64,000 bases of DNA, from positions 7,542,501-7,606,500 of the forward strand of contig NZ_CP094516.1 in NCBI RefSeq assembly GCF_029909975.1. Direction: 5' to 3'. The translations under genes and the position numbers were made by a program. The notes under the pieces were generated by a model. It saw only the letters and a program-made list of their open reading frames with translations. It made no database searches and was not told the DNA's origin. Below are positions 1 through 64,000 of this stretch, in pieces; position 1 is the first letter of the stretch, and each line of letters starts with the position of its first letter. This DNA is from Bradyrhizobium sp. ISRA430. GTDB taxonomy: Bacteria; Pseudomonadota; Alphaproteobacteria; Rhizobiales; Xanthobacteraceae.

Positions 1-192
1 CCGCGTTGCGGGCAGGGATTCGGTAGCTATCTGTTGCAAGCTACGAGCCGTCAGCTCGACGGTCACATTGAACGCGAGTGGCGTCCGGATGGCGTTGCGA
101 TTCGTCTCTCCGTGCCTTGTGCGCTCCTTCGCACCAATAAAGAGCAACGCCCATCGCGATCAGATCGAGCCGCGCTCCTCGAAGCCCGATGA
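1..192 (+). CDS. HWE-family sensor histidine kinase, C-terminal end only
   Basis: The window opens inside this gene, in frame 1, and the stop codon is at 190-192. The visible 63 residues contain a GFGSYLLQ segment followed by LDGHIEREWRPDGVAIRLSVP. This pattern is typical of the ATP-lid end of HWE/HisKA_2 histidine kinases, which usually read GFGS-L-...-L-G-...-W-P-G-...-I-VP. Such proteins are cytoplasmic or membrane-bound sensors that autophosphorylate on histidine. Nothing can be said about the sensor domain because it lies outside the window. The fragment may be the end of an intact gene or of a pseudogene. The tail after VP is longer than needed and of low complexity. Confidence 0.6.
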   Translation, partial: PRCGQGFGSYLLQATSRQLDGHIEREWRPDGVAIRLSVPCALLRTNKEQRPSRSDRAALLEAR

Positions 193-489
193 CGATTGCC
201 ATCGTGGGGTGAACTGATCACGCTGATCTTGTTTCACCGAGCGAGCATGCCGAACGACGCGAGAGGCATCAGAAATGCGGACAACCAGGTCGGCAAGCCT
301 GCCGGGCCGAAAAGCAGCATCTTCACTGAATGAGCTCCACTGCTGAATTTTGTGAGGTCTTCCGCAAAGCCAGGAAGTGAACCACTCCACCGACCGGACC
401 AGCGAAGCGATGGGAGTCTGGAGCCAATTGCAGCTTCAGGGAAACAGCCGCCAACCTTCGAGTGAACCAAACCAGAATGAGGGTCGCCC
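193..489. other. Gap without recognisable gene
   Basis: About 300 bases between the kinase end and the next small gene. Open frames exist on both strands, but none shows a ribosome site with a protein-like sequence. No repeat or clear promoter was seen. Confidence 0.5.
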
Positions 490-687
490 ATGCCGATTGA
501 GCGTATGTACTCGCCGAAGTATTGGCGGATGCGAGCCGAGGAGTTTCGGACCAAAGCCGGCAATGCGGAGCATAGTCAAACGAAGGAAAGCCTGCTGAAG
601 GTGGCGCAGAATTATGAAGAGTTGGCAAGACGCGCCGAAAAGATCCACACCGTTCGAGACGAAGTTACGGTGCGTACTCGCGCTTAG
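490..687 (+). CDS. Small helical protein, paralogue of the one at 18745
   Basis: A 65-residue soluble, highly charged protein predicted to be a helical hairpin. It shares a pattern with the 68-residue product at 18745-18951: Tyr-x-Pro-x-x-Trp-Arg-x-Arg-Ala-Glu near the start, then Lys-x-x-Leu-Leu-Lys-x-Ala and Tyr-x-x-Leu-Ala-Arg-Arg-Ala towards the end. Two related copies 18 kb apart, in otherwise decayed DNA, argue that the frame is real. The function is unknown. Small proteins of this pattern are common as unnamed genes in Bradyrhizobium, from memory of the group. No operon partner is visible, and the next gene fragment lies on the other strand with a 4-base overlap. Confidence 0.6.
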   Translation: MPIERMYSPKYWRMRAEEFRTKAGNAEHSQTKESLLKVAQNYEELARRAEKIHTVRDEVTVRTRA

Positions 688-959
688 TTTGTGCGCTCCA
701 GGCGGTCCGCACGGGGTTTAATTGCCCGCTTCATCCATGTTCCCGGCCACGGCTTGTTCTGTTCTGCCGCCAGAAAAAACAGGAAGTCTCTCAATTGCGC
801 TTCGTCCGGAGCGGTCACGCCGCTCATCGAGTGAAGAATCCCGATGCGGATCGGTTCATCTGCCGACGCCGCGCGAACGCCGAGCGTCAAAAAATGCCAG
901 CAGCAATGCAAGAGATGCACCGAGCATCCCGTGAAGCTCTCATCATTGAATCGCTCCAT
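684..959 (-). pseudogene. Fragment of a urea/amide ABC transporter substrate-binding protein
   Basis: After a short hydrophobic stretch resembling a signal peptide, the frame reads ADEPIRIGILHSMSG. This is the mature N-terminus of UrtA/FmdD/AmiC-type periplasmic binding proteins. It continues with a degenerate match to the next conserved part (RDFLFFLAAEQNK, compare the usual KDxLLMLIxEQNKKGG). The frame then ends at about 90 residues, whereas the family has about 400. The rest of the protein and the transporter partners are absent, so this is a dead N-terminal fragment. The family normally delivers urea or short amides to an ABC permease. Identification rests on motif recognition only. Confidence 0.5.
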
Positions 960-1171
960 ATCCAGCGTCCATCGAAGCGGCTTTGATTGACCAAAGGTGC
1001 ATTGCTGGAGCCTAGCCTACCAAGCGCAATCCGCACGCGCCAAGCGAAAGCGTTTTGCTACCGTAGGCTCTACTCGCGTTCGGGCGTGTCAACTAGGAGA
1101 GCTCCTAGCTCGCGATCATCTTGTCGTGGCCCACTATTTCCCGCCGGGAGCAGGGGTGGGGAGGGGAAGCC

Positions 1172-1585
1172 ATGGCGAATACGCGTCCGAAGAGGAAGCC
1201 GCGAAAGCCGAAGAGCGTAGCGGCGGGCGACGTTTTTGCAGGGACGACGTCCCGCACCATCAGCCGGGATGAAATCTATCACCGCCTTGAGTGGTACTTC
1301 GACAAGAGCCACGACCCGCACGGCCCTCACACTATTCCTTCCGCAACGCCGATAAGCGCCCTTCTGCACAACCTCGGCCTGGAAGATCTTTACGTCAATC
1401 TCTGTAAAGCTTCACAGATGTATGTGCCTGCGTGGAATAGCCAGCTTTTCCACGGGGTGGCGATTCCTTGGATATCCAAGGCCGGCATTGCCATCGGGAT
1501 TAAGGACGTGAAAACGATGGGCGATCTGATCAACAGCTTCGTCCTGTCCTACAAGCACGCTGGTTGGCAGGTGACGGAGGGCTAG
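1172..1585 (+). CDS. Hypothetical protein, 137 aa
   Basis: The ATG at 1172 has a purine-rich site (GAGGGG) a few bases upstream, which favours it over the in-frame ATG at 1121. The product begins with a very basic tail (about 15 residues rich in Lys, Arg and Pro). A globular part follows with an ISRDEIYHRLEWYFD segment and several conserved-looking aromatic residues (AWNSQLFHG, SYKHAGWQ). There is no signal peptide or membrane segment. It is followed after 7 bases by the exported protein at 1593, so the two may be co-transcribed. The family was not recognised and no function is offered. Confidence 0.6.
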   Translation: MANTRPKRKPRKPKSVAAGDVFAGTTSRTISRDEIYHRLEWYFDKSHDPHGPHTIPSATPISALLHNLGLEDLYVNLCKASQMYVPAWNSQLFHGVAIPWISKAGIAIGIKDVKTMGDLINSFVLSYKHAGWQVTEG

Positions 1586-1592
1586 GGTCAAC

Positions 1593-2420
1593 ATGAGAAT
1601 CGCGGGCGCTCCCATTCTCCTAATCATTGTGGCGATCACCGGCCTCTTTGCGGTCCACCCGACATGGGCTGGCCCCGACAAGCCGACACCGGCAGCACCC
1701 GATCCAGTTGAGGACGCGAAGCAAGTCGAAGCATTGCTCGATCAGCGAGATCAGAAGATGCTCGCGCAATTGCGCGCCAACCGTCAGAACGAAATTCTGT
1801 ACTATAGAGGACGCAAACGATCGGAAATCTTGAAGGCGCTTGGCCTTTCGTCGCCAGCGGCCCCCGCATCGAGGCCGGCCCCAAAGCCCGCAAACGACGC
1901 TGCCGCGCCGGCGCTCCCCATTGGGCCGTGCGCGGCGGGGGTCGACCCGCTCCTCATCCGGCGCAACCGTCTGGATACATTTCAGCTTCGAGGGGAGGCC
2001 GGTCCCCTCGCCAGTGCCAAGGGAGCGTCGTTCGGAGTCACTCAGGACGGTATCGGGCATACCACGTCCGCATCAGTGAACGCTCGGGTACAGGCCATAC
2101 TCTACTATCAAGACCCGCTCACTCCTTGCGTAAACGGCAAGCTTGGCGACCCTTACACGCCGATCGATTTCAGCAAGCCTCAGTTCGGTTGGGTCATCGC
2201 GCCGTTCGTTGATGCTCAAGGCACCGAAACCTTTCCGCTTAAGAAATCCGATACCAGCAATCTTCAGGCGGGCGTCGACTTCCAGGCTTCGATCTACGGC
2301 GGGCCACTTTTCGATCATCAGTACCTGATCGCGACGCCATACTACCAAACTGATTTCTGCTGTCGAAAGGCGGGCTCACCTGGTTCGATGAGAGAGGACT
2401 TGCGCGCCATGACATACTGA
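1593..2420 (+). CDS. Exported hypothetical protein, probably C-terminally truncated
   Basis: The protein starts with a clear signal peptide (a hydrophobic run from residue 6 to about 22, ending TWAGP). A Pro/Ala-rich and charged linker follows, then a domain rich in Gly, Tyr and Phe with segments such as AILYYQDPLTPCVNGKLGDP. It therefore acts outside the cytoplasm or in the envelope. The last 25 residues (after YYQTDF) lose the character of the rest and become Arg- and Cys-rich. This suggests that a frameshift or deletion near 2355 removed the original C-terminus. The start is 7 bases after the preceding gene. The family and role are not recognised. Confidence 0.55.
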   Translation: MRIAGAPILLIIVAITGLFAVHPTWAGPDKPTPAAPDPVEDAKQVEALLDQRDQKMLAQLRANRQNEILYYRGRKRSEILKALGLSSPAAPASRPAPKPANDAAAPALPIGPCAAGVDPLLIRRNRLDTFQLRGEAGPLASAKGASFGVTQDGIGHTTSASVNARVQAILYYQDPLTPCVNGKLGDPYTPIDFSKPQFGWVIAPFVDAQGTETFPLKKSDTSNLQAGVDFQASIYGGPLFDHQYLIATPYYQTDFCCRKAGSPGSMREDLRAMTY

Positions 2421-2736
2421 GCGTCACCTGGCGGGCCATGCAATCGCGAACCGTCGGTTGTTCAACATCTAACAAGCGTGATGCCTATCCGTCGATCAAG
2501 CTTGGACTAATGAGCGGCAATGCTCATTGAACGTCAACCGGTCCGCCCCCCGCTGGTGATTAGCGGCGGTAATCTGTCGCAAGCTGTCCTGGCCTCGGTC
2601 ACCTGACGTGCCCTGCGGAACAGCGCTGTCGCAGTCCCGACTATGTTAGCATTCGTACGTCGGGAAGCGGGCTAGAGGGGCACATTACCCGGTCTATGCC
2701 TCTGTGATGGCAAGCCGATTCCAAAATGGCGGGCGA
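2421..2736. other. Upstream region of fixA
   Basis: No gene is visible. The stretch precedes the sigma-54 promoter at 2737. Two imperfect NifA-like sites of form TGT-N10-ACG (2644-2659) and TGT-N10-ACT (2627-2642) lie 80-110 bases upstream of the promoter. Neither matches the TGT-N10-ACA consensus exactly. Confidence 0.4.
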
Positions 2737-2752
2737 TGGTACAACACTTGCT
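2737..2752 (+). promoter_or_regulatory. Sigma-54 (-24/-12) promoter of fixA
   Basis: TGGTACAACACTTGCT matches the RpoN consensus TGGCAC-N5-TTGCW. It has the invariant GG and GC separated by exactly 10 bases. It lies 38 bases upstream of the GTG start of fixA. NifA/RpoN control of fixA is established in Bradyrhizobium. Confidence 0.85.
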
Positions 2753-2790
2753 GTGCTCTTCGCAGCTGTCGCAGCTTTTGGAGCAACACC

Positions 2791-3633
2791 GTGCACAATG
2801 TCGTCTGCATCAAACAGGTTCCGGACTCGGCGCAGATCCGCGTGCACCCGGTGACCAATACAATCATGCGTCAGGGAGTGCCGACCATCATCAACCCATA
2901 TGACCTCTTCGCGCTCGAGGCCGCGCTGGAGCTGCGCGATCGGTTCGGCGGCGAAATTACCGTGCTTACAATGGGACCGCCATCGGCGGAAGATTCTTTG
3001 CGAAAGGCGCTGACTTATGGCGCCGATCGCGCCGTCCTACTCACCGATCGCTGCTTTGCGGGCTCCGACACCCTGGCCACAACGTATGCACTTGCAACAG
3101 CCATCCGAAAAATTGGTAAGGAATATGGCCCGACAAACCTCATTTTCACGGGAAAGCAGACGATCGACGGCGATACGGCGCAGGTTGGGCCCGGTATCGC
3201 AAAGCGGCTGGGCGTACTGCAGCTAACCTACGTTGCGAAAGTCAGATCCTTAGATCTCGCTGCCCATACAATTGAAGCGGAACGACGCTCCGAAGGTGGT
3301 GTCCAGGTGCTGCACACGAAGCTGCCCTGTCTCATCACCATGCTGGAGGCAACGAATCAGATTCGGCGCGGCGCGATGGCGGATGCCTTGCGTGCCGCGC
3401 GTGCCCAAATCGTGAAATGGAGCGCAAACGATGCCGGTATCGAAGACGTCTCCAAATGCGGCCTCAAGGGATCGCCGACCGTCGTCAAGCGAGTGTTCGC
3501 GCCCTCTGCGCGGGCTGAGAAGGCGGCGCTGGTCGAGGCCGCCGAGCAACCGGCGCAGGCGTTGATAGACGCTATTTTCAAGCATCAACCGAAGCTCGAA
3601 GCCGATCTTGCTGCACTTGTCCGTGACGCTTGA
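2791..3633 (+). CDS. fixA: FixA, electron-transfer flavoprotein beta subunit
   Basis: FixA is the beta subunit of the FixAB electron-transfer flavoprotein. With FixC and FixX it sends electrons to nitrogenase in diazotrophs. The 280-residue product begins HNVVCIKQVPDSAQIRVHP and keeps the family pattern throughout: an NPYDLFALEAAL segment, the adenine-nucleotide loop LIFTGKQTIDGDTAQVGP near residue 125, and LPCLITMLEATNQIRRGA. The GTG at 2791 is chosen because GGAG lies 7 bases before it and because homology starts there; the upstream in-frame ATG at 2704 would place the promoter inside the gene. No fixB, fixC or fixX follows, which agrees with B. japonicum, where fixA is unlinked to fixBCX. 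Confidence 0.93.
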   Translation: MHNVVCIKQVPDSAQIRVHPVTNTIMRQGVPTIINPYDLFALEAALELRDRFGGEITVLTMGPPSAEDSLRKALTYGADRAVLLTDRCFAGSDTLATTYALATAIRKIGKEYGPTNLIFTGKQTIDGDTAQVGPGIAKRLGVLQLTYVAKVRSLDLAAHTIEAERRSEGGVQVLHTKLPCLITMLEATNQIRRGAMADALRAARAQIVKWSANDAGIEDVSKCGLKGSPTVVKRVFAPSARAEKAALVEAAEQPAQALIDAIFKHQPKLEADLAALVRDA

Positions 3634-4707
3634 TCTGGACAGACCTGATCGAAAACGGTCCAAGGATGTACCAACACCATGAGGCACCCGCGTCCAGTGA
3701 GCGCGCAAGATGTAGCTAGGCATCTCAGTCCGCGAACTGCGCATTCTGGTCCATGGCGTTCTTCGATTGCTCGCGATCAGCGGGGACTACATGTTCCGTA
3801 GACCGCGTTATGGCCTCGATCGATGCCCGGAGTTGGCCGCGATTGTCAGGCGCATCGACAAAGGGCTGCGCATGCGTCCAGATCCCACTATATGGTCGTG
3901 TTCGACGGCCTGAGGCGGCTGCTTCGCGTAGTTGTCACGAGCGAAGACGGATTACGTCAGCGACCGGGACCACCATGCTAGCGCCCGAACGCCCAAAGCG
4001 CTGTCGCGCTGTTAAGCGCGCGAAGCCCACCTATGTGGCACCTTTGGACCACCCTCGCGATTCAACAGCCCTATACCCGTTGTGAGTGGCGGCTGGCTCT
4101 TCGCCGTCTGGTTTCTGACGGCCGTGCAAGCGCTGTCAGGTTCAATACAATTGCAATGAGGAGTCGGTCGCGAGCGTTTTGTCAATGTATTCAGAATCTG
4201 TGGTGTGAGTGCACGAGTTGGCACGGTGATTGCTGTAGACGTGCAAGAAGACAGCGTGGTGGCGCGTCGCGGACGCGAAACCTAGCGGCGGTCTCTTTGA
4301 GAAGTTGGTGCCGGCCAGCAGCCCGTATTTCGCGCAGCTTGCGGCCGAAGGCCCCGAGAGCCAGGTAGATGCGGATAGTCCTTGCAATGCTGTACGAAGC
4401 TCATAGCGGTCCATCAACTGGCAGGAGCAGCAACCGCGAGGGCCTGTGCGGCGTAATATCTCACCATGACTCTGCAAGCGAATGCTGGCCGTGCCGGGAA
4501 TTCGCGGCATCGAAACTTTTCGTGGACCGGAATCCGTCTGGATCGCCGCCGCTCAGTTGATCTACGCGTTCCCTTCGATGCGCGTGAGCAGGACTGAGCA
4601 TGCCGCTGTCTGCTACCGCGAAGGCGGCCACCAAGAATGTCGCCTGGATGGTGAACGCGAACACAAGCTCATCGAAACCAACGAACTCGCGGTAGCCAAC
4701 AGTTGGC
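3634..4707. other. Long gap after fixA, decayed DNA
   Basis: About 1.07 kb with no intact gene. Both strands carry short open frames whose translations are Arg-, Ser- and Cys-rich and look like out-of-frame reading. The segment 3735-3900 on the plus strand reads as a protein-like frame without a start codon, but I cannot name it. Confidence 0.4.
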
Positions 4708-4724
4708 CCGGATACGAAGTTGCT
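4708..4724 (+). promoter_or_regulatory. Possible sigma-54 promoter of the 4763 operon
   Basis: CCGGATACGAAGTTGCT has the GG-N10-GC spacing and a perfect TTGCT -12 element. The -24 element (CCGGATACG) is weaker than TTGGCACG. It ends 38 bases before the ATG at 4763. No TGT-N10-ACA NifA site was found upstream, so the assignment is tentative. Confidence 0.4.
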
Positions 4725-4762
4725 CCGTCAAGGACCGTTCTCTCCTCATCGCCAGGGGTCAA

Positions 4763-5968
4763 ATGACATCTCAAGCGTCTCGATTTACACCCGATCAGCC
4801 TCCGCAGATATGCTGCGAGTATTTGACTGAGCAAGCGCGAGCCCTGTTCGGCCCGCACCCGTTCGCTGCGGAGATGTCCGAGGACCAGGTCGCTAGCCTG
4901 CTGCCTGAATATCTGGCGATGTCACAGGCGTTCCCGTACCTGCAGGCGGGGTCGCAAAGGGATCTCATATTCGATGCAATGAATCACAATCGAGATCTTG
5001 CGAGGGACATTGAACTGACCAGCGTGGTCGCAAACTTCATCTGTTGGGATGAGACAGGTGGTTATGGCCAAATTCTCCAGGGCGGCAAGGCGGCGCTACC
5101 CGATATTCTGGTGACTGAGAACTTCCACTCCAACCTGTTTAGAAGGGATGCGTCGAAGCTACTCGGCAGAGCAATACGGCCCAACTACAGCGCCACGACG
5201 AAGCGGTACCTGCATTCTCTCTATGCCGGATTGTCATCGAAAGATCCCTTAGTGCGTTGCGCCTACATGGTCGCTTTTGAGCTACATGCTGCGGACATGA
5301 TCCAGTCGCTATGGACCACTCTGGTCAAAACCTTTAAGGCGCGGCCTGACGATCTTGAGTACTTCCGCAGCCATGTCGGCGGAGAAGATCCCGCGGAGAA
5401 GTATCACGGAGAAATGACAAGCCGGCTGATTGGCGAACTTGTCCCGGCTGACCGTAATCATCGCTTTTTGGATGAATTCGATCGAGCCTATCGGCTCAGC
5501 TTACAGTGGTGCCGCGATCTGCTCCGAATTGTCTCACTTGAGGGAGATGATCACTCGGAGATCGAACACCATGGCCGTTGTCACTGTGGTTCTGTCAAGT
5601 TCTACGTCCGAGCGCCGCGAGAGCTCTCTGCAGTTCGATGCAATTGCTCAATCTGCCAAATGTCTGGATTTCTGCACTTGCTCGTACCTGGCGATAAGCT
5701 CGGAATTGAGTGTGGCGAAGAATTCCTCACGGCGTATCAGTTCAACAAGAACATCGCTCGGCACACGTTTTGCCGGGTTTGTGGCGTAAAGCCATTCTAT
5801 AGGCCGCGGTCGAACCCCTCCGGATTCAGCGTAAATATTCGATGCCTGGATAACAGAACCATCGAACGCATAAGAATAAGCGAGTTCGATGGCGAGCATT
5901 GGGACCAAGCATTCCGCTCGATGCACCAGGACCTTCAGTCCTGCGTCGAAGATAAAACCCTGGAGTGA
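4763..5968 (+). CDS. Heme-oxygenase-like (HDO-type) domain fused to GFA zinc domain
   Basis: A 401-residue two-domain protein. Residues 1 to about 270 are all-helical and resemble the iron-containing heme-oxygenase-like fold. Acid and histidine residues sit where diiron enzymes of this fold carry ligands, for example the AYMVAFELHAADMIQS helix and YFRSHVGGEDPAEKYHGEM. Residues from about 275 onwards form a GFA/CENP-V domain with its zinc ligands: CHCGSVKFYVR, CNCSICQ, and FCRVCGVKPFYRPRS. GFA domains bind zinc and include glutathione-dependent formaldehyde-activating proteins. The ATG at 4763 is preferred over the one at 4703 because AGGGG lies just upstream. The next gene starts 6 bases after the stop, so the two form an operon. 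The reaction is unknown; a role in making a small molecule is inferred. Confidence 0.7.
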   Translation: MTSQASRFTPDQPPQICCEYLTEQARALFGPHPFAAEMSEDQVASLLPEYLAMSQAFPYLQAGSQRDLIFDAMNHNRDLARDIELTSVVANFICWDETGGYGQILQGGKAALPDILVTENFHSNLFRRDASKLLGRAIRPNYSATTKRYLHSLYAGLSSKDPLVRCAYMVAFELHAADMIQSLWTTLVKTFKARPDDLEYFRSHVGGEDPAEKYHGEMTSRLIGELVPADRNHRFLDEFDRAYRLSLQWCRDLLRIVSLEGDDHSEIEHHGRCHCGSVKFYVRAPRELSAVRCNCSICQMSGFLHLLVPGDKLGIECGEEFLTAYQFNKNIARHTFCRVCGVKPFYRPRSNPSGFSVNIRCLDNRTIERIRISEFDGEHWDQAFRSMHQDLQSCVEDKTLE

Positions 5969-5974
5969 ACTCGA

Positions 5975-6652
5975 ATGGCGCGCGCAATGAATCATAAATC
6001 CCGTTTGCTTTCAGAAGAAGCTTTGACAAAATACCGCATAGAGCTGTTGGTGAAGGGGACGGTCGTGATCGGCCCCCAGATATTGTTCACCCAAGATGAC
6101 TTGGCCAAGATCGATCAGCTGCAGGGTGAGATTCCCGAAGAAGAAGTGAGGGAGGGAGATGCCGGCGACTCGCACAATGTTTTTGTCAGACGCGTGAGGG
6201 TAGACCCGCCCGGCCACGCTCCTAGCGACGCCAGTGGTGCAGCTCCAGGGCAGATCATGGAACTACTTGAAAGGAAAGACCGCAGCTTCGCGCTAAAAAA
6301 GATTTTGGGAGCCACGTCAGATTACGTGATTCGCCGATGCCAGATGCATCGGATGCCTCCTGGTTCCTTTGTTGGCATTCATCTGGATGCTGCGAGCGAC
6401 CCGGATTTCGAGTACGCGGTGATTGTGCAGCTGGCGAGGGACTTCGAGGGGGGTGAGTTCGTAGTATATCCAAGTGTGTACGAACACCAGGTATTCCGAC
6501 CGCCATTTGGCGCCGTGCTTGTCACCACATGTAAGCTCCGGCATGAGGTGAAGCCTGTGCTGTCCGGCGAGCGCCGATCGCTGGTCTACTTCTGTTCAAA
6601 ACGCAGCGGCGCGAACCGCCGGATCGTCGAAAGCTCTACCGCTGGGCTATGA
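5975..6652 (+). CDS. 2-oxoglutarate/Fe(II)-dependent oxygenase
   Basis: A 225-residue protein (221 if the second ATG at 5987 is used) with the jelly-roll signature of 2OG-Fe(II) oxygenases. It has an iron-binding His-x-Asp in GIHLDAASD, the strand FEGGEFVVYPS, the distal iron ligand His in KLRHEVKPV, and the 2-oxoglutarate-binding Arg in GERRSLVYF. The N-terminal 95 residues are less typical and may form a substrate-binding extension. These enzymes hydroxylate, desaturate or cyclise a substrate while decarboxylating 2-oxoglutarate. The start lies 6 bases after the HDO-GFA fusion gene, with a TGGAGTGA site, so co-translation is likely. Substrate unknown. Confidence 0.8.
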   Translation: MARAMNHKSRLLSEEALTKYRIELLVKGTVVIGPQILFTQDDLAKIDQLQGEIPEEEVREGDAGDSHNVFVRRVRVDPPGHAPSDASGAAPGQIMELLERKDRSFALKKILGATSDYVIRRCQMHRMPPGSFVGIHLDAASDPDFEYAVIVQLARDFEGGEFVVYPSVYEHQVFRPPFGAVLVTTCKLRHEVKPVLSGERRSLVYFCSKRSGANRRIVESSTAGL

Positions 6653-6929
6653 GGTGGGATGGCTGAATTCGCTTTCGAATGAATTTGGTAAGGGGTGAGC
6701 TCTCAGGAGAGAGCGGTAGCGTGGCCATCTTGTGCTCAGACGATCCCTCGCAAAGGCTGCCACAACGCCGGTCGGACGTTACGGCTAGCCTTGATGCCTG
6801 TAAAAGCGACCACGCGTAATCGAATCTCGGGTTGCTCAGAGTAGTTGCGGCAAGTCATCGTCGCTGCGTCGAAGCGGTTAGGCGTGTCGGCGCGCGCGAT
6901 GGTGGACTCGCGCTGCGCGCAGGAAGCCT

Positions 6930-7336
6930 GTGTTGTCGTCAGGTTCTCGACAGCTACCAGACCTAGAAAACAGCCGAATGCTCGGGGCGATTTGGGACGG
7001 CATGTGCGCGCACTGGGGCTTTGCAGGATCCATCAGAAGAGAAGACTCTGTGCCCAACGCGCCGGTTGCCTATCACTATGACTCCGCCGGGTCTCGCACA
7101 GTACCGTTGCAGAAGAGCTCGCAGCACGTCTGGGCGTCCGCCTGCAACCAGCCCGCATGGCCCGGCAACAGAACGGCCATGATTGCGGAGTCTATGTGGT
7201 AGGCGCGACGCGAGCGCTGATTGGACGATTGGCGCAGGGCGAGCGGCCAGACAATGAGCCGCTGCACCTCGAGCACCTCATCGCCGATCGGCCAGCACTT
7301 CAGGAGCGACTTAAGGGTGGTCGCGATTGGGGCTGA
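6930..7336 (+). pseudogene. Frameshifted C48 (Ulp1-like) protease, probable dead type III effector
   Basis: The first part reads in frame from 6930 and includes AHWGFAGS, matching the catalytic His-Trp of C48 cysteine proteases, and then PVAYHYDSAGSR, which holds the catalytic Asp. Near 7100 the frame shifts by one base. The continuation is in the frame starting at 7103: TVAEELAARLGVRLQPARMA, then QQNGHDCGVYVVGATRALI with the oxyanion Gln and nucleophile Cys. It ends at the TGA at 7334. All four catalytic positions survive but are split between two frames, so no active protein is made unless the shift is suppressed. C48 proteases in rhizobia and plant pathogens (NopD/XopD type) cut SUMO from host proteins. 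No tts box was seen upstream. Confidence 0.65.
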
Positions 7337-7459
7337 CAGAGCTCGAGCGAGACGAAGCAGACATTCACGTCGCGTAGGGTGGCCGTTTCAGCGCGGATCG
7401 AAAGCAGGGGCAAGTTCGGATCAATTGAGCGATTGAAGATATGGTCGCTGGGATCTCAA

Positions 7460-8773
7460 TCAAACCATTCTCAGGAGCCGGTCCTGCAGATCGCGGGCCG
7501 CGGGCCGATCGCGCGCAATCACAAGGCACTCCACCGTGCCGGCCTCTTCGTCGGCGGCAAGCGGGATCACGCCCTCCTTGCGTGTGCGGTCGAACAGAAA
7601 TCCTTCCTTGACGAAACGATCATGCGCTGTTTGGAGGGATCGTGATCGAACATTTCTAGCGGATAAAATAACGTTGCAACCGGAATAGTCGAAGCCCAGC
7701 AGCCGGACGGCAATGCTGTGTAACACCGAGCCGCCACCCCAGCGGCCGTTCGCTTCATTAAACAGCAACCGTCCGTCATCCGTGAAAATGGCGTCAATGT
7801 TGATCATTCCGCGATATCCCAGGTTTCGCGCAAGCGCCACAAATCGGTAGGCATGCGCCTGAGCAGTCAACCACTGCTCGTTCCCCAGGTCGCTTGGAAG
7901 CTCAAGTCCTGTCCAGATCAGAGCTCTTTCGGATCGATCCGTGCTTTTACGCAGACGTATGTTTCCACTGTTCATGAAAACGATTGAACCATCCTCGATT
8001 TCATACTCGAGATAGAACAAAGACTTGGCCAGGTGGTACGACTCCACGACCAGCGTCTTACACGATGCCGTTGTCATCTCAGACCAAAGCGCGTCAGGAT
8101 CAAACGACGGCCATGGAATTCGCCGGGTATCTCTTGCCCCAGGTAGTGGATCGCTTTCATTGCCGGTCAGGATGACATTTCCGACTCCACCGGCTCCATT
8201 GTCCAGCTTTACAATGACGCTGCCGGTCTCGGTTCTGAGGGAAGTGACCGCTCTGAATAGTTCGTTTGAGTCCGTCGTGACGGATCCATTGGGCAGCGGA
8301 AGTGCGACGCTTGTCGCCAATTGACGGAAGTGGCTCTTGCGGTTCAACAGATCAGGCCCTCGCTGCAGAGCGAAGTCGTCGCCGGTCTGCGGTATGCCCA
8401 GCATGGCCGCCAGGCGTGCGACGCCTTCGGTAGAGTAGCAGGGATACAATCGCCAGGTTGATTTCTGACGAATATGTCGGTTGATTCGCTCAACAATAGT
8501 CTTGGACAGAAGTGTGCAATCATCAAGGATCGGCGATTGGCGGCCGCCTTCGGGTACAAGCAGACAAAGACTCGATGCGTCGAAATCGAGGGTCGCACCA
8601 ATGAAGGATAGCAGATCCGCCGGGATGACTACCGGGGAGACTATCAGGTCACCCTCATGAGCAAACCACGCTGAACGGTATGCCGAGTTGGCGGCCAGCG
8701 AAAGTTGAGCTGGTGTCAGATCGGCGCCCGACATTTGAGCCGTACCGGCATTCATGATCAGGATCCGCGGCAT
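7460..8773 (-). CDS. ATP-grasp ligase, PGM1-like
   Basis: A 437-residue soluble protein with ATP-grasp features. VIVKLDNGAGGVGN (about residues 187-200) is the ATP-binding lysine and glycine loop. FLYLEYEIEDGSIVFMN follows, and FNEANGRWGGGSVLH near residue 340 carries the magnesium-binding Glu and Asn. The N-terminal half (FALQRGPDLLNRKSHFRQLA) resembles peptide-ligase-like ATP-grasp proteins of the PGM1 group, which join an amino acid or peptide to a carboxylate. The ATG at 8773 follows GGAGGT at 5 bases. On the same strand upstream lies a dead adenylate-forming enzyme fragment (8940-9141). This suggests a former natural-product gene set. Substrate unknown; the exact subfamily is uncertain. 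Confidence 0.72.
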   Translation of the reverse strand: MPRILIMNAGTAQMSGADLTPAQLSLAANSAYRSAWFAHEGDLIVSPVVIPADLLSFIGATLDFDASSLCLLVPEGGRQSPILDDCTLLSKTIVERINRHIRQKSTWRLYPCYSTEGVARLAAMLGIPQTGDDFALQRGPDLLNRKSHFRQLATSVALPLPNGSVTTDSNELFRAVTSLRTETGSVIVKLDNGAGGVGNVILTGNESDPLPGARDTRRIPWPSFDPDALWSEMTTASCKTLVVESYHLAKSLFYLEYEIEDGSIVFMNSGNIRLRKSTDRSERALIWTGLELPSDLGNEQWLTAQAHAYRFVALARNLGYRGMINIDAIFTDDGRLLFNEANGRWGGGSVLHSIAVRLLGFDYSGCNVILSARNVRSRSLQTAHDRFVKEGFLFDRTRKEGVIPLAADEEAGTVECLVIARDRPAARDLQDRLLRMV

Positions 8774-8939
8774 CCGCGACCTCCGGGCATTTGGGCGCGA
8801 TCAGACAGGGATCGTGATGCCAACAATGGTGAACTTGCTGCGCCGTGGTGAGGCACTGAGCGAAGCTTGATTTGGCGCCGTCCTGCTCCGAGAGAGGATA
8901 GGTCGGTGCTTTCGCATCGAGCATTGCAGCCCCAGATAA

Positions 8940-9141
8940 TTCGGCCTGCTAAAGCTGAGGATCGCGATCCGGTCTCCCCTCTGGACGTCGAGCTGACTCT
9001 TGAAGGCGCGAGCGATCCGCCAGTCTGTCGGTTGAGGCTGACGTAGCTGAGAGTCTGCACTTCGAAATGGATCGCAGTGTTGTCGGGAGCATACGGAGCG
9101 TTTCGCTCGATCAGTCTGCAGAGATCCAACGCGTTATTCAT
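8940..9141 (-). pseudogene. N-terminal remnant of an AMP-forming synthetase/ligase
   Basis: Reading from 9141 leftwards gives LIERNAPYAPDNTAIHFEVQ and TLSYVSLNRQ, which is the start of acyl-CoA/amino-acid adenylating enzymes. After a one-base shift another frame reads GDRIAILSFSRPNYLGLQ, the next conserved block of the same family. The remaining 400 or so residues are missing and the ATP-grasp gene follows. It is therefore a broken N-terminal fragment of an enzyme that activates a carboxylic acid as its adenylate. Confidence 0.55.
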
Positions 9142-9285
9142 GCGCGTCAGGCCCGCACAGTACGTTTGCCGCGATGCGCTTCCGCCGCAACCCGGAATTT
9201 GGCGAGGCCCCGATCACATGCTTCGGTTGGCCCTTGTACAGGCGATGATCACACGGCCTTGGCCGGACCCGGTTCTTGGTGGATG

Positions 9286-9570
9286 TCATGGGTTGCGAAC
9301 AATGGATATTGCTTGAGGGATCTCGGCCGATTGATCACCCATTCTGTTCTGCTGGGCGGCGGTCGTGTGCATCTGTCCGTAGTGATAGACACACCACGAA
9401 GACAGTTTCTTGCCGCGTCTTTGATATACAGGCTCGCCGCACATATAGGCCTCTCTGGCATCTCCATCTTTGAAGCCGATGATGCAACGGCATTGGCCTT
9501 CAATATGGTCGATCAACAAGACCTTCTTGACGCCGTCGGGCTCTTTCAACTTGCTTCTCCATAATGCCAA
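9286..9570 (-). CDS. GcrA-like small zinc-binding protein
   Basis: A 94-residue protein whose central part resembles the C-terminal region of the alphaproteobacterial cell-cycle regulator GcrA: IEGQCRCIIGFKDG, YMCGEPVYQRRGK, SWCVYHYGQMH. The Cys/His spacing (C, C, C, C, H, H) suggests bound zinc. GcrA itself is about 170 residues with an N-terminal helix-turn-helix that recruits RNA polymerase at methylated promoters. That part is absent here, so this is a shortened relative or a separate small family. It starts at the ATG at 9570 and stands alone. Function is inferred only from the similarity. Confidence 0.5.
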   Translation of the reverse strand: MALWRSKLKEPDGVKKVLLIDHIEGQCRCIIGFKDGDAREAYMCGEPVYQRRGKKLSSWCVYHYGQMHTTAAQQNRMGDQSAEIPQAISIVRNP

Positions 9571-10536
9571 GCAATATCTTCCGACACCGCGCTGGTCACG
9601 CGGAGCGACAATTGCAGCTCAGGCTCTTTGAAAACCTGCGCAGGCCCGCCGTCTGTCGCACCTTTGCGCGATGGAAATGCCTTGCCACCACGGGAAAGCA
9701 GTTTGAACAGAGCGGAAAGCCGGTTCGGCGAACTGATTTTGGCGCGGTGTCGCGCCAGTGGAGGGGCCTGGTTCAGATTCGGGAAGCAGCGTCCCCCCGT
9801 AGGGGGTTCGGATGGAGGTCTACGTCGGTCAATTCTGACCTCATCGGCTCTCTGGTGCCCCGGCCCAGAACAGCCACATAGTCTCGGTTCCGGAATGGCG
9901 AACCATTCAAAGCTACGTGCGAGCCATAGCGCCGCAATCGGGACTCGCTGCAGAGCCCTTCCGACCGACCCGCCACCGGGGATGAGGATCATGACCGACC
10001 ATCGGGACGGGGATCTGACCAGCTGAGACATTCGCAATCCTTCACAATCCCGGCGGCAGACCGAGATAGGTGCCCACCTCAAGATCGTACAACTTAACGT
10101 TACGTCCGATTCAAGCCCTTTTAGGCAGCCGTGTGAACGTGGCCAAGCTCTCAAATCGGGCCGCCGGCCGGTCTGGTGTCGCACGCATTCAGCGCTGCGA
10201 TTTGCGTCAAGAAAGTTCGTCTCCCTTTGAGATCAGGGTCGCTGCCGATGAGCCCATTGTCGGAAACGCTCACCCTTTTGCGACCAATTGCTCGCTACCT
10301 TTGCAGCCGATTGCCCGCCTGACCTCCGCTGCGCCGTCATTGATTAGCTCAGTCACTTCTATCCGACGCTGACCCTGCAATGCCAAATGCGGCATCCGAC
10401 CGATAGTTTTCGATGAGGCCGGCCTGATGGGGGCGCAGCCTGTAGCCCTTGGGGGAGGGCGAGGAACGATCCTGCGAAGTGCCGGCGGCCGTCATCCAAC
10501 GCACGTCGCGGTCGCTGACTTCGCCTGGTGCGGGGA
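9571..10536. other. Gap of about 1 kb, no intact gene
   Basis: Several overlapping open frames run on both strands, but none has protein-like composition or a convincing start. The only clear element is a copy of the dispersed quasi-palindrome at 10086-10115. Confidence 0.4.
10086..10115 (+). repeat. Dispersed quasi-palindrome, copy 1
   Basis: TACAACTTAACGTTACGT followed by CCGATTCAAG. It is one of five related copies (see 14802, 18508, 38610, 45166) sharing TACAA-x-x-T-x-ACG-x-x-ACGT-x-x-x-x-TTCAAG. The core is an imperfect inverted repeat, like operators of MerR-family regulators. Confidence 0.55.
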
Positions 10537-11661
10537 TTATCGCAGCGTCTGATAGAGGCGGTACAGCAGCCGCGCGCGAGGTTCAATCGACGAGATGTAG
10601 AGTTGCTCATAATGCGTATGCGCGCCCTTGCCGTCGACGCCAAGGCCGTCAAGGGTCGCGGTATGCGGCGCGGTGAAATTGCTATCGGAGCCGCCGCCGC
10701 TGAACGCGTCGAGCAGCTCGAAGCCAAGCTCGGCGGCCAGCTCTTTGGCGTGTGCGTAAAGCGCAGCACCGGCGCTGGTCTTCTCATATGGCGGACGGTT
10801 CAATTCGCCTGATACCTTCACGCTGACGCCCTCGGTGCGCGAGCTGATGCCGAGAATCTTCGGCACCAGCTCGTCGGCATGGGCCATGGTCGGGACGCGC
10901 ATGTCGACTTGCGCATAGGCCAGTTCCGCGACGACGTTGGGCCTGGTGCCGCCGCGGACGACGCCGACATTGACGGTGATACCGCGCGTGAGATCGTTCA
11001 TCGCTTCCAGCGTCTGGATCACATGGCCGAGTTCCCGGATTGCGCTGCGGCCGTCCTCGGGGCCCGTGCCGGCATGCGCGGGCGCGCCCTTGATGAATAC
11101 GTCGAAGCGCGCAACGCCCTTGCGCCCCGTGATGACCTTGCCGCCGTCGCGCGCCGGCTCGGTCACCAGCACGTATTTGGCCTTGCGGCCCTCGGCCTCG
11201 ATCAGCGCGCGCGAGGTTGGGCTGCCGATCTCTTCGTCCGAGACGTAGAGGTGGGTAATGCCGAGCGGCGGGCGTGCGTCATCGGCGCAGATTTGCCGGA
11301 ATGCGTGATAGGCGAGGTAGGCACCGCCCTTCATGTCGTAGATGCCGGGGCCGAACGCATTGTTGCCGTCGATCTTGAATGGTAGCCGTTCGATAGATCC
11401 CATCGGATGAACGGTGTCGAGATGGCTTAACACCAGAATGCCCGGTACGCCCTGCCCCCAAGAAGAGCGGGTGACCAAATGATCGCCGCAGCCGTCACGC
11501 CCCGCAACGCGCTCGACGCTGGCCGGCAGGTCGCGATAGCCTGCTGCGACGACATCAGCCAGTTTGTTGATCTGATCCGGCCGCTCCGTCGGAGATTCGA
11601 TCAGGACCCAGCGGCGAATGCCCTTGAGAATCGGGGCGATTTCGAACGCGTTGCTGGACAT
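10537..11661 (-). CDS. M20 family metallopeptidase (glutamate carboxypeptidase type)
   Basis: A 374-residue zinc peptidase of the M20 family, closest in pattern to carboxypeptidase G2. Metal ligands are visible in order: His in LSHLDTVHPMG, Asp in GIYDMKGGAYLA, the catalytic Glu pair in YVSDEEIGSP, Glu in LVTEPARDGG, and His in DGKGAHTHYEQLY. Length and order are normal, so the enzyme should be active. Such enzymes remove C-terminal glutamate or other amino acids from peptides, folates or amino-acid conjugates in the cytoplasm. The ATG at 11661 is chosen because homology begins there; an upstream in-frame ATG at 11721 adds 20 unlikely residues. It stands alone on the minus strand. Confidence 0.85.
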   Translation of the reverse strand: MSSNAFEIAPILKGIRRWVLIESPTERPDQINKLADVVAAGYRDLPASVERVAGRDGCGDHLVTRSSWGQGVPGILVLSHLDTVHPMGSIERLPFKIDGNNAFGPGIYDMKGGAYLAYHAFRQICADDARPPLGITHLYVSDEEIGSPTSRALIEAEGRKAKYVLVTEPARDGGKVITGRKGVARFDVFIKGAPAHAGTGPEDGRSAIRELGHVIQTLEAMNDLTRGITVNVGVVRGGTRPNVVAELAYAQVDMRVPTMAHADELVPKILGISSRTEGVSVKVSGELNRPPYEKTSAGAALYAHAKELAAELGFELLDAFSGGGSDSNFTAPHTATLDGLGVDGKGAHTHYEQLYISSIEPRARLLYRLYQTLR

Positions 11662-12202
11662 GGTTGTCTGACGCCTTTGAATTCGATTGTCATCGCTTCT
11701 GCAAGATGATGACATCACCATCTACTCACATCAGAATCGAGCCCGAAGATCTAGAGAGGCGCCATCCGTTGTGACCCCGGGGCGTGCCTCTGGACCAGAT
11801 CCTGCTGCGGCAACGATGCTACGCGCCTGTCGATCACAACTGAGCTACCAAAGCTGGTAGTTTTCGACGAGATTATGCAGCCGAGGCCGTACTGGAGTTG
11901 GACGTTCTGGTGAGCTGTAATTGTTCTGATCAGGACCTTCCTGCGATTTCGGCAAAAAACGCATTGTCCTGACCAGGTAACCCGCACGCGTCTCGACGCG
12001 GGAGGTCGCAGGCCGGCGCCAGCATAGCAGGACAGGCGAAGCGCCGAAATCGCCGGAGCTGATGAGGCCTTTCAATACGAGCTCTAATCTGTGAAACCAG
12101 TCGCAGCCCGGGCGATTGTTCGATGACCGTCGCTGGAAGCGACCAGCGATTGAGGCCATCCACCGTTCTGCTCTCCCGACGGCATCTGCGCAAAAACCGC
12201 AC
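11662..12202. other. Gap between M20 peptidase and flavin reductase remnant
   Basis: About 540 bases. Minus-strand open frames continue in the direction of the flavin reductase remnant, but their translations are not recognisable. They could be remains of a gene once co-transcribed with it. Confidence 0.35.
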
Positions 12203-12727
12203 TCAGTCAAGCAGTAAGGTTCGAAGCGCGCCCCGGAAGTTGATCAACGGATTTCCATGGCTTTCTCGGGTCGCGATAATTCGTCCGATCAAGATGGTAT
12301 GTGTGCCAAAGCACCTTGTGGTCATACAAAACGCATTCGAGCGCGCAAAATGCGTCCGGCAATAGCGGTACATTGAGGACGCCCTGATTCCAGGGCGCGG
12401 TATCGAAGCGGTGAACGCCTTTCGCCCCCTCCCGACCGCCAAAACGCAGGGCAAGGTCCTCCTGGTCACTGCGGAGAACACTGACTCCAAAGCTGCCGTT
12501 GGCAAGGATCTCATTATGTACCTCGGAGCGGGCTTGATGCCAACGAACAGGCACGGCGGCTCCAAGCAGAGTGACGTCACAGAACTCACCGTCAGTCCAC
12601 GTCGTCCGGCTGCCGTCCCGGTCGTCACGATGGCGACACCGCTCGCCAGGCTTCGCATGGCATGGCGGAACTCTGCCGGTTGGATAGACGGCACATCCCG
12701 AATCGCAGGAGAGAACCGGTGGCTCAT
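12203..12727 (-). pseudogene. Flavin reductase (HpaC/NTAB-like) with two compensating frameshifts
   Basis: The gene begins MSHRFSPAIRDVPSIQPAEF and reads FRHAMRSLASGVAIVTTG, then CLEPPCLFVGIKPA, the start of the flavin reductase-like domain that makes FMNH2 or FADH2 for partner monooxygenases. Near 12530 one base is lost and the family sequence goes on in another frame: SEVHNEILANGSFGVSVLRS, then FGGREGAKGVHRFDTAPW and LPDAFCALECVLYDHKVL. Near 12308 a second shift restores the first frame, which ends GTHTILIGRIIATRES. Total length (174 codons) is normal for the family. The middle third of any product would be wrong, so the gene is probably dead. A candidate partner monooxygenase is at 40265. 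Confidence 0.75.
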
Positions 12728-13172
12728 GATCTGCCTCTGGAGTTGAACCCCACTTCTAGTGTCTCCACACCCAGAGACGACTTTGATCCCTATTGGGCCT
12801 GTAATGGGGTACCCGGTGTGGGAATTGCGTGCCTGGCAGGCTCAGATGAGACCGGGTATGACTTCGATGTCCTCTGGATCAGCTACAGTCAGGACCGGAC
12901 GGACGTGCAATATCTCGGCGCGTTGCGCCGGATCGGCGATCGCAGCGGCAGAATTGAGAACTGCCGCCGCCACGTGTTTCAACAGGGCCCTCATCAAACA
13001 GCAGACCGCGCTGAGCAGCCCGGCGACGCGCCAGTGCACCTGGAGCCGTGGTCGCGATCCGATCAGCTGGGTTGGAACCTCGCTGGGGCCCCGTGCGGAC
13101 GGGATGATGCCGATTGCGGTACCGCCCGCGCGCCTGCCAGAGCTTCTCCGCATGTAGACGGCATCGGCGCAC
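12728..13172. other. Gap with unrecognised minus-strand reading frames
   Basis: About 445 bases. A minus-strand frame at 12842-13183 has alanine-rich, protein-like stretches but no family I recognise and no start site. It may be a further decayed gene. Confidence 0.35.
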
Positions 13173-13358
13173 CTAATGCACATTTAGGAGAACACGCTTT
13201 TTTGCCTCGATAAGATGCTCATCGAGCGTTGCGTGCAGCGCACCCCGCAGCTCCGGCGGGATCGAGCTATCTGTATCGATCAATTCCCGAAACTTCCGAA
13301 TGATGTGTTCCATCACTGCGATAGATCCGAGTGTTTCAATCCTCTGCAAGGACATCAT
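13173..13358 (-). CDS. Small hypothetical protein, 61 aa
   Basis: The ATG at 13358 is preceded by AAGGAG at a normal distance, which supports translation from here. The 61-residue product is mostly helical and amphipathic (IVMEHIIRKFRELID-like segment, then LRGALHATLDEHLIEAKKR). No membrane segment, signal peptide or known motif is visible. It lies 260 bases downstream of the trpD-like gene on the same strand, so read-through is possible. Function unknown. Confidence 0.5.
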   Translation of the reverse strand: MMSLQRIETLGSIAVMEHIIRKFRELIDTDSSIPPELRGALHATLDEHLIEAKKRVLLNVH

Positions 13359-13618
13359 TCGATTGTCTCCTTTGGCGCGCAGCGCGCGCTTCATCGCGGG
13401 TCCTCACCTCGGCAACCCGGGCTGCAACAGGCTCTCGTCGATAAAAAAGTTGGCTCTCGCGCGGCGTGCTGAGCGCGAATTGCTTTCGGCAGGGCGAGCG
13501 CAGGCGGCGCACGCTCCTTGAAATTCCGCGGAAGTGACGCGCATTCGTGGCTGTAGTGTTTTCGCGCTCGTGAGCAGCAGACTTGGTCGCAATACCGGAA
13601 CATCGGCTAGCTCGGCTG

Positions 13619-14632
13619 TCAGGCGTTCGAAACCGCGATCAGACGCTTCAGTCGAGCGGCTGCGGCGCCGCGATCAAGTGATTCTTGTCCAAGTGCTACG
13701 CCTTCCTGCAGTGTCGAGGCCCGCCCGGCCACGACCAACGCCGCCGCCGCGTTCAAAAGCGCGGCGTCGCGAAATCGACCTGGTACGCCATCGAGCACAT
13801 TTTGCAGCGCAACGGCATTAGCCTCGGCATCGCTGCTCTCCAGCGCGTCGTTGCGGCTGCGGGGGAGCCCGGCTTCTTCCGGCGTCACTTCAAAGGTGCG
13901 AACTATACCCGCCTCAAGCGCAGCAACAAACGTTGGGCCGGTGAGGGTTATTTCGTCGAGCCCGTCCAAGCCATGAACAACCCATGCCGATTCGGCACCA
14001 AGGTTCTTCAAGGCGTACGCCAGAGGCTGCACCCATTCGGGACACAATACCCCAACGATCTGCCGCTTGACCCCGGCCGGGTTGCACAGAGCCTCGATCA
14101 GATTAAAGATCGTATGGGTTCCAACTGCGGTCCGGATCTGCCCGATGCGCTGCATCGCCGGATAATGGGCTGACGCAAACATGAAGCCGATGTCGGCTTC
14201 CTGCACGCAACGTGCGATGGCCTCAGGCTTGAGATCAACCTTCACACCGAGGCGCGCCAACACGTCTGCGGCGCTTGAACCCGAAGACGCAGCGCGGTTG
14301 GCATGCTTGGCCACAGGAATGCCGGCTCCGGCGACGATGAAGGAAGCACACGTCGACACGTTGACCGAATACATAAGGGTCTCGCTTGTGCCAGCGAGAC
14401 CGACGGGGTCGCATGCCGCCTCGATCCGCGGCATTCTATTCCGCATCGCCGAGGCGGCGCCGGTGACTTCTTCGACCGTCTCGCCCCGGACCCTCATCCC
14501 CATCAACAAGGCTCCGATTTGCGAGGGAGTTGCGTAACCCGACATCATGCTGTCGAAGGCTGACGCAGTTTCCTCACGCGTCAGAGTGGCGCCCGTGGCA
14601 ACTTTGCCGATGATCGATCTAAGCACTTCCAT
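13619..14632 (-). CDS. trpD: Anthranilate phosphoribosyltransferase-like protein without GTGGD
   Basis: A 337-residue full-length member of the TrpD family, which normally transfers anthranilate to PRPP in tryptophan synthesis. Most landmarks are present: NVST (91-94), [19 protein letters not shown] (96-114), [12 protein letters not shown], and [12 protein letters not shown]. The PRPP- and magnesium-binding GTGGD motif is replaced by GTSET (81-85). KHGNR has become KHANR, and the following serine loop reads RAASSGSS. These changes should weaken or abolish the normal reaction, although the rest of the reading frame is intact. No other trp gene is nearby. It may be a paralogue with another substrate or an early pseudogene. 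Confidence 0.75.
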
Positions 14633-14940
14633 CGAACTTTACGCGTTCCTTGTCCAACCTCGAGCTCTTCCGTTCAGCGAGACATCGTTGAAGAGACGAC
14701 ACGGCACCGATTGCCTTGATGCAGCGGCCCCGCCCCACGCGGCATGGCCTCATTGGCGCTTGAGGCGGTAGTCGGTTGATTGTGGGCACACTTGGCGAGG
14801 CTACAACCTGACGCTACGTGAGGGTCAAGCTCCATTTCGGGGGCGAGAGGAGATCGTCGGCCAGTTAGAACACTGCAGGTGCTTGTCGCAGGACCGATGA
14901 CACTGTCTCGCGCCCGCTTGCCGCGTCCGCAGCGGCCTCT
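14633..14940. other. Gap between trpD-like gene and carboxyltransferase remnant
   Basis: About 310 bases without a gene. It contains copy 2 of the dispersed quasi-palindrome (14802-14829). Confidence 0.45.
14802..14829 (+). repeat. Dispersed quasi-palindrome, copy 2
   Basis: TACAACCTGACGCTACGTGA followed by GGGTCAAG. The centre AACCTGACG-CT-ACGTGAGG is close to a perfect inverted repeat. Related copies lie at 10086, 18508, 38610 and 45166. Confidence 0.6.
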
Positions 14941-15330
14941 TTACCGCGGTGTTCCGGCCGGATCACCGCCCTGCAGGAAGAGCAGGGGCGTCCGGTTCTT
15001 GTCGCACAGCTGAATGAAATGAGCCCCCTTTAGCGCGCTGTCGCCGAACGGCACGCCATTATTGGCAGGATCGCGACTTGAAATCCATGAAGCCGCGCAA
15101 AGCGCACACGAGTGATGTCGCATAGTGCGGCTGGTATTCTTGAAATCGGCTGCCATCGACCAGACGAGCAATGATCTCTCGCATGTCGAACGCGCTTGCG
15201 CGTCCTTTGGAATGATCCCGTAGAGTTCGGACGCACTATAGGCGGGCGGCTCGGGGCCTACTCGATCGATCGAGGTCTTCGTTGGTTGGTGGAAGCCAGG
15301 AACGACATCGCGGGCAATCGCATTTGCCTG
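14941..15330 (-). pseudogene. Carboxyltransferase (beta) subunit remnant of an acyl-CoA carboxylase
   Basis: The minus strand reads TSIDRVGPEPPAYSASELYG and IIPKDAQ. After frame changes it continues with NNGVPFGDSALKGAHFIQLC and RTPLLFLQGGD. These are consecutive blocks of the carboxyltransferase subunit of methylcrotonyl- or propionyl-CoA carboxylases, which usually read FSDSALKGAHFIELC and TPLLFLQNITGF. Between the blocks the frame is disrupted, and the protein ends where the usual oxyanion loop begins. It lies directly downstream of the broken biotin carboxylase gene and was probably part of the same operon. Confidence 0.6.
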
Positions 15331-16240
15331 GATCTCGGAGCTTGCGAAGTAATCACCGGTGCCCGACACGCTGGCGTGCATGAGGGCGCCGCGCCAACTG
15401 ACGAGTGCTGCGTGAAGCTCGGGCACGGCGTCGGCCGCTTCGCGGACCGGTCTCGTCAGGAGAGCCGCGGATACACAGGAACGCAGACATTCTGGCAGCA
15501 AAGTTGCCCGCTGCGACATGTGGGTGTTCTTCTCGGTATCCCGTATGGAACGGATCGACGAGAAATGCCTCGTCACAAAGAATCCGGGCGAGCAAGCTCG
15601 CGTTGGTCTCGCACCCAAGTAGAACCAGTTCGCGAACGGCGCGATGGGCCTTCAGAGCAGCCTCTATGCGGTGGCATGATGATTTCGGCGAGCATGGGAT
15701 CGAACGCCGGCGTGATGTGCGGGCCTTGCATGATGCCGCTGTCGATCCGTACGCCATCCGGATACTCGAGAAGAAGTACTTTGCCGGTGGTCGGGAGGTA
15801 TCCGCGTTCGGGAGCCTCCGCGCAGAGCCTGAGCTCGATTGCATGCCCATTTGAAACACGGCTGCGAAAGTGCAGGTTCGCGGCCCGCTGCCGCATAGAC
15901 TTATTCGGCGATCAGCTCGATGCTGGTGATCATCTCGGTCACCGGGTGTTCGACCTGAAGGCGTGTATTCATTTCCAGAAAGTAGAACTCTCCGCTGCTG
16001 GAAATGAACTCGACCGTTCCTGCATTCTGATAGTTCGCTGCACGGGCGATGCCGAGGCCGGTCTCGCAAATCCGGGTCCGCAATTCTGGTGATAACGCTA
16101 GCGAGGGCGTTTCCTGGATGATCTTCTGGAAACGGCGCTGCACCGAACATCCGCGCTCGAAGAGGGGCCCCGCGTCAACCTCATGGTAGGAAATTGCAGG
16201 ACGAATTCCAAGCTTGTGCAGCATTTTAATGATACGTGCG

Positions 16241-17433
16241 GCTAGTCACGCGAATCTAAAGTTCGCCAAATAATGTCTGCTGAGCTTTGTGACAGAAGCG
16301 TTTGACCGAAGCCAAAATCTGGTCTGCGGACTTGGTCCATTTGAAGGGCTTCGGGTTTCTGTTGTGCAGGTCGATGAAGGTACGGATGTCGGCCTCGAGC
16401 TGCCTGACGGAGGTGTGGACACCTCGCTGGATCTGCTTTCTGGTCAGTTCAGCGAACCAGCGCTCGACCTGATTGATCCATGACGTGGACGTCGGCGTAA
16501 AATGAACATGATAGTGAGGCCGACGTGCGAGCCACGCTTTGATCTTGGGTGTCTTGTGGGTGGCGTAGTTATCCATGACGATATGGACATCGAGCCCTTC
16601 AGGAACTTGGGCATCGATCTCTTTTAAAAACTTCAAGAACTCGACCGCTCGGTGGCGCTTGTAGCATTTGCCGATAACGAACCCCGAGGCGACATCGAGC
16701 GCAGCAAACAGCGAGGTCGTACCATGCCGCACATAGCTGTGCGTGCGACGTTCCGGCACCCCAGGCATCATCGGCAAGACCGGCTGCTCGCGATCGAGTG
16801 CCTGGATCTGGCTTTTCTCATCGATGCTGAGGACGAGGGCTCGGTTCGGTGGAGACAGGTAAAGGCCGACGATATCGCGCACCTTGTCGACGAACAGCGG
16901 ATCGCTCGACAGCTTGAACGTCTGGCTGCGGTGCGGCTGCAAGCCGAACGCCGCCCACATACGGCGGATCGTGGTGTGGGAAAAGCCAGTTTCCGCAGCC
17001 ATCGAGCAGATCGACCAGTGCGTCGCATCGGCCGGCGTCATACGCAACGTCCGCTCGATCACGGCAGCGACCTGATCGTCGTCGATGGTGCGAGGGCGGC
17101 CAGGGCGGGCCTCGTCAAGCAGGCCATCACAGCGGTCCTTCAAGAATCGGCGGCGCCACTTGCCAACGGTATGTTCGTGGAGGCCGAGTTCGGCAGCTAC
17201 AGACTTGCTTGGCAAGCCATCCGCACATCGCAGGATCGCGCGGCATCGCTCAGATAGCGACCGGGCAACACGATGACGACGAACTTGCCTCTCCAAGTAC
17301 GCCCGCTCCTGCGGACTCAGCACTAACGGCGCGATCGGCCGGCCTCGCTCACCTGCATTCGCCACTCGCACTCTCCTCTGTAGAGATTCGAGCTATCAAC
17401 TAATGTGACGAACTTGCGTTCCAGATGACTAGC
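16241..17433 (-). mobile_element. IS630-family insertion sequence, complete
   Basis: The ends form an inverted repeat of about 27 bases: GCTAGTCA, ten variable bases, AAGTTCG at the left, and the same blocks inverted at the right (TGACTAGC at 17426-17433). TA dinucleotides at 16243-16244 and 17430-17431 are the target duplication typical of IS630, giving an element of about 1185 bases between them. One intact transposase gene fills it. It sits inside the biotin carboxylase pseudogene. Confidence 0.85.
16256..17371 (-). CDS. IS630-family transposase
   Basis: A 371-residue transposase, intact. The N-terminal third carries helix-turn-helix segments that bind the ends (SLSERCRAILRCADGLPSKS; LGLHEHTVGKWRRRFLKDRC). 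The catalytic DDE core is visible: Asp in LVLSIDEKSQIQAL, Asp in HIVMDNYATHKTPKIKAWL, and Glu in STSWINQVERWFAELTRK. The single frame without programmed shift, the TA target site and the terminal repeats all agree with IS630. The element may still be mobile. Confidence 0.93.
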   Translation of the reverse strand: MRVANAGERGRPIAPLVLSPQERAYLERQVRRHRVARSLSERCRAILRCADGLPSKSVAAELGLHEHTVGKWRRRFLKDRCDGLLDEARPGRPRTIDDDQVAAVIERTLRMTPADATHWSICSMAAETGFSHTTIRRMWAAFGLQPHRSQTFKLSSDPLFVDKVRDIVGLYLSPPNRALVLSIDEKSQIQALDREQPVLPMMPGVPERRTHSYVRHGTTSLFAALDVASGFVIGKCYKRHRAVEFLKFLKEIDAQVPEGLDVHIVMDNYATHKTPKIKAWLARRPHYHVHFTPTSTSWINQVERWFAELTRKQIQRGVHTSVRQLEADIRTFIDLHNRNPKPFKWTKSADQILASVKRFCHKAQQTLFGEL

Positions 17434-17625
17434 TCACCCCTATTGGCAATCAGAACGGTGTCGAAGGGCAATCTGTGCATTCGCCTATCCGGACAAGCGC
17501 GATTGAACCAAAGCGTCGGCCAATTGTAGGCGAGCCATGCTCGTCACCTGCCCTCGGGTGACCGCCCTGCAGGTCAGGCTGGGACCATTTCTGGGGATAC
17601 GGAAAACGAACAGGCCGCCACATCT

Positions 17626-17925
17626 TCACTTCGAGTCGCTGCTTTTCTTGCTGGTGTCTCGCACGGAGATCACGTAGCGACATTGCTGACTGAGGCTCGC
17701 TTGCTTGGATCTGAGGCAGGCAGTGATGGCGGTGCGATCTGGTATGTGGCTGCTACAAAGGCGGAACACGTCCTCCATGCAAGCCTCTTTCTCTTCTGCG
17801 GTCGGCGTTTGATCGCGCGCGTTGACCGGCCCGGGGATTACAGCTGTCATTGCGACGACAAGAGCGATGGCGCAGTGGTAGATTTTGAGGCGCGAAGTCA
17901 ACTGAGTTCGTTGATTTTGAGTCAT
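17626..17925 (-). CDS. Small exported cysteine-containing protein
   Basis: A 99-residue protein with an N-terminal signal peptide (hydrophobic IYHCAIALVVAMTAVI, residues 15-30, cleavage near VNARD). The mature part has four cysteines in the pattern C-x6-C-x12-C-x11-C: EACMEDVFRLCSSHIPDRTA, then ACLRSKQASLSQQCR. Similar small periplasmic proteins with paired cysteines are frequent in Bradyrhizobium and are unnamed. It probably acts in the periplasm with two disulfides. It is transcribed towards the broken biotin carboxylase gene and has no obvious operon partner. Confidence 0.65.
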   Translation of the reverse strand: MTQNQRTQLTSRLKIYHCAIALVVAMTAVIPGPVNARDQTPTAEEKEACMEDVFRLCSSHIPDRTAITACLRSKQASLSQQCRYVISVRDTSKKSSDSK

Positions 17926-18744
17926 GATATCCCTTCAAGTCCGTGTGGCTGCGTTACTGTTCTTCCTGCGCGAAGCGCAACATGACCTGTCAACCGGGAA
18001 ACAGGCCGGAACTGATTAAGTACGGTAGTGTGAGAAATGCGGACGCCGTGGCCGGCGCGGCGCCGGGTTGAAGGGGCCGGGCCAGCTATCGCGAGGCAGA
18101 GAGATCAGGCAAAAGCGCAGGTGCGCTCAAGCCACTGTTGATGATGCATTCAATCGTTCAGAGCGAACCATGATGGCGCGCGCCGAGACTAGTTTGGTGT
18201 AATCGCGCCCGTGTCCCGCGTTATGTGAAGACGTTGGGTGGGGTATCTGGGATGGAGCCTCCGTCTGGCGTTCCTCTGAGGCTACGGTTATGGGAGCGCT
18301 CTGCCGTGCAGAGCTCGAAACGCGCGATTTCGTCCAACCGCGACAGGAATAGCTCCGACGAAGCGCGGACAAGGATGCACCTGAAGGATCTTATCGTCCT
18401 GATCGAGTCGCGCCAGGTGAGTTTAGAGGTTTGAAACATTCGCGATTCTCATGACGTCTCCGGAACCGTCTGGATTGTCGGACGTGGTTCCCACTTGTCC
18501 AGGATCGTACAATCTAACGCTACGTGCGATTCAAGTCCCTTCGTGCGTCCGATCGTCTGAGGACGGCAGGGCTGTGCATTCTTCGTACGAGCCTCGGCTG
18601 CAACGCGCACTTTGGTGTTTCAGAATAGCGGCCGTGCATGGCGACCGTCCGCTTCGGCGACCGAGGCCACGAGCGTCGCTGTTACGTGGTTATACGGAGC
18701 GCCGCTGTCGCATTTCTTTGATCTGCGAATTGCATGCTCTCGGC
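17926..18744. other. Gap of about 0.8 kb, no intact gene
   Basis: No recognisable coding region on either strand. It holds copy 3 of the dispersed quasi-palindrome at 18508-18536, about 210 bases upstream of the small helical protein gene. Confidence 0.4.
18508..18536 (+). repeat. Dispersed quasi-palindrome, copy 3
   Basis: TACAATCTAACGCTACGTGC followed by GATTCAAG. It is nearly identical to copy 1 over 35 bases, including flanking GATCG before and a CCCTT stretch after. Other copies lie at 10086, 14802, 38610 and 45166. Confidence 0.6.
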
Positions 18745-18951
18745 ATGAATCCGAAAAGTAAACTCTACCAGCCCGACCACTGGCGAGGCCGTGCGGAAGC
18801 AACGCGAAAGAAAGCGGAAGCGCTCGCTGACGGAAAAGCCAAAGACAGGCTGCTCAAAATTGCCGTGGAATACGACAAGCTGGCTCGGCGTGCCCAAGTG
18901 TGGCAGATGCACAAAGACGAGGACGATACGTGGCGCGAGGAAGAGCTGTAA
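18745..18951 (+). CDS. Small helical protein, paralogue of the one at 490
   Basis: A 68-residue charged protein, mostly helical. It starts at the ATG at 18745, where similarity to the 490-687 product begins (Tyr-x-Pro-x-x-Trp-Arg-x-Arg-Ala-Glu, later LLKIAVEYDKLARRAQ). Residues rich in Lys, Arg and Glu and the lack of any hydrophobic segment point to a soluble cytoplasmic protein. The C-terminus is acidic (HKDEDDTWREEEL). Function unknown. Confidence 0.62.
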   Translation: MNPKSKLYQPDHWRGRAEATRKKAEALADGKAKDRLLKIAVEYDKLARRAQVWQMHKDEDDTWREEEL

Positions 18952-19168
18952 AGCGTCGCTGCGGATCATCAAAAGGCTCCAGCCTGTTGATCGCTACCCA
19001 ATGGCCACGCAAATGTCGCTCAGCAAGCAAGTCAGTGCCTGAAAGGGACGTTGAGGGGCACCGTAGGGCGAGGCATCCTGACGGTCCTGTGCCGCGCTCC
19101 AGAGCGCAACACATACGTGAAGGCGGAGCAGGCCGCCTGCCCAACGCTCCTTCAGGTCTACTTGTTTA

Positions 19169-19198
19169 GTCAGCTTCTCGAAAGCTAATTCTTATATC
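19169..19198 (+). promoter_or_regulatory. tts-box-like TtsI site
   Basis: GTCAGCTTCTCGAAAGCTAA matches the core of the tts box that TtsI uses to switch on type III secretion genes in rhizobia (GTCAGCTT-N-TCGAAAGCT). It continues TTCTTATATC. A short frame opens at 19205 (ATG) but encodes no recognised effector. Confidence 0.65.
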
Positions 19199-19553
19199 AC
19201 GAAAATGCGCAACCCTAGACCTCAATTTGCAGTCAATGCGTCGCGCTTAACGCGGAGGCCCGAATGCCATCCGCGCGGGGACGTGTTGAGCTGTTACAGG
19301 TCAATGTTTGGCACTTCGTCGCCGCTGCAATTGGCATATCAGCTTCGCCAACTCGAGATATCTGCGTCATGTCTCAATATTTCCTTTGCGTTCGTCGCAG
19401 GGGTGGATTTCCAGGTAGCCGCGCGAAGTGTGCGCTGGAACTAAGTCTGTGAAAGAGATCTCCACGTCCGATCGATGGTACGCACACGGTGCGGCCGCGG
19501 CATGCGAGAGGCGTCGGAAAGCCCCTCGCGCGTTTGCCATTTGCAGGATTATT
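19199..19553 (+). other. Stretch behind a tts box, possible effector remnant
   Basis: An open frame runs from ATG 19205 to 19444 (79 codons). Its product is not recognised and lacks features of known Nop proteins. It may be the N-terminal remains of an effector gene, or chance. Confidence 0.3.
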
Positions 19554-19766
19554 TCAGAAGAACGCTGCGATGATCCAGTAGATACCGGCCCAAAGCAGCG
19601 CATTTATGAGGAGTGCGGCCAGCGGCCAAAGGTTCAACCTCCTTTGCGCCTTCCGGGAGCGACAATCGGCGCCGTAATGCTTGATCGTTGGGCGCTTTGG
19701 TGCGCGCCAATGCGTCATTTCGGTCCACGGAAAAATGCCGGGCTTTGCATGCATCGTACCACTCAT
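19554..19766 (-). CDS. Small single-span membrane protein
   Basis: A 70-residue product from the ATG at 19766 (AGAGGA about 12 bases upstream). A basic soluble part (residues 1-45) is followed by one strong membrane helix at the C-terminus (LWPLAALLINALLWAGIYWI, ending AAFF). A C-terminal tail anchor of this quality in a random frame is unlikely, which supports the call. The family is unknown. Longer starts upstream on the same frame exist (19883) but add a charged region of doubtful value. Confidence 0.5.
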   Translation of the reverse strand: MSGTMHAKPGIFPWTEMTHWRAPKRPTIKHYGADCRSRKAQRRLNLWPLAALLINALLWAGIYWIIAAFF

Positions 19767-20923
19767 AAGTTCGGAGTCCTCTTTCACAAGGAGAGTATCA
19801 GAATCGTTGTCTGTTGCGCGGCGAGCCTCCGGCCGATGGTATGCTCGTGTATGGTCGGTACGGTTAGGGTCGCTTTCCGTCACCGCAGCAATCTACATGC
19901 CACGACGCAGAAGTATCAGCACCGCTTTGATGCCAACAAAAGCGCGTATGTCGGGCGTTGTCGACACAGAGCCGCTGCCAGAGGTCGGATTCGCGACGTC
20001 CATGTCCGAAAGACAACACCCGCATTAGCAACAGAAGGCTGAGCGTATCGCGAGCGCCATACCGTGAGCAATGCGTTCGGACTTGCATCGTAGTGTCGCG
20101 TGAAGATCGGCCGACGATCGCCCTGAATGAGATCGGCTAATCATTGTTTCTGACCGTAAGCTTACGAGGAGAGGCCGAGATGGCAGGCGATCCGCTGGAT
20201 GTCATCGGTTCGATGACAGTTCATGCCAGGCGTCCACGGCTCTGGGTGCAGGCCGGCTCGACGCCCCCCGTACATTTCAATCGTGTTCACATAGATGGGC
20301 GCATTGCCACTGTTCAGTCTCGACGAGAAAGCCGTGAATGATCAGGTACGATCTCACCAAGCAGTAATATCGTCGGTTCAGCTGGAGCCATCACTGGCTT
20401 TGCGAGTCATCATGGAATGTAGATGTCAAAGCCCGCTATAGAGAGAATGCCATGATGCCGACCAATTCATTGAAGAGGAGGTGGCGCCAGTTTCTTGTGC
20501 TCAAGCGCCATGACATGAATGCGCACTAACGCTTGCTTGAAGCGCGGGAGAGCGATGGCAGACATAAGTGTTGCTGATGCGCGCTCTATTCGGCGAATGT
20601 GCGACCAACACTGGCTGGCATCGATGAGTAAGATGCTTCGCATGAGAGGGGCTCGATGACAGAGTTGTATTATGAGCGGGAAGGCGCGTCGGCGGACTGA
20701 TTCGCCATCGCTCAGATCGTGCTACCTCGCACTCACGTCATCAGTGGCCCCTGAGAGCGTTCGGCCCACGATGCGATCGTTGGAAGACTATAGCAGGAGA
20801 ACGAGTGATGATGGACATCTGCGGCTTTCTCAGATGGTGCTCTGAAGAGCGGCATAGTAGCGCTTTGCGAGACAACGTAATCTGCGTCGGTTTCAAGGCC
20901 CTCCGAAAGGCAAAGGAGCGAGC
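19767..20923. other. Gap of about 1.15 kb, no recognisable gene
   Basis: Only short frames. A perfect 12-base palindrome CGTAAGCTTACG at 20155-20166 and a 34-codon frame at 20554 were noticed but cannot be tied to a function. Confidence 0.35.
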
Positions 20924-21343
20924 GTGCGAGCGCAGTTGATAGAGAAGCTGGAGGCCGGCCGCGTGCAACACGGCCGGTTCGCTACGGTTCCGGGATCAGG
21001 CCCTTGCGGCGTGTTCTTTGTGCAGGGGCCTTGCGGGTGTGAGCTAAAGATAAGTGGATTTGTCCGTCCTGGCTGGGAGCATGTTGCGGTCTCGACGCCG
21101 CGGCGCTGTCCGAACTGGGAAGAGATGTGCTTTGTCAAAGACCTGTTCTGGGATGAAGAGGAGTGCGTCATGCAACTGCATCCGCCATATTCGCAGTATG
21201 TGAATAACAGCCGATATTGCCTTCACCTGTGGAGACCGACTCATCGGGACATCCCGATGCCGCCACCGAGCTTTGTAGGCATCGTTGGGCTAGGACCCTC
21301 AGAAGCAGCAATGTTGTTCGCGCGGATGAGCGCGGCACCATGA
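20924..21343 (+). CDS. Conserved phage-type hypothetical protein (DUF7694-like)
   Basis: A 139-residue protein with a GTG start preceded by AAAGGAG. The central segment (WEHVAVSTPRRCPNWEEMCF, then VKDLFWDEEECVMQLHPP and YCLHLWRPTHRDIPMPP) has the conserved Trp, Cys and His pattern of a small family of unknown function seen in phage and proteobacterial genomes. I associate it with the DUF7694 domain from memory. Residues 25-60 (GPCGVFFVQGPCGCELKISG) precede that domain. There is no signal peptide or membrane segment. It stands alone. Its phage-like character fits acquisition by transfer. Confidence 0.55.
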   Translation: MRAQLIEKLEAGRVQHGRFATVPGSGPCGVFFVQGPCGCELKISGFVRPGWEHVAVSTPRRCPNWEEMCFVKDLFWDEEECVMQLHPPYSQYVNNSRYCLHLWRPTHRDIPMPPPSFVGIVGLGPSEAAMLFARMSAAP

Positions 21344-21925
21344 TGAGCTGAGTTAGGAATATCCAAGCGGAAGGTGACGCCGAGCGGCTGCAGAAGCACC
21401 GATTCGGCGCCGCCGAACTGAGACGTCAAAAGCGTGTATATGTCAGGATCGATCGCCCGTAGCCGTGCGCGGGGGGGCTGAGCCGAATTAGCTACTATCG
21501 ACTAGGAGCAGCTAACAGTGCACTGATCCCGGTAAAGGTCGCGGAGCCGTGCTGAACGCGGTTCGGCGGCCACAACAGCATATCGCCGGGCCGGCGATCC
21601 TCACAAGGCATCACTGGGCGATCCGACGACGCGACTTGCGCACTCTTTGGAGCGAGAAGTGTGTGCCGACCGGCGGCGTAACGCGATGGCTGTGAGATCG
21701 AGGCCAAGGCGACGGTCGAATTCATTTTGACGAAGGCGCTGTCGCCCCATCACCCTGACTGCATCCGGAATTGCACAAGGTCGGCCTGCCGTCGCTGTGC
21801 GACAGTCATCAGCTCGTCGGCCACAATCCCGCATCTGGAGCGGGGCTCGTGAGCAGAGATGGTTGAGACACAAACTAGGCGTGGGGGCGGTAGCTTCGGC
21901 AAGCTTATCTGGTTGTCAGCTCGTC
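21344..21925. other. Gap upstream of nopT
   Basis: About 580 bases without a firm gene. A minus-strand frame at 21495-21725 contains a cupin-like RPGDMLLWPPNRVQHGS stretch and could be a remnant, but the rest is not recognisable. Confidence 0.35.
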
Positions 21926-21955
21926 GTCAGCTTGCCGCAAGATCATTCGCAAGCA
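21926..21955 (+). promoter_or_regulatory. tts-box-like site upstream of nopT
   Basis: GTCAGCTTGCCGCAAGATCA keeps GTCAGCTT, the central CG and the AAG of the tts box but deviates in the right arm. It starts 91 bases upstream of the nopT ATG, the usual distance for TtsI-controlled effector genes. Confidence 0.55.
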
Positions 21956-22016
21956 GAGCGTAAGCAGCCCGCGCTCGCTCTGAGGAAACGTACGCTGAAG
22001 AATCAGGCGAACCGGC

Positions 22017-22850
22017 ATGTATAATCGAGTTAGTGGCCGATCCACACGCCCTAATCAAGCTGACGAACCGAGTCGGTCCGCGGACAGTTACGAATTTGCT
22101 CAAACATTGACGGATCTCGCTCAACGGGAGAGCCCGCCATCTGGGGAATTGTCCGACAAAATGGGGCTCTGCTGCAGCAAGCCACAGACCTCAGATGCAA
22201 TCATTTATAGTCCAAGCACCTCGGAGCCCAGCACATCCTCTCTGTCCACCAGCTCAAATCCAACCTCTCCAGCGAGGCCTATCCGTCCTTTGTTCGAATA
22301 CAGGACTGCTGAATTGTCCGAGGCCAATGTCAACGGAATCTGCGTTGGATTGGCAGCGGAGTGGCTCCTCAATCTCCCGAGCAGCCCATCATCCCGGATG
22401 AGGGCGCTGCGCCCGGGGACTCAAAATCACAGCTCAGCGGCCATGCGGCAGCAGCGGTATGAAGACCTCAAGAGCCTGTTGCGAAGGAATAGGGCGGAAG
22501 GTTCTCACAACCTTCAGGCAAAAAGTACGATGTTACGCGAAGCCGGCCTAGAGCCGTTCGCCCAAGAGACGCGATATAGGTTTGGTACATCTTCGCGCAT
22601 TGACCAGATCGTGAATGAGGTCGCCGACAATGGGTCGATCTACTTGGTCAGCTTGCGTTTCGCCGCAGGTGGCGCCCACACAATCGCAACGTCGACATCG
22701 AATGGAATGACGACCCTCTTTGATCCTAATTATGGGGAATTTACTGTTCGCTCAGATCAGATGGGTGAGTTGTTCAAAAGTCTCGCCGACCGCTACAGGA
22801 ACCCGAACCGACATGATATATCGGCCGTCGTCACACAAAGGATGACGTGA
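22017..22850 (+). CDS. nopT: NopT, type III effector cysteine protease (YopT/AvrPphB family C58)
   Basis: A 277-residue effector that is injected into host cells and cleaves host proteins. The catalytic triad is complete: Cys109 in NVNGICVGLAAEWL, His221 in AAGGAHTIATS, Asp236 in TTLFDPNYGEF. Residues 46-55 (LSDKMGLCCS) contain the autocleavage site between Met49 and Gly50. Cleavage exposes Gly-Leu-Cys-Cys, which host enzymes would myristoylate on glycine and palmitoylate on the cysteines for membrane anchoring, as reported for NopT of strain NGR234. A Ser/Thr/Pro-rich linker follows (65-95). The length is normal and the frame intact. A tts-box-like site lies upstream, so TtsI, and through it flavonoids and NodD, probably controls it. 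Confidence 0.93.
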   Translation: MYNRVSGRSTRPNQADEPSRSADSYEFAQTLTDLAQRESPPSGELSDKMGLCCSKPQTSDAIIYSPSTSEPSTSSLSTSSNPTSPARPIRPLFEYRTAELSEANVNGICVGLAAEWLLNLPSSPSSRMRALRPGTQNHSSAAMRQQRYEDLKSLLRRNRAEGSHNLQAKSTMLREAGLEPFAQETRYRFGTSSRIDQIVNEVADNGSIYLVSLRFAAGGAHTIATSTSNGMTTLFDPNYGEFTVRSDQMGELFKSLADRYRNPNRHDISAVVTQRMT

Positions 22851-23189
22851 GTGTTTCGGAGGTTGCAACAGACCTCGCCGAGGCCCGCGAGTGGATCCTT
22901 TCGCGATCGATGCCGGACATCCGCATCGCGTCCGGCAGTGCAACCGGCAGGGAACATGGATTGCGGCGCCCTGAACGCGCGCCCGACGTGAAGCAGAGCT
23001 CACCGCCGCCCTTCGGACGTTGGAGGGCCATGCTCGACGGAAGCTCTCTGGAAGTAATGCAGCGAGGGGAGAATGCTCAGAGAGAGGCTGGACGGTCACT
23101 CAGGTTGATGAGCTCGTGCCCTGGCGCGTCAAAGCCTGAATGGGCTGCGCTTGCACTCAAGCAGGACCGCTGGCCCATTAGACTTTCCT
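22851..23189. other. Gap after nopT
   Basis: About 340 bases, no gene recognised. It leads into the IS66 remnant on the minus strand. Confidence 0.4.
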
Positions 23190-23531
23190 GAAAGTTGGCT
23201 AAGCTCCTCGTGTGGGTTTCGACGCCCTTGGCCCTTGCGCTCAGGGCTCAGGGCGGGCATCACGCATCCAACACAATCGGCACAAGTTGTATTTTCGTCT
23301 GCTTCGGAATCGTCGCTGGCCACTTCTCTACTGACCTCGCCAGCCAAACAGCTGCTGTCGACGACAATGCGTGCCGTCGCACCAGCGGACGACCGAGTCG
23401 AGGCTCGCCACGAGCTCCGCAGCAATCCGCGCCTTGTCCTCGTCGCTGCGCTTCCGCTGAGGTCCGACTCTGGTTGAAGATCTCAAAACCGGAACCGACA
23501 GTGATAACACTATGCACTGTGTTCGTTCCAA
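23190..23531 (-). pseudogene. IS66-type orf1 (tnpA) remnant
   Basis: The minus strand reads RKRSDEDKARIAAELV, then a degenerate middle, and QQLFGWRGQ. This is the helix-turn-helix region of IS66 family TnpA, usually RRRWSDEEKARIVAES and SQLFGWRR. A further frame continues with remains of the C-terminal half (ASDDSEADEN; MPALSPER). The element has lost its other genes. It may have been the start of an element whose later parts are elsewhere. Confidence 0.55.
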
Positions 23532-23767
23532 GCCTAACGGTCAAACGTTGCGCCGAGCCGACGATAGGTCATTTAACAATTTTCTGAATTTACGGCCTGG
23601 AGCCCCTCTCCGCGGAGCGGGCGCAAGCTGCCTATTAGTTTGATCTGGAAGACGTCGTCCGATGATTTACATATGATCCCAGTCTCACACCGGAAGCAGC
23701 GCGGGCACGACTCGGCGCTGGTCAGGCTGGTCGATCAGACGCTGTCCCTGCCACGCCCGCGCTGGTT

Positions 23768-23852
23768 GAAGTTAGCAGAAACGTGACTCGGCGCCCAAAA
23801 GCCCCACGCATACACAGGGCAAGCGCTGTCCCTACCACGCGCCGCTAACTTC
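23768..23852. repeat. Inverted-repeat element, copy A (85 bp)
   Basis: The ends are GAAGTTAGC and its inverse GCTAACTTC. The right 17 bases (CACGCGCCGCTAACTTC) are identical to the right end of the 82-base element at 47974-48055. The interior is only weakly conserved. It has the size and structure of a small non-coding repeat or MITE. Confidence 0.55.
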
Positions 23853-23860
23853 GACGTCGC

Positions 23861-23890
23861 TGTACACGGACTAGCTTTCCGAAAGCTGAC
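23861..23890 (-). promoter_or_regulatory. tts-box-like site on the minus strand
   Basis: The reverse complement reads GTCAGCTTTCGGAAAGCTAG, close to the tts-box core, preceded by TTC. Downstream on the minus strand lies the inverted-repeat element at 23768-23852 and no recognisable effector, so the site is orphaned. Confidence 0.5.
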
Positions 23891-24099
23891 GAACCCGACG
23901 CGATTCACAAAACGAAGGCGGCCGGTGTGGGTCGATGCCCTCCTGTCTGGAACCAACCCATCTGTCCAGCGGACGTCCGACTTAAGGCTATGGTCAAGCT
24001 TCAAAGAGGTCGTGAAACTCGCATATGCCATGTGCCGCGAGAAGGTGTCAGCAGAAGCCCATCGATATTTGCGAGGCGCGGCTCTGCGACATCATTCAC

Positions 24100-24349
24100 G
24101 AAAGACGATCCATTATCTCTGCGACTTCGACGACACCTAGGCCCACAGCTTCTCGTTCCCGTCGAGATCACGCCGGTGGCGGCTCCGATCTCGAGCGACG
24201 CGCCACAACCGGCGTCTTCCCCGTCTGCGCAGCGTGCAAGGGCTGCAATCATCGAGATCGAGCTTGGCGGCGGCTGTCGCGTTCGCGTTGACCGTGACGT
24301 GGACGTTGAGGCGCTGCAGCGAGTTCTTGAGCTGCTGCGGCGACGATGA
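24100..24349 (+). pseudogene. IS66 orf1 (tnpA), C-terminal part
   Basis: The frame ending at 24349 reads LLVPVEITPVAAPI, then RAAIIEIELGGGCRVRVDRD and VDVEALQRVLELLRRR. This is the usual C-terminus of IS66 TnpA, whose stop overlaps the start of tnpB by 4 bases as seen here. The expected N-terminal helix-turn-helix upstream is not present in readable form. It is a 5'-truncated orf1. Confidence 0.65.
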
Positions 24350-24672
24350 TCCCGATCCCGAGCGGCGTCAGGGTTTGGATCGCCACTGGCCACACCGACA
24401 TGCGTCGCGGCATGCAAAGCCTGGCTCTTACAGTTCAGGAGATTCTGAAGCGCGATCCGCACGCTGGCGATCTCTACATCTTCCGGGGCCGCCGCGGCGA
24501 TCTGGTCAAGATCCTCTGGCATGACGGATTAGGCATGTCGCTCTACGCCAAGCGTCTGGGTCGCGGCAAGTTCATCTGGCCGTCGGCGTCGGCCGGCGCG
24601 GTGTCGATCTCGGCGGCGCAGATGGCTTACATGCTCGAGGGCATCGATTGGAGGAATCCGCAACTAAGCTAG
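24346..24672 (+). CDS. tnpB: IS66 family TnpB (Orf2)
   Basis: A 108-residue protein of the IS66 Orf2-like family, complete. It has PSGVRVWIATGHTDMRRGMQ, DLYIFRGRRGDLVKILWHDG and YAKRLGRGKFIWP, which are the conserved blocks of TnpB. TnpB is needed with TnpA and the TnpC transposase for IS66 movement, but its biochemical role is unclear. The start overlaps the end of tnpA by 4 bases. Because tnpA is truncated and tnpC is cut short, the element is no longer autonomous. Confidence 0.9.
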   Translation: MIPIPSGVRVWIATGHTDMRRGMQSLALTVQEILKRDPHAGDLYIFRGRRGDLVKILWHDGLGMSLYAKRLGRGKFIWPSASAGAVSISAAQMAYMLEGIDWRNPQLS

Positions 24673-24762
24673 CGGCCGCAGAGCGCGGGCTGAGCGAAGA
24701 AACTACGGATGCAGGCAGTTTAGGGAGTCCCAACGCGTCCAATTTGTGATTCACTGCGTCGC

Positions 24763-25425
24763 ATGGATGAGGATCGCGACGCTGTTCCGAATGACGTTGC
24801 CGCCCTGAGAGAGGCGCTGGCAGTCGAGCGCGCGAAGGGTTTGGAGATCGCCGCCGAGCTCGCGGTCGCCCGCGCGAAAGCGTCGGAAGACGAAGCGCTG
24901 ATCGCCCAGCAGCAGCTGCAGATCGCCAAGCTGAAGCATCAGATCTATGGGCAACGGTCGGAGCGTTCGGCGCGGCTGATCGAGCAGTTGGCGCTGACGT
25001 TCGAAGAGTTGGAAGCCGATGCCACCGAGGACGAGCTTGCGGCGGAACGAGCCGTGGCGAAGACGACGACGGTGCGCGGATTTACGCGCAAGCGCGCTGA
25101 GCGCCAGACCTTCCTTGAGCACCTTCCCCGGGAGCGGGTGGTGATCGAAGGACCTACGGCTTGTGAATGTTGCGGCAGCAATCGCCTTCGCAAGCTCGGC
25201 GAGGACGTGACGCGCACGCTGGAAGTAGTGCCGCGCCAGTGGAAGGTGATCGAGACGGTGCGAGAGAAGTTCTCCTGCCGCGATTGCGAGAAGATCAGCC
25301 AGCCGCCGGCGCCATTCCATGCCATCGCCCGGGAATGGGCTGGCCCGAGCCTCCTGGCCATGATCATGTTCGAGAAGTTCGGCCAGCATCAAATCGCCCT
25401 TGAAAAATGCTATCAAACACTCTAA
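24763..25425 (+). pseudogene. IS66 transposase TnpC, truncated
   Basis: The first 205 codons match the N-terminal half of IS66 TnpC: the leucine-zipper-like coiled coil (residues about 10-60, ending IYGQRSERSARL), then the zinc-finger region CECCGSNRLRKLGEDVTRTL and FSCRDCEKISQPPAPFH. After FEKFGQHQ the family continues with about 300 more residues holding the DDE core. Here unrelated codons follow and the frame stops at 25425. The break near 25388 marks the junction with the toxin-antitoxin segment. No catalytic core remains. Confidence 0.85.
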
Positions 25426-25437
25426 TTTGATAGCATT
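25406..25437. promoter_or_regulatory. Perfect inverted repeat before the toxin-antitoxin genes
   Basis: The arms AATGCTATCAAA and TTTGATAGCATT are perfect 12-base inverted repeats separated by 8 bases. The repeat begins 19 bases before the stop of the truncated tnpC and ends 27 bases before the antitoxin ATG. Position and symmetry fit an autoregulatory operator bound by the antitoxin-toxin complex. Confidence 0.65.
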
Positions 25438-25463
25438 ACAATCAGTCTCCGGAGGGCGCCATC

Positions 25464-25718
25464 ATGGCCGCCGTCACCATCCGCAACCTCTCCGAGGAGG
25501 CGCATCGCGCCCTGAAAGTCCGCGCGGCGCAGCACAATCGCAGCGCGGAAGCGGAAATGCGCGCCATTCTGGAGGCCGCCGTGCGTCCTGAAGGCCGGCT
25601 GCAGCTCGGCACCGCCCTTTCGGAGATGAGCCGGAAGATCGGCCTCACCAATGCCGATGTCGAGGCACTTGAACACGGCCGCGACGCGCGTCCCGCTGAG
25701 CCGATGCGCTTCGAATGA
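25464..25718 (+). CDS. FitA/VapB-like ribbon-helix-helix antitoxin
   Basis: An 84-residue antitoxin. The N-terminus MAAVTIRNLSEEAHRALKVR and AAQHNRSAEAEMRAILEAAV is the ribbon-helix-helix DNA-binding fold of the FitA/VapB (Arc-type) group. The C-terminal 35 residues would wrap the toxin. GGAGG lies upstream of the ATG. The gene overlaps the toxin gene by 4 bases (ATGA), as usual in such pairs. The antitoxin neutralises the PIN-domain RNase and, with it, represses the operon, probably at the inverted repeat 25406-25437. Confidence 0.88.
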   Translation: MAAVTIRNLSEEAHRALKVRAAQHNRSAEAEMRAILEAAVRPEGRLQLGTALSEMSRKIGLTNADVEALEHGRDARPAEPMRFE

Positions 25719-26137
25719 TCCTGCTCGATACTAATGTGGTCTCCGAGGCGATGAAGCCCGATCCGCACCCAACGGTCCGTGACTGGCTCGACGCCCAGGC
25801 GGCCGAAACGCTGTTTCTCTCCAGCGTCACCATCGCCGAACTGTTGTTCGGCATCGGCGCGCTGCCGCGCGGCAAGCGCAAGGACAGGCTGGCAGCTGCG
25901 CTCGACGGCGTGTTGGACCTGTTCGCAACCCGCATCCTGCCCTTCGATACCGACGCGGCGCGGCGCTATGCCGAACTCGCCGTCAAGGCGCGCACGGCCG
26001 GAAAAGGCTTCCCCACGCCCGACGGCTACATCGCTGCGATCGCCGCCGCGCACGGGTTCGCCGTGGCATCGCGCGACACAAGTGCGTTCAATGCCGTCGG
26101 TCTGACGATGATCGATCCCTGGACCGTGACCAGCTGA
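25715..26137 (+). CDS. FitB/VapC-like PIN-domain toxin
   Basis: A 140-residue PIN-domain ribonuclease. The acidic metal-binding residues are in place: Asp in MILLDTNVVSEAMKP, Glu in SSVTIAELLFGIGALP, Asp in PTPDGYIAAIAAAHG, and the final conserved SRDTSAFNAVGLTMIDPW. Toxins of this family cleave RNA (often initiator tRNA or rRNA) when the antitoxin is lost. The length is normal and the frame intact. The pair sits between IS66 fragments, and its codon use (GC-rich) looks like the genome background rather than the decayed surroundings. Confidence 0.9.
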   Translation: MILLDTNVVSEAMKPDPHPTVRDWLDAQAAETLFLSSVTIAELLFGIGALPRGKRKDRLAAALDGVLDLFATRILPFDTDAARRYAELAVKARTAGKGFPTPDGYIAAIAAAHGFAVASRDTSAFNAVGLTMIDPWTVTS

Positions 26138-26259
26138 TAGGGTTGTCGAGCGGGCGCGTCACCGTGACGGCAGGCAAGGAATTGCTGATCCGGGTAAAAA
26201 CCACCCCCTTCACCAAGCTTGAGCGAGACCGTTCGGAAAAACCTCGGTTGATTGCGAGT

Positions 26260-26736
26260 TCAACATTGTAGTCCGAATAGCCAAACCCCCGGACTGCTGA
26301 AGCGGTGATCCTGCGGCCTACGCCGAATGGATACGTTGATGGTGCGCTCGATCTCGAACAGCGCATCGAGCTGTCTGACCGCCTCCAGCGCGATCGGAGA
26401 GAACGGTTTGCCCTGCACCAAGTCGTCGACCGAGCGGGTTGAGACGACGGCGGTGAGCGCCTTCTCGGCCATGCGCGGGGCTCCAGGAAACCCGGAAAAT
26501 AGGAGCGTTTGCGCGGCTTGGGGACCCGAAGCTCGATCGTGCCGGCCCGGGTCCCTCGAGGTCCGGTCGCGGCAACCGTTGCGTTCGGCCAGACGCTCGG
26601 GGGTCTTCTCGCCGTAGGCGGCGCCGGTCTGGCAATCGATTTCCAGCTCCATCAGGGGCTGGGCGGCAAAGCCGGTCATCTCGCGCAACAGATCGGCATC
26701 AGAGGTCTTCTCCACGAGCGTGCGCAGGTTCATCAC
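26260..26736 (-). pseudogene. Mosaic of IS256 and IS66 transposase fragments
   Basis: Starting at 26736 the minus strand reads MNLRTLVEKTSDADLLREMT and FAAQPLMELEIDCQTGAAYG, the N-terminus of IS256 family transposases. After a frame disruption come MAEKALTAVVSTRSVDDLVQ and an abrupt change to PFSPIALEAVRQLDALFEIE, which belongs to the C-terminal half of IS66 TnpC. So two unrelated transposases are joined in one frame by deletion or recombination. Neither has a catalytic core. Confidence 0.6.
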
Positions 26737-26812
26737 GTCAGCCGGTCATCGGTGGTTCCTTGGTGACGTTGGCATGCAATGCGATCCTACCGGAGAACTG
26801 CCGGTGGCCACC

Positions 26813-26867
26813 GCAAAGCCGCCCGCCCGCTACTGCGCTATTTGGGCGCGCGTCCGGGCGGCTTTGC
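26813..26867. repeat. GC-rich hairpin, 13-bp perfect stem
   Basis: The arms GCAAAGCCGCCCG (26813-26825) and CGGGCGGCTTTGC (26855-26867) are a perfect inverted repeat with a 29-base loop. It lies upstream of the IS256 fragment. It has no U tract, so it is not a simple terminator. It may be an IS end structure or an attenuator-like hairpin. Confidence 0.45.
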
Positions 26868-27623
26868 TCTACCGAGCTACACCATCACTCGGAACACGAC
26901 CATGAGATGATGATCGCCCTGGATCGGCTCTACGAGAGAGTGTGTGCCGCCCTTTCGCTGGACCACCTGCGAGTGTCGCAAGTTCAAGCGCGGTTAACGA
27001 ATGGCTCGATGATCTTAGTCGTAAGCCAGACCGTCAGACGGCTTACACATGGCTGATGGGTTCAGTATACTGGCTTCGCCGCTCAGGCCCGAAACAACAG
27101 AAGCCTCATGGCATGGCTAAGTCATGGCGATCATCTCCCTGCGGCATGCGCTTCGACGCCCCCGTTCCAATGGAGCGAAACAGTACCAGGAATGAAGGGC
27201 GCGGGGCTTTTGAGTGTAGGGCGGCACTTCGGGGCTACATAGCGCTTCTCGGGCGCATTACGAAAAATGTCGGAACACGCATCCCTATCGCGCAGTCGCC
27301 AGCCGCGAAAGCACGGTGGCCTCAGTATCGACCGTGGGGACCACGAAACGGTGGCTGGCCATCATCGATAGGGTACCGAACGTGCTCAAGTTGATCGACG
27401 CGGCCCATTCTTCTGAAGTGGCAGCGGGTCGAGGAGCGGTGTCGGGTCCTCCTGAACGCGAAAGCCTGCGGCGGCGCGCCGCCCGGAGCGAGATTAGGTT
27501 AGGCCCTCATAGCAGAGCCTGCCGGAATTTAGACGTGACAGTGCATCAGGGATGCTTCGCCTTTCCGCAGTTGCATCGTCGCGCGCGGGACCATCAGGTG
27601 GAAGACGTCCGGCATCCGCCAGG
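26868..27623. other. Gap of about 0.75 kb, no recognisable gene
   Basis: Plus-strand frames (26942-27394, 27316-27651) give no family match by eye and have weak starts. No repeat was noticed. Confidence 0.35.
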
Positions 27624-29174
27624 TCAGACATACTGCACCAGTCTGAGGTAATCGTCCGTGAGGACAGGTGAGCGAATCGAACAAGCCGCGTCTTCAAGGA
27701 AGGTGGTCAGAGTCCGACTAGCCCGATTGCGGACTTCGACAGATTGCCGGGCCGGCGCGCGAGTACGGAGAGTTGCAAGTTCGGAACTGACCAGGTCAGC
27801 CGCCGCTGCGGCGCAATCTGAGGCAGAGAAGCAGCCAGCAGACATGACAGCTTTTGCCAGCCCCAATGTGGTGAGCCAACCCGCATAGATCAGCACGGCA
27901 CCGTCTGTCTCATTGAGCCCAGAGAGCTCCTCAATTGCAGCAGCATGGACTGATGCCGCTCCAACTGACCGAAAGAGATCGGCTATTTCGTCACGCGTGG
28001 CTTTAGAGAGGAGGCAGCGGCCGAGATGTGATAGGAGCGCCTCAGTCGGACCTTCGAAGATGCGAAGGATGCGAGCGTCTCGATAGATTTTGGCTAAAGG
28101 CGCTCCCTCATCGTAACCACGGCCACCTAACAGCTGGACGCATTGATCAGCGACAAGGCCGCACCACTCCGAGGACAAAACCTTCGTTGCCGACGTAAGG
28201 TGGACGTTTGGCGCGCCCTGCGCTGAAACAAGTCGGCAGGATGCGGCCAGCATCGCCTTCACGACTTCCCGCCGCAGCACCATCTGCCCAAATAACTGCT
28301 CGATGTAGCTGTTCTCGATCATACGCAGTTTACCGAGCCGACGATGGCTTGCATAAGAGGCTGCGACCTGGATAGCGCGCTCAAGGGCTCCAAGACCCAT
28401 AGCAGCCACACCGACGCGGCCGCGGTTCATACTAGATGCCGCCGCGCCCCAGCCGTCTTGATCGCGAGAGAGCACGTAAGAACGCGGCACCTCGACATCG
28501 TGGAACTCCAGGGTATTCTGAATGATGCCACGTAGACCGAGTGTGCGATGCTCGTGCGTGACCTTGAGGCCTGGAGCTTGCCTGTCAACGAGTACACCAA
28601 CGAGCCGACCTTTCGCATCGGGTCCAGACGCGCGCGCAAAGCAAACGATCCAGCGAGCCCAGTCAGCGAGGCCGATCCAGATCTTGCGGCCAGAGATACG
28701 AACTTTATCTTCGCGCATGAGAGCCGAAGCCTCTATATGCCTCGGGGCCGAGCCAGCTCCGGGCTCCGTCAAAGCGAAAGCGCAGAGATCGCCGCGTGTT
28801 GCACCCCAAATGATATGCTTTTGTTCGGGGATGTGCGGTGCCGCTTGGATGCAGGGCAAGGCCAGGAAGTTATGGATGACGAGGGTAGAGGCAGCGGAGA
28901 CATCGAAGGATGCAGTGGCGGAGATGAGGTTGATGGCCTCCTGCAAGGGAAGAGCTAATCCGCCGTGCTCTCCTGGTGTGGTGAGCCCGAACAGTCCATG
29001 CCTTGCCAATATGCTGTGTAGGGTTGGAGGGAATGCTCGGCGGTCATCCGCGTCAGCGAAATTCAGCTGACTGAGGTCAGCGATCAAACTGGAGTATAGT
29101 GCAGCTGCACGGCCTTCGGCTGTGCGTTCCTGCGCCTCCCTGAATTGGGCGTAAACCTGAGTATACATAGCCAT
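27624..29174 (-). CDS. Acyl-CoA dehydrogenase family protein
   Basis: A protein of about 516 residues from the ATG at 29174. The acyl-CoA dehydrogenase fold is clear: the N-terminal helical domain, the FAD-binding middle domain with CAFALTEPGAGSAPRHIEAS and KIWIGLADWARWIVCFAR, and the C-terminal domain with MNRGRVGVAAMGLGALERA and QLLGGRGYDEGAPLAKIYRD and ARILRIFEGPTEALLSHLGR. The Glu in FEGPTE is at the usual catalytic-base region. These enzymes form a trans double bond in an acyl-CoA and pass electrons to an electron-transfer flavoprotein. The last 130 residues extend beyond the standard 380-residue length, as in some larger members. It is not in an operon. Its substrate is unknown. Confidence 0.85.
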   Translation of the reverse strand: MAMYTQVYAQFREAQERTAEGRAAALYSSLIADLSQLNFADADDRRAFPPTLHSILARHGLFGLTTPGEHGGLALPLQEAINLISATASFDVSAASTLVIHNFLALPCIQAAPHIPEQKHIIWGATRGDLCAFALTEPGAGSAPRHIEASALMREDKVRISGRKIWIGLADWARWIVCFARASGPDAKGRLVGVLVDRQAPGLKVTHEHRTLGLRGIIQNTLEFHDVEVPRSYVLSRDQDGWGAAASSMNRGRVGVAAMGLGALERAIQVAASYASHRRLGKLRMIENSYIEQLFGQMVLRREVVKAMLAASCRLVSAQGAPNVHLTSATKVLSSEWCGLVADQCVQLLGGRGYDEGAPLAKIYRDARILRIFEGPTEALLSHLGRCLLSKATRDEIADLFRSVGAASVHAAAIEELSGLNETDGAVLIYAGWLTTLGLAKAVMSAGCFSASDCAAAAADLVSSELATLRTRAPARQSVEVRNRASRTLTTFLEDAACSIRSPVLTDDYLRLVQYV

Positions 29175-30490
29175 AAGGCCCACAATGAACCCGGTCGCGC
29201 TTCGTGCCAATTCATCCCCGTGGCTATCTCGGTTACACATTGGTATAGTGTGGATGCAAGCGCAGTATCAGCACGTTCTCCGGGACTTGGATTTATTGCG
29301 GCCGCCGCGCGGGATCTCATCAAGTTGCGTCTTTCGATACGACCTATCGGAGGCGTACGCTCGTTTCAGTGATCTCCCATTCTCCTCAAGACTCACTCAG
29401 CGTCGTCGATTGGTGTTTCGTCCCAAAGAGAGCCGACCGGGAGAGATCCGTCATGCACCAATCGGCAGCATAGCGAGGCGAACGTGAAATATGGCATTTA
29501 AATCATGTCCTCCGTGGCTGTTCGGCATAGCGTGGACATACGCGCAACACCAACGAACCGAATGATCTTGTGCTCGCGTCTGCAAGCGGATCGCTCGCAT
29601 CGTGTTCACGGCCGCCTACCTTGATCTCTCGCGATGGGCACCCGGGAGATCGAACGGTGATGTCGGACAATGGTCAAGGAAGGAACGCTTTCGAATGTGA
29701 ACCGAAAGCCGCGGTTCGATCCCTGGGCTGGCTCCCTGGTGCGGGCCGCCGATCGTCATTTGTGCAGTTCAGCTAGTCCTTGCTCGCGCGTTCGTCGAAC
29801 GCAACCCCGAAGCCGGTGCGTAATCGGTCCGGCAGTCGTTCGGTAGATTTGATACCAGCGTGGCCGCCGCAACATCGTCGTGAACCGGCGAAGATCTCTT
29901 CGTGTACCTCGCAGCGCGACGGTGCTGACGGACAATGTTTCCGATTGCACCATCGCCGCGCTTTAGGCCGCGAACGAGCCCCAATGCGCCGGCGAGTCGC
30001 TCGACGGTCAGCCCGAACAATGCCCAGAACAGCCCGCTTTTAGCCCATAGCGCTCGCGCTCTTCGACGGAGAATGGAGGCAGGAACAGGTCATCGACGGC
30101 CAGAGCGGTGTCGACGAGAGTGGCGTGGATAGGACCTCGCTGACGCGGTAGGGCGAGCCACTCTCGAACGGATCGATTGCTTGGCGGGCGACCGACGATG
30201 ATGGTATGATGTCGTGCAGGCGCAGAATGCGGCGGCCTGAAATTTTGTCGTACCCCGTGCAGGTAATCTGGGCCGGGCGCGGCGGTGGACGCTGATCGCG
30301 GCAGGGGGCTATCACCCATCACTGCCGTTGGCCACGATCATCGGTCCTGGTACGATCGGCAGCGCGCACAGCTTTGCGATGTGCTCACGCTCTCGGCCTA
30401 ATAGCTTTCGCGAAAATCATGCTCAAGCAAGAACCTAAACCGCGATCACGATTGATCCTTTGGCGCTGTCTTCGCGGGCCCTTCATCTTC
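29175..30490. other. Gap of about 1.3 kb, decayed DNA
   Basis: Open frames exist on both strands, especially minus-strand frames 29756-30322 with protein-like stretches broken by shifts. No family could be named. Confidence 0.35.
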
Positions 30491-32032
30491 TCAATGTGGC
30501 GCCAGGTAGATCACATTCCATGACGCCGGCTTGAGCGTCGCCCGCAACCTCCCGCGGTCAAAGGCCACGCTTTGCAAGGGCGCCGGCTTGACCTTGTCCG
30601 GCGTATCCTCGGTATTTGTCGCCATCGGATCATCGTGCCGGAGCTCGAGCCGCTCGTGAACTGTCAGGGGACCAAAGCTTCTGGCCTCGACGCTCACCTC
30701 CATCTCCTGCCTCAGATCACGATTGAGCAGAAAGAGCGACAAGCCGCCGCCTTGTTCGGCGACTGCCGCTATCTTGAGATACGGCACGTCAGGCACTGGA
30801 AAGGTCTCGGCCGGTCTACCGTCAGGATTGTTGTACGACGCATAGTAGGCCTCCGACTCGACTTGCGCGCGCAAAATCCTGCCGCGGCCAAAGCGGCTCA
30901 TATACGCAAAAGGAAAGAAGATGGTTTGGCGCCACGCACCTCCGCCTGTCTTGGTCATGATCGGCGCTATGACGTTCACGAGTTGCGCCAGACAGGCAAC
31001 TCTCACCCGATCGGCGTGATTCAGCAGGGAAATGCAGGCGCCGCCGAAGGCGAGCGCGTCTTCCATCGTATAGATTTCCTCGAGAATGGGTGGTGCCACT
31101 GGCCAGCGGTCTACCACCGGGGCAACCTCGTTGCGCGTTCGATACCAGACGTTCCATTCGTCGAAGCTCAGCATAAGACGCTTTTTGGAGCGCCGCTTGG
31201 CCGCAACCGCATCAGCTAGGACGATGACCTCATCGATGAAGCTGTCCATCAGGTCGGTGCTCGCGAGAAACGATGCGGTGTCCTGACTGTAGTTCTCCAG
31301 ATAAGTATGGATTGAAATGTAGTCGACGTAATCGAAGGTGTGTTCGAGGACCGTTTCTTCCCATTGGCCAAAACTAGGCATCTTGCGCGACGATGAACCG
31401 CATACCGCAAGCTCGATGGTAGGGTCCACCCGCCGCATCATCTTGGCCGCCTCTCTTGCAACTACCCCGTAAGCGGCGGCGCTCTTTTGCTCTATCTGCC
31501 ACGGCCCATCCATCTCATTGCCGAGGCACCACAGCTTGATCCCATGAGGCCTCCGCCAGCCGTGCTTGCGGCGGAGCTCCGACCACGCAGTTCCTCCGGG
31601 ATGGTTGCAGTATTCGACCAGATTGCGAGCGGCGTCGCCGCCGCGGGTCCCCAGATTGACGGCCATCATGGGCGCGACATCGGCGGCCCTGCACCAGTCC
31701 ATGAATTCATTGGTACCGAAGCTGTTCGGCTCGGTGCTGAACCAGGCCAAGTCGAGGCGCGCCGGCCTCGTCTCCAGTGGCCCAACGCCGTCCTCCCAAT
31801 TGTAACCGGAGACGAAATTGCCGCCAGGATATCGAACGAGGGTCGGGCCGAGCTCCTTCACCAGCGCCAGCACGTCCTTCCGAAAACCTCTTTCGTCTGC
31901 GCTCGGATGGCCGGGCTCGTAAATGCCACCATAGATGCATCGGCCCAGATGTTCGATGAAAGCACCAAACAGACGAGGGTCCGTGTGACCAATGATGAAG
32001 TCGCGGTCGATCAGAACTTTGGCTTTCCTCAT
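30491..32032 (-). CDS. GH51 alpha-L-arabinofuranosidase
   Basis: A 513-residue glycoside hydrolase of family 51. Family landmarks: GAFIEHLGRCIYGGIYEPGH at the start, VRYPGGNFVSGYNWEDGVGP, the acid/base Glu in WCLGNEMDGPW, the sugar-contacting YISIHTYLENY, and the nucleophile Glu in LSFDEWNVWYR. It removes terminal arabinose from plant polysaccharides or arabinosides. There is no signal peptide, so the enzyme is cytoplasmic and probably acts on imported oligosaccharides. The ATG at 32032 is preferred since the family begins with a short strand here; an upstream in-frame ATG at 32149 adds 39 residues without homology. No transporter genes are adjacent. Confidence 0.9.
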   Translation of the reverse strand: MRKAKVLIDRDFIIGHTDPRLFGAFIEHLGRCIYGGIYEPGHPSADERGFRKDVLALVKELGPTLVRYPGGNFVSGYNWEDGVGPLETRPARLDLAWFSTEPNSFGTNEFMDWCRAADVAPMMAVNLGTRGGDAARNLVEYCNHPGGTAWSELRRKHGWRRPHGIKLWCLGNEMDGPWQIEQKSAAAYGVVAREAAKMMRRVDPTIELAVCGSSSRKMPSFGQWEETVLEHTFDYVDYISIHTYLENYSQDTASFLASTDLMDSFIDEVIVLADAVAAKRRSKKRLMLSFDEWNVWYRTRNEVAPVVDRWPVAPPILEEIYTMEDALAFGGACISLLNHADRVRVACLAQLVNVIAPIMTKTGGGAWRQTIFFPFAYMSRFGRGRILRAQVESEAYYASYNNPDGRPAETFPVPDVPYLKIAAVAEQGGGLSLFLLNRDLRQEMEVSVEARSFGPLTVHERLELRHDDPMATNTEDTPDKVKPAPLQSVAFDRGRLRATLKPASWNVIYLAPH

Positions 32033-32219
32033 GTTCTTCTCGGGTGGCTTGCGGTTGATGACAGTTACGAGGTGGCTGCTGCTCTGCGAAAGGGAACGAA
32101 TCAAGATTCGTGCCGACACTGGAGAGAACTCCATGAAGCCGATCCGCATCTACTGTGGGATTTGCGGAGTGCGAGCATTCCGCGGCAGCGACGTCGTGGA
32201 GATACCGGAAAGGGCCTGC

Positions 32220-32345
32220 AAAGAAGTGGTTTCGACGATCCGCATCGATCAGGGCAGCGAGTTGGTCTCGCGCAATCTTGACTGAGGGCTACAGCGCGGC
32301 GTCGCGCTGGGGTTGGCAGCCCAAACACTCGGCAGAGGCAGCTTC
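32220..32345 (+). pseudogene. IS3-family OrfB fragment
   Basis: The plus strand reads STIRIDQGSELVSRNLD, matching the second catalytic Asp block of IS3 family integrases (usually IRxDNGSEFxSxxLDxW). A stop follows, then a degenerate continuation (GYSAASRWGWQPKHS-like). Only about 40 codons remain. It marks another dead insertion element upstream of the arabinofuranosidase. Confidence 0.5.
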
Positions 32346-32532
32346 GTGAGACTCAAATAGCGACAGGCCCACTTCCATCGCAGTGCTGGACCGGTTTTAC
32401 CTTGGCCGAGGCCGTGTCGCCGAACGAAAAGTCACAAGCAAATTAGGTCTCATCTCTACCGCCGTTCATAGAGGCCGATGGGTTGGGCCTCTGGCGCGGC
32501 TTCCAAGGGCTACGTTGCAAGCTCCCCGACGC

Positions 32533-32561
32533 AAAAAACCCTGGCATTCCTGCCAGGGTTT
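32533..32561 (-). terminator. Rho-independent terminator of groESL
   Basis: On the minus strand the stem AAACCCTGGCA, loop GGAA and TGCCAGGGTTT is followed by further T residues. It begins about 30 bases after the groEL stop codon. Stem length, small loop and T tract are typical. Confidence 0.88.
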
Positions 32562-32590
32562 CGCATGTCATCGACACTGTGGGAGGTGGA

Positions 32591-34249
<1,659 letters not shown>

Positions 34250-34314
34250 TTATTTTCTCATCCATCAGCGCGCCCAAGCGGGCGCTCGTCAGGGGGAGCT
34301 GTGCGAGCGCTGGG

Positions 34315-34629
34315 TTAGGCGGCTTTCTTCTTGGAAAACGCATCGGTGAGAACGCCCATGATGTCGCTCTCCTTCATGATCAACAGCTCCTCGCTGTCGA
34401 TCTTGACTTCGGTGCCCGACCATTTGCCGAACAGCACGCGGTCGCCGACCTCGAGGTCGATCGGAATCAGCTTGCCGGTCTCATCGCGGCCGCCCGGGCC
34501 AATTGCAATGACTTCGCCCTGCGAGGGCTTTTCCTTGGCTGTGTCGGGAATGATAATGCCACCAGCGGTCTTCTCTTCTGCGTCGATACGCTTGACCACA
34601 ACGCGGTCGTGAAGCGGACGGAAATTCAT
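34315..34629 (-). CDS. groES: GroES co-chaperonin
   Basis: A 104-residue co-chaperonin, complete. It begins [20 protein letters not shown], carries the mobile loop [20 protein letters not shown] that contacts GroEL, and ends with [17 protein letters not shown] lies close upstream of the ATG. It is the first gene of the groESL operon, 62 bases downstream of the sigma-54 promoter. GroES closes the GroEL cage over the bound protein. Confidence 0.95.
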
Positions 34630-34690
34630 ACAGCTCTCCTGAGCGTTTGAACAAGTTGGAGATAGTCACATTGTGACAAGCCCAATTATA

Positions 34691-34705
34691 GCAAGAGTCA
34701 GGCCA
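34691..34705 (-). promoter_or_regulatory. Sigma-54 (-24/-12) promoter of groESL
   Basis: The reverse complement TGGCCTGACTCTTGC has GG-N10-GC spacing and both consensus elements (TGGC and TTGC). It lies 62 bases upstream of groES. It is paired with a perfect NifA site about 105 bases further upstream. Confidence 0.88.
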
Positions 34706-34809
34706 AAAATGAGCTGAACGATCGATGCCTGCAGTTCTGCTGAATCGTTGCCTGGCCTCGCGTGTCTTTGTCCGGAAGCAAACGCCCTCAGGTACACAGC
34801 CCGCCAAGC

Positions 34810-34825
34810 TGTTGCGAAAATGACA
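34810..34825 (-). promoter_or_regulatory. NifA upstream activator site of groESL
   Basis: On the minus strand TGTCATTTTCGCAACA is a perfect TGT-N4-T-N5-ACA NifA site. It lies 105 bases upstream of the sigma-54 promoter, the standard distance for looping activation. Confidence 0.85.
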
Positions 34826-35737
34826 TTGCGTTTCGTCGAAACACCCGGATTGAGCCCAGGGTTCCTCAACATTGCACGCGCGGCCGTTACACCGATCGAA
34901 GCGCCGCGTGTCTCAACGACGACGGCCGGGTGCTGCATGCACATGATTGCGTCGTCTGACGGCAGCATCTAGCAACTGACGCCGGCGGACCGTGCGGTGC
35001 ACAAGACTCATCGATGAGCAGCGCTCGATCAGTCTGACGTAGTCGTAATAATATGCCAACTATCTCGAAAACTCAGGCGATGTTTCCTGTTGGAGGCGGC
35101 GTGCTCCAAGAGAGCCCATCATCGAATTGTCGATATCCAGCCGTGGCACGGTTGCTCAAACCTGTTGGATTTACCCCGATCGAGTGATCGAAGATGATCG
35201 CCGGAGGCTTGCCTGCGCGCGGCAACGCGTGCGTCGGAGCTTTGACCTCGTACGCTCTTTTCCGAAGAACAAATGATTCCGAAGAAGGGATCACCCGGAG
35301 CTGCTCGCAAATTGCGTCAGCGAATCTGAGATGGCGACCGTCAGTCGGCAGAGCACATTTCGCCCAACTGTGATCGAGGCCATTGGCTATTGCTGCGCAC
35401 GAGAGATCACTCTGCCCGGCACGCTCCACGGAGAATAGCCGATAGGTGACATTCGAGCGAAGCCGATCTTTCGGCCGCCCCGAAAAAGAACCTCCGACGA
35501 CGATCTAGCTCACAGAGGGCGCGTCTGCCGACGCTGGGTTGGAATTTGCATTGCAGGGCAGTGCTGCACCTGTCGGTCCGAGAGGTTTCCCTTCTTGATG
35601 TCGATGGCATCCAAATAGCCGTCATGGATCAAGGGGACTGAGGGGCATATGAATTATATACGTTGATATACGTTGTGCCGGCGCGTCTGGCGTGTGATTG
35701 CGGCTTCGAAGTTCGAAATTTACGCGATCTCCGTCCA
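34826..35737. other. Gap between groESL and fkbM
   Basis: About 0.9 kb with no recognised gene. A tandem repeat of the 10-mer ATATACGTTG occupies 35656-35675, about 60 bases before the methyltransferase start; its meaning is unknown. Confidence 0.4.
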
Positions 35738-36400
35738 ATGGAAAAAGCACCTGTGTCCTCTGTAGAAGTACACCAGCACATCGTCTCACTTCTTCAGAAG
35801 CCGAATCCCGTCATCCTGGATATCGGCTGCAATGACGGGACCGATACGCAACAGTTTCTCAATCTGTGCCCGCAAGCTCAGCTCTACTGCTTTGAGCCGG
35901 ACCCCAGAGCGATCGCGCGCTTCAAGAAGAAGCTGGGCTCATCCCTGAATAAGGTGAAGCTGCTTGAAATCGCCATCAGTGATCGAAACGGGATGATCGA
36001 CTTCCATCCAAGCAATGCAGATGGTGATGCGAAGGAATGGGACCTCTCCGGCTCAATACGCCGCCCGAAGAATCATCTTACCGAGTATGATTGGGTTCGG
36101 TTCGATCGCCCTGTCTCGGTTGAAACGCGGCGGCTGGACGACTGGTGCAGCGAAGCGGAGCTGAACACGGTCGATTTCATCTGGATGGATGTCCAGGGAG
36201 CCGAAGCCGATGTTATCGCCGGCGGCATGCAGACCTTGAGCAACACGCGCTTCGTCTACACGGAATATAGCGACCGCGAGCTCTACGAAGGGCAGTTGTC
36301 CCTGCAAGCTATTCTTGACCTGTTGCCATCATTCGAAGTGGCGGCCCACTATCCCCGCGCGGTGGAGGGTGATGTATTGCTCAAAAATACGCGCTTCTAG
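35738..36400 (+). CDS. FkbM family methyltransferase
   Basis: A 220-residue SAM-dependent methyltransferase of the FkbM family. The SAM-binding motif I is PVILDIGCNDGTDTQQF, followed by acidic motif II in LYCFEPDPRAIARF. The catalytic domain continues with KLLEIAISDRNGMIDFH and the FkbM signature VDFIWMDVQGAEADVIAGGM. The ATG at 35738 is chosen because homology starts there; the frame is open from 35663. FkbM enzymes O-methylate sugars, polyketides and similar compounds, often as part of polysaccharide or secondary-metabolite decoration. It is monocistronic, and the substrate is not evident from its neighbours. Confidence 0.85.
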   Translation: MEKAPVSSVEVHQHIVSLLQKPNPVILDIGCNDGTDTQQFLNLCPQAQLYCFEPDPRAIARFKKKLGSSLNKVKLLEIAISDRNGMIDFHPSNADGDAKEWDLSGSIRRPKNHLTEYDWVRFDRPVSVETRRLDDWCSEAELNTVDFIWMDVQGAEADVIAGGMQTLSNTRFVYTEYSDRELYEGQLSLQAILDLLPSFEVAAHYPRAVEGDVLLKNTRF

Positions 36401-36534
36401 TGGCGACTCATATCGAGCGCCTCATTCATCGCTGGAAAACCTGACCAGCGCGCTTATGCCGCCCAAAGCTGCACAACGGTGATCATTCGAGCGGATATCG
36501 GTGGCCGGACGGGCGCTCCGGTTTCCGGTTGCCA

Positions 36535-36729
36535 TTACAGACCCCGCACGACGTCCGCGTCGGGCGGGTGGTAGGTTTCTAACACTGCCAGCCGGCGCTC
36601 GAAGCATTCAATCGTCTGAACGGCTGCTGTGTGGCCTGGTCCTCTAGGAAGCTGGTGCACTGCTTCGAACAAGTGCCAAAGCAATTGCATCAGTTCTCGT
36701 AATTCCTTGAGATGGGCGGATTTCAGCAC
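36535..36729 (-). CDS. Small hypothetical protein, 64 aa
   Basis: A 64-residue mainly helical frame (LKELRELMQLLWHLFEAVHQ, then VQTIECFERRLAVLETYH). The heptad-like leucines and charged residues look protein-like, but I recognise no family and see no strong ribosome site. It lies in opposite direction to fkbM. Confidence 0.35.
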   Translation of the reverse strand: MLKSAHLKELRELMQLLWHLFEAVHQLPRGPGHTAAVQTIECFERRLAVLETYHPPDADVVRGL

Positions 36730-36849
36730 GCGCTTGGCGTCGCTATTGTTGTGTCAATGGGAAAGCGAGCTGAAGTGTGTGTTCATTCCAGAACAAGATC
36801 GCCGTGAGGCGTCCAGCATAACTGCAGCAGCCGATTGTCCGGCAAGACG

Positions 36850-37100
36850 TCCTGGACGCGGCGCAGGAGAAGGCGGCGGCGATCATCAGCGGCCGATCTC
36901 GCGCCGGATCGGATCAAGATCGTCATCGCAATCGGGGTTACTTGCCTGCTCATTTGCCGCAGGTGGAGCTGATCATCGACTCTGCGAGCACGGTCTGCCC
37001 GTGCGGCTGCGGCGCGATGACGAACATCGGCGAGGACGTCAGTAAACGCCTCGACGTAATCCCGGCGCAATGGCGCGAAGTTTCTCCTAGCCGCGCCGCT
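36850..37100 (+). pseudogene. IS66 TnpC fragment
   Basis: A plus-strand frame reads YLPAHLPQVELIIDSASTVC, then PCGCGAMTNIGEDVSKRLDV and IPAQWREV. This is the zinc-finger region of IS66 TnpC, usually LPAHLPRVE, CPCCGG.M..IGEDVSERLD and IPAQ.RVI. It is preceded by a degenerate coiled-coil part. Nothing of the DDE core remains. It is a different IS66 lineage from the copy at 24763. Confidence 0.65.
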
Positions 37101-37103
37101 CGA

Positions 37104-37463
37104 TCACCCGCAATTCCAGATCGGCCCGATCGGCGTCCGCGTCCAGCATGGCCCGAAACTGCCGCCATTGTAGCGTCCGCCGCGGAAGCCGGGCCGGCCG
37201 AAATAGTGCCACTCGCCATCCCAACCGTAGTACTGAGGAACCGCGTCAATATACCAGTGGCGCCGGTCGGCGCGCGAGAGCCGGCGCATCGCGTCCTTCT
37301 GCTTGTAGAGCGGAATGCTGTTGCTCAGCGGCTGGCGATATCCGGGCAGGAAGCCGTAACTTTGCCAGACCGGCTTGGGCCGCTTTTGAATTGGCGCAGC
37401 GTTCGCGACAACCGGCAACAGCGGCAGGATGATAGTAGCAGTTAGACACACAAGGCGAGACAT
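37104..37463 (-). CDS. Small exported Trp/Gly-rich protein
   Basis: A 119-residue protein with a signal peptide (MSRLVCLTATIILPLLPVVA, cleavage near ANAAP). The mature part is basic and rich in Trp, Tyr and Gly: VWQSYGFLPGYRQP, WYIDAVPQYYGWDGEWHYFG, RPGFRGGRYNGGSFGPCWTR. Exported proteins of this sort are common in Bradyrhizobium and unnamed. The ATG at 37463 is selected because the signal peptide starts there. It is expected in the periplasm or attached to the envelope. Function unknown. Confidence 0.65.
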   Translation of the reverse strand: MSRLVCLTATIILPLLPVVANAAPIQKRPKPVWQSYGFLPGYRQPLSNSIPLYKQKDAMRRLSRADRRHWYIDAVPQYYGWDGEWHYFGRPGFRGGRYNGGSFGPCWTRTPIGPIWNCG

Positions 37464-37550
37464 AGATCGACAATAGTCGGTCGGTTGCGCGGAGGCCATT
37501 CAAATTTGGGTGTAGAGTTCTGCGCAATCTTGCGTAGAATCTTTCTCAGC

Positions 37551-37979
37551 TGATCACGCCCTTTCCTGATCAGAAAGCACGCATATCCCCTGCTGTCACC
37601 CACCTGCACGACGCCGAAGCCCGAAGCCGTAGCGCGAGATAATCCGGACGCGAGAGCTTGCCGGGACTGATGGAGCGGCCGACCGAGCGCTCGATCTCGG
37701 CCAGCGCCGTGCGCTGCGTCCGGGCACACGGTCGGGATCGTCGACCGGCATCATCACGCGCACGGATCGACGAGATCGTCGAGCGGATAGAGCGTTAGGA
37801 TGGCGCGGACGGTCCTCTCCATAACTCAATGCCCGGCAGCTGGATCAGGCGCTCCGAGCAGAGTCGAGGCGGCGATGCGGGTGGCCGGCGTCGACGGCCA
37901 CGACGTCGCCGCCATGGCCCATGGAGGCGAGCAGCCAGAGCAGCTCGGGCGCTAGGATCGGATCGATCGATTTCAGCAT
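37551..37979 (-). pseudogene. RbsD/FucU mutarotase pseudogene
   Basis: From the ATG at 37979 the minus strand reads MLKSIDPILAPELLWLLASM and GHGGDVVAVDAGHPH, the start of the L-fucose/ribose mutarotase family with its catalytic His region. Later fragments in other frames read VRVMMPVDDPDRVP and VVQVGDSRGYACFLIRKG, the middle and end of the family. At least two frameshifts separate them, while the total span is close to that of an intact 140-residue gene. The intact enzyme would interconvert anomers of a sugar. Decay by small indels, not deletion, suggests fairly recent loss. Confidence 0.7.
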
Positions 37980-38088
37980 GTGACGAACTATCCTCCCAAT
38001 CGATCTTACGTTTTGTCTCTGTCTCCCTAACCCTTCGCAATCATCAGATACCGCGGGCCAGAAACTCCAAACTGTCGTTCATCGTTGG

Positions 38089-38122
38089 CAAAAAAAGCCC
38101 GGCCTCATTTCGATAGCCGGGC
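38089..38122 (-). terminator. Hairpin with T tract on the minus strand
   Basis: On the minus strand GCCCGGC, a 12-base loop and GCCGGGC are followed by a run of seven T. The orientation is that of a terminator for minus-strand transcription coming from the right. No intact gene lies there. A near-identical hairpin occurs at 51654-51687. Confidence 0.6.
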
Positions 38123-39180
38123 CGAAGTCAGTCGTCGACAGAGGGAGCGCTGCCGACGGTTATTTGCGGCAAAACGTTCACCGCAAATTCCAATTACGAA
38201 AGGATCAATGATCGGAGAAATCTGGCGTCGTTTCCTTTTTATCAGACGATATTGATGGAATGCGGCTCAACACCGGCTTGCACAAACCTTGAAGGGGGTA
38301 TTGTCCGTTGTCCCGAGGATCGTCGAAGTCATGGTGATCAAATGAGCGGCGCCGAACAGAGACGATCCGCAGCTGTTCGAACGGCGTCAACGTGCCGGCC
38401 GCAGAGCGCAGCAACCCAGCATCCCCTGGGTTGTGACGAAGTACGTTGTTGTTCGCATGCGAGTACTCGGAGCCGGTTCGCGCGATCCCGCAGGCGAGGG
38501 CCCTCTGCTGTACACACGTCGACCGCATTGGTATCATCCTCTCACCGATCGCAGCAAGCAGCGGGCCGGTCCGATTTGACGGGCATCCTCGTCAGCTACT
38601 TCGCAATGGTACAACGTGACGCCACGTGCGATTCAAGGCCTTTTAGCTCATCCGCATAAAATTCAGGCCGCCGACCTCTCACAGGCAGCTCAGGGATCCG
38701 CAGCGGTCGACGTGCGTCTCGCATTTTGTTTTTGAATGGGCTTGTGCACGCGAGCGCTCAAGGCACATTGCACGTCATATTTCGAAGGGCCGCTGATGCA
38801 CGTCGCGCGTCAAGCCGCGGAGGTGTCGAAGGAAGGAGGGAGGGGGACATGACCTTACCGATCCGCGGCTCGCTGTTCGAGCAGCGCGACGATAATTCGC
38901 GCTGGCGCGCTCGCCCGTTGAAGCGCCGAGCAGCTCGCGGGCGCGCCGGAAGCGAGATTGCCTTGTCTGATGGGCCCCCGCTGATGGACTAGATCAGGCA
39001 GCGCCTGTGAAGAAAGATGACCATGTAGATCCGGCATTGATCCGGTCTAGGCACGTTTTTGAAGCGCTTCAAGATGCGGAAACTGTCCGGGAGGCGCGGG
39101 CCGTTTTTTGCTTCGCGCCGATGGCAGCCGAGCGGTCGTGTGAGGAAATGGGGCAAGTGCACGTGCTTGTTGTCCGACTG
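38123..39180. other. Gap of about 1 kb, no intact gene
   Basis: Short frames only. It contains copy 4 of the dispersed quasi-palindrome at 38610-38636. Confidence 0.4.
38610..38636 (+). repeat. Dispersed quasi-palindrome, copy 4
   Basis: TACAACGTGACGCCACGTGC followed by GATTCAAG. It shares flanking CCTTTTAG with copy 1. See 10086, 14802, 18508 and 45166. Confidence 0.55.
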
Positions 39181-39210
39181 CTCAGCTTCTCGAAGCTAGC
39201 TTAGCTAGGA
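39181..39210 (+). promoter_or_regulatory. tts-box-like TtsI site
   Basis: CTCAGCTTCTCGAAAGCTAG differs from the core of the 19169 site in one early base and continues CTTAGCTAGG. No effector is recognised in the following 900 bases. Confidence 0.6.
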
Positions 39211-40157
<947 letters not shown>

Positions 40158-40264
40158 CTTTAAACAAGGCCGGCAGGCCGCCAGGTCCTGTAGCTGCAGA
40201 CAGCATCATATCGCAGGTCCGGCAATCCGTTGCTGCGGGGCGTGCGGAACGTGGATGAACCACT

Positions 40265-41431
40265 TCATGGAAATCCCGGCTGTGCTGCATTTCCGAGTAG
40301 GAGTCGGCCGGCGCTCTGGAGCGTTCCCTCGTTTAAAGCTGCGTGCTGGGCAACCACGAAGCTGTCGCACATGGCGCGCGCCAGATTGCTGGTGGTATAG
40401 AGCGACGCACTTCCAGCGAGACCGCTCGCAATGTTGCAGACCTCAGCGCTCTGCCGCGCGGCGTTCGTCGCGGCGAGTCGCATCAGCGTCGCCGTGCTCG
40501 TGTTTACCGCACCCTTGAGCGCTTCCTTCCACAGCTCCTCGGTAGCCTCATAAAAGAAGGAACGGGCGGAACGCAGCATGGCTTCGGCTCTGGCCATCTC
40601 CAGTTGGACATAGCCGCGCTCTGCCATCACGGGCGCTCCAGTGATTGAGGCGCGGCTTCCGGCCATGGCGATCACCTCGTCTAGCGCGGAGCGCGCAATA
40701 CCGACGCCGACAATCGCATGCGCCTGCGCAGCGAAAGTCACGGAGGGATAACGATAGACCGGCGCGTCGAGTGTCGGCGGACCGCCGCGGATCAAGGTCC
40801 ATTCCTCCGGCACAATGACATCGTTGACAACGACGTCGTGGCTGCCGGTGCCTGGCAGGCCGATGACGTCCCAATTGGGGCGGATTGTCACCTTCTCGGC
40901 CGGCATCACGGCTACACGCGCAAGGCCACCGGTCGGATCGTCTTCCACAGTGATGCCAACGCCTATCAGATCCGCGCCCGGTGAGCCGCTGGCGAATGGC
41001 CACACGCCGTTCACGACAAACCCGTCGGTGCTTCGCCTGGCGGGCTGGAGCGGGAAAAGCGCACCTGCCAACACCACGTCAGGTCCATTCGCGTATACCT
41101 TGCGAAGCGTGTCGTCCGGAAGAGCAGCGAGGTAGCGAGCCCCATCGCCGAAGCTGGCGACCCAACCGGCGGAGCCGTCGGCTTCGGAAATGCGCTCGAT
41201 CAGGCGACAAAAATCGGCCGGCGTTCGCTCCTCGCCGCCGAATCGCTTGGCGGCCAAAGCCCGATAGACGCCAACGCGCTTGAAGCCCTCGATGATCTCG
41301 TCTGGAATCTTCTGCGCGCGGGCGAACTCGTTTCGACGCGCGCGGATATCGACTAGTAGCGGCGACAGATTATCCCAGGTCGCGGCCGTAGCGTCAGTTT
41401 CTGCAGTGATCTTCTCTGGTGGAGCGTTCAT
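40265..41431 (-). CDS. Flavin-dependent monooxygenase of the acyl-CoA dehydrogenase fold
   Basis: A 388-residue protein of the acyl-CoA dehydrogenase/group D flavin monooxygenase family (HsaA-like). The N-terminal domain reads VGVYRALAAKRFGGEERTPA and RISEADGSAGWVASFG. The middle domain has VNGVWPFASGSPGADLIGVG and GLPGTGSHDVVVNDVIVPEE. The C-terminal helical domain is typical of the oxygenase subgroup: CNIASGLAGSASLYTTSNLA and MCDSFVVAQHAALNEG with its conserved His. Such enzymes use reduced flavin from a separate reductase to hydroxylate aromatic or other substrates. No reductase is adjacent; the only one in the window (12203-12727) is frameshifted. The ATG at 41431 gives a normal length. 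Confidence 0.83.
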   Translation of the reverse strand: MNAPPEKITAETDATAATWDNLSPLLVDIRARRNEFARAQKIPDEIIEGFKRVGVYRALAAKRFGGEERTPADFCRLIERISEADGSAGWVASFGDGARYLAALPDDTLRKVYANGPDVVLAGALFPLQPARRSTDGFVVNGVWPFASGSPGADLIGVGITVEDDPTGGLARVAVMPAEKVTIRPNWDVIGLPGTGSHDVVVNDVIVPEEWTLIRGGPPTLDAPVYRYPSVTFAAQAHAIVGVGIARSALDEVIAMAGSRASITGAPVMAERGYVQLEMARAEAMLRSARSFFYEATEELWKEALKGAVNTSTATLMRLAATNAARQSAEVCNIASGLAGSASLYTTSNLARAMCDSFVVAQHAALNEGTLQSAGRLLLGNAAQPGFP

Positions 41432-41571
41432 AAGCTGTCCTCCGTGTCTTGAGTCAATCGATGCCGCGATTCACTGATTTGGATTGCGCGCGCATGGCGA
41501 AGCCGGCCGGATTGATACCCAGTCGGAAGGGATCGTCGAAACTGTCGCAGTTGATATCGGCTGTGATGCGA

Positions 41572-41775
41572 TTACAGGCGGTTGCCAGTCCAAACCACAC
41601 CCCGAGCGGATTGACTCAAAGAAAGATGTTGAGGGCCGGGAAGGCTGACGGAGATATGGCTGTCGATGCTGCCATTGAGGCTGAACCGGCAAAGCAACCG
41701 ATATGCGGCGGCGAGATCGATCCGCCTCTGCTGCACTATGTCTCCGACGGCCGACGGCAGCGCTCGTTTTGTCAT
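41572..41775 (-). pseudogene. Class II aldolase/adducin N-terminal fragment
   Basis: From an ATG at 41775, with GGAGA upstream, the minus strand reads VQQRRIDLAAAYRLLCRF and SLNGSIDSHISVSLPG. This matches the start of aldolase/adducin proteins (RxDLAAAYRLxxxxGLxExxxxHxSxxxPG). After PG the sequence degrades. The metal-binding histidines that follow in the family are missing. About 70 codons remain of about 230-260. Confidence 0.5.
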
Positions 41776-43019
41776 GTCTTCTCCAATGGACGATTTGTCA
41801 CACTTGGGCCCGGCCGGCTCGAACCACGTTGTGAATTCCTGACTTGCCGACCGCGAGGTCGCCCAAGCCGCGGCTCTTTTCCATGTCCCCAGCAATCGAC
41901 GTGCCATCAATCATGGTCTGCCGGCCGTGTCTGAATCGAGCGAGATCACGTGGCTCATGCCGCGCCGGCAGGATGCTCGCGCCTCCCGTGTCTGATTCCA
42001 TGCACAAGACGTCATCAACCGAACACGGCGGAAGGAGAATGACTGAAGTGGACCTCGAGCGCGAACCAGTCGGGCTCGGCTTGCCTGCTGGAGTTTCAGG
42101 CCCGCTCCGACCTCCTGACATTACCAACAGCGCAATTTACCGTGCTCGCGAATGTGGGTCTCGCTGAGAGAGTGTGCATTGTCCGGTCAGTACGAAGCTT
42201 GCGCGCGCATGGCGAAGCCCAATCTGCAAATAACCATCCGGGGCGGAATCGTCCGCGCCGCAACGGTTCCTTCTTTCGGCGGGCCTTCGGAAAGGCCATT
42301 AGGTGCAAAGGATTGGGGGCGCAGGTGTCTCCGCGTGGCGCTGGCATCAAGGTGTCCAGCGGCATCACTGGTATGGACGAGCAGGCCTTGGTATGCTCGT
42401 TCTGCCTGGCCGAATATCCGTCAAGCACGAGCTGGTTGTCGGCGTTGAGACATCGGAGTGTGCTTGCTCGCGACATCTACCCCAGCTCGGGACTTGTCCG
42501 CCGGACGCTAGTACATGACGGATGACGCCGGTGGCGCTCGGCGTCTTTTGACCAGCGCGCGTTAGATTATCCTGCAAATGTGTGGCGCGCCAGTCATACG
42601 AAGAAAGTTTGTGCGACGAAGGCTCGATCGCGCGCTCCCGCGGGGGCGGGATAGTTGATCAACAGATACGCCGTGACCTGCCAAAACCGAAACCGAAGCG
42701 CGGTCATCTACGTAATCGAAGAACTACAGTCGCCAATCATGGTGACGGTCAATGGGCGCGGCACTGGCTGCAGTTGTGCGTTCTTCGGGGAAGGGAAAAA
42801 CGCGCAGGCCGCGCATCGTGCTGGTTGATGCGAGACAGTTGCCTCCGACCGCCATTGAAAGAATGGACGGCAGATCTTCATCTTTTTATAGCGATCACAG
42901 TCGTTTCACCATTGATGGCATTTGGCGGATTGAGCAATGCGTCCAACCCGTAGCAGCTATGCCGCGGCCTAGAAGCCTTCAGAGGAGACGATCTACTGCG
43001 TTGCCTAAAGCCGCGCGCA
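41776..43019. other. Gap of about 1.2 kb, decayed DNA
   Basis: No intact gene. The 17-mer GCGCGCATGGCGAAGCC occurs at 42203-42219 and again at 41487-41503 inside the neighbouring stretch; its origin is unclear. Short frames on both strands are not recognisable. Confidence 0.35.
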
Positions 43020-43283
43020 GGGACTGATTTTGCTTCGAACGATTATCTGGTCCTGGCGAGCGCGCCGCGCATGAAGAAGTCTCTGTTCACCGCGATTGAG
43101 GTCGGCGCGCCGATCGGAGCTGGTGGGTCACGGCTGCCGCGCGGCGATTGCGAGAAGCACGAAGCTCTCGAAGCCGAGGCGGCACAATTCTTCCGATCAG
43201 AGACAGCGCTGTTTGCTCTATGTGATCTTCGGAATGCCTCGCACCGCGATCTGCCGCTTGCACCACCTCTGTTGGCCTAGCGC
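43020..43283 (+). pseudogene. BioF-type aminotransferase N-terminal fragment
   Basis: The plus strand reads GTDFASNDYLVLASAPRMKK, then FTAIEVGAPIGAGGSRLPRG and EKHEALEAEAAQFFRSETAL. This is the N-terminal part of alpha-oxoamine synthases, best matching 8-amino-7-oxononanoate synthase (biotin synthesis). The family then continues with a glycine-rich stretch and the PLP lysine, but here it degrades and stops at 43280. About 85 of about 380 codons remain. Confidence 0.65.
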
Positions 43284-43545
43284 ATCAACGTGCAGGCATG
43301 AATACTGTCGGCCGCGGTATGAGTGTTTCTTGGTGCTGGCCTCGCGTTGCCAACATGAGCACGTAGAATGCGAGCAGAATTAAGAGGCCGCGCATACCAA
43401 AGGTCTTCCCGAAGCTATGACAATTGTGGAGCGGATTGTATTCGGTGCATTTGATGCAGCCGATGCACGAGCGAATTGCGCGGAACTCGACCGAAGCCCT
43501 GTATCAGGCGGCAAACGAATAGCCGGCTGCGCGAAGGTGCCAGCG

Positions 43546-44265
43546 TCAGCTCAGCAAATCGACCCTGCCGGTGTCGAGCCGATACAGGCCCCCGACGACC
43601 TTCAGTCTGTTCTGCTCAACTGCCGCGTTCAAAATCGGCCCCGTCGATTTTAGTTTGTTGACATTATCGATTACATTTTGTCGGGTTGCTTCGGCGAGCG
43701 TGTCACCGGTTTGCTGGCGAGATACTTTTACCGCAGGCGCAAGCGCAGCGACGAGGGATGAAATGTGCCCCGGCGGCGGCTTATCGTCGTGGAGCGACTT
43801 GATCGTCGCGTCTATCGCACCACAATGATCGTGGCCAAGTACCAGGATCAGCGGCGTGTTCAGCACGGCGACCGCATATTCCATACTGGCGAGCGTGTCA
43901 TCGTTGGCGAAGTTGCCGGCGAGGCGGCAGACAAACAGATCACCAAGTCCGCTGCCGAAGACAAGTTCAGGCGCCACGCGAGAATCGGCGCAGCTCAGAA
44001 CCGCGGCATATGGATTTTGCCCATCCACCAAAACCGGGCGCTCGCGCTTGAAATCGTCGCCTCGTGATACGCCCTGGACATAGCGATCGTTCCCTTCCAT
44101 CAGCCGCTTAAGGGCAGCATCTGGCGAGAGCAGGTTATCTGGCTTGGGCGGCGCTTTTGCTTCCTTCGCATCGACAATGTTGTTGCCAAGCCGCAGGCAA
44201 ACCGCCGAAACAGCGAACAGCAACAGCGAGCGGCGCGAAGGCGCGATCTTGGTCAGATAGGACAT
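43546..44265 (-). CDS. Tat-exported beta-carbonic anhydrase
   Basis: A 239-residue beta-class carbonic anhydrase. Zinc ligands and the catalytic Asp-Arg pair are visible: Cys, Asp and Arg in AVLSCADSRVAPELVF, His and Cys in LVLGHDHCGAIDATI. The N-terminus has a twin-arginine signal (SRRSLLLFAVSAVCL, residues about 10-24) and should be exported folded to the periplasm. The ATG at 44265 places the signal correctly; an in-frame ATG at 44289 is possible. The enzyme interconverts CO2 and bicarbonate. The nuclease gene ends 34 bases upstream on the same strand, so the two may share a transcript. Confidence 0.85.
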   Translation of the reverse strand: MSYLTKIAPSRRSLLLFAVSAVCLRLGNNIVDAKEAKAPPKPDNLLSPDAALKRLMEGNDRYVQGVSRGDDFKRERPVLVDGQNPYAAVLSCADSRVAPELVFGSGLGDLFVCRLAGNFANDDTLASMEYAVAVLNTPLILVLGHDHCGAIDATIKSLHDDKPPPGHISSLVAALAPAVKVSRQQTGDTLAEATRQNVIDNVNKLKSTGPILNAAVEQNRLKVVGGLYRLDTGRVDLLS

Positions 44266-44299
44266 ATTCGGAGAATGGCCTGCCTGCATGCATCTCACC

Positions 44300-45025
44300 T
44301 CATCGCGCGGCTTTACGCCACCCGGTGGCTTCGGCTTCCGCTTCGCTGCAGAGCCAGCGTTCACTGGGCTTCTTCGTCATGTCAATTTGCTTGTAACTGA
44401 GTTGCCCGGGCAGGTGATAAATGCGCTCGCCGTTGCGGTCCACGGTGCCTTTTATCAGGCACTCGGACGAGGGCGGGTCCGATAGCAGCGCGGATCCGAG
44501 CAGGAGTTCCTGAGCGTCGATCGGAACCGAGCTCGCGCCGATGATGATCGTCCCCTTGTTGCGGCGACGCCAGTCCCAGGGCGCGATGAACGCCCCCGAC
44601 CACAGCCCCGCATAGGCCTTGCTCGCCACAACCTCATAGATAACGTAGGTATGGGTAGAAGGACCCGACGATAGTGCCCAGCCGGAGCGTACCATCCAGG
44701 CGTTCACGTCCTCGCCTTCTATGAAGCAACTGCCGCGTGACCTGCTGTATTCATCAACTCCTGTGGTATGACAATCCCACGTTCGTCCGTTCGAATGCTT
44801 GATCAGCTCGTCGCGAGCAGCTACGCCGCAAGCCCATTTCCGGCCGTGGGCGTCGAGGCAAATCTGGTCAGTCTCAGGAGCTTCGATGCCTGAGAGCCGA
44901 AGCTTGGTTTGCTCGATCTCGATCGTATTGCCGTCGAGGATGCGCGCAGGGCCGCTGAGCTTCGCTGCGCAGACCGGAGATGTGATGACAGCGAACAATG
45001 CGACCATCATTACGCGGTGTTTCAT
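44300..45025 (-). CDS. Secreted thermonuclease-like (SNase) protein
   Basis: A 241-residue protein with a signal peptide (MKHRVMMVALFAVITSPVCA). A staphylococcal-nuclease-like domain follows: ARILDGNTIEIEQTKLRLSG, IEAPETDQICLDAHGRKWAC, GRTWDCHTTGVDEYSRSRGS, and VNAWMVRSGWALS. The C-terminal 80 residues form an extra Cys-containing region. Compared with active SNase, the catalytic Arg of 'RLxGIxAPE' is present (LRLSGIEAPET), but other catalytic positions are less certain. It would act in the periplasm or outside on nucleic acids. It precedes the carbonic anhydrase gene. Confidence 0.75.
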   Translation of the reverse strand: MKHRVMMVALFAVITSPVCAAKLSGPARILDGNTIEIEQTKLRLSGIEAPETDQICLDAHGRKWACGVAARDELIKHSNGRTWDCHTTGVDEYSRSRGSCFIEGEDVNAWMVRSGWALSSGPSTHTYVIYEVVASKAYAGLWSGAFIAPWDWRRRNKGTIIIGASSVPIDAQELLLGSALLSDPPSSECLIKGTVDRNGERIYHLPGQLSYKQIDMTKKPSERWLCSEAEAEATGWRKAAR

Positions 45026-45165
45026 CCCGACCATAACCTTTCGCTCTTGATCCATGTTCACGCACGATCCGGCGCCGCCACATTCGACTGCTTAAACGCT
45101 ATGTCCGTTATTCGGTCGGCATCTCTCGACGTTTGCTTTATGAAAGCTTGGCCGTCATTTCCAAG

Positions 45166-45193
45166 CTACGACCTGACGCTGCGTGAGGTTCAA
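45166..45193 (+). repeat. Dispersed quasi-palindrome, copy 5
   Basis: TACGACCTGACGCTGCGTGA followed by GGTTCAAG. The centre ACCTGACGCTGCGTGAGGT is the most symmetric of the five copies. The (TC)10 tract starts 48 bases downstream. Confidence 0.58.
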
Positions 45194-45240
45194 GCGATTT
45201 CTTCCGGTGTGCGGGTCGCGGTATGGTTCGAGCTCGCCGC

Positions 45241-45260
45241 TCTCTCTCTCTCTCTCTCTC
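45241..45260 (+). repeat. (TC)10 dinucleotide tract, 20 bp
   Basis: An uninterrupted TC repeat of 20 bases, 226 bases left of the longer tract at 45486. Confidence 0.9.
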
Positions 45261-45483
45261 AGAAGCTTACGCGCCTTTGCCCACCCTGCGAAACTTCGTC
45301 GCGTCCCGGAATGAACAGCTCACCGCAGCTTGTTCAATAGCGCCATCAGCGTCTCGCGCTCCTTGGCATCGAGCGGCCGCGGACTACCTGCCGAGCGACG
45401 CCGAAGTCGAGAAGCTGCGGCCGAAGGATTGATGTCGCCGCTCTCGCAGCTGCCGTAGGGTGGGTTAGCCGACTACGTTCGCC

Positions 45484-45525
<42 letters not shown>

Positions 45526-46374
45526 GCGCACTGCACCCTCTTGACCTGAGGAGGAGATCCCCATCGCTCAGCCACGAACTCGGTATGCGGGAGAAAGCCG
45601 AACCTCGGATGCTGTTTCTCACGCGCTTGAAGAACAAAAGCGCCTGTGAATTTTAACGGTCGAGCGGAAGTCAGGCGTGGAGGAGCAACCTGGCTATGCT
45701 TTGTGCCAACCTCCATCGGCAGACATAGGCTGCCGATGGTTTCGGCGAGGGTGATGACATTTCGCCGTAAATTCTTGTCACGAAAAGACTTATGTCCGAA
45801 AAGTCTGCTCTCGCTCTCCTCTGAGAGTTGGACAAAGGCGCCACGGAGTTCAGCTCAACGCTCGCTGCGCAAATGAATCGGTATCGTTTGCGCAAACCGC
45901 GCAAAACCCGGAGCTCTCTTTCGGAGAGCCTGCCGGGATGGTCGTTGATGCCAATCGCATTTTGGCTTTTCGCACCTCTGCCCTGCACCTGGTGCCGCCG
46001 CCCCGTTCGTACAAGGACCGGATTTTTCATGACCCAGGCGGCGCGACTGGCGGCCGCTCCCTCGTAGTACGCTTCCCCGTGATCACATATGGAGCGTTAC
46101 CCAGCAAGCCCGGCATGAGGGTGTGCGGTTGCGCCAGAGACATTTGGAAGGGCAACCATGTGGAGCCGTGGCTTCGTCGTATACGCACCGGGCGAGGGGT
46201 GAGCCGCCCTCGTGTTCGGGCGATCGCGAGTGCCATCCTGATGCCATTCGGCGAGGCGTCAATCCACAACATGGGTTGGTCCCATCGCGGCACTCGGGCA
46301 GGTAGCTCTGGTGCGGTTTGGCCGACTCAAGCTACACATCATTCTCAACCACCTCGCTACACAATGGGAATGAA

Positions 46375-46557
46375 ATGGTTGCAGCCCCCCGGGAATTGCC
46401 GGTCTCTTCTTACGCGCTTGAAGTGGATGGCCGACTCAGAGCCGAATTCGCAACCAGAGACGGCGCCAGGGCAGGTGGGACAGAATTAAAGAAGCGTTTT
46501 CCCATGCTTCAAATCCGGATCTATGACGCGCAGACGAATGCGCGCGAGGAAATCTAG
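46375..46557 (+). CDS. Small conserved-looking protein, 60 aa
   Basis: A 60-residue protein from the ATG at 46375. It reads YALEVDGRLRAEFATRDGAR, then GTELKKRFPMLQIRIYDAQT and ends NAREEI. The compact alternating strand-helix-strand pattern and the absence of low complexity suggest a real gene. From memory similar short proteins occur in Bradyrhizobium without a name. Function unknown, and no partner gene is adjacent. Confidence 0.6.
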   Translation: MVAAPRELPVSSYALEVDGRLRAEFATRDGARAGGTELKKRFPMLQIRIYDAQTNAREEI

Positions 46558-47091
46558 CGCCGACTCAGTTCGGTCCTCGATGCCTCGGCTCCGGGGATCC
46601 TCGCCGGGGGCGCTCGGAAAAGGGCCGGTGCTCAGGGGGTATGCCGGCCCCGCTAACACTGCCCCATTGCCCTCTTAACCGGTTTCGTCGCAGCACTCCC
46701 GGGTGCCGCCTCGACGTCGGCAGGCTCACGCTCTTGCGGGTGCCAGTCAGTCGCGCGATGCGCGGCGCACGCCGGATCGGGCTTGAGCCCGAGGCATCTC
46801 CAGGCCCGGTCCCGTGAAGAATGGCATGGAGAGCTGGTTCCCTCGCAGATTGGTGTCCTCTCACTGCGTCGGGGCCAAACCACGTCTCGCAAGCTGGCAC
46901 GCGTCGCTGAGCTCGACTCCTCGCAGAATCGTGCCGCCCGATTTTTTCGATGACGGCTGAAGGCTGCGGGAAAGGCTCGCGACTGTTGCGAAGGCGTAAA
47001 CACCGCGGTTTTAGAGCGGATATGTCTTGCAGTTGCTTTGAGGCGTTCGGCGCTAAAGGAGCTGCGGCGCGATCTTGCTCTGCGCGACCAT
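46558..47091. other. Gap of about 0.53 kb, no recognisable gene
   Basis: Minus-strand frames here are Arg/Ser-rich and look out of frame. No repeat or regulatory motif was noticed. Confidence 0.35.
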
Positions 47092-47898
47092 TTACCAAGG
47101 CCTTTCGCTCCCCTCTAACTCTTCCCGTTCCTTTGGCTCCATGCGAGCGAACCAGGAGCCGGGAGGAAAGGCTGCGATACGCTTGGCAAAGGAGGATTGC
47201 GGCTCCCAATCTTGCCCTTCGCTCTTCTCGAAAGTGATGACCCCGTTGTGTGTAAAAAAACGGGGCCCTGGGATATTACAGTTCACCAAAAGCAAAACGC
47301 GCCACAGATCACCTTTCTCGGTCGGCTTGTCCTTCTGCTTCGGCAAGTAGTCCACTCCAACAGGCTCAACGATAGTGCAGCGGCCCTGCCGCAGAAGATC
47401 GCCGAGCCGGCCTTGCGTGGTCGTCACGAAGTTGAAGTTGCTCGGATCATGCAGAAAGCGAAGATTTGCGTCCCTTTCACCCTCCTTGACTTCAGTGGCG
47501 ATCAACGAGAGCGCCAGGGCGTGCCAGCCCAATTCGATCGGCTTCGCATAGGTCGACGCAAGTTGAAACGTGCCGTCGAGCGCGATCCTCCAGGTGATAA
47601 CGTACTGTTCGTCTAATGTATCATCCGGGTGCCTGGTCCACGAAACGAAAATATAGTCGTTTTCGTCAAGTTCAGCGACGCCCCACATTCGAGGGACGAA
47701 CTGTGCCACCTTCGAGACGTTGGAGATAATTTGTTCTATTGTCTCACCGTCTTGCGCTCGCCACGTTGACTTGAATCTTTCGATATGGGGGCTCTCGATG
47801 GCGCGAACACTGTTGCTCGTCGCAGCCAGCCCGGCCAGGCAGATCAGGGGTCGACCGAGACAAAACCATAACGCGCGTCTTCTAGACACTTTTCTCAT
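47092..47898 (-). CDS. Exported hypothetical protein, 268 aa
   Basis: From the ATG at 47898 the product is 268 residues with a basic N-terminus (MRKVSRRRALWFCLG) and a hydrophobic stretch (PLICLAGLAATSNSVRA). This indicates export, possibly by the Tat route because of the paired arginines. The mature part is a mixed alpha/beta protein with segments WGVAELDENDYIFVSWTRHP, QYVITWRIALDGTFQLASTY and LLLVNCNIPGPRFFTHNGVI. No family is recognised. The longer ATG at 47928 would add ten residues. It stands alone. Confidence 0.6.
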   Translation of the reverse strand: MRKVSRRRALWFCLGRPLICLAGLAATSNSVRAIESPHIERFKSTWRAQDGETIEQIISNVSKVAQFVPRMWGVAELDENDYIFVSWTRHPDDTLDEQYVITWRIALDGTFQLASTYAKPIELGWHALALSLIATEVKEGERDANLRFLHDPSNFNFVTTTQGRLGDLLRQGRCTIVEPVGVDYLPKQKDKPTEKGDLWRVLLLVNCNIPGPRFFTHNGVITFEKSEGQDWEPQSSFAKRIAAFPPGSWFARMEPKEREELEGSERPW

Positions 47899-48936
47899 AA
47901 CTGTCGGCCTATCTGGCTTCATCCACACGTCATTCCAAAGCGGGCAACCTTCAACCTGTTATGCGCGAGCGCAAGAAGTTAGCGGCGACGCGACGGGAGA
48001 CCGGTGGTGTCCCGTGCGAGCAGGCGCTCCCCTCTATGTCACGCGCCGCTAACTTCGCTGCCGGCGACAGCCTCAAGTTGCTGTGCTGGACATGCCCAGC
48101 AGGAGGAGACTGGGCATGCCGAAGACTTGCATTCCTCGTGCCAGGTAACAGACGGCAATTCGCACCGCTTTTATGTCCTCTTTGTCGGCTTTCCGACTTG
48201 GGCACGTCTCGATGTCTCCGTTCAGCGCTATCGAGCGCGGCTTATGCATCCTCGTCACGGACCGGATATTCGACGGCGCAGCGGAGCGCCTCGGTGCCAA
48301 GTTCCTGATGAGAATTGGAATCACGTTTGTCGCCATAGAACCGTTTGGTTCGGTATCGTTGCCGGGATGTGGGCTTTCGATCTCTGACATGCCTCTGGGC
48401 ACTTGCGGCCAAGAGGCCAGAGCGCGTTTGGCGCTTCTTTCGCGACATGCGGCGCTCGGAACTCGAGAGCGGCCTTCGTCAGGTGCGCTTTGCTGTAGAA
48501 GGCCAACGACGCGAAGCCGATCTTCACCGCCGAGCATTTGGAGTCTAGCTGGCACTGCAAATCAACGTGCCGGCCAGGTATGTTGCTAGCTTGGCCAGTG
48601 TCTTAGGCGTATTCAGCACGGATCCAGCTGGTCGAGAGGGCGGCTGGATGGCGGACGCGCTAAGAACCGCTGCCGAGCCGGGACACGCATCAAATGCGTT
48701 CTGCTCCAGGCGGCAGTCCCGACCGCGGAAGCCGCATTTGTCCCTTCCACCGATCTGGCGTGCGGCCAGGGGGCGGCTGCGATGGTCATTACAATATCGC
48801 GGGCTGGAGAGCGCTTCTACATCGACTCAACGATAAAGATGCGCAGTCATTCGCGTAGCGAATGTCGCAGCACCAGCTTGAGACATAATCTGAGAGGTTG
48901 ACGGAAGACTTGTCTTGCCGATAATCCAAGTCGTCG
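47899..48936. other. Gap of about 1 kb upstream of the riboswitch
   Basis: No gene recognised. It contains the second inverted-repeat element at 47974-48055. The part just before 48937 should hold the metE promoter, but no clear -35/-10 pair was identified. Confidence 0.4.
47974..48055. repeat. Inverted-repeat element, copy B (82 bp)
   Basis: The ends GAAGTTAGCGGCG and CGCCGCTAACTTC form a perfect 13-base inverted repeat. The right end is identical over 17 bases to the element at 23768-23852, while the interior differs. The longer arms make this the better preserved copy. Confidence 0.6.
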
Positions 48937-49107
48937 AGGTTCTCCGGTTCCCACTTGATCCGGAGCTAAGAGGGAAGCCGGTGAATATGCCGGCGCTGCC
49001 CCCGCAACTGTGAGCGGCGAGCCGCTGTCCAACGATGTCACTGAAGCCTGCGCGGCTTCGGGAAGGCCGGACAGCAGCGATGACCCGCGAGCCAGGAGAC
49101 CTGCCCC
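48937..49107 (+). promoter_or_regulatory. Cobalamin (B12) riboswitch controlling metE
   Basis: The conserved core is complete: AAGAGGGAAGCCGGTG (48968-48983), GCTGCCCCCGCAACTGT (48995-49011), GGAAGG with the flanking AAGCC, and the B12 box GAGCCAGGAGACCTGCC at 49089-49105. Binding of adenosylcobalamin is expected to reduce expression of the downstream gene. That gene is the B12-independent methionine synthase, the standard logic of such a switch. Confidence 0.95.
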
Positions 49108-49225
49108 GACAATATATTCGTCCACGGGCGGGGTGTCCCGGTGGTGCGCCAAGCAGCCGTCGCACCGCGCGACTTCCCCTGCCTGCGTCCGCCATGGCCT
49201 TTGCCCCCAACATGGGGTTAACGCT

Positions 49226-51571
49226 ATGTCTCTTCTCTCCCTTCCGGTTGCCACGCTCGGAACGCCACGCATCGGTCCAAGGCGCGAGCTCAAACTCGCT
49301 CTAGAAAGCTACTGGGCCGGAAAAATCAGCGAAAAGCAGTTGCTCGAGGACGCAGCTGGCCTGCGTGCCGCGAACTGGGCTCGTCAGAAATCTATCGGCG
49401 TCACGGTCATTCCATCGAACGATTTCTCGCTGTATGACCAGGTGCTCGACACAAGTGTCATGGTTGGCGCCATCCCGGAGATCTACGCCTCGAAAGCCGA
49501 ATCCGTTTCGCTCAAGACGTACTTCGCCATGGCCCGCGGTTCACAATGCGACGACCAGGATGCGAGTTGCGGTCACGGATCGCGCGGATTTGGCGCACCC
49601 GCGCAGGAGATGACCAAGTGGTTCGACACCAACTACCACTATATGGTCCCCGAGTTTCACAGGGGACAGACTTTCAGGCTATGCTCTCGCAAGCCGATCG
49701 AGGAGTATGAGGAAGCCAAGTCCCTTGGCTTTCAGACCCGCCCTGTCCTGATCGGGCCGGTCACATTCCTAAAGCTCGGCAAGAGTCCCGATCCTGCGTT
49801 CCAGCCACTCTCACTACTGGATGACCTGATACCGGCCTATATCGAGGTTCTGCAGGAATTGGCCAAACGTGGGGCAAATTGGGTTCAGTTGGACGAGCCC
49901 TGCCTGGTTCTTGATCTGGATGAGGGGGCGCGAAAATCTTTGCGACATGCTTATGACCGGCTCGCCAAGGAGGGGCCGGCCATCAAGATCATGGTTGCCA
50001 GCTATTTCGGCGACCTCGGCGACAATCTGGACACCGCCTTGAGTCTGCCAGTTGCCGGACTGCACCTCGATCTGGTTCGAGCGCCACAGTTGTTGGACCA
50101 GATCATCGCTGGCGGCCGAAGTGATCTCGTCATCTCGCTCGGTGTCGTCGACGGCCGGAATGTATGGCGGTCGAATTTGTCGTCGCTGCGCCAGCGGCTA
50201 GAACCCGCGATTGCGAAGCTCGGCAAGGATCGTGTACAGATCGCCCCATCCTGCTCGCTGCTTCATGTGCCGGTCGATGTTGAACTCGAGACCAGGCTCG
50301 CTTCTGACGTAAAGAGCTGGCTTGCTTTCTCGGTCCAGAAGATGCGGGAGCTTGCGATCCTGGCGCGGGCACTCGCAGGCGACCAGAATGTTGCGCTAGC
50401 TCTTGCCGAGTCGGAATGTGCCGCGACCGTCCGCCGGACTTCGCCGAAAATCCGTGATGCCAATGTCGCTGTCCGGATGAGAGCGATCGATCAGCCCATG
50501 CGTCGGCGCGCCAGCCCATTTGCCCGTCGGGCCGAGATCCAAAGCAATCGTTTCGGACTGCCGGCTTTTCCTACCACGACGATCGGATCGTTTCCGCAGA
50601 CCACAGAGGTCCGGAATGCCCGTGCTGCGCATGCGCGAGGCGCGATGAGCGACGAGCAATACGACAGGTTCCTCAAGGAGGAGACAGCGCGCGCCGTACG
50701 TTGGCAGGAGGACATCGGTCTTGACGTCCTCGTGCACGGCGAGTTCGAGCGCAATGACATGGTGCAGTACTTTGGCGAGCAACTCGCCGGCTTCGCATTT
50801 ACCAGGAACGGATGGGTGCAGTCCTACGGATCGCGCTGCGTCAGGCCACCGATCCTGTTTGGCGATGTAGTGCGGTCGAAGCCTATCACCGTGGACTGGT
50901 GGCGCTACGCGCAATCACTAACGAGGAAGCCGATGAAGGCGATGTTGACCGGACCGGTGACGATCTTGAACTGGTCCTTTGTTCGCGACGATATTCCTAG
51001 GAGCGAGGTCTGCCGCCAGATTGCGCTCGCGATCCGAGACGAAGTCCGCGATCTCGAGAATGCTGGTGCGACCATGATCCAGATCGACGAAGCGGCACTC
51101 CGCGAAGGATTGCCGTTGCGTCGATCGGAGTGGACGGCTTATCTCGACTGGGCCGTGGATTGCTTCCGCATCTGCTCATCGGGCGTCGCTGATCAAACGC
51201 AAATTCATACACATATGTGCTACTCGGAGTTCAACGACATCATCGGTGCGATCGCTGCAATGGACGCGGATGTGATCTCGATCGAGACGTCGCGCTCGAA
51301 AATGGAACTCCTCGACGCGTTCAGGAGCTACGAATATCCAAATCAGATCGGGCCGGGCGTGTACGACATCCACTCTCCACGCGTTCCCGAGACGGGCGAA
51401 ATGAAGGAGCTGATGGCGTTGGCTCGGACACGGCTGCAGGATTCGCAGCTCTGGGTCAATCCGGACTGCGGCCTGAAGACGCGCAAATGGGAGGAGGTTC
51501 GGCCGGCGATAACGAACATGGTCGCTGCCGCCCGCGAACTGCGCGCTGCATCCGATCCGCGAGGCCGTTGA
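49226..51571 (+). CDS. metE: MetE, cobalamin-independent methionine synthase
   Basis: A 781-residue enzyme that moves a methyl group from 5-methyltetrahydropteroyl-triglutamate to homocysteine to make methionine in the cytoplasm. Both barrels are present: the N-terminal one starts ATLGTPRIGPRRELKLALES, and the C-terminal one starts PAFPTTTIGSFPQTTEVRNA. All zinc ligands are present: His663 and Cys665 in IHTHMCYSEF, Glu687 in ISIETSRSK, Cys748 in VNPDCGLKTR. The ATG at 49226 is chosen because homology begins there. The frame is open upstream through the riboswitch, which is not translated. It is controlled by the B12 riboswitch at 48937. No other met gene is adjacent. Confidence 0.95.
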   Translation: MSLLSLPVATLGTPRIGPRRELKLALESYWAGKISEKQLLEDAAGLRAANWARQKSIGVTVIPSNDFSLYDQVLDTSVMVGAIPEIYASKAESVSLKTYFAMARGSQCDDQDASCGHGSRGFGAPAQEMTKWFDTNYHYMVPEFHRGQTFRLCSRKPIEEYEEAKSLGFQTRPVLIGPVTFLKLGKSPDPAFQPLSLLDDLIPAYIEVLQELAKRGANWVQLDEPCLVLDLDEGARKSLRHAYDRLAKEGPAIKIMVASYFGDLGDNLDTALSLPVAGLHLDLVRAPQLLDQIIAGGRSDLVISLGVVDGRNVWRSNLSSLRQRLEPAIAKLGKDRVQIAPSCSLLHVPVDVELETRLASDVKSWLAFSVQKMRELAILARALAGDQNVALALAESECAATVRRTSPKIRDANVAVRMRAIDQPMRRRASPFARRAEIQSNRFGLPAFPTTTIGSFPQTTEVRNARAAHARGAMSDEQYDRFLKEETARAVRWQEDIGLDVLVHGEFERNDMVQYFGEQLAGFAFTRNGWVQSYGSRCVRPPILFGDVVRSKPITVDWWRYAQSLTRKPMKAMLTGPVTILNWSFVRDDIPRSEVCRQIALAIRDEVRDLENAGATMIQIDEAALREGLPLRRSEWTAYLDWAVDCFRICSSGVADQTQIHTHMCYSEFNDIIGAIAAMDADVISIETSRSKMELLDAFRSYEYPNQIGPGVYDIHSPRVPETGEMKELMALARTRLQDSQLWVNPDCGLKTRKWEEVRPAITNMVAAARELRAASDPRGR

Positions 51572-51653
51572 TCCGGGACTTGGGTCTCTTATCGACAAAG
51601 CTGATCAGCTTGCTGTCATTTGCGCTCTCGATAATCGAGGGAGCCTTGGGAAC

Positions 51654-51687
51654 AAAAAAATGCCCGGCCTCGCTTAGCGGGCCGGGC
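51654..51687 (-). terminator. Hairpin with T tract on the minus strand, after metE
   Basis: On the minus strand GCCCGGCC, loop, GGCCGGGC are followed by A and a run of seven T. On the plus strand there is no T tract after the stem. So it looks like a terminator for minus-strand transcription, though metE may use the stem in combination with Rho. It is nearly identical to the hairpin at 38089. Confidence 0.55.
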
Positions 51688-52299
51688 GAGAGTCTGGGAG
51701 GAGCGACGCTGACGCATCGCGCGGACTTCCATCGGCGGAGGGAGGACAGCCGCCGGTTCGATCACGGCAAGGACATTCGCCGAAAATCTGAGCCCAGTTG
51801 AAGCACAAGCTCAGCGTAGCTCAATTATGCCATGGTATGCGACCGTATAGCCTGAGGTTTAGAAATCTACACCAAGGTTTGTCGCTCATGAGCACGTCGG
51901 CAACGGTTGCGACAGTAACGAGGGGCAGTGATGCCGGGCGGTCGCCGCAGGGCACCGACCCAAACTCGTGCGCATTCCTGCCTGGAATCCTTATGCTCGA
52001 TCAGCACGACGATACCAAAAACCCGGCTCCAAGGATCTCGCAAGCGTAGCCAATGCAGAGCGGTTGCTATTGATTTGGACCCTGCTTAAGCCAGTCGTTG
52101 GTCAACCGGTTCCACCCGATAGTCGGGTTTCGGCTTGAGCCTCTGTTCGAGATCTATCAGCGGACCACGCAGAGGATTTCATCAGAGGATGTCACGAGCT
52201 TCAAAATGGCCCGGTGCCGATAGGGTGCTCCTAAGCCGTGAGCGTGGTCCGCCCCCAAGTTAGGCCAGTTAAGTGATGGCGATTTCGGATCCGACATGA
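51688..52299. other. Gap of about 0.6 kb
   Basis: No recognisable gene. The plus-strand frame at 51798-52049 has no convincing start and no family. Confidence 0.35.
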
Positions 52300-52880
52300 C
52301 TCGGATCGGCGCAGCCGGTTTAGACCGCCCGACTGTGTGTAGCCCCGCACCGAAGAAGATGAGCGTCGAACGCCGATGCGACGTTCCGGAGCAGGAACTC
52401 TACGGCCATCTGCTACGGAAAGCTGGCCATCATCGATCACCACGACGGTCTGCGATAAGGCTGTCGATTCGAGAACGATCGACGACGGCGAACTTCGGAT
52501 CCAGACCGTGACGACGGGATGTCTCGGAGCGATCGACTGCCGTGTCCCACATGATTCGCTCGATGATCTCGGCGCGAAAGCGATCCTCCTCCGTCAGCAA
52601 ATAGCCCTTCGCGGTGGCGAGCCGATCCTCGGCGATGCGAGCAAGGTCGTCCTTTGCCGAGATAGCGTTCGCGACGAACCCTTGCTGCATGCGCCCGATC
52701 GCGCTGGCGCCGAGCCCAATGAGGGCGTCCGCGCAATCGACAGTATAGTCTAGAAGTTGCGCTTCAGCCTGCCTTCCTGCCTCGCCACGGCAAGACGTCC
52801 GTGCGGCATACGTACGTATCCAGCATCAACTAAAGCTTCCGCGATCGCTTCGGATTGGAGGTAGCGATCGACGCTGTCGC
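52300..52880 (-). pseudogene. hemN (oxygen-independent coproporphyrinogen III oxidase) C-terminal remnant
   Basis: On the minus strand from 52880 the frame reads EAIAEALVDAGYVRM, then VARQEGRLKRNF and a TAG stop. Directly after, in frame, come DYTVDCADALIGLGASAIGR and MQQGFVANAISAKDDLARIA, EEDRFRAEIIERIM and SRRHGLDPKFAVVDRSRIDS. This is the C-terminal third of HemN, whose consensus has Gln where the stop now stands (NFQGY). The radical-SAM half is missing. hemN genes belong to the FixK2 regulon in B. japonicum, so a copy near fixK makes sense, but this one is dead. Confidence 0.8.
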
Positions 52881-52885
52881 AGCGG

Positions 52886-53515
52886 TCAATACGCCCCATC
52901 CGTCTCGGCGCCGTGTCGCGGGTTGCCGGCCTTGGCGGACGAAAACGCGACCGAGCTCCGTTCGGCCTCAGCTTCTTGTTCCAATTGCAGAATATGCGCT
53001 CTTAACGCATCGGAAGTCGCTGCCGCTGTCTCGCTGAATAGCGGATCTCCATGATCGGTGAGGGCGGAAGCGATTTCGGTCCAATCCTGAGCCGAGAGAG
53101 TCTTCAGGGCGGCGGGAAAGAAATCTCGCTCTTCCCACATCATGTGGTGCCGCTCGCGTACTATAAAGTCGTGTACGATATTGCCGACGTCTTGCCGAAG
53201 GAGTTCACGATCCGCCAGGATGGCGTCAATAGCTTGCGCGAAGTGGTGCAAACGGTCGACGACTTCCTGGTGTTCAAGCGCGAGATCGCCGACGATTGCA
53301 GCTGCATCCGGATCGCGAGCCTTGAGCTTGGAAAAAATCAAGTCTTCCTGTGGATGATGGTACAGCTCCGGGTAAACCTCGAAATAGCTGATAATCGCGC
53401 GAATGACCTCATAGTCGGGACGGATCCCTTTCTCAAAAATCTCCAATTCGCGTTGAAGAGCGACCAAAAGCAGATCAATGTTGCGATGCTCTCGAAGCAA
53501 AAGATCGATGATCAT
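52886..53515 (-). CDS. Hemerythrin-domain protein
   Basis: A 209-residue protein with a hemerythrin-like four-helix bundle that binds a diiron centre. Ligand-type residues: His in LLREHRNIDLL, His and Glu in ELYHHPQEDLIF, His and Glu in LALEHQEVVDRLHH, and His and Glu in RERHHMMWEERDFFP. The ATG at 53515 has AGGAG upstream. The C-terminal 50 residues are charged and probably disordered. Such proteins sense or handle O2, NO or iron. It lies 145 bases downstream of fixK on the same strand, which suggests a role in the low-oxygen or NO response. No FixK-type box was found in the gap. Confidence 0.8.
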   Translation of the reverse strand: MIIDLLLREHRNIDLLLVALQRELEIFEKGIRPDYEVIRAIISYFEVYPELYHHPQEDLIFSKLKARDPDAAAIVGDLALEHQEVVDRLHHFAQAIDAILADRELLRQDVGNIVHDFIVRERHHMMWEERDFFPAALKTLSAQDWTEIASALTDHGDPLFSETAAATSDALRAHILQLEQEAEAERSSVAFSSAKAGNPRHGAETDGAY

Positions 53516-53660
53516 TGCGGTGCTCCTGGAGGCACAAAAGTAGGCTGGGAGCGTTTCTGCCATTGGCAAGATCGCCCGATTTCGGTGTCCTTTGCGCTGC
53601 AATTTGTCCGCGCTGTTCGACGCAAAAAGCAGTGCGCTTCAATCTGAGCTGTAAATCGAC

Positions 53661-54344
53661 TTAGCCTAGGTTTTGCACAAAGCTCCTGGGCAATCTGTCG
53701 TTACGCAGCTCGACTCGGCGTGAGGTCGGCAGGGCGATCACGCCATTTTGCTCAAGTTGGGTAAAGGTGCGCGACACGGTTTCGATCGTCAAGCCAAGAT
53801 AATCGGCGACATCCTGCCGTGACATGGGCAGTTCGATGGCACCGTTCTTCGTAGCGCGGCGAGACATATCGAGCAGGAAGGTGACGACCCGGTCTTCAGC
53901 GCTGCTGATCAGGAGCATCATATGTTCCTGAAAGCGGCGGAGCTCGAGCGCCATCGCGTCCCACAGCTGCCGTGTTAGCTCCCTCTCGTGACTGGCCCGA
54001 ACAATGAGGGCGGTACGCTTCACCATCAGCAGCTGCGTCTCACAAATCGCTCCGGCCGAAGAGATATGGCTTCCTCCGGCTTCGAAGCCGAACATGTCAC
54101 CGGGCAGATAAAACGCACCGATCTGACGACGTCCGTCTTCCAGAATCTTGTAGGTTCGCACAGCGCCCGACGCCACCTGATATACGTATTCCGCTGACTC
54201 CTCTTCGCTGTAGATCTCGCTATTGCGAGTGAACCGCATCGGTGTCGCAATCATGCCAAACGGTCCACAACCATGAGGTTGCCCACGCAAGACGCTGGTT
54301 GGATGGCGGCTGGTCTCGGTAAAACTGGCAACCTGAGCGTGCAT
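53661..54344 (-). CDS. fixK: FixK (FixK2-like) CRP/FNR family regulator
   Basis: A 227-residue CRP/FNR-type activator. The cyclic-nucleotide-binding-like domain shows VYQVASGAVRTYKILEDGRR and QIGAFYLPGDMFGFEAGGS. The C-terminal helix-turn-helix is ELPMSRQDVADYLGLTIETV followed by SRTFTQLEQNGVIALP. There is no N-terminal iron-sulfur cysteine cluster, as usual for FixK. It should bind TTGA-N6-TCAA sites, three of which occur in this window. In B. japonicum FixK2, Cys183 makes the protein redox-sensitive. Counting here, position 183 is Leu (DYLGL), so that control may be absent. Transcription is probably activated by phosphorylated FixJ. Confidence 0.9.
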   Translation of the reverse strand: MHAQVASFTETSRHPTSVLRGQPHGCGPFGMIATPMRFTRNSEIYSEEESAEYVYQVASGAVRTYKILEDGRRQIGAFYLPGDMFGFEAGGSHISSAGAICETQLLMVKRTALIVRASHERELTRQLWDAMALELRRFQEHMMLLISSAEDRVVTFLLDMSRRATKNGAIELPMSRQDVADYLGLTIETVSRTFTQLEQNGVIALPTSRRVELRNDRLPRSFVQNLG

Positions 54345-56378
54345 GGCGGACCCTATCTTGCGAGCGTCGATGGCACGCGGACATTGGCCGCTCCTGACGA
54401 ACTGGGAAATTTGGATGTTTCCCCTACGGAGAAGCCCTTAAGTATTTACACGTAAGTCCGCTGAGGAGGGCGTCTTGAATGGTTCGGCGGTCCGTTGGTT
54501 GCTCAAACATGCTCAAATCGGATTAGAAAGCTGCATGCTGACTTCGTCGGCCGCGCCCGTGAAGAGCTCCAGCCAGGCCGAACGCTGTCGTCCACCGCCA
54601 CTTTCGGCTTGCTCCAGGAAGTCTTGTTTGGACGCCGGGACTCCGATCCCCGTCAGCATCGGTGGGCCGCGGTGGTGACGAGGCGGACATTGACCGCATC
54701 CTGATCGATGTACGCTGGCCGACGTGGACGACGTGTTTGGAAATCATCCGATACGTGCGCATGTGGACCGAGTTGGGACCCGGATCATAGAACTCGGCTC
54801 GCGTGATATATTGACCTGGCTCAAAGACCGGCCTTGCCGCTCTCCGGCGACTGTTGCAGCCGGAGGAAATCGTGACTTGGCCTGGCCTGAAGCTGAGCTC
54901 GGGGCATCGTCGGATGGCCGGTGACAGACTGTCCGCGAGCAGTTCCTGCGGCATCTCGACCGTTAGCGCACGTGCAACGTTCGGAGCAGTGTCGCATGAT
55001 AGCGGGCCCGGCCGCACCTCGTCGTTGGAGCGCCGGCGAACGCATGGGGCCGGACAGACGGCACTCCTCGTTCCTGATCGGGCCCCTGGCGTCGCCATTG
55101 CGCCGATTGCAACGGCGTTCTGATCGCATCTGGAATTCGTGCCTCAGTGCGACATCAGGACTGGGATGGTGATTGCACGAAGGCCGCACGGCGGCTGACC
55201 CTCCCAGCAAATCCCGATTCGTCTGATCGAAAAAGTGCCATGGAAGATGGATGGGAGGTACAGAACAGGGCCGCCAGCCGGCAAAGGGAATAGAGTTATC
55301 GTAGCTGTCGTAGCCCCTCCGACGCTGTGTGACCATGGTCAGGTTGTAGATCCGCGCTCGCGCAGATGATCCGGCTCGCCTCGGCCGGAACCGCACTCAG
55401 CGCACGGCTGGTGTAGGAAATGCCGACGTTCCGTGCCCGCAGATCAAGTACCCGAAGTGCCGCTTCGGCCCGCTCAAACGGCACGCGCCTGCTTGATCTC
55501 GAAGACTGAAGCGACTGCGGCCCAGCCGAGCGCAATGAGCGGAATGATAGTCGTCTCTCAGCCGATCACCACAACCTCAAGATGCGCACCCGTCCCCAAT
55601 GCGAAGGAAATCGAACCGTTTACTGCAGCCCGCACCGGGAGCTCCGTGGGAAGGACCAATATGTTCCCGAACAATGCCGATCTCCGGGAAGACCCGCTGT
55701 CCATCGGAGCACAAATCCGGGCCGGCAATTGATCTGCTTCATATGCCGTCGTGATTTTGTTTAAGCACGATCAAACCGGAAAGCGGCAAGCTCTCGCGAT
55801 GGTCCGTAGGCAAGAACCAGCATTGCGTGTCTTGCATCGGTAACGTTAGCCGCGGCACTCTAGGATTTGTGCCCAGCCAATCTGCCGCGATACCAGTGCG
55901 GCGATCAGGGTGGCGACGGGATTGGGATTGCCGTCTCTCGCCATTGCCGGCTCGACATTCATGTCATGGCAAACCAGGCCTGCTGGAGGAACAACGAGCC
56001 AGCGAAGGTCATGCAGGGCTCGTTCGTCGCGGTCCCGCGGATCCGCCAGTGCTCGGATTCTTGAACTGCCGCTGGAAGGCCAATCAGAGCCGCTCGCAGA
56101 TGATTGATGACGGCCGGCAGTGCTGTTGGATCGTTTCGGATCGTGATTCCCTCAATCGATAGATATCAGTGCTGCGTCCGAATTGGCGCTTCTCGGAATT
56201 GATCAGAATGCTCGAACGCACGCATCGCTCTCGGATCTGGTGATCGTCCTTATCCGGCGCGCCACGTCGGGGCCGGCGCCCTTGGCGCGATAAGACGAAA
56301 AACGTGTTTCGGAAGACCGTACAGGAAGTCAAAGCTGCTGCATCAGCTTGAATGCATGAATAAGCGTTTGCGCTGCTG
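54345..56378. other. 2-kb gap between fixK and fixJ
   Basis: No intact gene. The first part contains FixJ-site-like sequences (CCTACGGAGAAGCCCTTAAG at 54424-54443 and a TTTACACGTAAG stretch just after), suitable for the fixK promoter but not proven. The rest carries decayed frames on both strands, such as a minus-strand frame at 54523-55098 and another at 55296-55535, that I could not name. Confidence 0.4.
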
Positions 56379-56984
56379 CTAAAGTCCCGCGTTAATGGCG
56401 ATCCGCATCAACTCGGACATGCTGCGGACATTGGTCTTGGCCATGAGGTTCGCACGGTAAACTTCGACCGTCCGGGGACTAATGCCAAGGTCATGGGCGA
56501 TCACCTTGTTGATCTTGCCGGCTAATAGTCCCTGCAGGACGTCACGCTCGCGCGACGAGAGGTCCGCGAGGCGGGCTTCCGCCTGCAGTTTCGCTGCGTC
56601 ATCGGCTGGCCTTGTTGGCCGCGCTTCCAAAGCACTATTGATCGCACGCAATAGCACCTCCTCCTCGAACGGCTTCTCGATGAAATCGACCGCACCCGCT
56701 TTCATCGCTTCAACTGCGAGCGATACGTCGCCATGACCAGTAATCAGGACGACGGGGCAGTCGACGCGATCGGACTTCAGTTTGCGCACCAGTTCGAGAC
56801 CGCTCATACCCGGTATGCGAATGTCCGATACAATGCAGTCAACCGGGCCGCTCGCGCCATCATTGAGAAACTCAGTCGCGGTTTCATAGGTTGCTACGTA
56901 GAAACCGTTCACATCAAGCAGAAACGCCAGCGAGTCCCGCATCGCGGCATCATCGTCGATCACAAGAATGCGCCGCCCAATCAT
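56379..56984 (-). CDS. fixJ: FixJ response regulator
   Basis: A 201-residue two-domain regulator. The receiver domain has the acidic pair in LVIDDDAAM, the phosphorylation site Asp54 in [17 protein letters not shown], Thr in [10 protein letters not shown] and Lys in [10 protein letters not shown]. The C-terminal LuxR-type helix-turn-helix is [20 protein letters not shown] and [18 protein letters not shown]. FixL phosphorylates it when oxygen is low, and it then activates fixK. The gene overlaps fixL by 4 bases (ATGA), so the two are translationally coupled. Length is standard. Confidence 0.95.
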
Positions 56985-58411
56985 GCCTCTTCACTAACCT
57001 CCGCAAATGGCAGGGTGAACTGAAACATCGTGCCGCCGCTCGGATTCGCTTCCGCGGAGATGTGGCCGCCATGTGACTCGATGATCGTCCGGCAGATTGA
57101 TAGTCCCACACCCATGCCATGCTCCTTGGTCGTGACAAAGGGCTGGAACAGGCGGTCGGCGATATCAGGGCTGATGCCGGGGCCCGTATCAGCAACGGTA
57201 AACCTGGCGAGGCCATCGACCTTCGCAACTCCGACGGTCAATTCGCGGCGCGGGCAGGAAGCCATCGCCTCGATTGCATTGCGTATCAAGTTAAGCGCGA
57301 CCTGCTGGATCTGGATCTTGTCGACGATTATTGATGGCAGATCGCGGTCGCTGCGGATAGCGACGCGTACGCCTTGCTCCCTGGCGCCGAGTAGAGCCAG
57401 AGCCACAGCCTCTTCAAGGAGCGTGAGCGGATTCTCCACAGTGTGATGCGTCTCGCCCTTGGCAACGAATTCCCGCAGGCGCTTGATGATATCGCCGGCG
57501 CGCAGAGCCTGTTGGGCGGCGTGTTCGAGCGCATCACCAATGCGGTTGGCGTCCGGCTTGTCGGACGCCAACAGAGCCTTTGCGCCGCGCATGTAGTTTG
57601 TAATTGCGGAGAGCGGCTGGTTGATCTCATGGGCAATAGACGATGCCATCTCACCCATGGCGGTCAGCCGCGACACGTGCACGAGTTCAGATTGCAGTTC
57701 TTGCAAGCGCCGTTCCTGCGCCCGCCGTTCGGTGAGGTCTCGGATGAAGCCGGTAAAGAACCGTTCGCCGCGCACTTTGGCCTCACCGACGGCAAGCTCC
57801 ATCGGAAAGGTCGAGCCGTCGCTCCGTTCGCCCACCACGATGCGGCCGATGCCGATGATGTGCCGCTCGCCGGTGGTCAGATAACGTTCGATGTAGCGGT
57901 CGTGCTCGGCGCGGTAGGGCCGCGGCATCAACCTCGATACATTCGTTCCGACCACTTCGTCCGGAGACCAACCAAATAAACGCACTGCCGCGGCGCTGAA
58001 CGAGCGAATGATGCCCTTCTCGTCAATTACGATCATGGCTTCCGGCACGGTGTCCAGAATCGACTGCAGATGGGCTAGCCGATACCGCGCCTGCTCTGAT
58101 TCCCGCCGCAGCCGATTGCCCATGAAGCCAAGCAGGGGACCAAGTACCGCGAATTCTGCGATATCGATCATGTTTGCGGAATCGGTGATGAGGACTTTTC
58201 CAAGAAATGCCAGGCTGATGACGAAGCAGAGCGAGGTAGCGAAGATCGCCGGTCCACGGCCGCCGGCGAAAGCGGCAAAAGCGACGACCGGAAGGTAGAT
58301 GATCGTAAACGTGCGGTCCTGAAGATACGGGTTTAGCGCCGCGCGCAGCACGAGACCCAGCGCGGCGGCTGCCGCGGCAGTGCCGTAGCGGTACCAGATG
58401 TGGTCGGGCAT
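56981..58411 (-). CDS. fixL: FixL oxygen-sensing histidine kinase (membrane type)
   Basis: A 476-residue sensor kinase. The N-terminal 100 residues carry about four membrane segments (for example [17 protein letters not shown] and [16 protein letters not shown]). The heme PAS domain follows, with the proximal His184 in [12 protein letters not shown] and conserved Arg in the same region. The kinase core has phospho-His261 in [16 protein letters not shown], the N box [11 protein letters not shown], and G boxes DTGPGIS and GMGVGLSI. With oxygen on heme the kinase is off; without it, FixJ is phosphorylated. B. japonicum FixL is reported as soluble, while that of Sinorhizobium meliloti is membrane-bound, so this one resembles the latter in topology. 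Confidence 0.95.
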
Positions 58412-58512
58412 GTTTCCTGGCAGACCCTCTCATTCGATCGACTTTACATTGTTTGCCCACGAGAGGCCACCGGAGGCAGCCGCGCCCTAACTCACGCCAA
58501 TCACGGTCGCCC

Positions 58513-58740
58513 CTATCCAGGCCAGATGCGCCAGTGCGTCGGCTGCACGGCGACATGTTCACCGGTCTTGGCCTTGATCCAGCCGCCGAAGATCCGGCGG
58601 CAAGGAAAGACCACCCGGTGAATGGTATTACCCTCGATCACGGCAATCTCCAGATCCCGATCAAAGGGCGCCGATTCGAGCCGCTCCCAGGTCAGGTTGT
58701 CATGAGATCCTGGACGGTGTTCATCGCCGCGGGCTGACAA
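58513..58740 (-). CDS. Small hypothetical protein upstream of fixL
   Basis: A 75-residue protein with a compact, conserved-looking core: PFDRDLEIAVIEGNTIHRVV, FPCRRIFGGWIKAKTGEHVA, and PTHWRIWPG. From memory, similar small proteins occur widely in Bradyrhizobium with Cys-Arg-Arg and HPTHWR motifs. Its start lies 2 bases from the stop of the preceding gene at 58743, so it is the last gene of a three-gene minus-strand set behind the FixK box at 59488. fixL starts 101 bases downstream. Function unknown. Confidence 0.65.
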   Translation of the reverse strand: MSARGDEHRPGSHDNLTWERLESAPFDRDLEIAVIEGNTIHRVVFPCRRIFGGWIKAKTGEHVAVQPTHWRIWPG

Positions 58741-58742
58741 AT

Positions 58743-59087
58743 TCAGGCAACCTTCTGAACACTACGGACGAGATCGCTGGGCCTCCGCGGGAACAGGCTC
58801 AGCCCAATATTGCCCAGGCGGCGCGTGGTCTCGAGCGCGTCAGTCGCGGCCGGGACTTTATCGGCCGTGGCGTCGTTGAACCTATCGTGCCGGGACATGA
58901 TCCGCTCGCCAAACGAAATATTAGGATTGGCGGCGCGAAACAACTCCCCGGCTTCGGTCGAATCGATCTGGATCAGCTCAAGCCCGCGGCGGTTGGTGTT
59001 GATCGTTGTTCTGCAGAAGTTAGACTGGACTGCCGCTCCCGCAATCTGGCCTGCGGCGGCGGGACGAATGTCGCCGTGGTCTGTCAT
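58743..59087 (-). CDS. Hypothetical protein, 114 aa, in small FixK-type operon
   Basis: From the ATG at 59087, with AAGGA about 10 bases upstream, the product is 114 residues, without signal peptide or membrane helix. It includes NTNRRGLELIQIDSTEAGEL, FRAANPNISFGERIMSRHDR and DALETTRRLGNIGLSLFPRR. The stop is 2 bases from the next gene, which suggests translational coupling. The family is not recognised. Placement between two other small genes behind a FixK site suggests a low-oxygen role, which is inference. Confidence 0.55.
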   Translation of the reverse strand: MTDHGDIRPAAAGQIAGAAVQSNFCRTTINTNRRGLELIQIDSTEAGELFRAANPNISFGERIMSRHDRFNDATADKVPAATDALETTRRLGNIGLSLFPRRPSDLVRSVQKVA

Positions 59088-59241
59088 GTCGAAACATCCT
59101 TCGTTGGTGAGAAATCTCCTTGTCCCACGGGGCGTCAGCGTGGGGCATTGGGTTTTGATGACGTCAGCCGCGCCCTTGCGAGCGGGGCGGCATCCCCAAG
59201 CGAGAACCGGAAGACGCCGGAATTCGCTTGACGCCATTGGC

Positions 59242-59433
59242 CTAGCTGCGCTCGGCTCCGATCATAGCGCCGGTCCGGAGGTCGATGAAGTGGACGCCAT
59301 CGCAAGTGGCGCAGGTTATCGGGTGCAGGTCATTGGCACCCGGCTCGGGTGCGTCCGGCAGCAGTCCTTGAACTCGGTCGCCGGTATTTGGACATGAAAA
59401 GATGATGGGGCGCCAAGTCTTTCTGTTTGCCAT
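59242..59433 (-). CDS. Small protein with paired cysteines, FixK-box controlled
   Basis: A 63-residue protein: TWRPIIFSCPNTGDRVQGLL, then HPITCATCDGVHFIDLRTGA. Three cysteines (C-x-N-T-G and C-x-x-C) and the strand-turn pattern look like a small zinc-ribbon-like fold. Related small proteins are frequent in Bradyrhizobium, as far as I recall. A perfect FixK site is centred 62 bases upstream of the start, so FixK activation at low oxygen is likely. It heads a set of three small genes on the minus strand. Function unknown. Confidence 0.68.
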   Translation of the reverse strand: MANRKTWRPIIFSCPNTGDRVQGLLPDAPEPGANDLHPITCATCDGVHFIDLRTGAMIGAERS

Positions 59434-59487
59434 GTGTCTGACCTTGGACTGGAAAATCGCTTATATCAGTGGGCGGCCGCCGCAGTA

Positions 59488-59501
59488 TTGATACAGGTCA
59501 A
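59488..59501 (-). promoter_or_regulatory. FixK box
   Basis: TTGATACAGGTCAA is a perfect TTGA-N6-TCAA site. It lies 54 bases upstream of the small gene starting at 59433 on the minus strand. Confidence 0.85.
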
Positions 59502-60331
59502 AAGAGCTGATGCGCGTCCAGAACGGCCGACGTCGAGCGGCCGCTGCGAGCCGGACAGGGGCGCCTTGCAGACATGTTCCAACTCGGGCGATCCACCGGG
59601 GCCTCGCGTTGGTCCGCAACACGCCAGCGTGTAGCCGGGTTGATTTGAGGCGCACCGCACTCGGATTAGGCCACGGAGATGGTCAATCGATTGCTCGCCT
59701 CGCATTTTCGGTAGTCTTGCCGGCGCTGATCGCAGCCATAGGCTTTGGCGCGGAAGTCCTGAACTTGGGCTTATCGAAACGTTGGCTGCGACAAGCCTGA
59801 TCATCGACTTTGCTGTCACGGCGGCAGGTTAGACCGTCCGGAGCGAGATCGGGGCGGTTCGCCTCTTTTGCCCACGATCACGTTCGCGTAGGTCTCGCCG
59901 TCGATAGCGCCCGGCCATCGGCGCGCGTCGGAAATGGCTCCGGCCGGTGATTGGCCAATGACCCGGCGCTTGCGGCAACGCCTCGTGAGACCACTATGCA
60001 TCGCGTGTAAAGTTCGCGGCATCGAGGTTCCACATTGCCGGCGACTAAGTATGGGATTGACAGAGATCAATCGTCGGCATCTGGGGAGTGACGGCTTCAT
60101 GCTGCTCTCAACCGTCTGTTCGAGACATTCCTCGAACCGCGCCTCAATTTTGCCGGTCGAGGGCAGAGCAGACGGAAGGCACTGTCCCTCGGCCACTTCA
60201 AAACAGAGTGCGATCCGCCAAGTTGGACAGATAGCGATTACGGGGTCTGCGGGACAACAGGAGCGCTCGCGCCGCACTGCCCAAGGCTCGACCTTATCTC
60301 GATGGAGCGGACAAACTCTTTGGCATGCTGC
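59502..60331. other. Gap of about 0.83 kb
   Basis: No recognisable gene. Minus-strand frames 59816-60415 and plus-strand frame 59934-60335 give no family and look out of frame. Confidence 0.4.
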
Positions 60332-60345
60332 TTGAGACAGATCAA
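60332..60345 (+). promoter_or_regulatory. FixK box, one base off consensus
   Basis: TTGAGACAGATCAA keeps both outer TTGA and TCAA half-sites. It lies 60 bases upstream of the small gene at 60406. Confidence 0.65.
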
Positions 60346-60405
60346 ATACTCTTGTGGCGCGAATGGCAGAATGGGGGATAAGCAAACCCACGGCAAGAGG
60401 GTGCC

Positions 60406-60633
60406 ATGCCTTCATTTAACGTTCGGTTCATTAAGACCGTTTGTGACGATACCGGTCACGAGCATCGTGCCTGTCAGGCATCGTTCGAGGTCGATGCCGC
60501 CTCGCTGAGTGCTGCTGCACAGCAGGCGGAGACCGATTTTTGCACCCAAAAAGGTGTCCGCGATTGGACAGTCTTCGCCGATGCGATGGAGCTTCGAACT
60601 CCGCCTGCATTGCCGCCGGCATGGGGTGGTTAG
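60406..60633 (+). CDS. Small hypothetical protein with FixK-type site
   Basis: A 75-residue protein: MPSFNVRFIKTVCDDTGHEH, RACQASFEVDAASLSAAAQQ, then FCTQKGVRDWTVFADAMEL. The pattern of a short beta-alpha-beta fold with three cysteines is protein-like. A small gene in this position, between fixL and fixN, is also known in B. japonicum, as I recall, but the match was not checked. A TTGA-N6-TCAA site lies 60 bases upstream, so low-oxygen activation by FixK is likely. Function unknown. Confidence 0.7.
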   Translation: MPSFNVRFIKTVCDDTGHEHRACQASFEVDAASLSAAAQQAETDFCTQKGVRDWTVFADAMELRTPPALPPAWGG

Positions 60634-60648
60634 CCTGAGTGTGGCCGG

Positions 60649-60792
60649 GGAAGTCTGCGAATTCTCACCATCGAGACGGTGAGCCGGATCTTCACGAAGC
60701 TCGAGACTGACGGCGTGATTCATATTTATACGGTTGGCATTCGTTTCTTGGATCTGGAATGCGCCAGGCAGCTCGCACTGTGGGGTGCGTGA
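60649..60792 (+). pseudogene. Helix-turn-helix fragment of an FNR/FixK-type regulator
   Basis: The plus strand reads LTIETVSRIFTKLETDGVIH, then GIRFLDLECARQLAL and a TGA at 60790. This is the recognition helix and end of a CRP/FNR protein, very like the helix of the FixK at 53661 (LTIETVSRTFTQLEQNGVIA). The upstream part of the gene is gone. It ends 18 bases before the FixK box of fixN. Confidence 0.65.
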
Positions 60793-60810
60793 GACGCGGC
60801 ATCCCCAAAA

Positions 60811-60824
60811 TTGATCGAGGTCAA
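60811..60824 (+). promoter_or_regulatory. FixK box of the fixNOQP region
   Basis: TTGATCGAGGTCAA is a perfect FixK-type palindrome. It lies 50 bases upstream of the 44-residue gene at 60875 and about 290 bases upstream of fixN. FixK2 control of fixNOQP is established in B. japonicum. Confidence 0.9.
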
Positions 60825-60874
60825 AGACGCATTCCTGAAAGTGACCATAGTCGGGACCTCAAAAGGAGATCCTC

Positions 60875-61009
60875 ATGCCCCTCGATGCCGTTCTGGTTTG
60901 CGCAGTCGTCACGTCCATCTTCGTCGTTTTCGCCGCGGCCCCCGCCTGGGCAAGAGCGCCGCTAAGCCACCCGGTCACCGTGGCTGAACCGAAGCGTCGC
61001 GCGTTCTGA
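60875..61009 (+). CDS. 44-aa membrane/exported peptide upstream of fixN
   Basis: AAAAGGAG stands 5 bases before the ATG, the strongest ribosome site in this area. The peptide has one hydrophobic stretch (MPLDAVLVCAVVTSIFVVFA, residues 1-20), then AAPAWARAPLSHPVTVAEPK and a basic end. It looks like a signal peptide with a short mature part, or a small membrane-anchored peptide. It is the first gene behind the FixK box, 102 bases before fixN, so it is probably co-transcribed with fixNOQP. Function unknown. Confidence 0.7.
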   Translation: MPLDAVLVCAVVTSIFVVFAAAPAWARAPLSHPVTVAEPKRRAF

Positions 61010-61111
61010 TCTCCGAAACCCAAAGCCAAGTCCCGTTCTCCTGGCTCGAACCAGGACAGGACGCAGAAGGAAGACGGGCTGGCAGGTCAGCTCACGTTCA
61101 CGAGGGACTCA

Positions 61112-62761
61112 ATGAACCGATCTCAATCTGAGAAGCGGATGACGCACGGCGAAGCCGGGCTCGCGCTGTTCTTCGCTGCGCTCGGCTATTTCTGTGTCAT
61201 CGCGGCTGCTAAAGCGGTTGATCCAGCCTTCGGGTTCCACGCAGCCCTCGGAGCGCTGGCCAGCATCGCGGCGGTATTCACGATCGTGAATCGATACTAC
61301 GACCGTCCGGCGTTGCTGCCGCCTGCAGAGATTGGTGGCTGGCCGAACTACAACATGGGCCCGGTCAAGTTCAGTGCCGTCATGGCGATGTTCTGGGGGA
61401 TCGCCGGGTTCCTCGTCGGACTAATTATCGCGTCCCAATTGGCGTGGCCCCCGCTGAATTTCGATCTGCCCTGGACGAGTTTCGGCCGCTTGCGTCCGCT
61501 GCATACGTCAGCGGTTGTGTTTGCGTTCGGTGGAAACGTGCTGATCGGGACTTCCTTCTATGTGGTGCAGAAGACCTGCCGCGCGCGCCTCGCCGGCGAC
61601 CTGGCGCCATGGTTCGTCGTCCTAGGCTATAACTTCTTCATCCTGATCGCGGGCACTGGCTATCTGCTGGGCGTGACGCAGTCCAAGGAATATGCCGAGC
61701 CTGAATGGTATTCGGATCTGTGGCTGACGATCGTCTGGGTGACGTATCTGCTCGTCTTCGTCGGGACGATTATCAAGCGCAAGGAGCCGCACATCTTCGT
61801 GGCCAACTGGTTCTATCTCGCCTTTATCGTCACCATCGCGGTCCTTCATCTCGGCAACAATCCGGCGCTGCCGGTATCCGTGTTCGGCTCGAAGTCCTAC
61901 ATCGCGTGGGGCGGCGTTCAGGATGCGATGTTCCAATGGTGGTACGGCCACAACGCCGTCGGGTTCTTCCTGACTGCCGGCTTCCTCGCGATCATGTACT
62001 ACTTCATCCCGAAGCGCGTCGAGCGACCCATCTATTCCTATCGCCTGTCGATTATCCATTTCTGGGCGCTGATCTTTCTCTACATCTGGGCTGGGCCGCA
62101 TCATCTGCACTACACGGCGCTACCCGACTGGACTCAGACACTCGGTATGACGTTCTCGCTGATGCTGTGGATGCCCTCATGGGGCGGCATGATCAACGGC
62201 CTCATGACGCTGGCGGGCGCCTGGGACAAGCTGCGGAGCGATCCCGTGCTGCGCATGCTGGTCGTCTCCGTTGCCTTCTATGGTATGGCGACGTTCGAAG
62301 GCCCGATGATGTCGATCAAGGTCATCAACTCGCTCAGCCACTACACCGACTGGACTATCGGACACGTGCATTCTGGTGCACTGGGCTGGGTCGGATTCGT
62401 GTCGTTCGGCGCGTTGTACTGCCTCGTGCCCTGGGCGTGGAATCGCAAGGGTCTCTACAGCCTCAAGCTGGTCAACTGGCACTTCTGGATCGCAATGCTC
62501 GGCATCGTGCTCTACATCTCGGCAATGTGGGTGTCTGGAATCGTGCAAGGGTTGATGTGGCGCGCCTACACCTCGCTCGGCTTCCTCGAATATTCCTTCA
62601 TCGAGACGGTCGAAGCGATGCATCCGTTCTATGTTATCCGCGCGGCGGGCGGGGCGCTGTTCCTGATCGGTGGGCTGATCATGGCCTATAATCTCTGGAT
62701 GACGGTGCGCGTTGGCGAGGCCGAAGCGACGTCGCCCCGTGCCCTGCAGCCAGCTGAATGA
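61112..62761 (+). CDS. fixN: FixN, cbb3 cytochrome c oxidase catalytic subunit
   Basis: A 549-residue membrane protein with about 12 helices, the catalytic subunit of the high-affinity cbb3 oxidase that respires at the very low oxygen of nodules. Metal ligands are visible: His in [17 protein letters not shown] for the low-spin heme, the copper site His in [18 protein letters not shown] and the His pair in [17 protein letters not shown], and the heme His pair in [23 protein letters not shown] lies before the ATG at 61112. It is followed after 10 bases by fixO. Length and motif set are normal. Confidence 0.97.
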
Positions 62762-62771
62762 GGACAGGGCA

Positions 62772-63506
62772 ATGTCGTTCTGGAAGCGTCATCAAATCTT
62801 TGAAAAGAATTCGATCATTCTCATTACCGGCATCCTGCTGGTGATTGCCATCGGCGGCCTCGTCGAGATCACACCCCTTTTCTACCTCAAGAGCACCATC
62901 GAGGTGGTCGACGGCGTGAGACCCTACACGCCGCTCGAGCTCGCCGGGCGCAACATCTATGTCCGGGAGGGCTGCTATCTATGCCACTCCCAGATGATCC
63001 GCCCGCTGCGTGATGAAGTCGAGCGTTACGGTCACTTCTCGCTCGCCGCTGAGAGCATGTACGACCACCCGTTCCAATGGGGCTCGAAGCGGACGGGGCC
63101 GGATCTCGCCCGCGTCGGCGCCAAATATTCGGATGACTGGCACGTGGCCCACCTGACCAACCCGCGCGCCATCGTGCCGCGATCGGTGATGCCGGGCTAT
63201 CCGTTCCTCGCCGACAACGAGATCGATCCGAGCACCATCGCCGACCACATGCGCGCCTTGCGGACCATCGGGGTGCCCTACAGCGATGATCAAATCGCGA
63301 ATGCGGCAGCTGACATGAAAGCCCAGGACGACCCAGACAATGCGGGCAGCGATGGCTTCGCCAAGCGATACGCCAAGGCGTCGGTCCGTAATTTTGACGG
63401 CAAGCCGGGCCTGCCGACGGAGATGGATGCGCTCATAGCGTACCTGCAGATGCTCGGCACGCTAATCGAATTCAAGCTTTACAACGAAAAAGCCAACCTT
63501 CGCTGA
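62772..63506 (+). CDS. fixO: FixO, cbb3 oxidase monoheme cytochrome c subunit
   Basis: A 244-residue membrane-anchored cytochrome c. The N-terminal anchor is [20 protein letters not shown]. The single heme site is CYLCH (Cys68, Cys71, His72), and a Met in [15 protein letters not shown] is the likely axial ligand. It passes electrons from FixP to FixN on the periplasmic side. The ATG at 62772 is 10 bases after the fixN stop; an in-frame ATG at 62712 would overlap fixN. Family length is normal. Confidence 0.96.
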
Positions 63507-63515
63507 GAAAACACG

Positions 63516-63680
63516 ATGAAGGCGATTTTGACGGTCCATAACCTTGCGTCAGATCTCGTGACCACAATCTGGACGCCGGCTTTTGTGGCGATCTTCCTTG
63601 CGATCACCGCATATGCGTTCTGGCCCCGCAAAAAGGCGGAGTTTGACGAGGCCGCCAAACTGCCGTTGCGGGAGGAGTAG
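63516..63680 (+). CDS. fixQ: FixQ, cbb3 oxidase small subunit
   Basis: A 54-residue protein with one membrane helix (FVAIFLAITAYAFWPRKK) and a charged C-terminal tail (KAEFDEAAKLPLREE). This is the usual form of FixQ/CcoQ, which stabilises the oxidase complex. It starts 9 bases after fixO and ends 3 bases before fixP, so the four genes form a tight operon. Confidence 0.93.
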   Translation: MKAILTVHNLASDLVTTIWTPAFVAIFLAITAYAFWPRKKAEFDEAAKLPLREE

Positions 63681-63683
63681 GAG

Positions 63684-64000
63684 ATGTCCGATCACAGTGA
63701 ATTTGACTCTCTCTCGAGAAGATCTACGACCGGGCATGAATGGGACGGCATCAAGGAGCTGGACACGCCGATGCCCCGCTGGTGGGTGATCACGTTCTAT
63801 CTCACCATTTTGTGGGCGATCGGCTATTGGATCGTGTATCCGGCCTGGCCGCTGATCTCCGGCAGCACGATCGGTATGTTCGGCTATTCGACCCGGGCTG
63901 ACGTCGGAGTCGAGCTCGCCAATCTCGAGCAGGTGCGTGGTGACAAGATGGCGGCGCTCGGCGCGGCTTCGCTCGTCGAGATCGAGAACGATCCGGCGTT
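63684..64000 (+). CDS. fixP: FixP, cbb3 oxidase diheme cytochrome c subunit (cut by window end)
   Basis: The ATG at 63684 follows the fixQ stop by 3 bases with GGAGGAG upstream. The visible 105 residues read HEWDGIKELDTPMPRWWVIT, a membrane anchor (FYLTILWAIGYWIVYPAWPL) and TRADVGVELANLEQVRG. This is the N-terminus of FixP/CcoP. The two CxxCH heme sites lie beyond the window. FixP receives electrons from the bc1 complex through a soluble cytochrome c. Confidence 0.93.
   Translation, partial: MSDHSEFDSLSRRSTTGHEWDGIKELDTPMPRWWVITFYLTILWAIGYWIVYPAWPLISGSTIGMFGYSTRADVGVELANLEQVRGDKMAALGAASLVEIENDPA

What the first reader, a model, noticed from the sequence alone, without database searches (positions are those of the whole stretch)
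4763..6652. Two-gene oxidase unit: HDO-like plus GFA fusion with a 2OG/Fe(II) oxygenase
The sequence shows one protein joining a heme-oxygenase-like helical domain with diiron-type acid/His residues to a complete GFA zinc domain. A 2-oxoglutarate/Fe(II) oxygenase starts 6 bases later. Heme-oxygenase-like diiron oxidases and 2OG oxygenases are both common in small-molecule tailoring, and GFA domains handle thiol-formaldehyde adducts. A system in which one enzyme releases a C1 unit and the GFA domain captures it is a plausible idea, but it is inference.
Basis: partly seen in the sequence, partly recalled or inferred. Interest (0 to 1): 0.72.

Follow-up and report, generated by a model that had tools for sequence, protein, structure and literature searches.

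The report
Nodule-specific fused oxidase plus oxygenase pair
Many root-nodule bacteria carry, beside a nitrogen-fixation gene, a fused protein (an oxidase joined to a zinc domain of a formaldehyde-related family) paired with a second iron oxygenase, which probably helps make an unknown small peptide-like compound in nodules.

Summary
ORF 4763-5968 is one 401-aa protein: an HDO-fold helical domain (AlphaFold mean pLDDT 90; PDB neighbours CADD-like, BesC, PolF) fused to a GFA zinc domain; a 2OG/Fe(II) oxygenase follows 6 bases later. The fusion is in one open frame, followed by the 2OG gene, in 48 of 49 Bradyrhizobium loci scored; unnamed database proteins extend it beyond the genus, one joining part of the HDO, GFA and 2OG. 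Among 60 congeners it occurs in 21 of 33 nodA+ and 0 of 27 nodA- genomes. A NifA-type site and a sigma-54 promoter lie upstream, and a published table lists USDA 110 blr2041/blr2042 as 18- to 28-fold down in nifA-mutant nodules (blr2041 identified by adjacency). Relatives of the domains co-cluster with PGM1-type ATP-grasp peptide ligases in Legionella, an Oligoflexia MAG, Rhizobium leguminosarum, Rhodococcus and Kocuria; such a ligase lies beside the pair here too. Best reading: tailoring enzymes of an unknown NifA-controlled, ligase-made peptide or amino-acid metabolite. That the HDO releases formaldehyde for the GFA domain is attractive (BesC precedent) but unproven. Known enzyme kinds in a new, symbiosis-linked combination.

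The parts
4134..4149 (+). NifA-type upstream activator sequence TGT-N10-ACA
   Evidence: Pattern scan; the pattern alone is weak, it occurs at 12 places in the 64 kb. A UAS lies 60-140 bp upstream of the sigma-54 site in 23 of 49 loci
4219..4233 (+). sigma-54 (-24/-12) promoter TGGCACGGTGATTGC, 544 bp before the ATG
   Evidence: site present at -700 to -400 in 31 of 49 loci, against 0.0003 per 300-bp slot in mononucleotide shuffles
4763..5548 (+). HDO-fold domain, residues 1-262; candidate metal ligands E97, H122, E173, H204, E212, H215
   Evidence: AlphaFold model and structure matches; residues conserved in 70 of 70 aligned homologues (H215 69 of 70)
5567..5857 (+). GFA domain (Pfam residues 269-365) of the same protein, seven zinc-type cysteines
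   Evidence: Pfam above cut-off; cysteines in 48 of 48 Bradyrhizobium copies, window included (C340 47 of 48)
5975..6652 (+). 2OG/Fe(II) oxygenase, 225 aa, motif H136-x-D138 ... H190 ... R200
   Evidence: Pfam above cut-off; PDB 6n1f E 1.9e-55; these residues invariant in 23 of 23 aligned
7460..8773 (-). PGM1-type ATP-grasp peptide ligase, 437 aa, convergent neighbour; probable but unproven pathway partner
   Evidence: PF18604 and PF18105 above cut-off; a relative found in 39 of 51 loci, 4 lack it with more than 9 kb held downstream, 8 too short to tell
10537..11721 (-). M20-family peptidase, possible but unproven associate
   Evidence: Pfam; present in part of the Bradyrhizobium loci
2704..3633 (+). 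fixA-type gene (ETF beta), the usual upstream neighbour
   Evidence: Pfam/NCBIfam; found upstream in 35 of 49 loci, at 0.3 to 9.3 kb; several of the rest are cut short

Best explanation
The two genes encode oxidative tailoring enzymes of a small peptide or amino-acid natural product that nodulating Bradyrhizobium make inside root nodules under NifA/sigma-54 control. The HDO domain, probably diiron, would oxidise an amino-acid-type substrate; the fused GFA domain would bind a thiol (glutathione) and take up an aldehyde, most simply formaldehyde, that the HDO reaction releases; the adjacent 2OG oxygenase would hydroxylate substrate or product; and the convergent PGM1-type ATP-grasp enzyme would join amino acids. 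Shown here: predicted fold, fusion, pairing, conservation, promoter elements, restriction to nodA+ strains in the sample, co-clustering of relatives. Shown by others: nifA-dependent transcript levels listed for blr2041/blr2042. Inferred: every reaction, and the ligase's part in the pathway.
For: HDO fold and conserved acid/His set. Of 50 Bradyrhizobium loci, 50 carry GFA followed by the 2OG gene and 48 also the HDO part; P0069 carries part of the HDO, GFA and 2OG in one protein. 21 of 33 nodA+ against 0 of 27 nodA- congeners. Sigma-54 site in 31 of 49 loci, with a UAS in 23. PMC4926349 Table 3 passages: blr2041 -4.2, blr2042 -4.8, fixA blr2038 -4.6 log2 in nifA-mutant nodules. HDOs beside ATP-grasp ligases are a recognised set, at least 25 BGC types (PMC13185094).
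Against: In Bradyrhizobium the ligase is on the opposite strand, and none of 39 ligase upstream regions carries a sigma-54-like site, so co-expression is unproven; 4 of 51 loci lack it. No relative of the Legionella or R. leguminosarum PF10014 oxygenase, desaturase or (Legionella) Cys/Met PLP enzyme was found in the held Bradyrhizobium stretches. The window's GFA domain is also 45-60% identical to GFAs of other bacteria whose neighbours show no such cluster, so GFA similarity by itself does not mark a pathway. 12 of 33 nodA+ strains lack the full fusion, so it is not needed for nodulation. The sigma-54 site was not seen in the 18 loci whose HDO part is under 78% identical. A few copies are broken (G019 and L056 in the HDO part; L029 in the 2OG). 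No substrate or product is known, and O2 is scarce in nodules.
Confidence: 0.55

Rival explanations
1. BesC-like formaldehyde release and capture in one protein: the HDO domain cleaves a C-C bond of a lysine- or ornithine-type amino acid or residue, releasing formaldehyde (and perhaps ammonia), and the tethered GFA domain holds it as a glutathione adduct. This is the specific form of the best explanation.
Confidence: 0.25
2. GFA as a thiol-adduct or glutathione carrier: the substrate is presented to the HDO as a thiol adduct, so the GFA domain takes part in biosynthesis rather than in detoxification.
For: GFA of Paracoccus binds glutathione and may act as a carrier (PMC4682968). GFA also sits in ligase clusters in which no HDO was found (R. 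leguminosarum, Rhodococcus, Kocuria), so its role need not depend on the HDO.
Against: No direct evidence for any thiol-bound intermediate.
Confidence: 0.2
3. Stress or redox protection of bacteroids: the proteins handle formaldehyde or haem/iron in the nodule and make no product.
For: nifA-dependent expression together with fixA; the GFA family name; standalone GFAs similar to this domain occur in scattered contexts.
Against: Does not explain pairing with a 2OG oxygenase, or the peptide ligases, desaturase and PLP genes beside relatives elsewhere; full fusion absent from 12 of 33 nodA+ strains.
Confidence: 0.1
4. The ligase link is accidental in Bradyrhizobium: the pair acts alone on a free metabolite and the PGM1-type gene merely lies beside it on the symbiosis island.
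For: Opposite strand; none of 39 ligase upstream regions has a sigma-54-like site; 4 of 51 loci lack it.
Against: The window ligase's best plasmid relative (41%) is the one beside GFA and 2OG in R. leguminosarum; the three highest-scoring of 21 plasmid hits to the ligase are the same plasmids as the three highest-scoring GFA hits among the 40 listed of 186.
Confidence: 0.25

Closest known systems
Heme-oxygenase-like diiron oxidases/oxygenases (BesC, PolF, CADD, HrmI, MboA)
   Same: Predicted fold of residues about 12-262; conserved acid/His set alignable to the canonical motif
   Different: No sequence hit to a solved HDO at E up to 1 (single protein) or 10 (profile); apparent extra helix between E97 and H122 and a four-residue insertion in the third motif (H-x7-E-x2-H instead of H-x3-D-x2-H), both inferred; fused to GFA
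GFA / glutathione-dependent formaldehyde-activating family (PF04828; 3fac, 1x6m)
   Different: C-terminal domain of an oxidase. By sequence it is closer to the cluster GFAs (42-49%) than to the other Bradyrhizobium GFAs listed (at most 39%), but some standalone GFAs elsewhere are closer still (up to 60%)
2OG/Fe(II) oxygenase PDB 6n1f
   Same: E 1.9e-55 over residues 14-217
   Different: Function of 6n1f is not stated in the listing; the gene here follows an HDO-GFA gene
HDO + ATP-grasp ligase clusters such as mangotoxin mboABCDEF (PMC13185094)
   Same: HDO near an ATP-grasp ligase
   Different: Mbo has a flavin/Fe2S2 redox partner MboB; GFA and formaldehyde are not mentioned in that paper's main text; the ligase here is PGM1-type. 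Whether this is one of its 25 types cannot be seen (figure and supplement not held)
beta-ethynylserine (bes) pathway
   Same: HDO plus an Fe/2OG enzyme (in the Legionella-type clusters also a Cys/Met PLP enzyme and ligases)
   Different: 2OG motif here is not of the halogenase type (motif recalled); no GFA in bes as far as recalled

Membership tests
HDO superfamily | Heme-oxygenase-like helical bundle | tested here: met
HDO superfamily | 3 His / 3 carboxylate dimetal ligand set on core helices | tested here: inconclusive
HDO superfamily | Dimetal binding and O2 activation | not testable with these tools
   Needs protein
Pfam PF14518 Haem_oxygenas_2 | Score above gathering cut-off | tested here: not met
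   23.4 bits against 28.9
GFA family PF04828 | Score above cut-off and the Cys zinc sites | tested here: met
   46.6 bits against 24.3; 7 Cys in 48 of 48 copies, C340 in 47
GFA family PF04828 | Glutathione binding / formaldehyde adduct chemistry | not testable with these tools
   Catalysis not seen even for the Paracoccus protein, which does bind glutathione
2OG/Fe(II) oxygenase PF13640 | Score above cut-off and HxD...H plus Arg motif | tested here: met
   38.6 bits against 27; H136, D138, H190, R200 in 23 of 23
HDO + ATP-grasp ligase biosynthetic clusters | ATP-grasp ligase near the HDO gene | tested here: met
   39 of 51 Bradyrhizobium loci incl. window; same strand, one gene away, in two Legionella, G512 and Oligoflexia
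HDO + ATP-grasp ligase biosynthetic clusters | Co-transcription or shared promoter type of ligase and HDO | tested here: not met
   Convergent genes in the window; 0 of 39 ligase upstream regions with a sigma-54-like site. Applies to Bradyrhizobium only
bes-type pathway | 2OG halogenase partner (HxG/A motif, recalled) | tested here: not met
   HxD in P0002
NifA/sigma-54 regulon | UAS plus -24/-12 promoter upstream | tested here: met
   met for the window and 22 further loci for both elements, 31 of 49 for the promoter
NifA/sigma-54 regulon | nifA-dependent expression | not tested
   Published for USDA 110 blr2041/blr2042 (PMC4926349 passages); blr2042 is P0142, 83% to P0002, blr2041 taken from adjacency, not from sequence

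The most novel reading that the evidence does not exclude
A nitrogen-fixation-regulated natural-product pathway of nodule bacteroids in which one polypeptide both makes and captures a one-carbon unit: the HDO domain fragments an amino-acid or ligase-made peptide substrate, formaldehyde passes to the tethered GFA domain as a glutathione adduct, and the 2OG oxygenase finishes a product that acts on the plant or on rival bacteria. The recurrent HDO-GFA-2OG-PGM1 ligase set would define a new class of ligase-built metabolites across Bradyrhizobium, Legionella, Rhizobium and actinobacteria.
Probability: 0.2. Interest if true: 0.85.

Novelty: new variant of a known kind. Interest (0 to 1): 0.62.

Why it matters
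It points to an unstudied oxidative pathway, apparently NifA-controlled and expressed in nodules, beside fixA in symbiotic Bradyrhizobium. If confirmed, it would give a symbiotic metabolite with a genetic handle, show how an oxygenase with a toxic one-carbon by-product is paired with its own scavenger, and give the GFA family, whose proposed activity is disputed, a defined biochemical setting.

Tried and rejected
Tried and rejected: (1) A conserved precursor peptide in the roughly 530-bp leader: small ORFs of different loci resemble each other (best query: 23 loci) but, in the seven loci printed, shift frame and end differently, so I see no shared intact one. (2) Viral carriage: one scan of viral contigs gave no relative. 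(3) A common enzyme of Pseudomonadota: a standalone-type HDO query matched 3 of 398 sampled genomes at E 1e-15, all of this genus; the 2OG matched 5 of 398 at E 1e-25, three of this genus. (4) P. phymatum Bphy_7726 as an orthologue: an HDO-type gene plus two ATP-grasp genes lie between nodBC and nifA, but blastp finds no significant relation to the window HDO or ligase, and two of the three are up, not down, in nifA nodules. (5) Another fusion nearby: of the 14 other GFA matches of the genome only L008, about 26 kb upstream of the window, was looked at; it looks like a separate gene. (6) GFA neighbours: 10 of the 13 GFA-only loci were listed and show scattered neighbours, some housekeeping-like (RecR- or DnaX-like by eye). 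(7) PHROGs gave nothing for the fusion; NCBIfam nothing at E 0.1. (8) The circularly permuted ATP-grasp-like gene of the Legionella-type clusters: no match in this genome. (9) Plasmids: the standalone-type HDO P0075 has no match; matches to the fusion listed (40 of 186 records) cover mainly the GFA end, none 80% of the protein.

Fisher's test ignores relatedness of the genomes; four genomes with weak partial NodA matches (G015, G032, G045, G048) were counted as nodA-, and G042, which has only the GFA end, as lacking the fusion. The HDO tree is one FastTree run, midpoint rooted. The dN/dS, promoter and spacing counts come from the same 49 loci, which are closely related.

Paper use: PMC4926349, PMC8305402, PMC10187165, PMC8473136 and PMC4842269: passages only. 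PMC13185094: abstract, section 6 part 1 of 3, Discussion, passages. PMC13108848: abstract and outline, sections 4 and 7. PMC4682968: abstract and Discussion. PMC12123629: searched, no passage found. Other papers were seen only as search listings. Of the 6 papers listed none holds 'GFA'; of the five gene numbers searched only PMC4926349 holds any.

Full report
Where it lies. The window is part of an unnamed 8.56-Mb single-contig genome whose closest named protein and locus matches are Bradyrhizobium. ORF 4763-5968 encodes 401 residues; ORF 5975-6652 encodes 225. They are 6 bases apart. Pfam places GFA at residues 269-365 and a weak, below-cut-off Haem_oxygenas_2 match at 119-245 in the first, and 2OG-FeII_Oxy_3 at 122-206 in the second. 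NCBIfam gives nothing at E 0.1 for the first. The second is close to solved structure 6n1f (E 1.9e-55).

Distribution of the fusion and pair. A scan of GTDB genome contigs gave 66 loci. All 50 from Bradyrhizobium carry GFA followed by the 2OG gene; 48 carry the HDO part too, one of them (L056) broken; L057 and L058 lack it; the 2OG of L029 is in two frames. In 48 of the 49 loci scored (window included) HDO and GFA share one open frame and the 2OG start, placed by alignment to P0002, lies -20 to +35 bases from the stop. In the HDO tree, fusions fall in three places: a main clade of 38, P0064/P0065, and P0067/P0068 beside the Legionella, G512 and Oligoflexia proteins (support 0.90), meaning repeated fusion or repeated loss.

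Link to nodulation and nitrogen fixation. Of 60 congeneric genomes (this one included), 21 have the fusion (G019 in two frames; G042, with only the GFA end, counted as lacking) and 33 have full nodA. All 21 are nodA+; none of the 27 nodA- genomes, four of them with weak partial NodA matches, has it (p 5e-8 without correction for relatedness). None of the 40 genomes from outside the genus in that sample has it. A fixA-type gene lies upstream in 35 of 49 loci. In genome G021 nifA ends 2.5 kb before the fusion, whereas in this genome nifA is about 117 kb away. A TGT-N10-ACA site at 4134 and TGGCACGGTGATTGC at 4219 precede the fusion; the first pattern is common by itself, with 12 places in the window. 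A sigma-54 site is at -700 to -400 in 31 of 49 loci, namely those whose HDO part is at least 81% identical to the window's, with a UAS in 23; the 18 loci under 78% do not show it there. PMC4926349, Table 3, passages read: blr2041 (unknown protein) -4.2 and blr2042 (hypothetical) -4.8 log2 in nifA-mutant versus wild-type soybean nodules, fixA -4.6. blr2042 is P0142, 83% identical to P0002; blr2041 is identified only as its neighbour.

The company these domains keep. In R. leguminosarum WSM1689 a plasmid carries in one run PF10014 dioxygenase, PGM1-related ligase (41%), desaturase, GFA (46%) and PF13640 2OG (31%). Rhodococcus and Kocuria plasmids hold GFA, ligase and PF10014 dioxygenase together. 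The cluster GFAs of these five groups are 55-66% identical to each other across groups and 42-49% to the window's. In G191, whose 2OG is nearly identical to a Stenotrophomonas protein, the 2OG relative (43%) follows an ATP-grasp-like gene related (24-25%) to that of the Legionella-type clusters. P. aromaticivorans holds a PGM1-type ligase with PF10014, an Asp hydroxylase and an HDO of another subfamily. In the window the convergent gene 7460-8773 is a PGM1-type ligase; a relative is present in 39 of 51 loci and absent in 4 with enough sequence. Against this: the window ligase is on the other strand, none of 39 ligase upstream regions has a sigma-54-like site, no desaturase, PLP or PF10014 relative was found near the Bradyrhizobium pair, and standalone GFAs up to 60% identical to the window's occur in scattered contexts.

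Mechanism. Characterised HDOs mostly act on amino or fatty acids, and HDOs near ATP-grasp ligases are a recognised set. I therefore place the pair in an amino-acid or peptide tailoring pathway. The GFA domain suggests an aldehyde or thiol adduct in the HDO step; BesC releases formaldehyde. But GFA of Paracoccus only bound glutathione and did not speed adduct formation, and GFA also occurs in ligase clusters where no HDO was found, so the capture idea stays a hypothesis at about one in four.

Comparison and novelty. Each enzyme kind is known. The HDO-GFA fusion with a 2OG partner, its nodA-restricted and NifA-linked setting, and the recurrent GFA-PGM1 ligase set were not found described in the searches made, in a library that lacks most subscription papers; one search's one hit, on the Pbo cluster of the phaseolotoxin pathway, has a ligase and an Ile-hydroxylase-like 2OG dioxygenase but no HDO term (passages). 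I rate it a new variant of a known kind.

Noticed in passing
L122 (Paraburkholderia phymatum pBPHY02) 3013-6263: An HDO-type gene (PF14518 at its cut-off) and two ATP-grasp genes sit between nodBC and nifA; published data list two of the three as up in nifA nodules. Unrelated in sequence to the window HDO, so HDO plus ligase near nif/nod genes occurs at least twice in rhizobia.
   Followed up: partly
window 22017-22850 +: Peptidase C58 family protein (PF03543, E 5e-53), the family of the rhizobial effector NopT (recalled).
   Followed up: no
window 20018-19888 -: A NifA-type site and a sigma-54-like site facing the minus strand with no minus-strand ORF of 130 aa or more within 2.5 kb downstream; may mark a lost NifA-controlled gene.
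   Followed up: no
window 2459-2474: NifA-type site upstream of fixA.
   Followed up: no
L121 237-4135: Beside the G512 cluster lie genes that look dehydroquinate-synthase-like, TIM-barrel-like and phosphodiesterase-like (by eye only).
   Followed up: no
window 12207-12554 -: Flavin reductase domain piece (PF01613) between the M20 and trpD genes; possibly a decayed gene.
   Followed up: no
window 16256-17371 -: Transposase (DDE_3 and HTH domains), consistent with island rearrangement and with nifA lying about 117 kb from the pair here.
   Followed up: no
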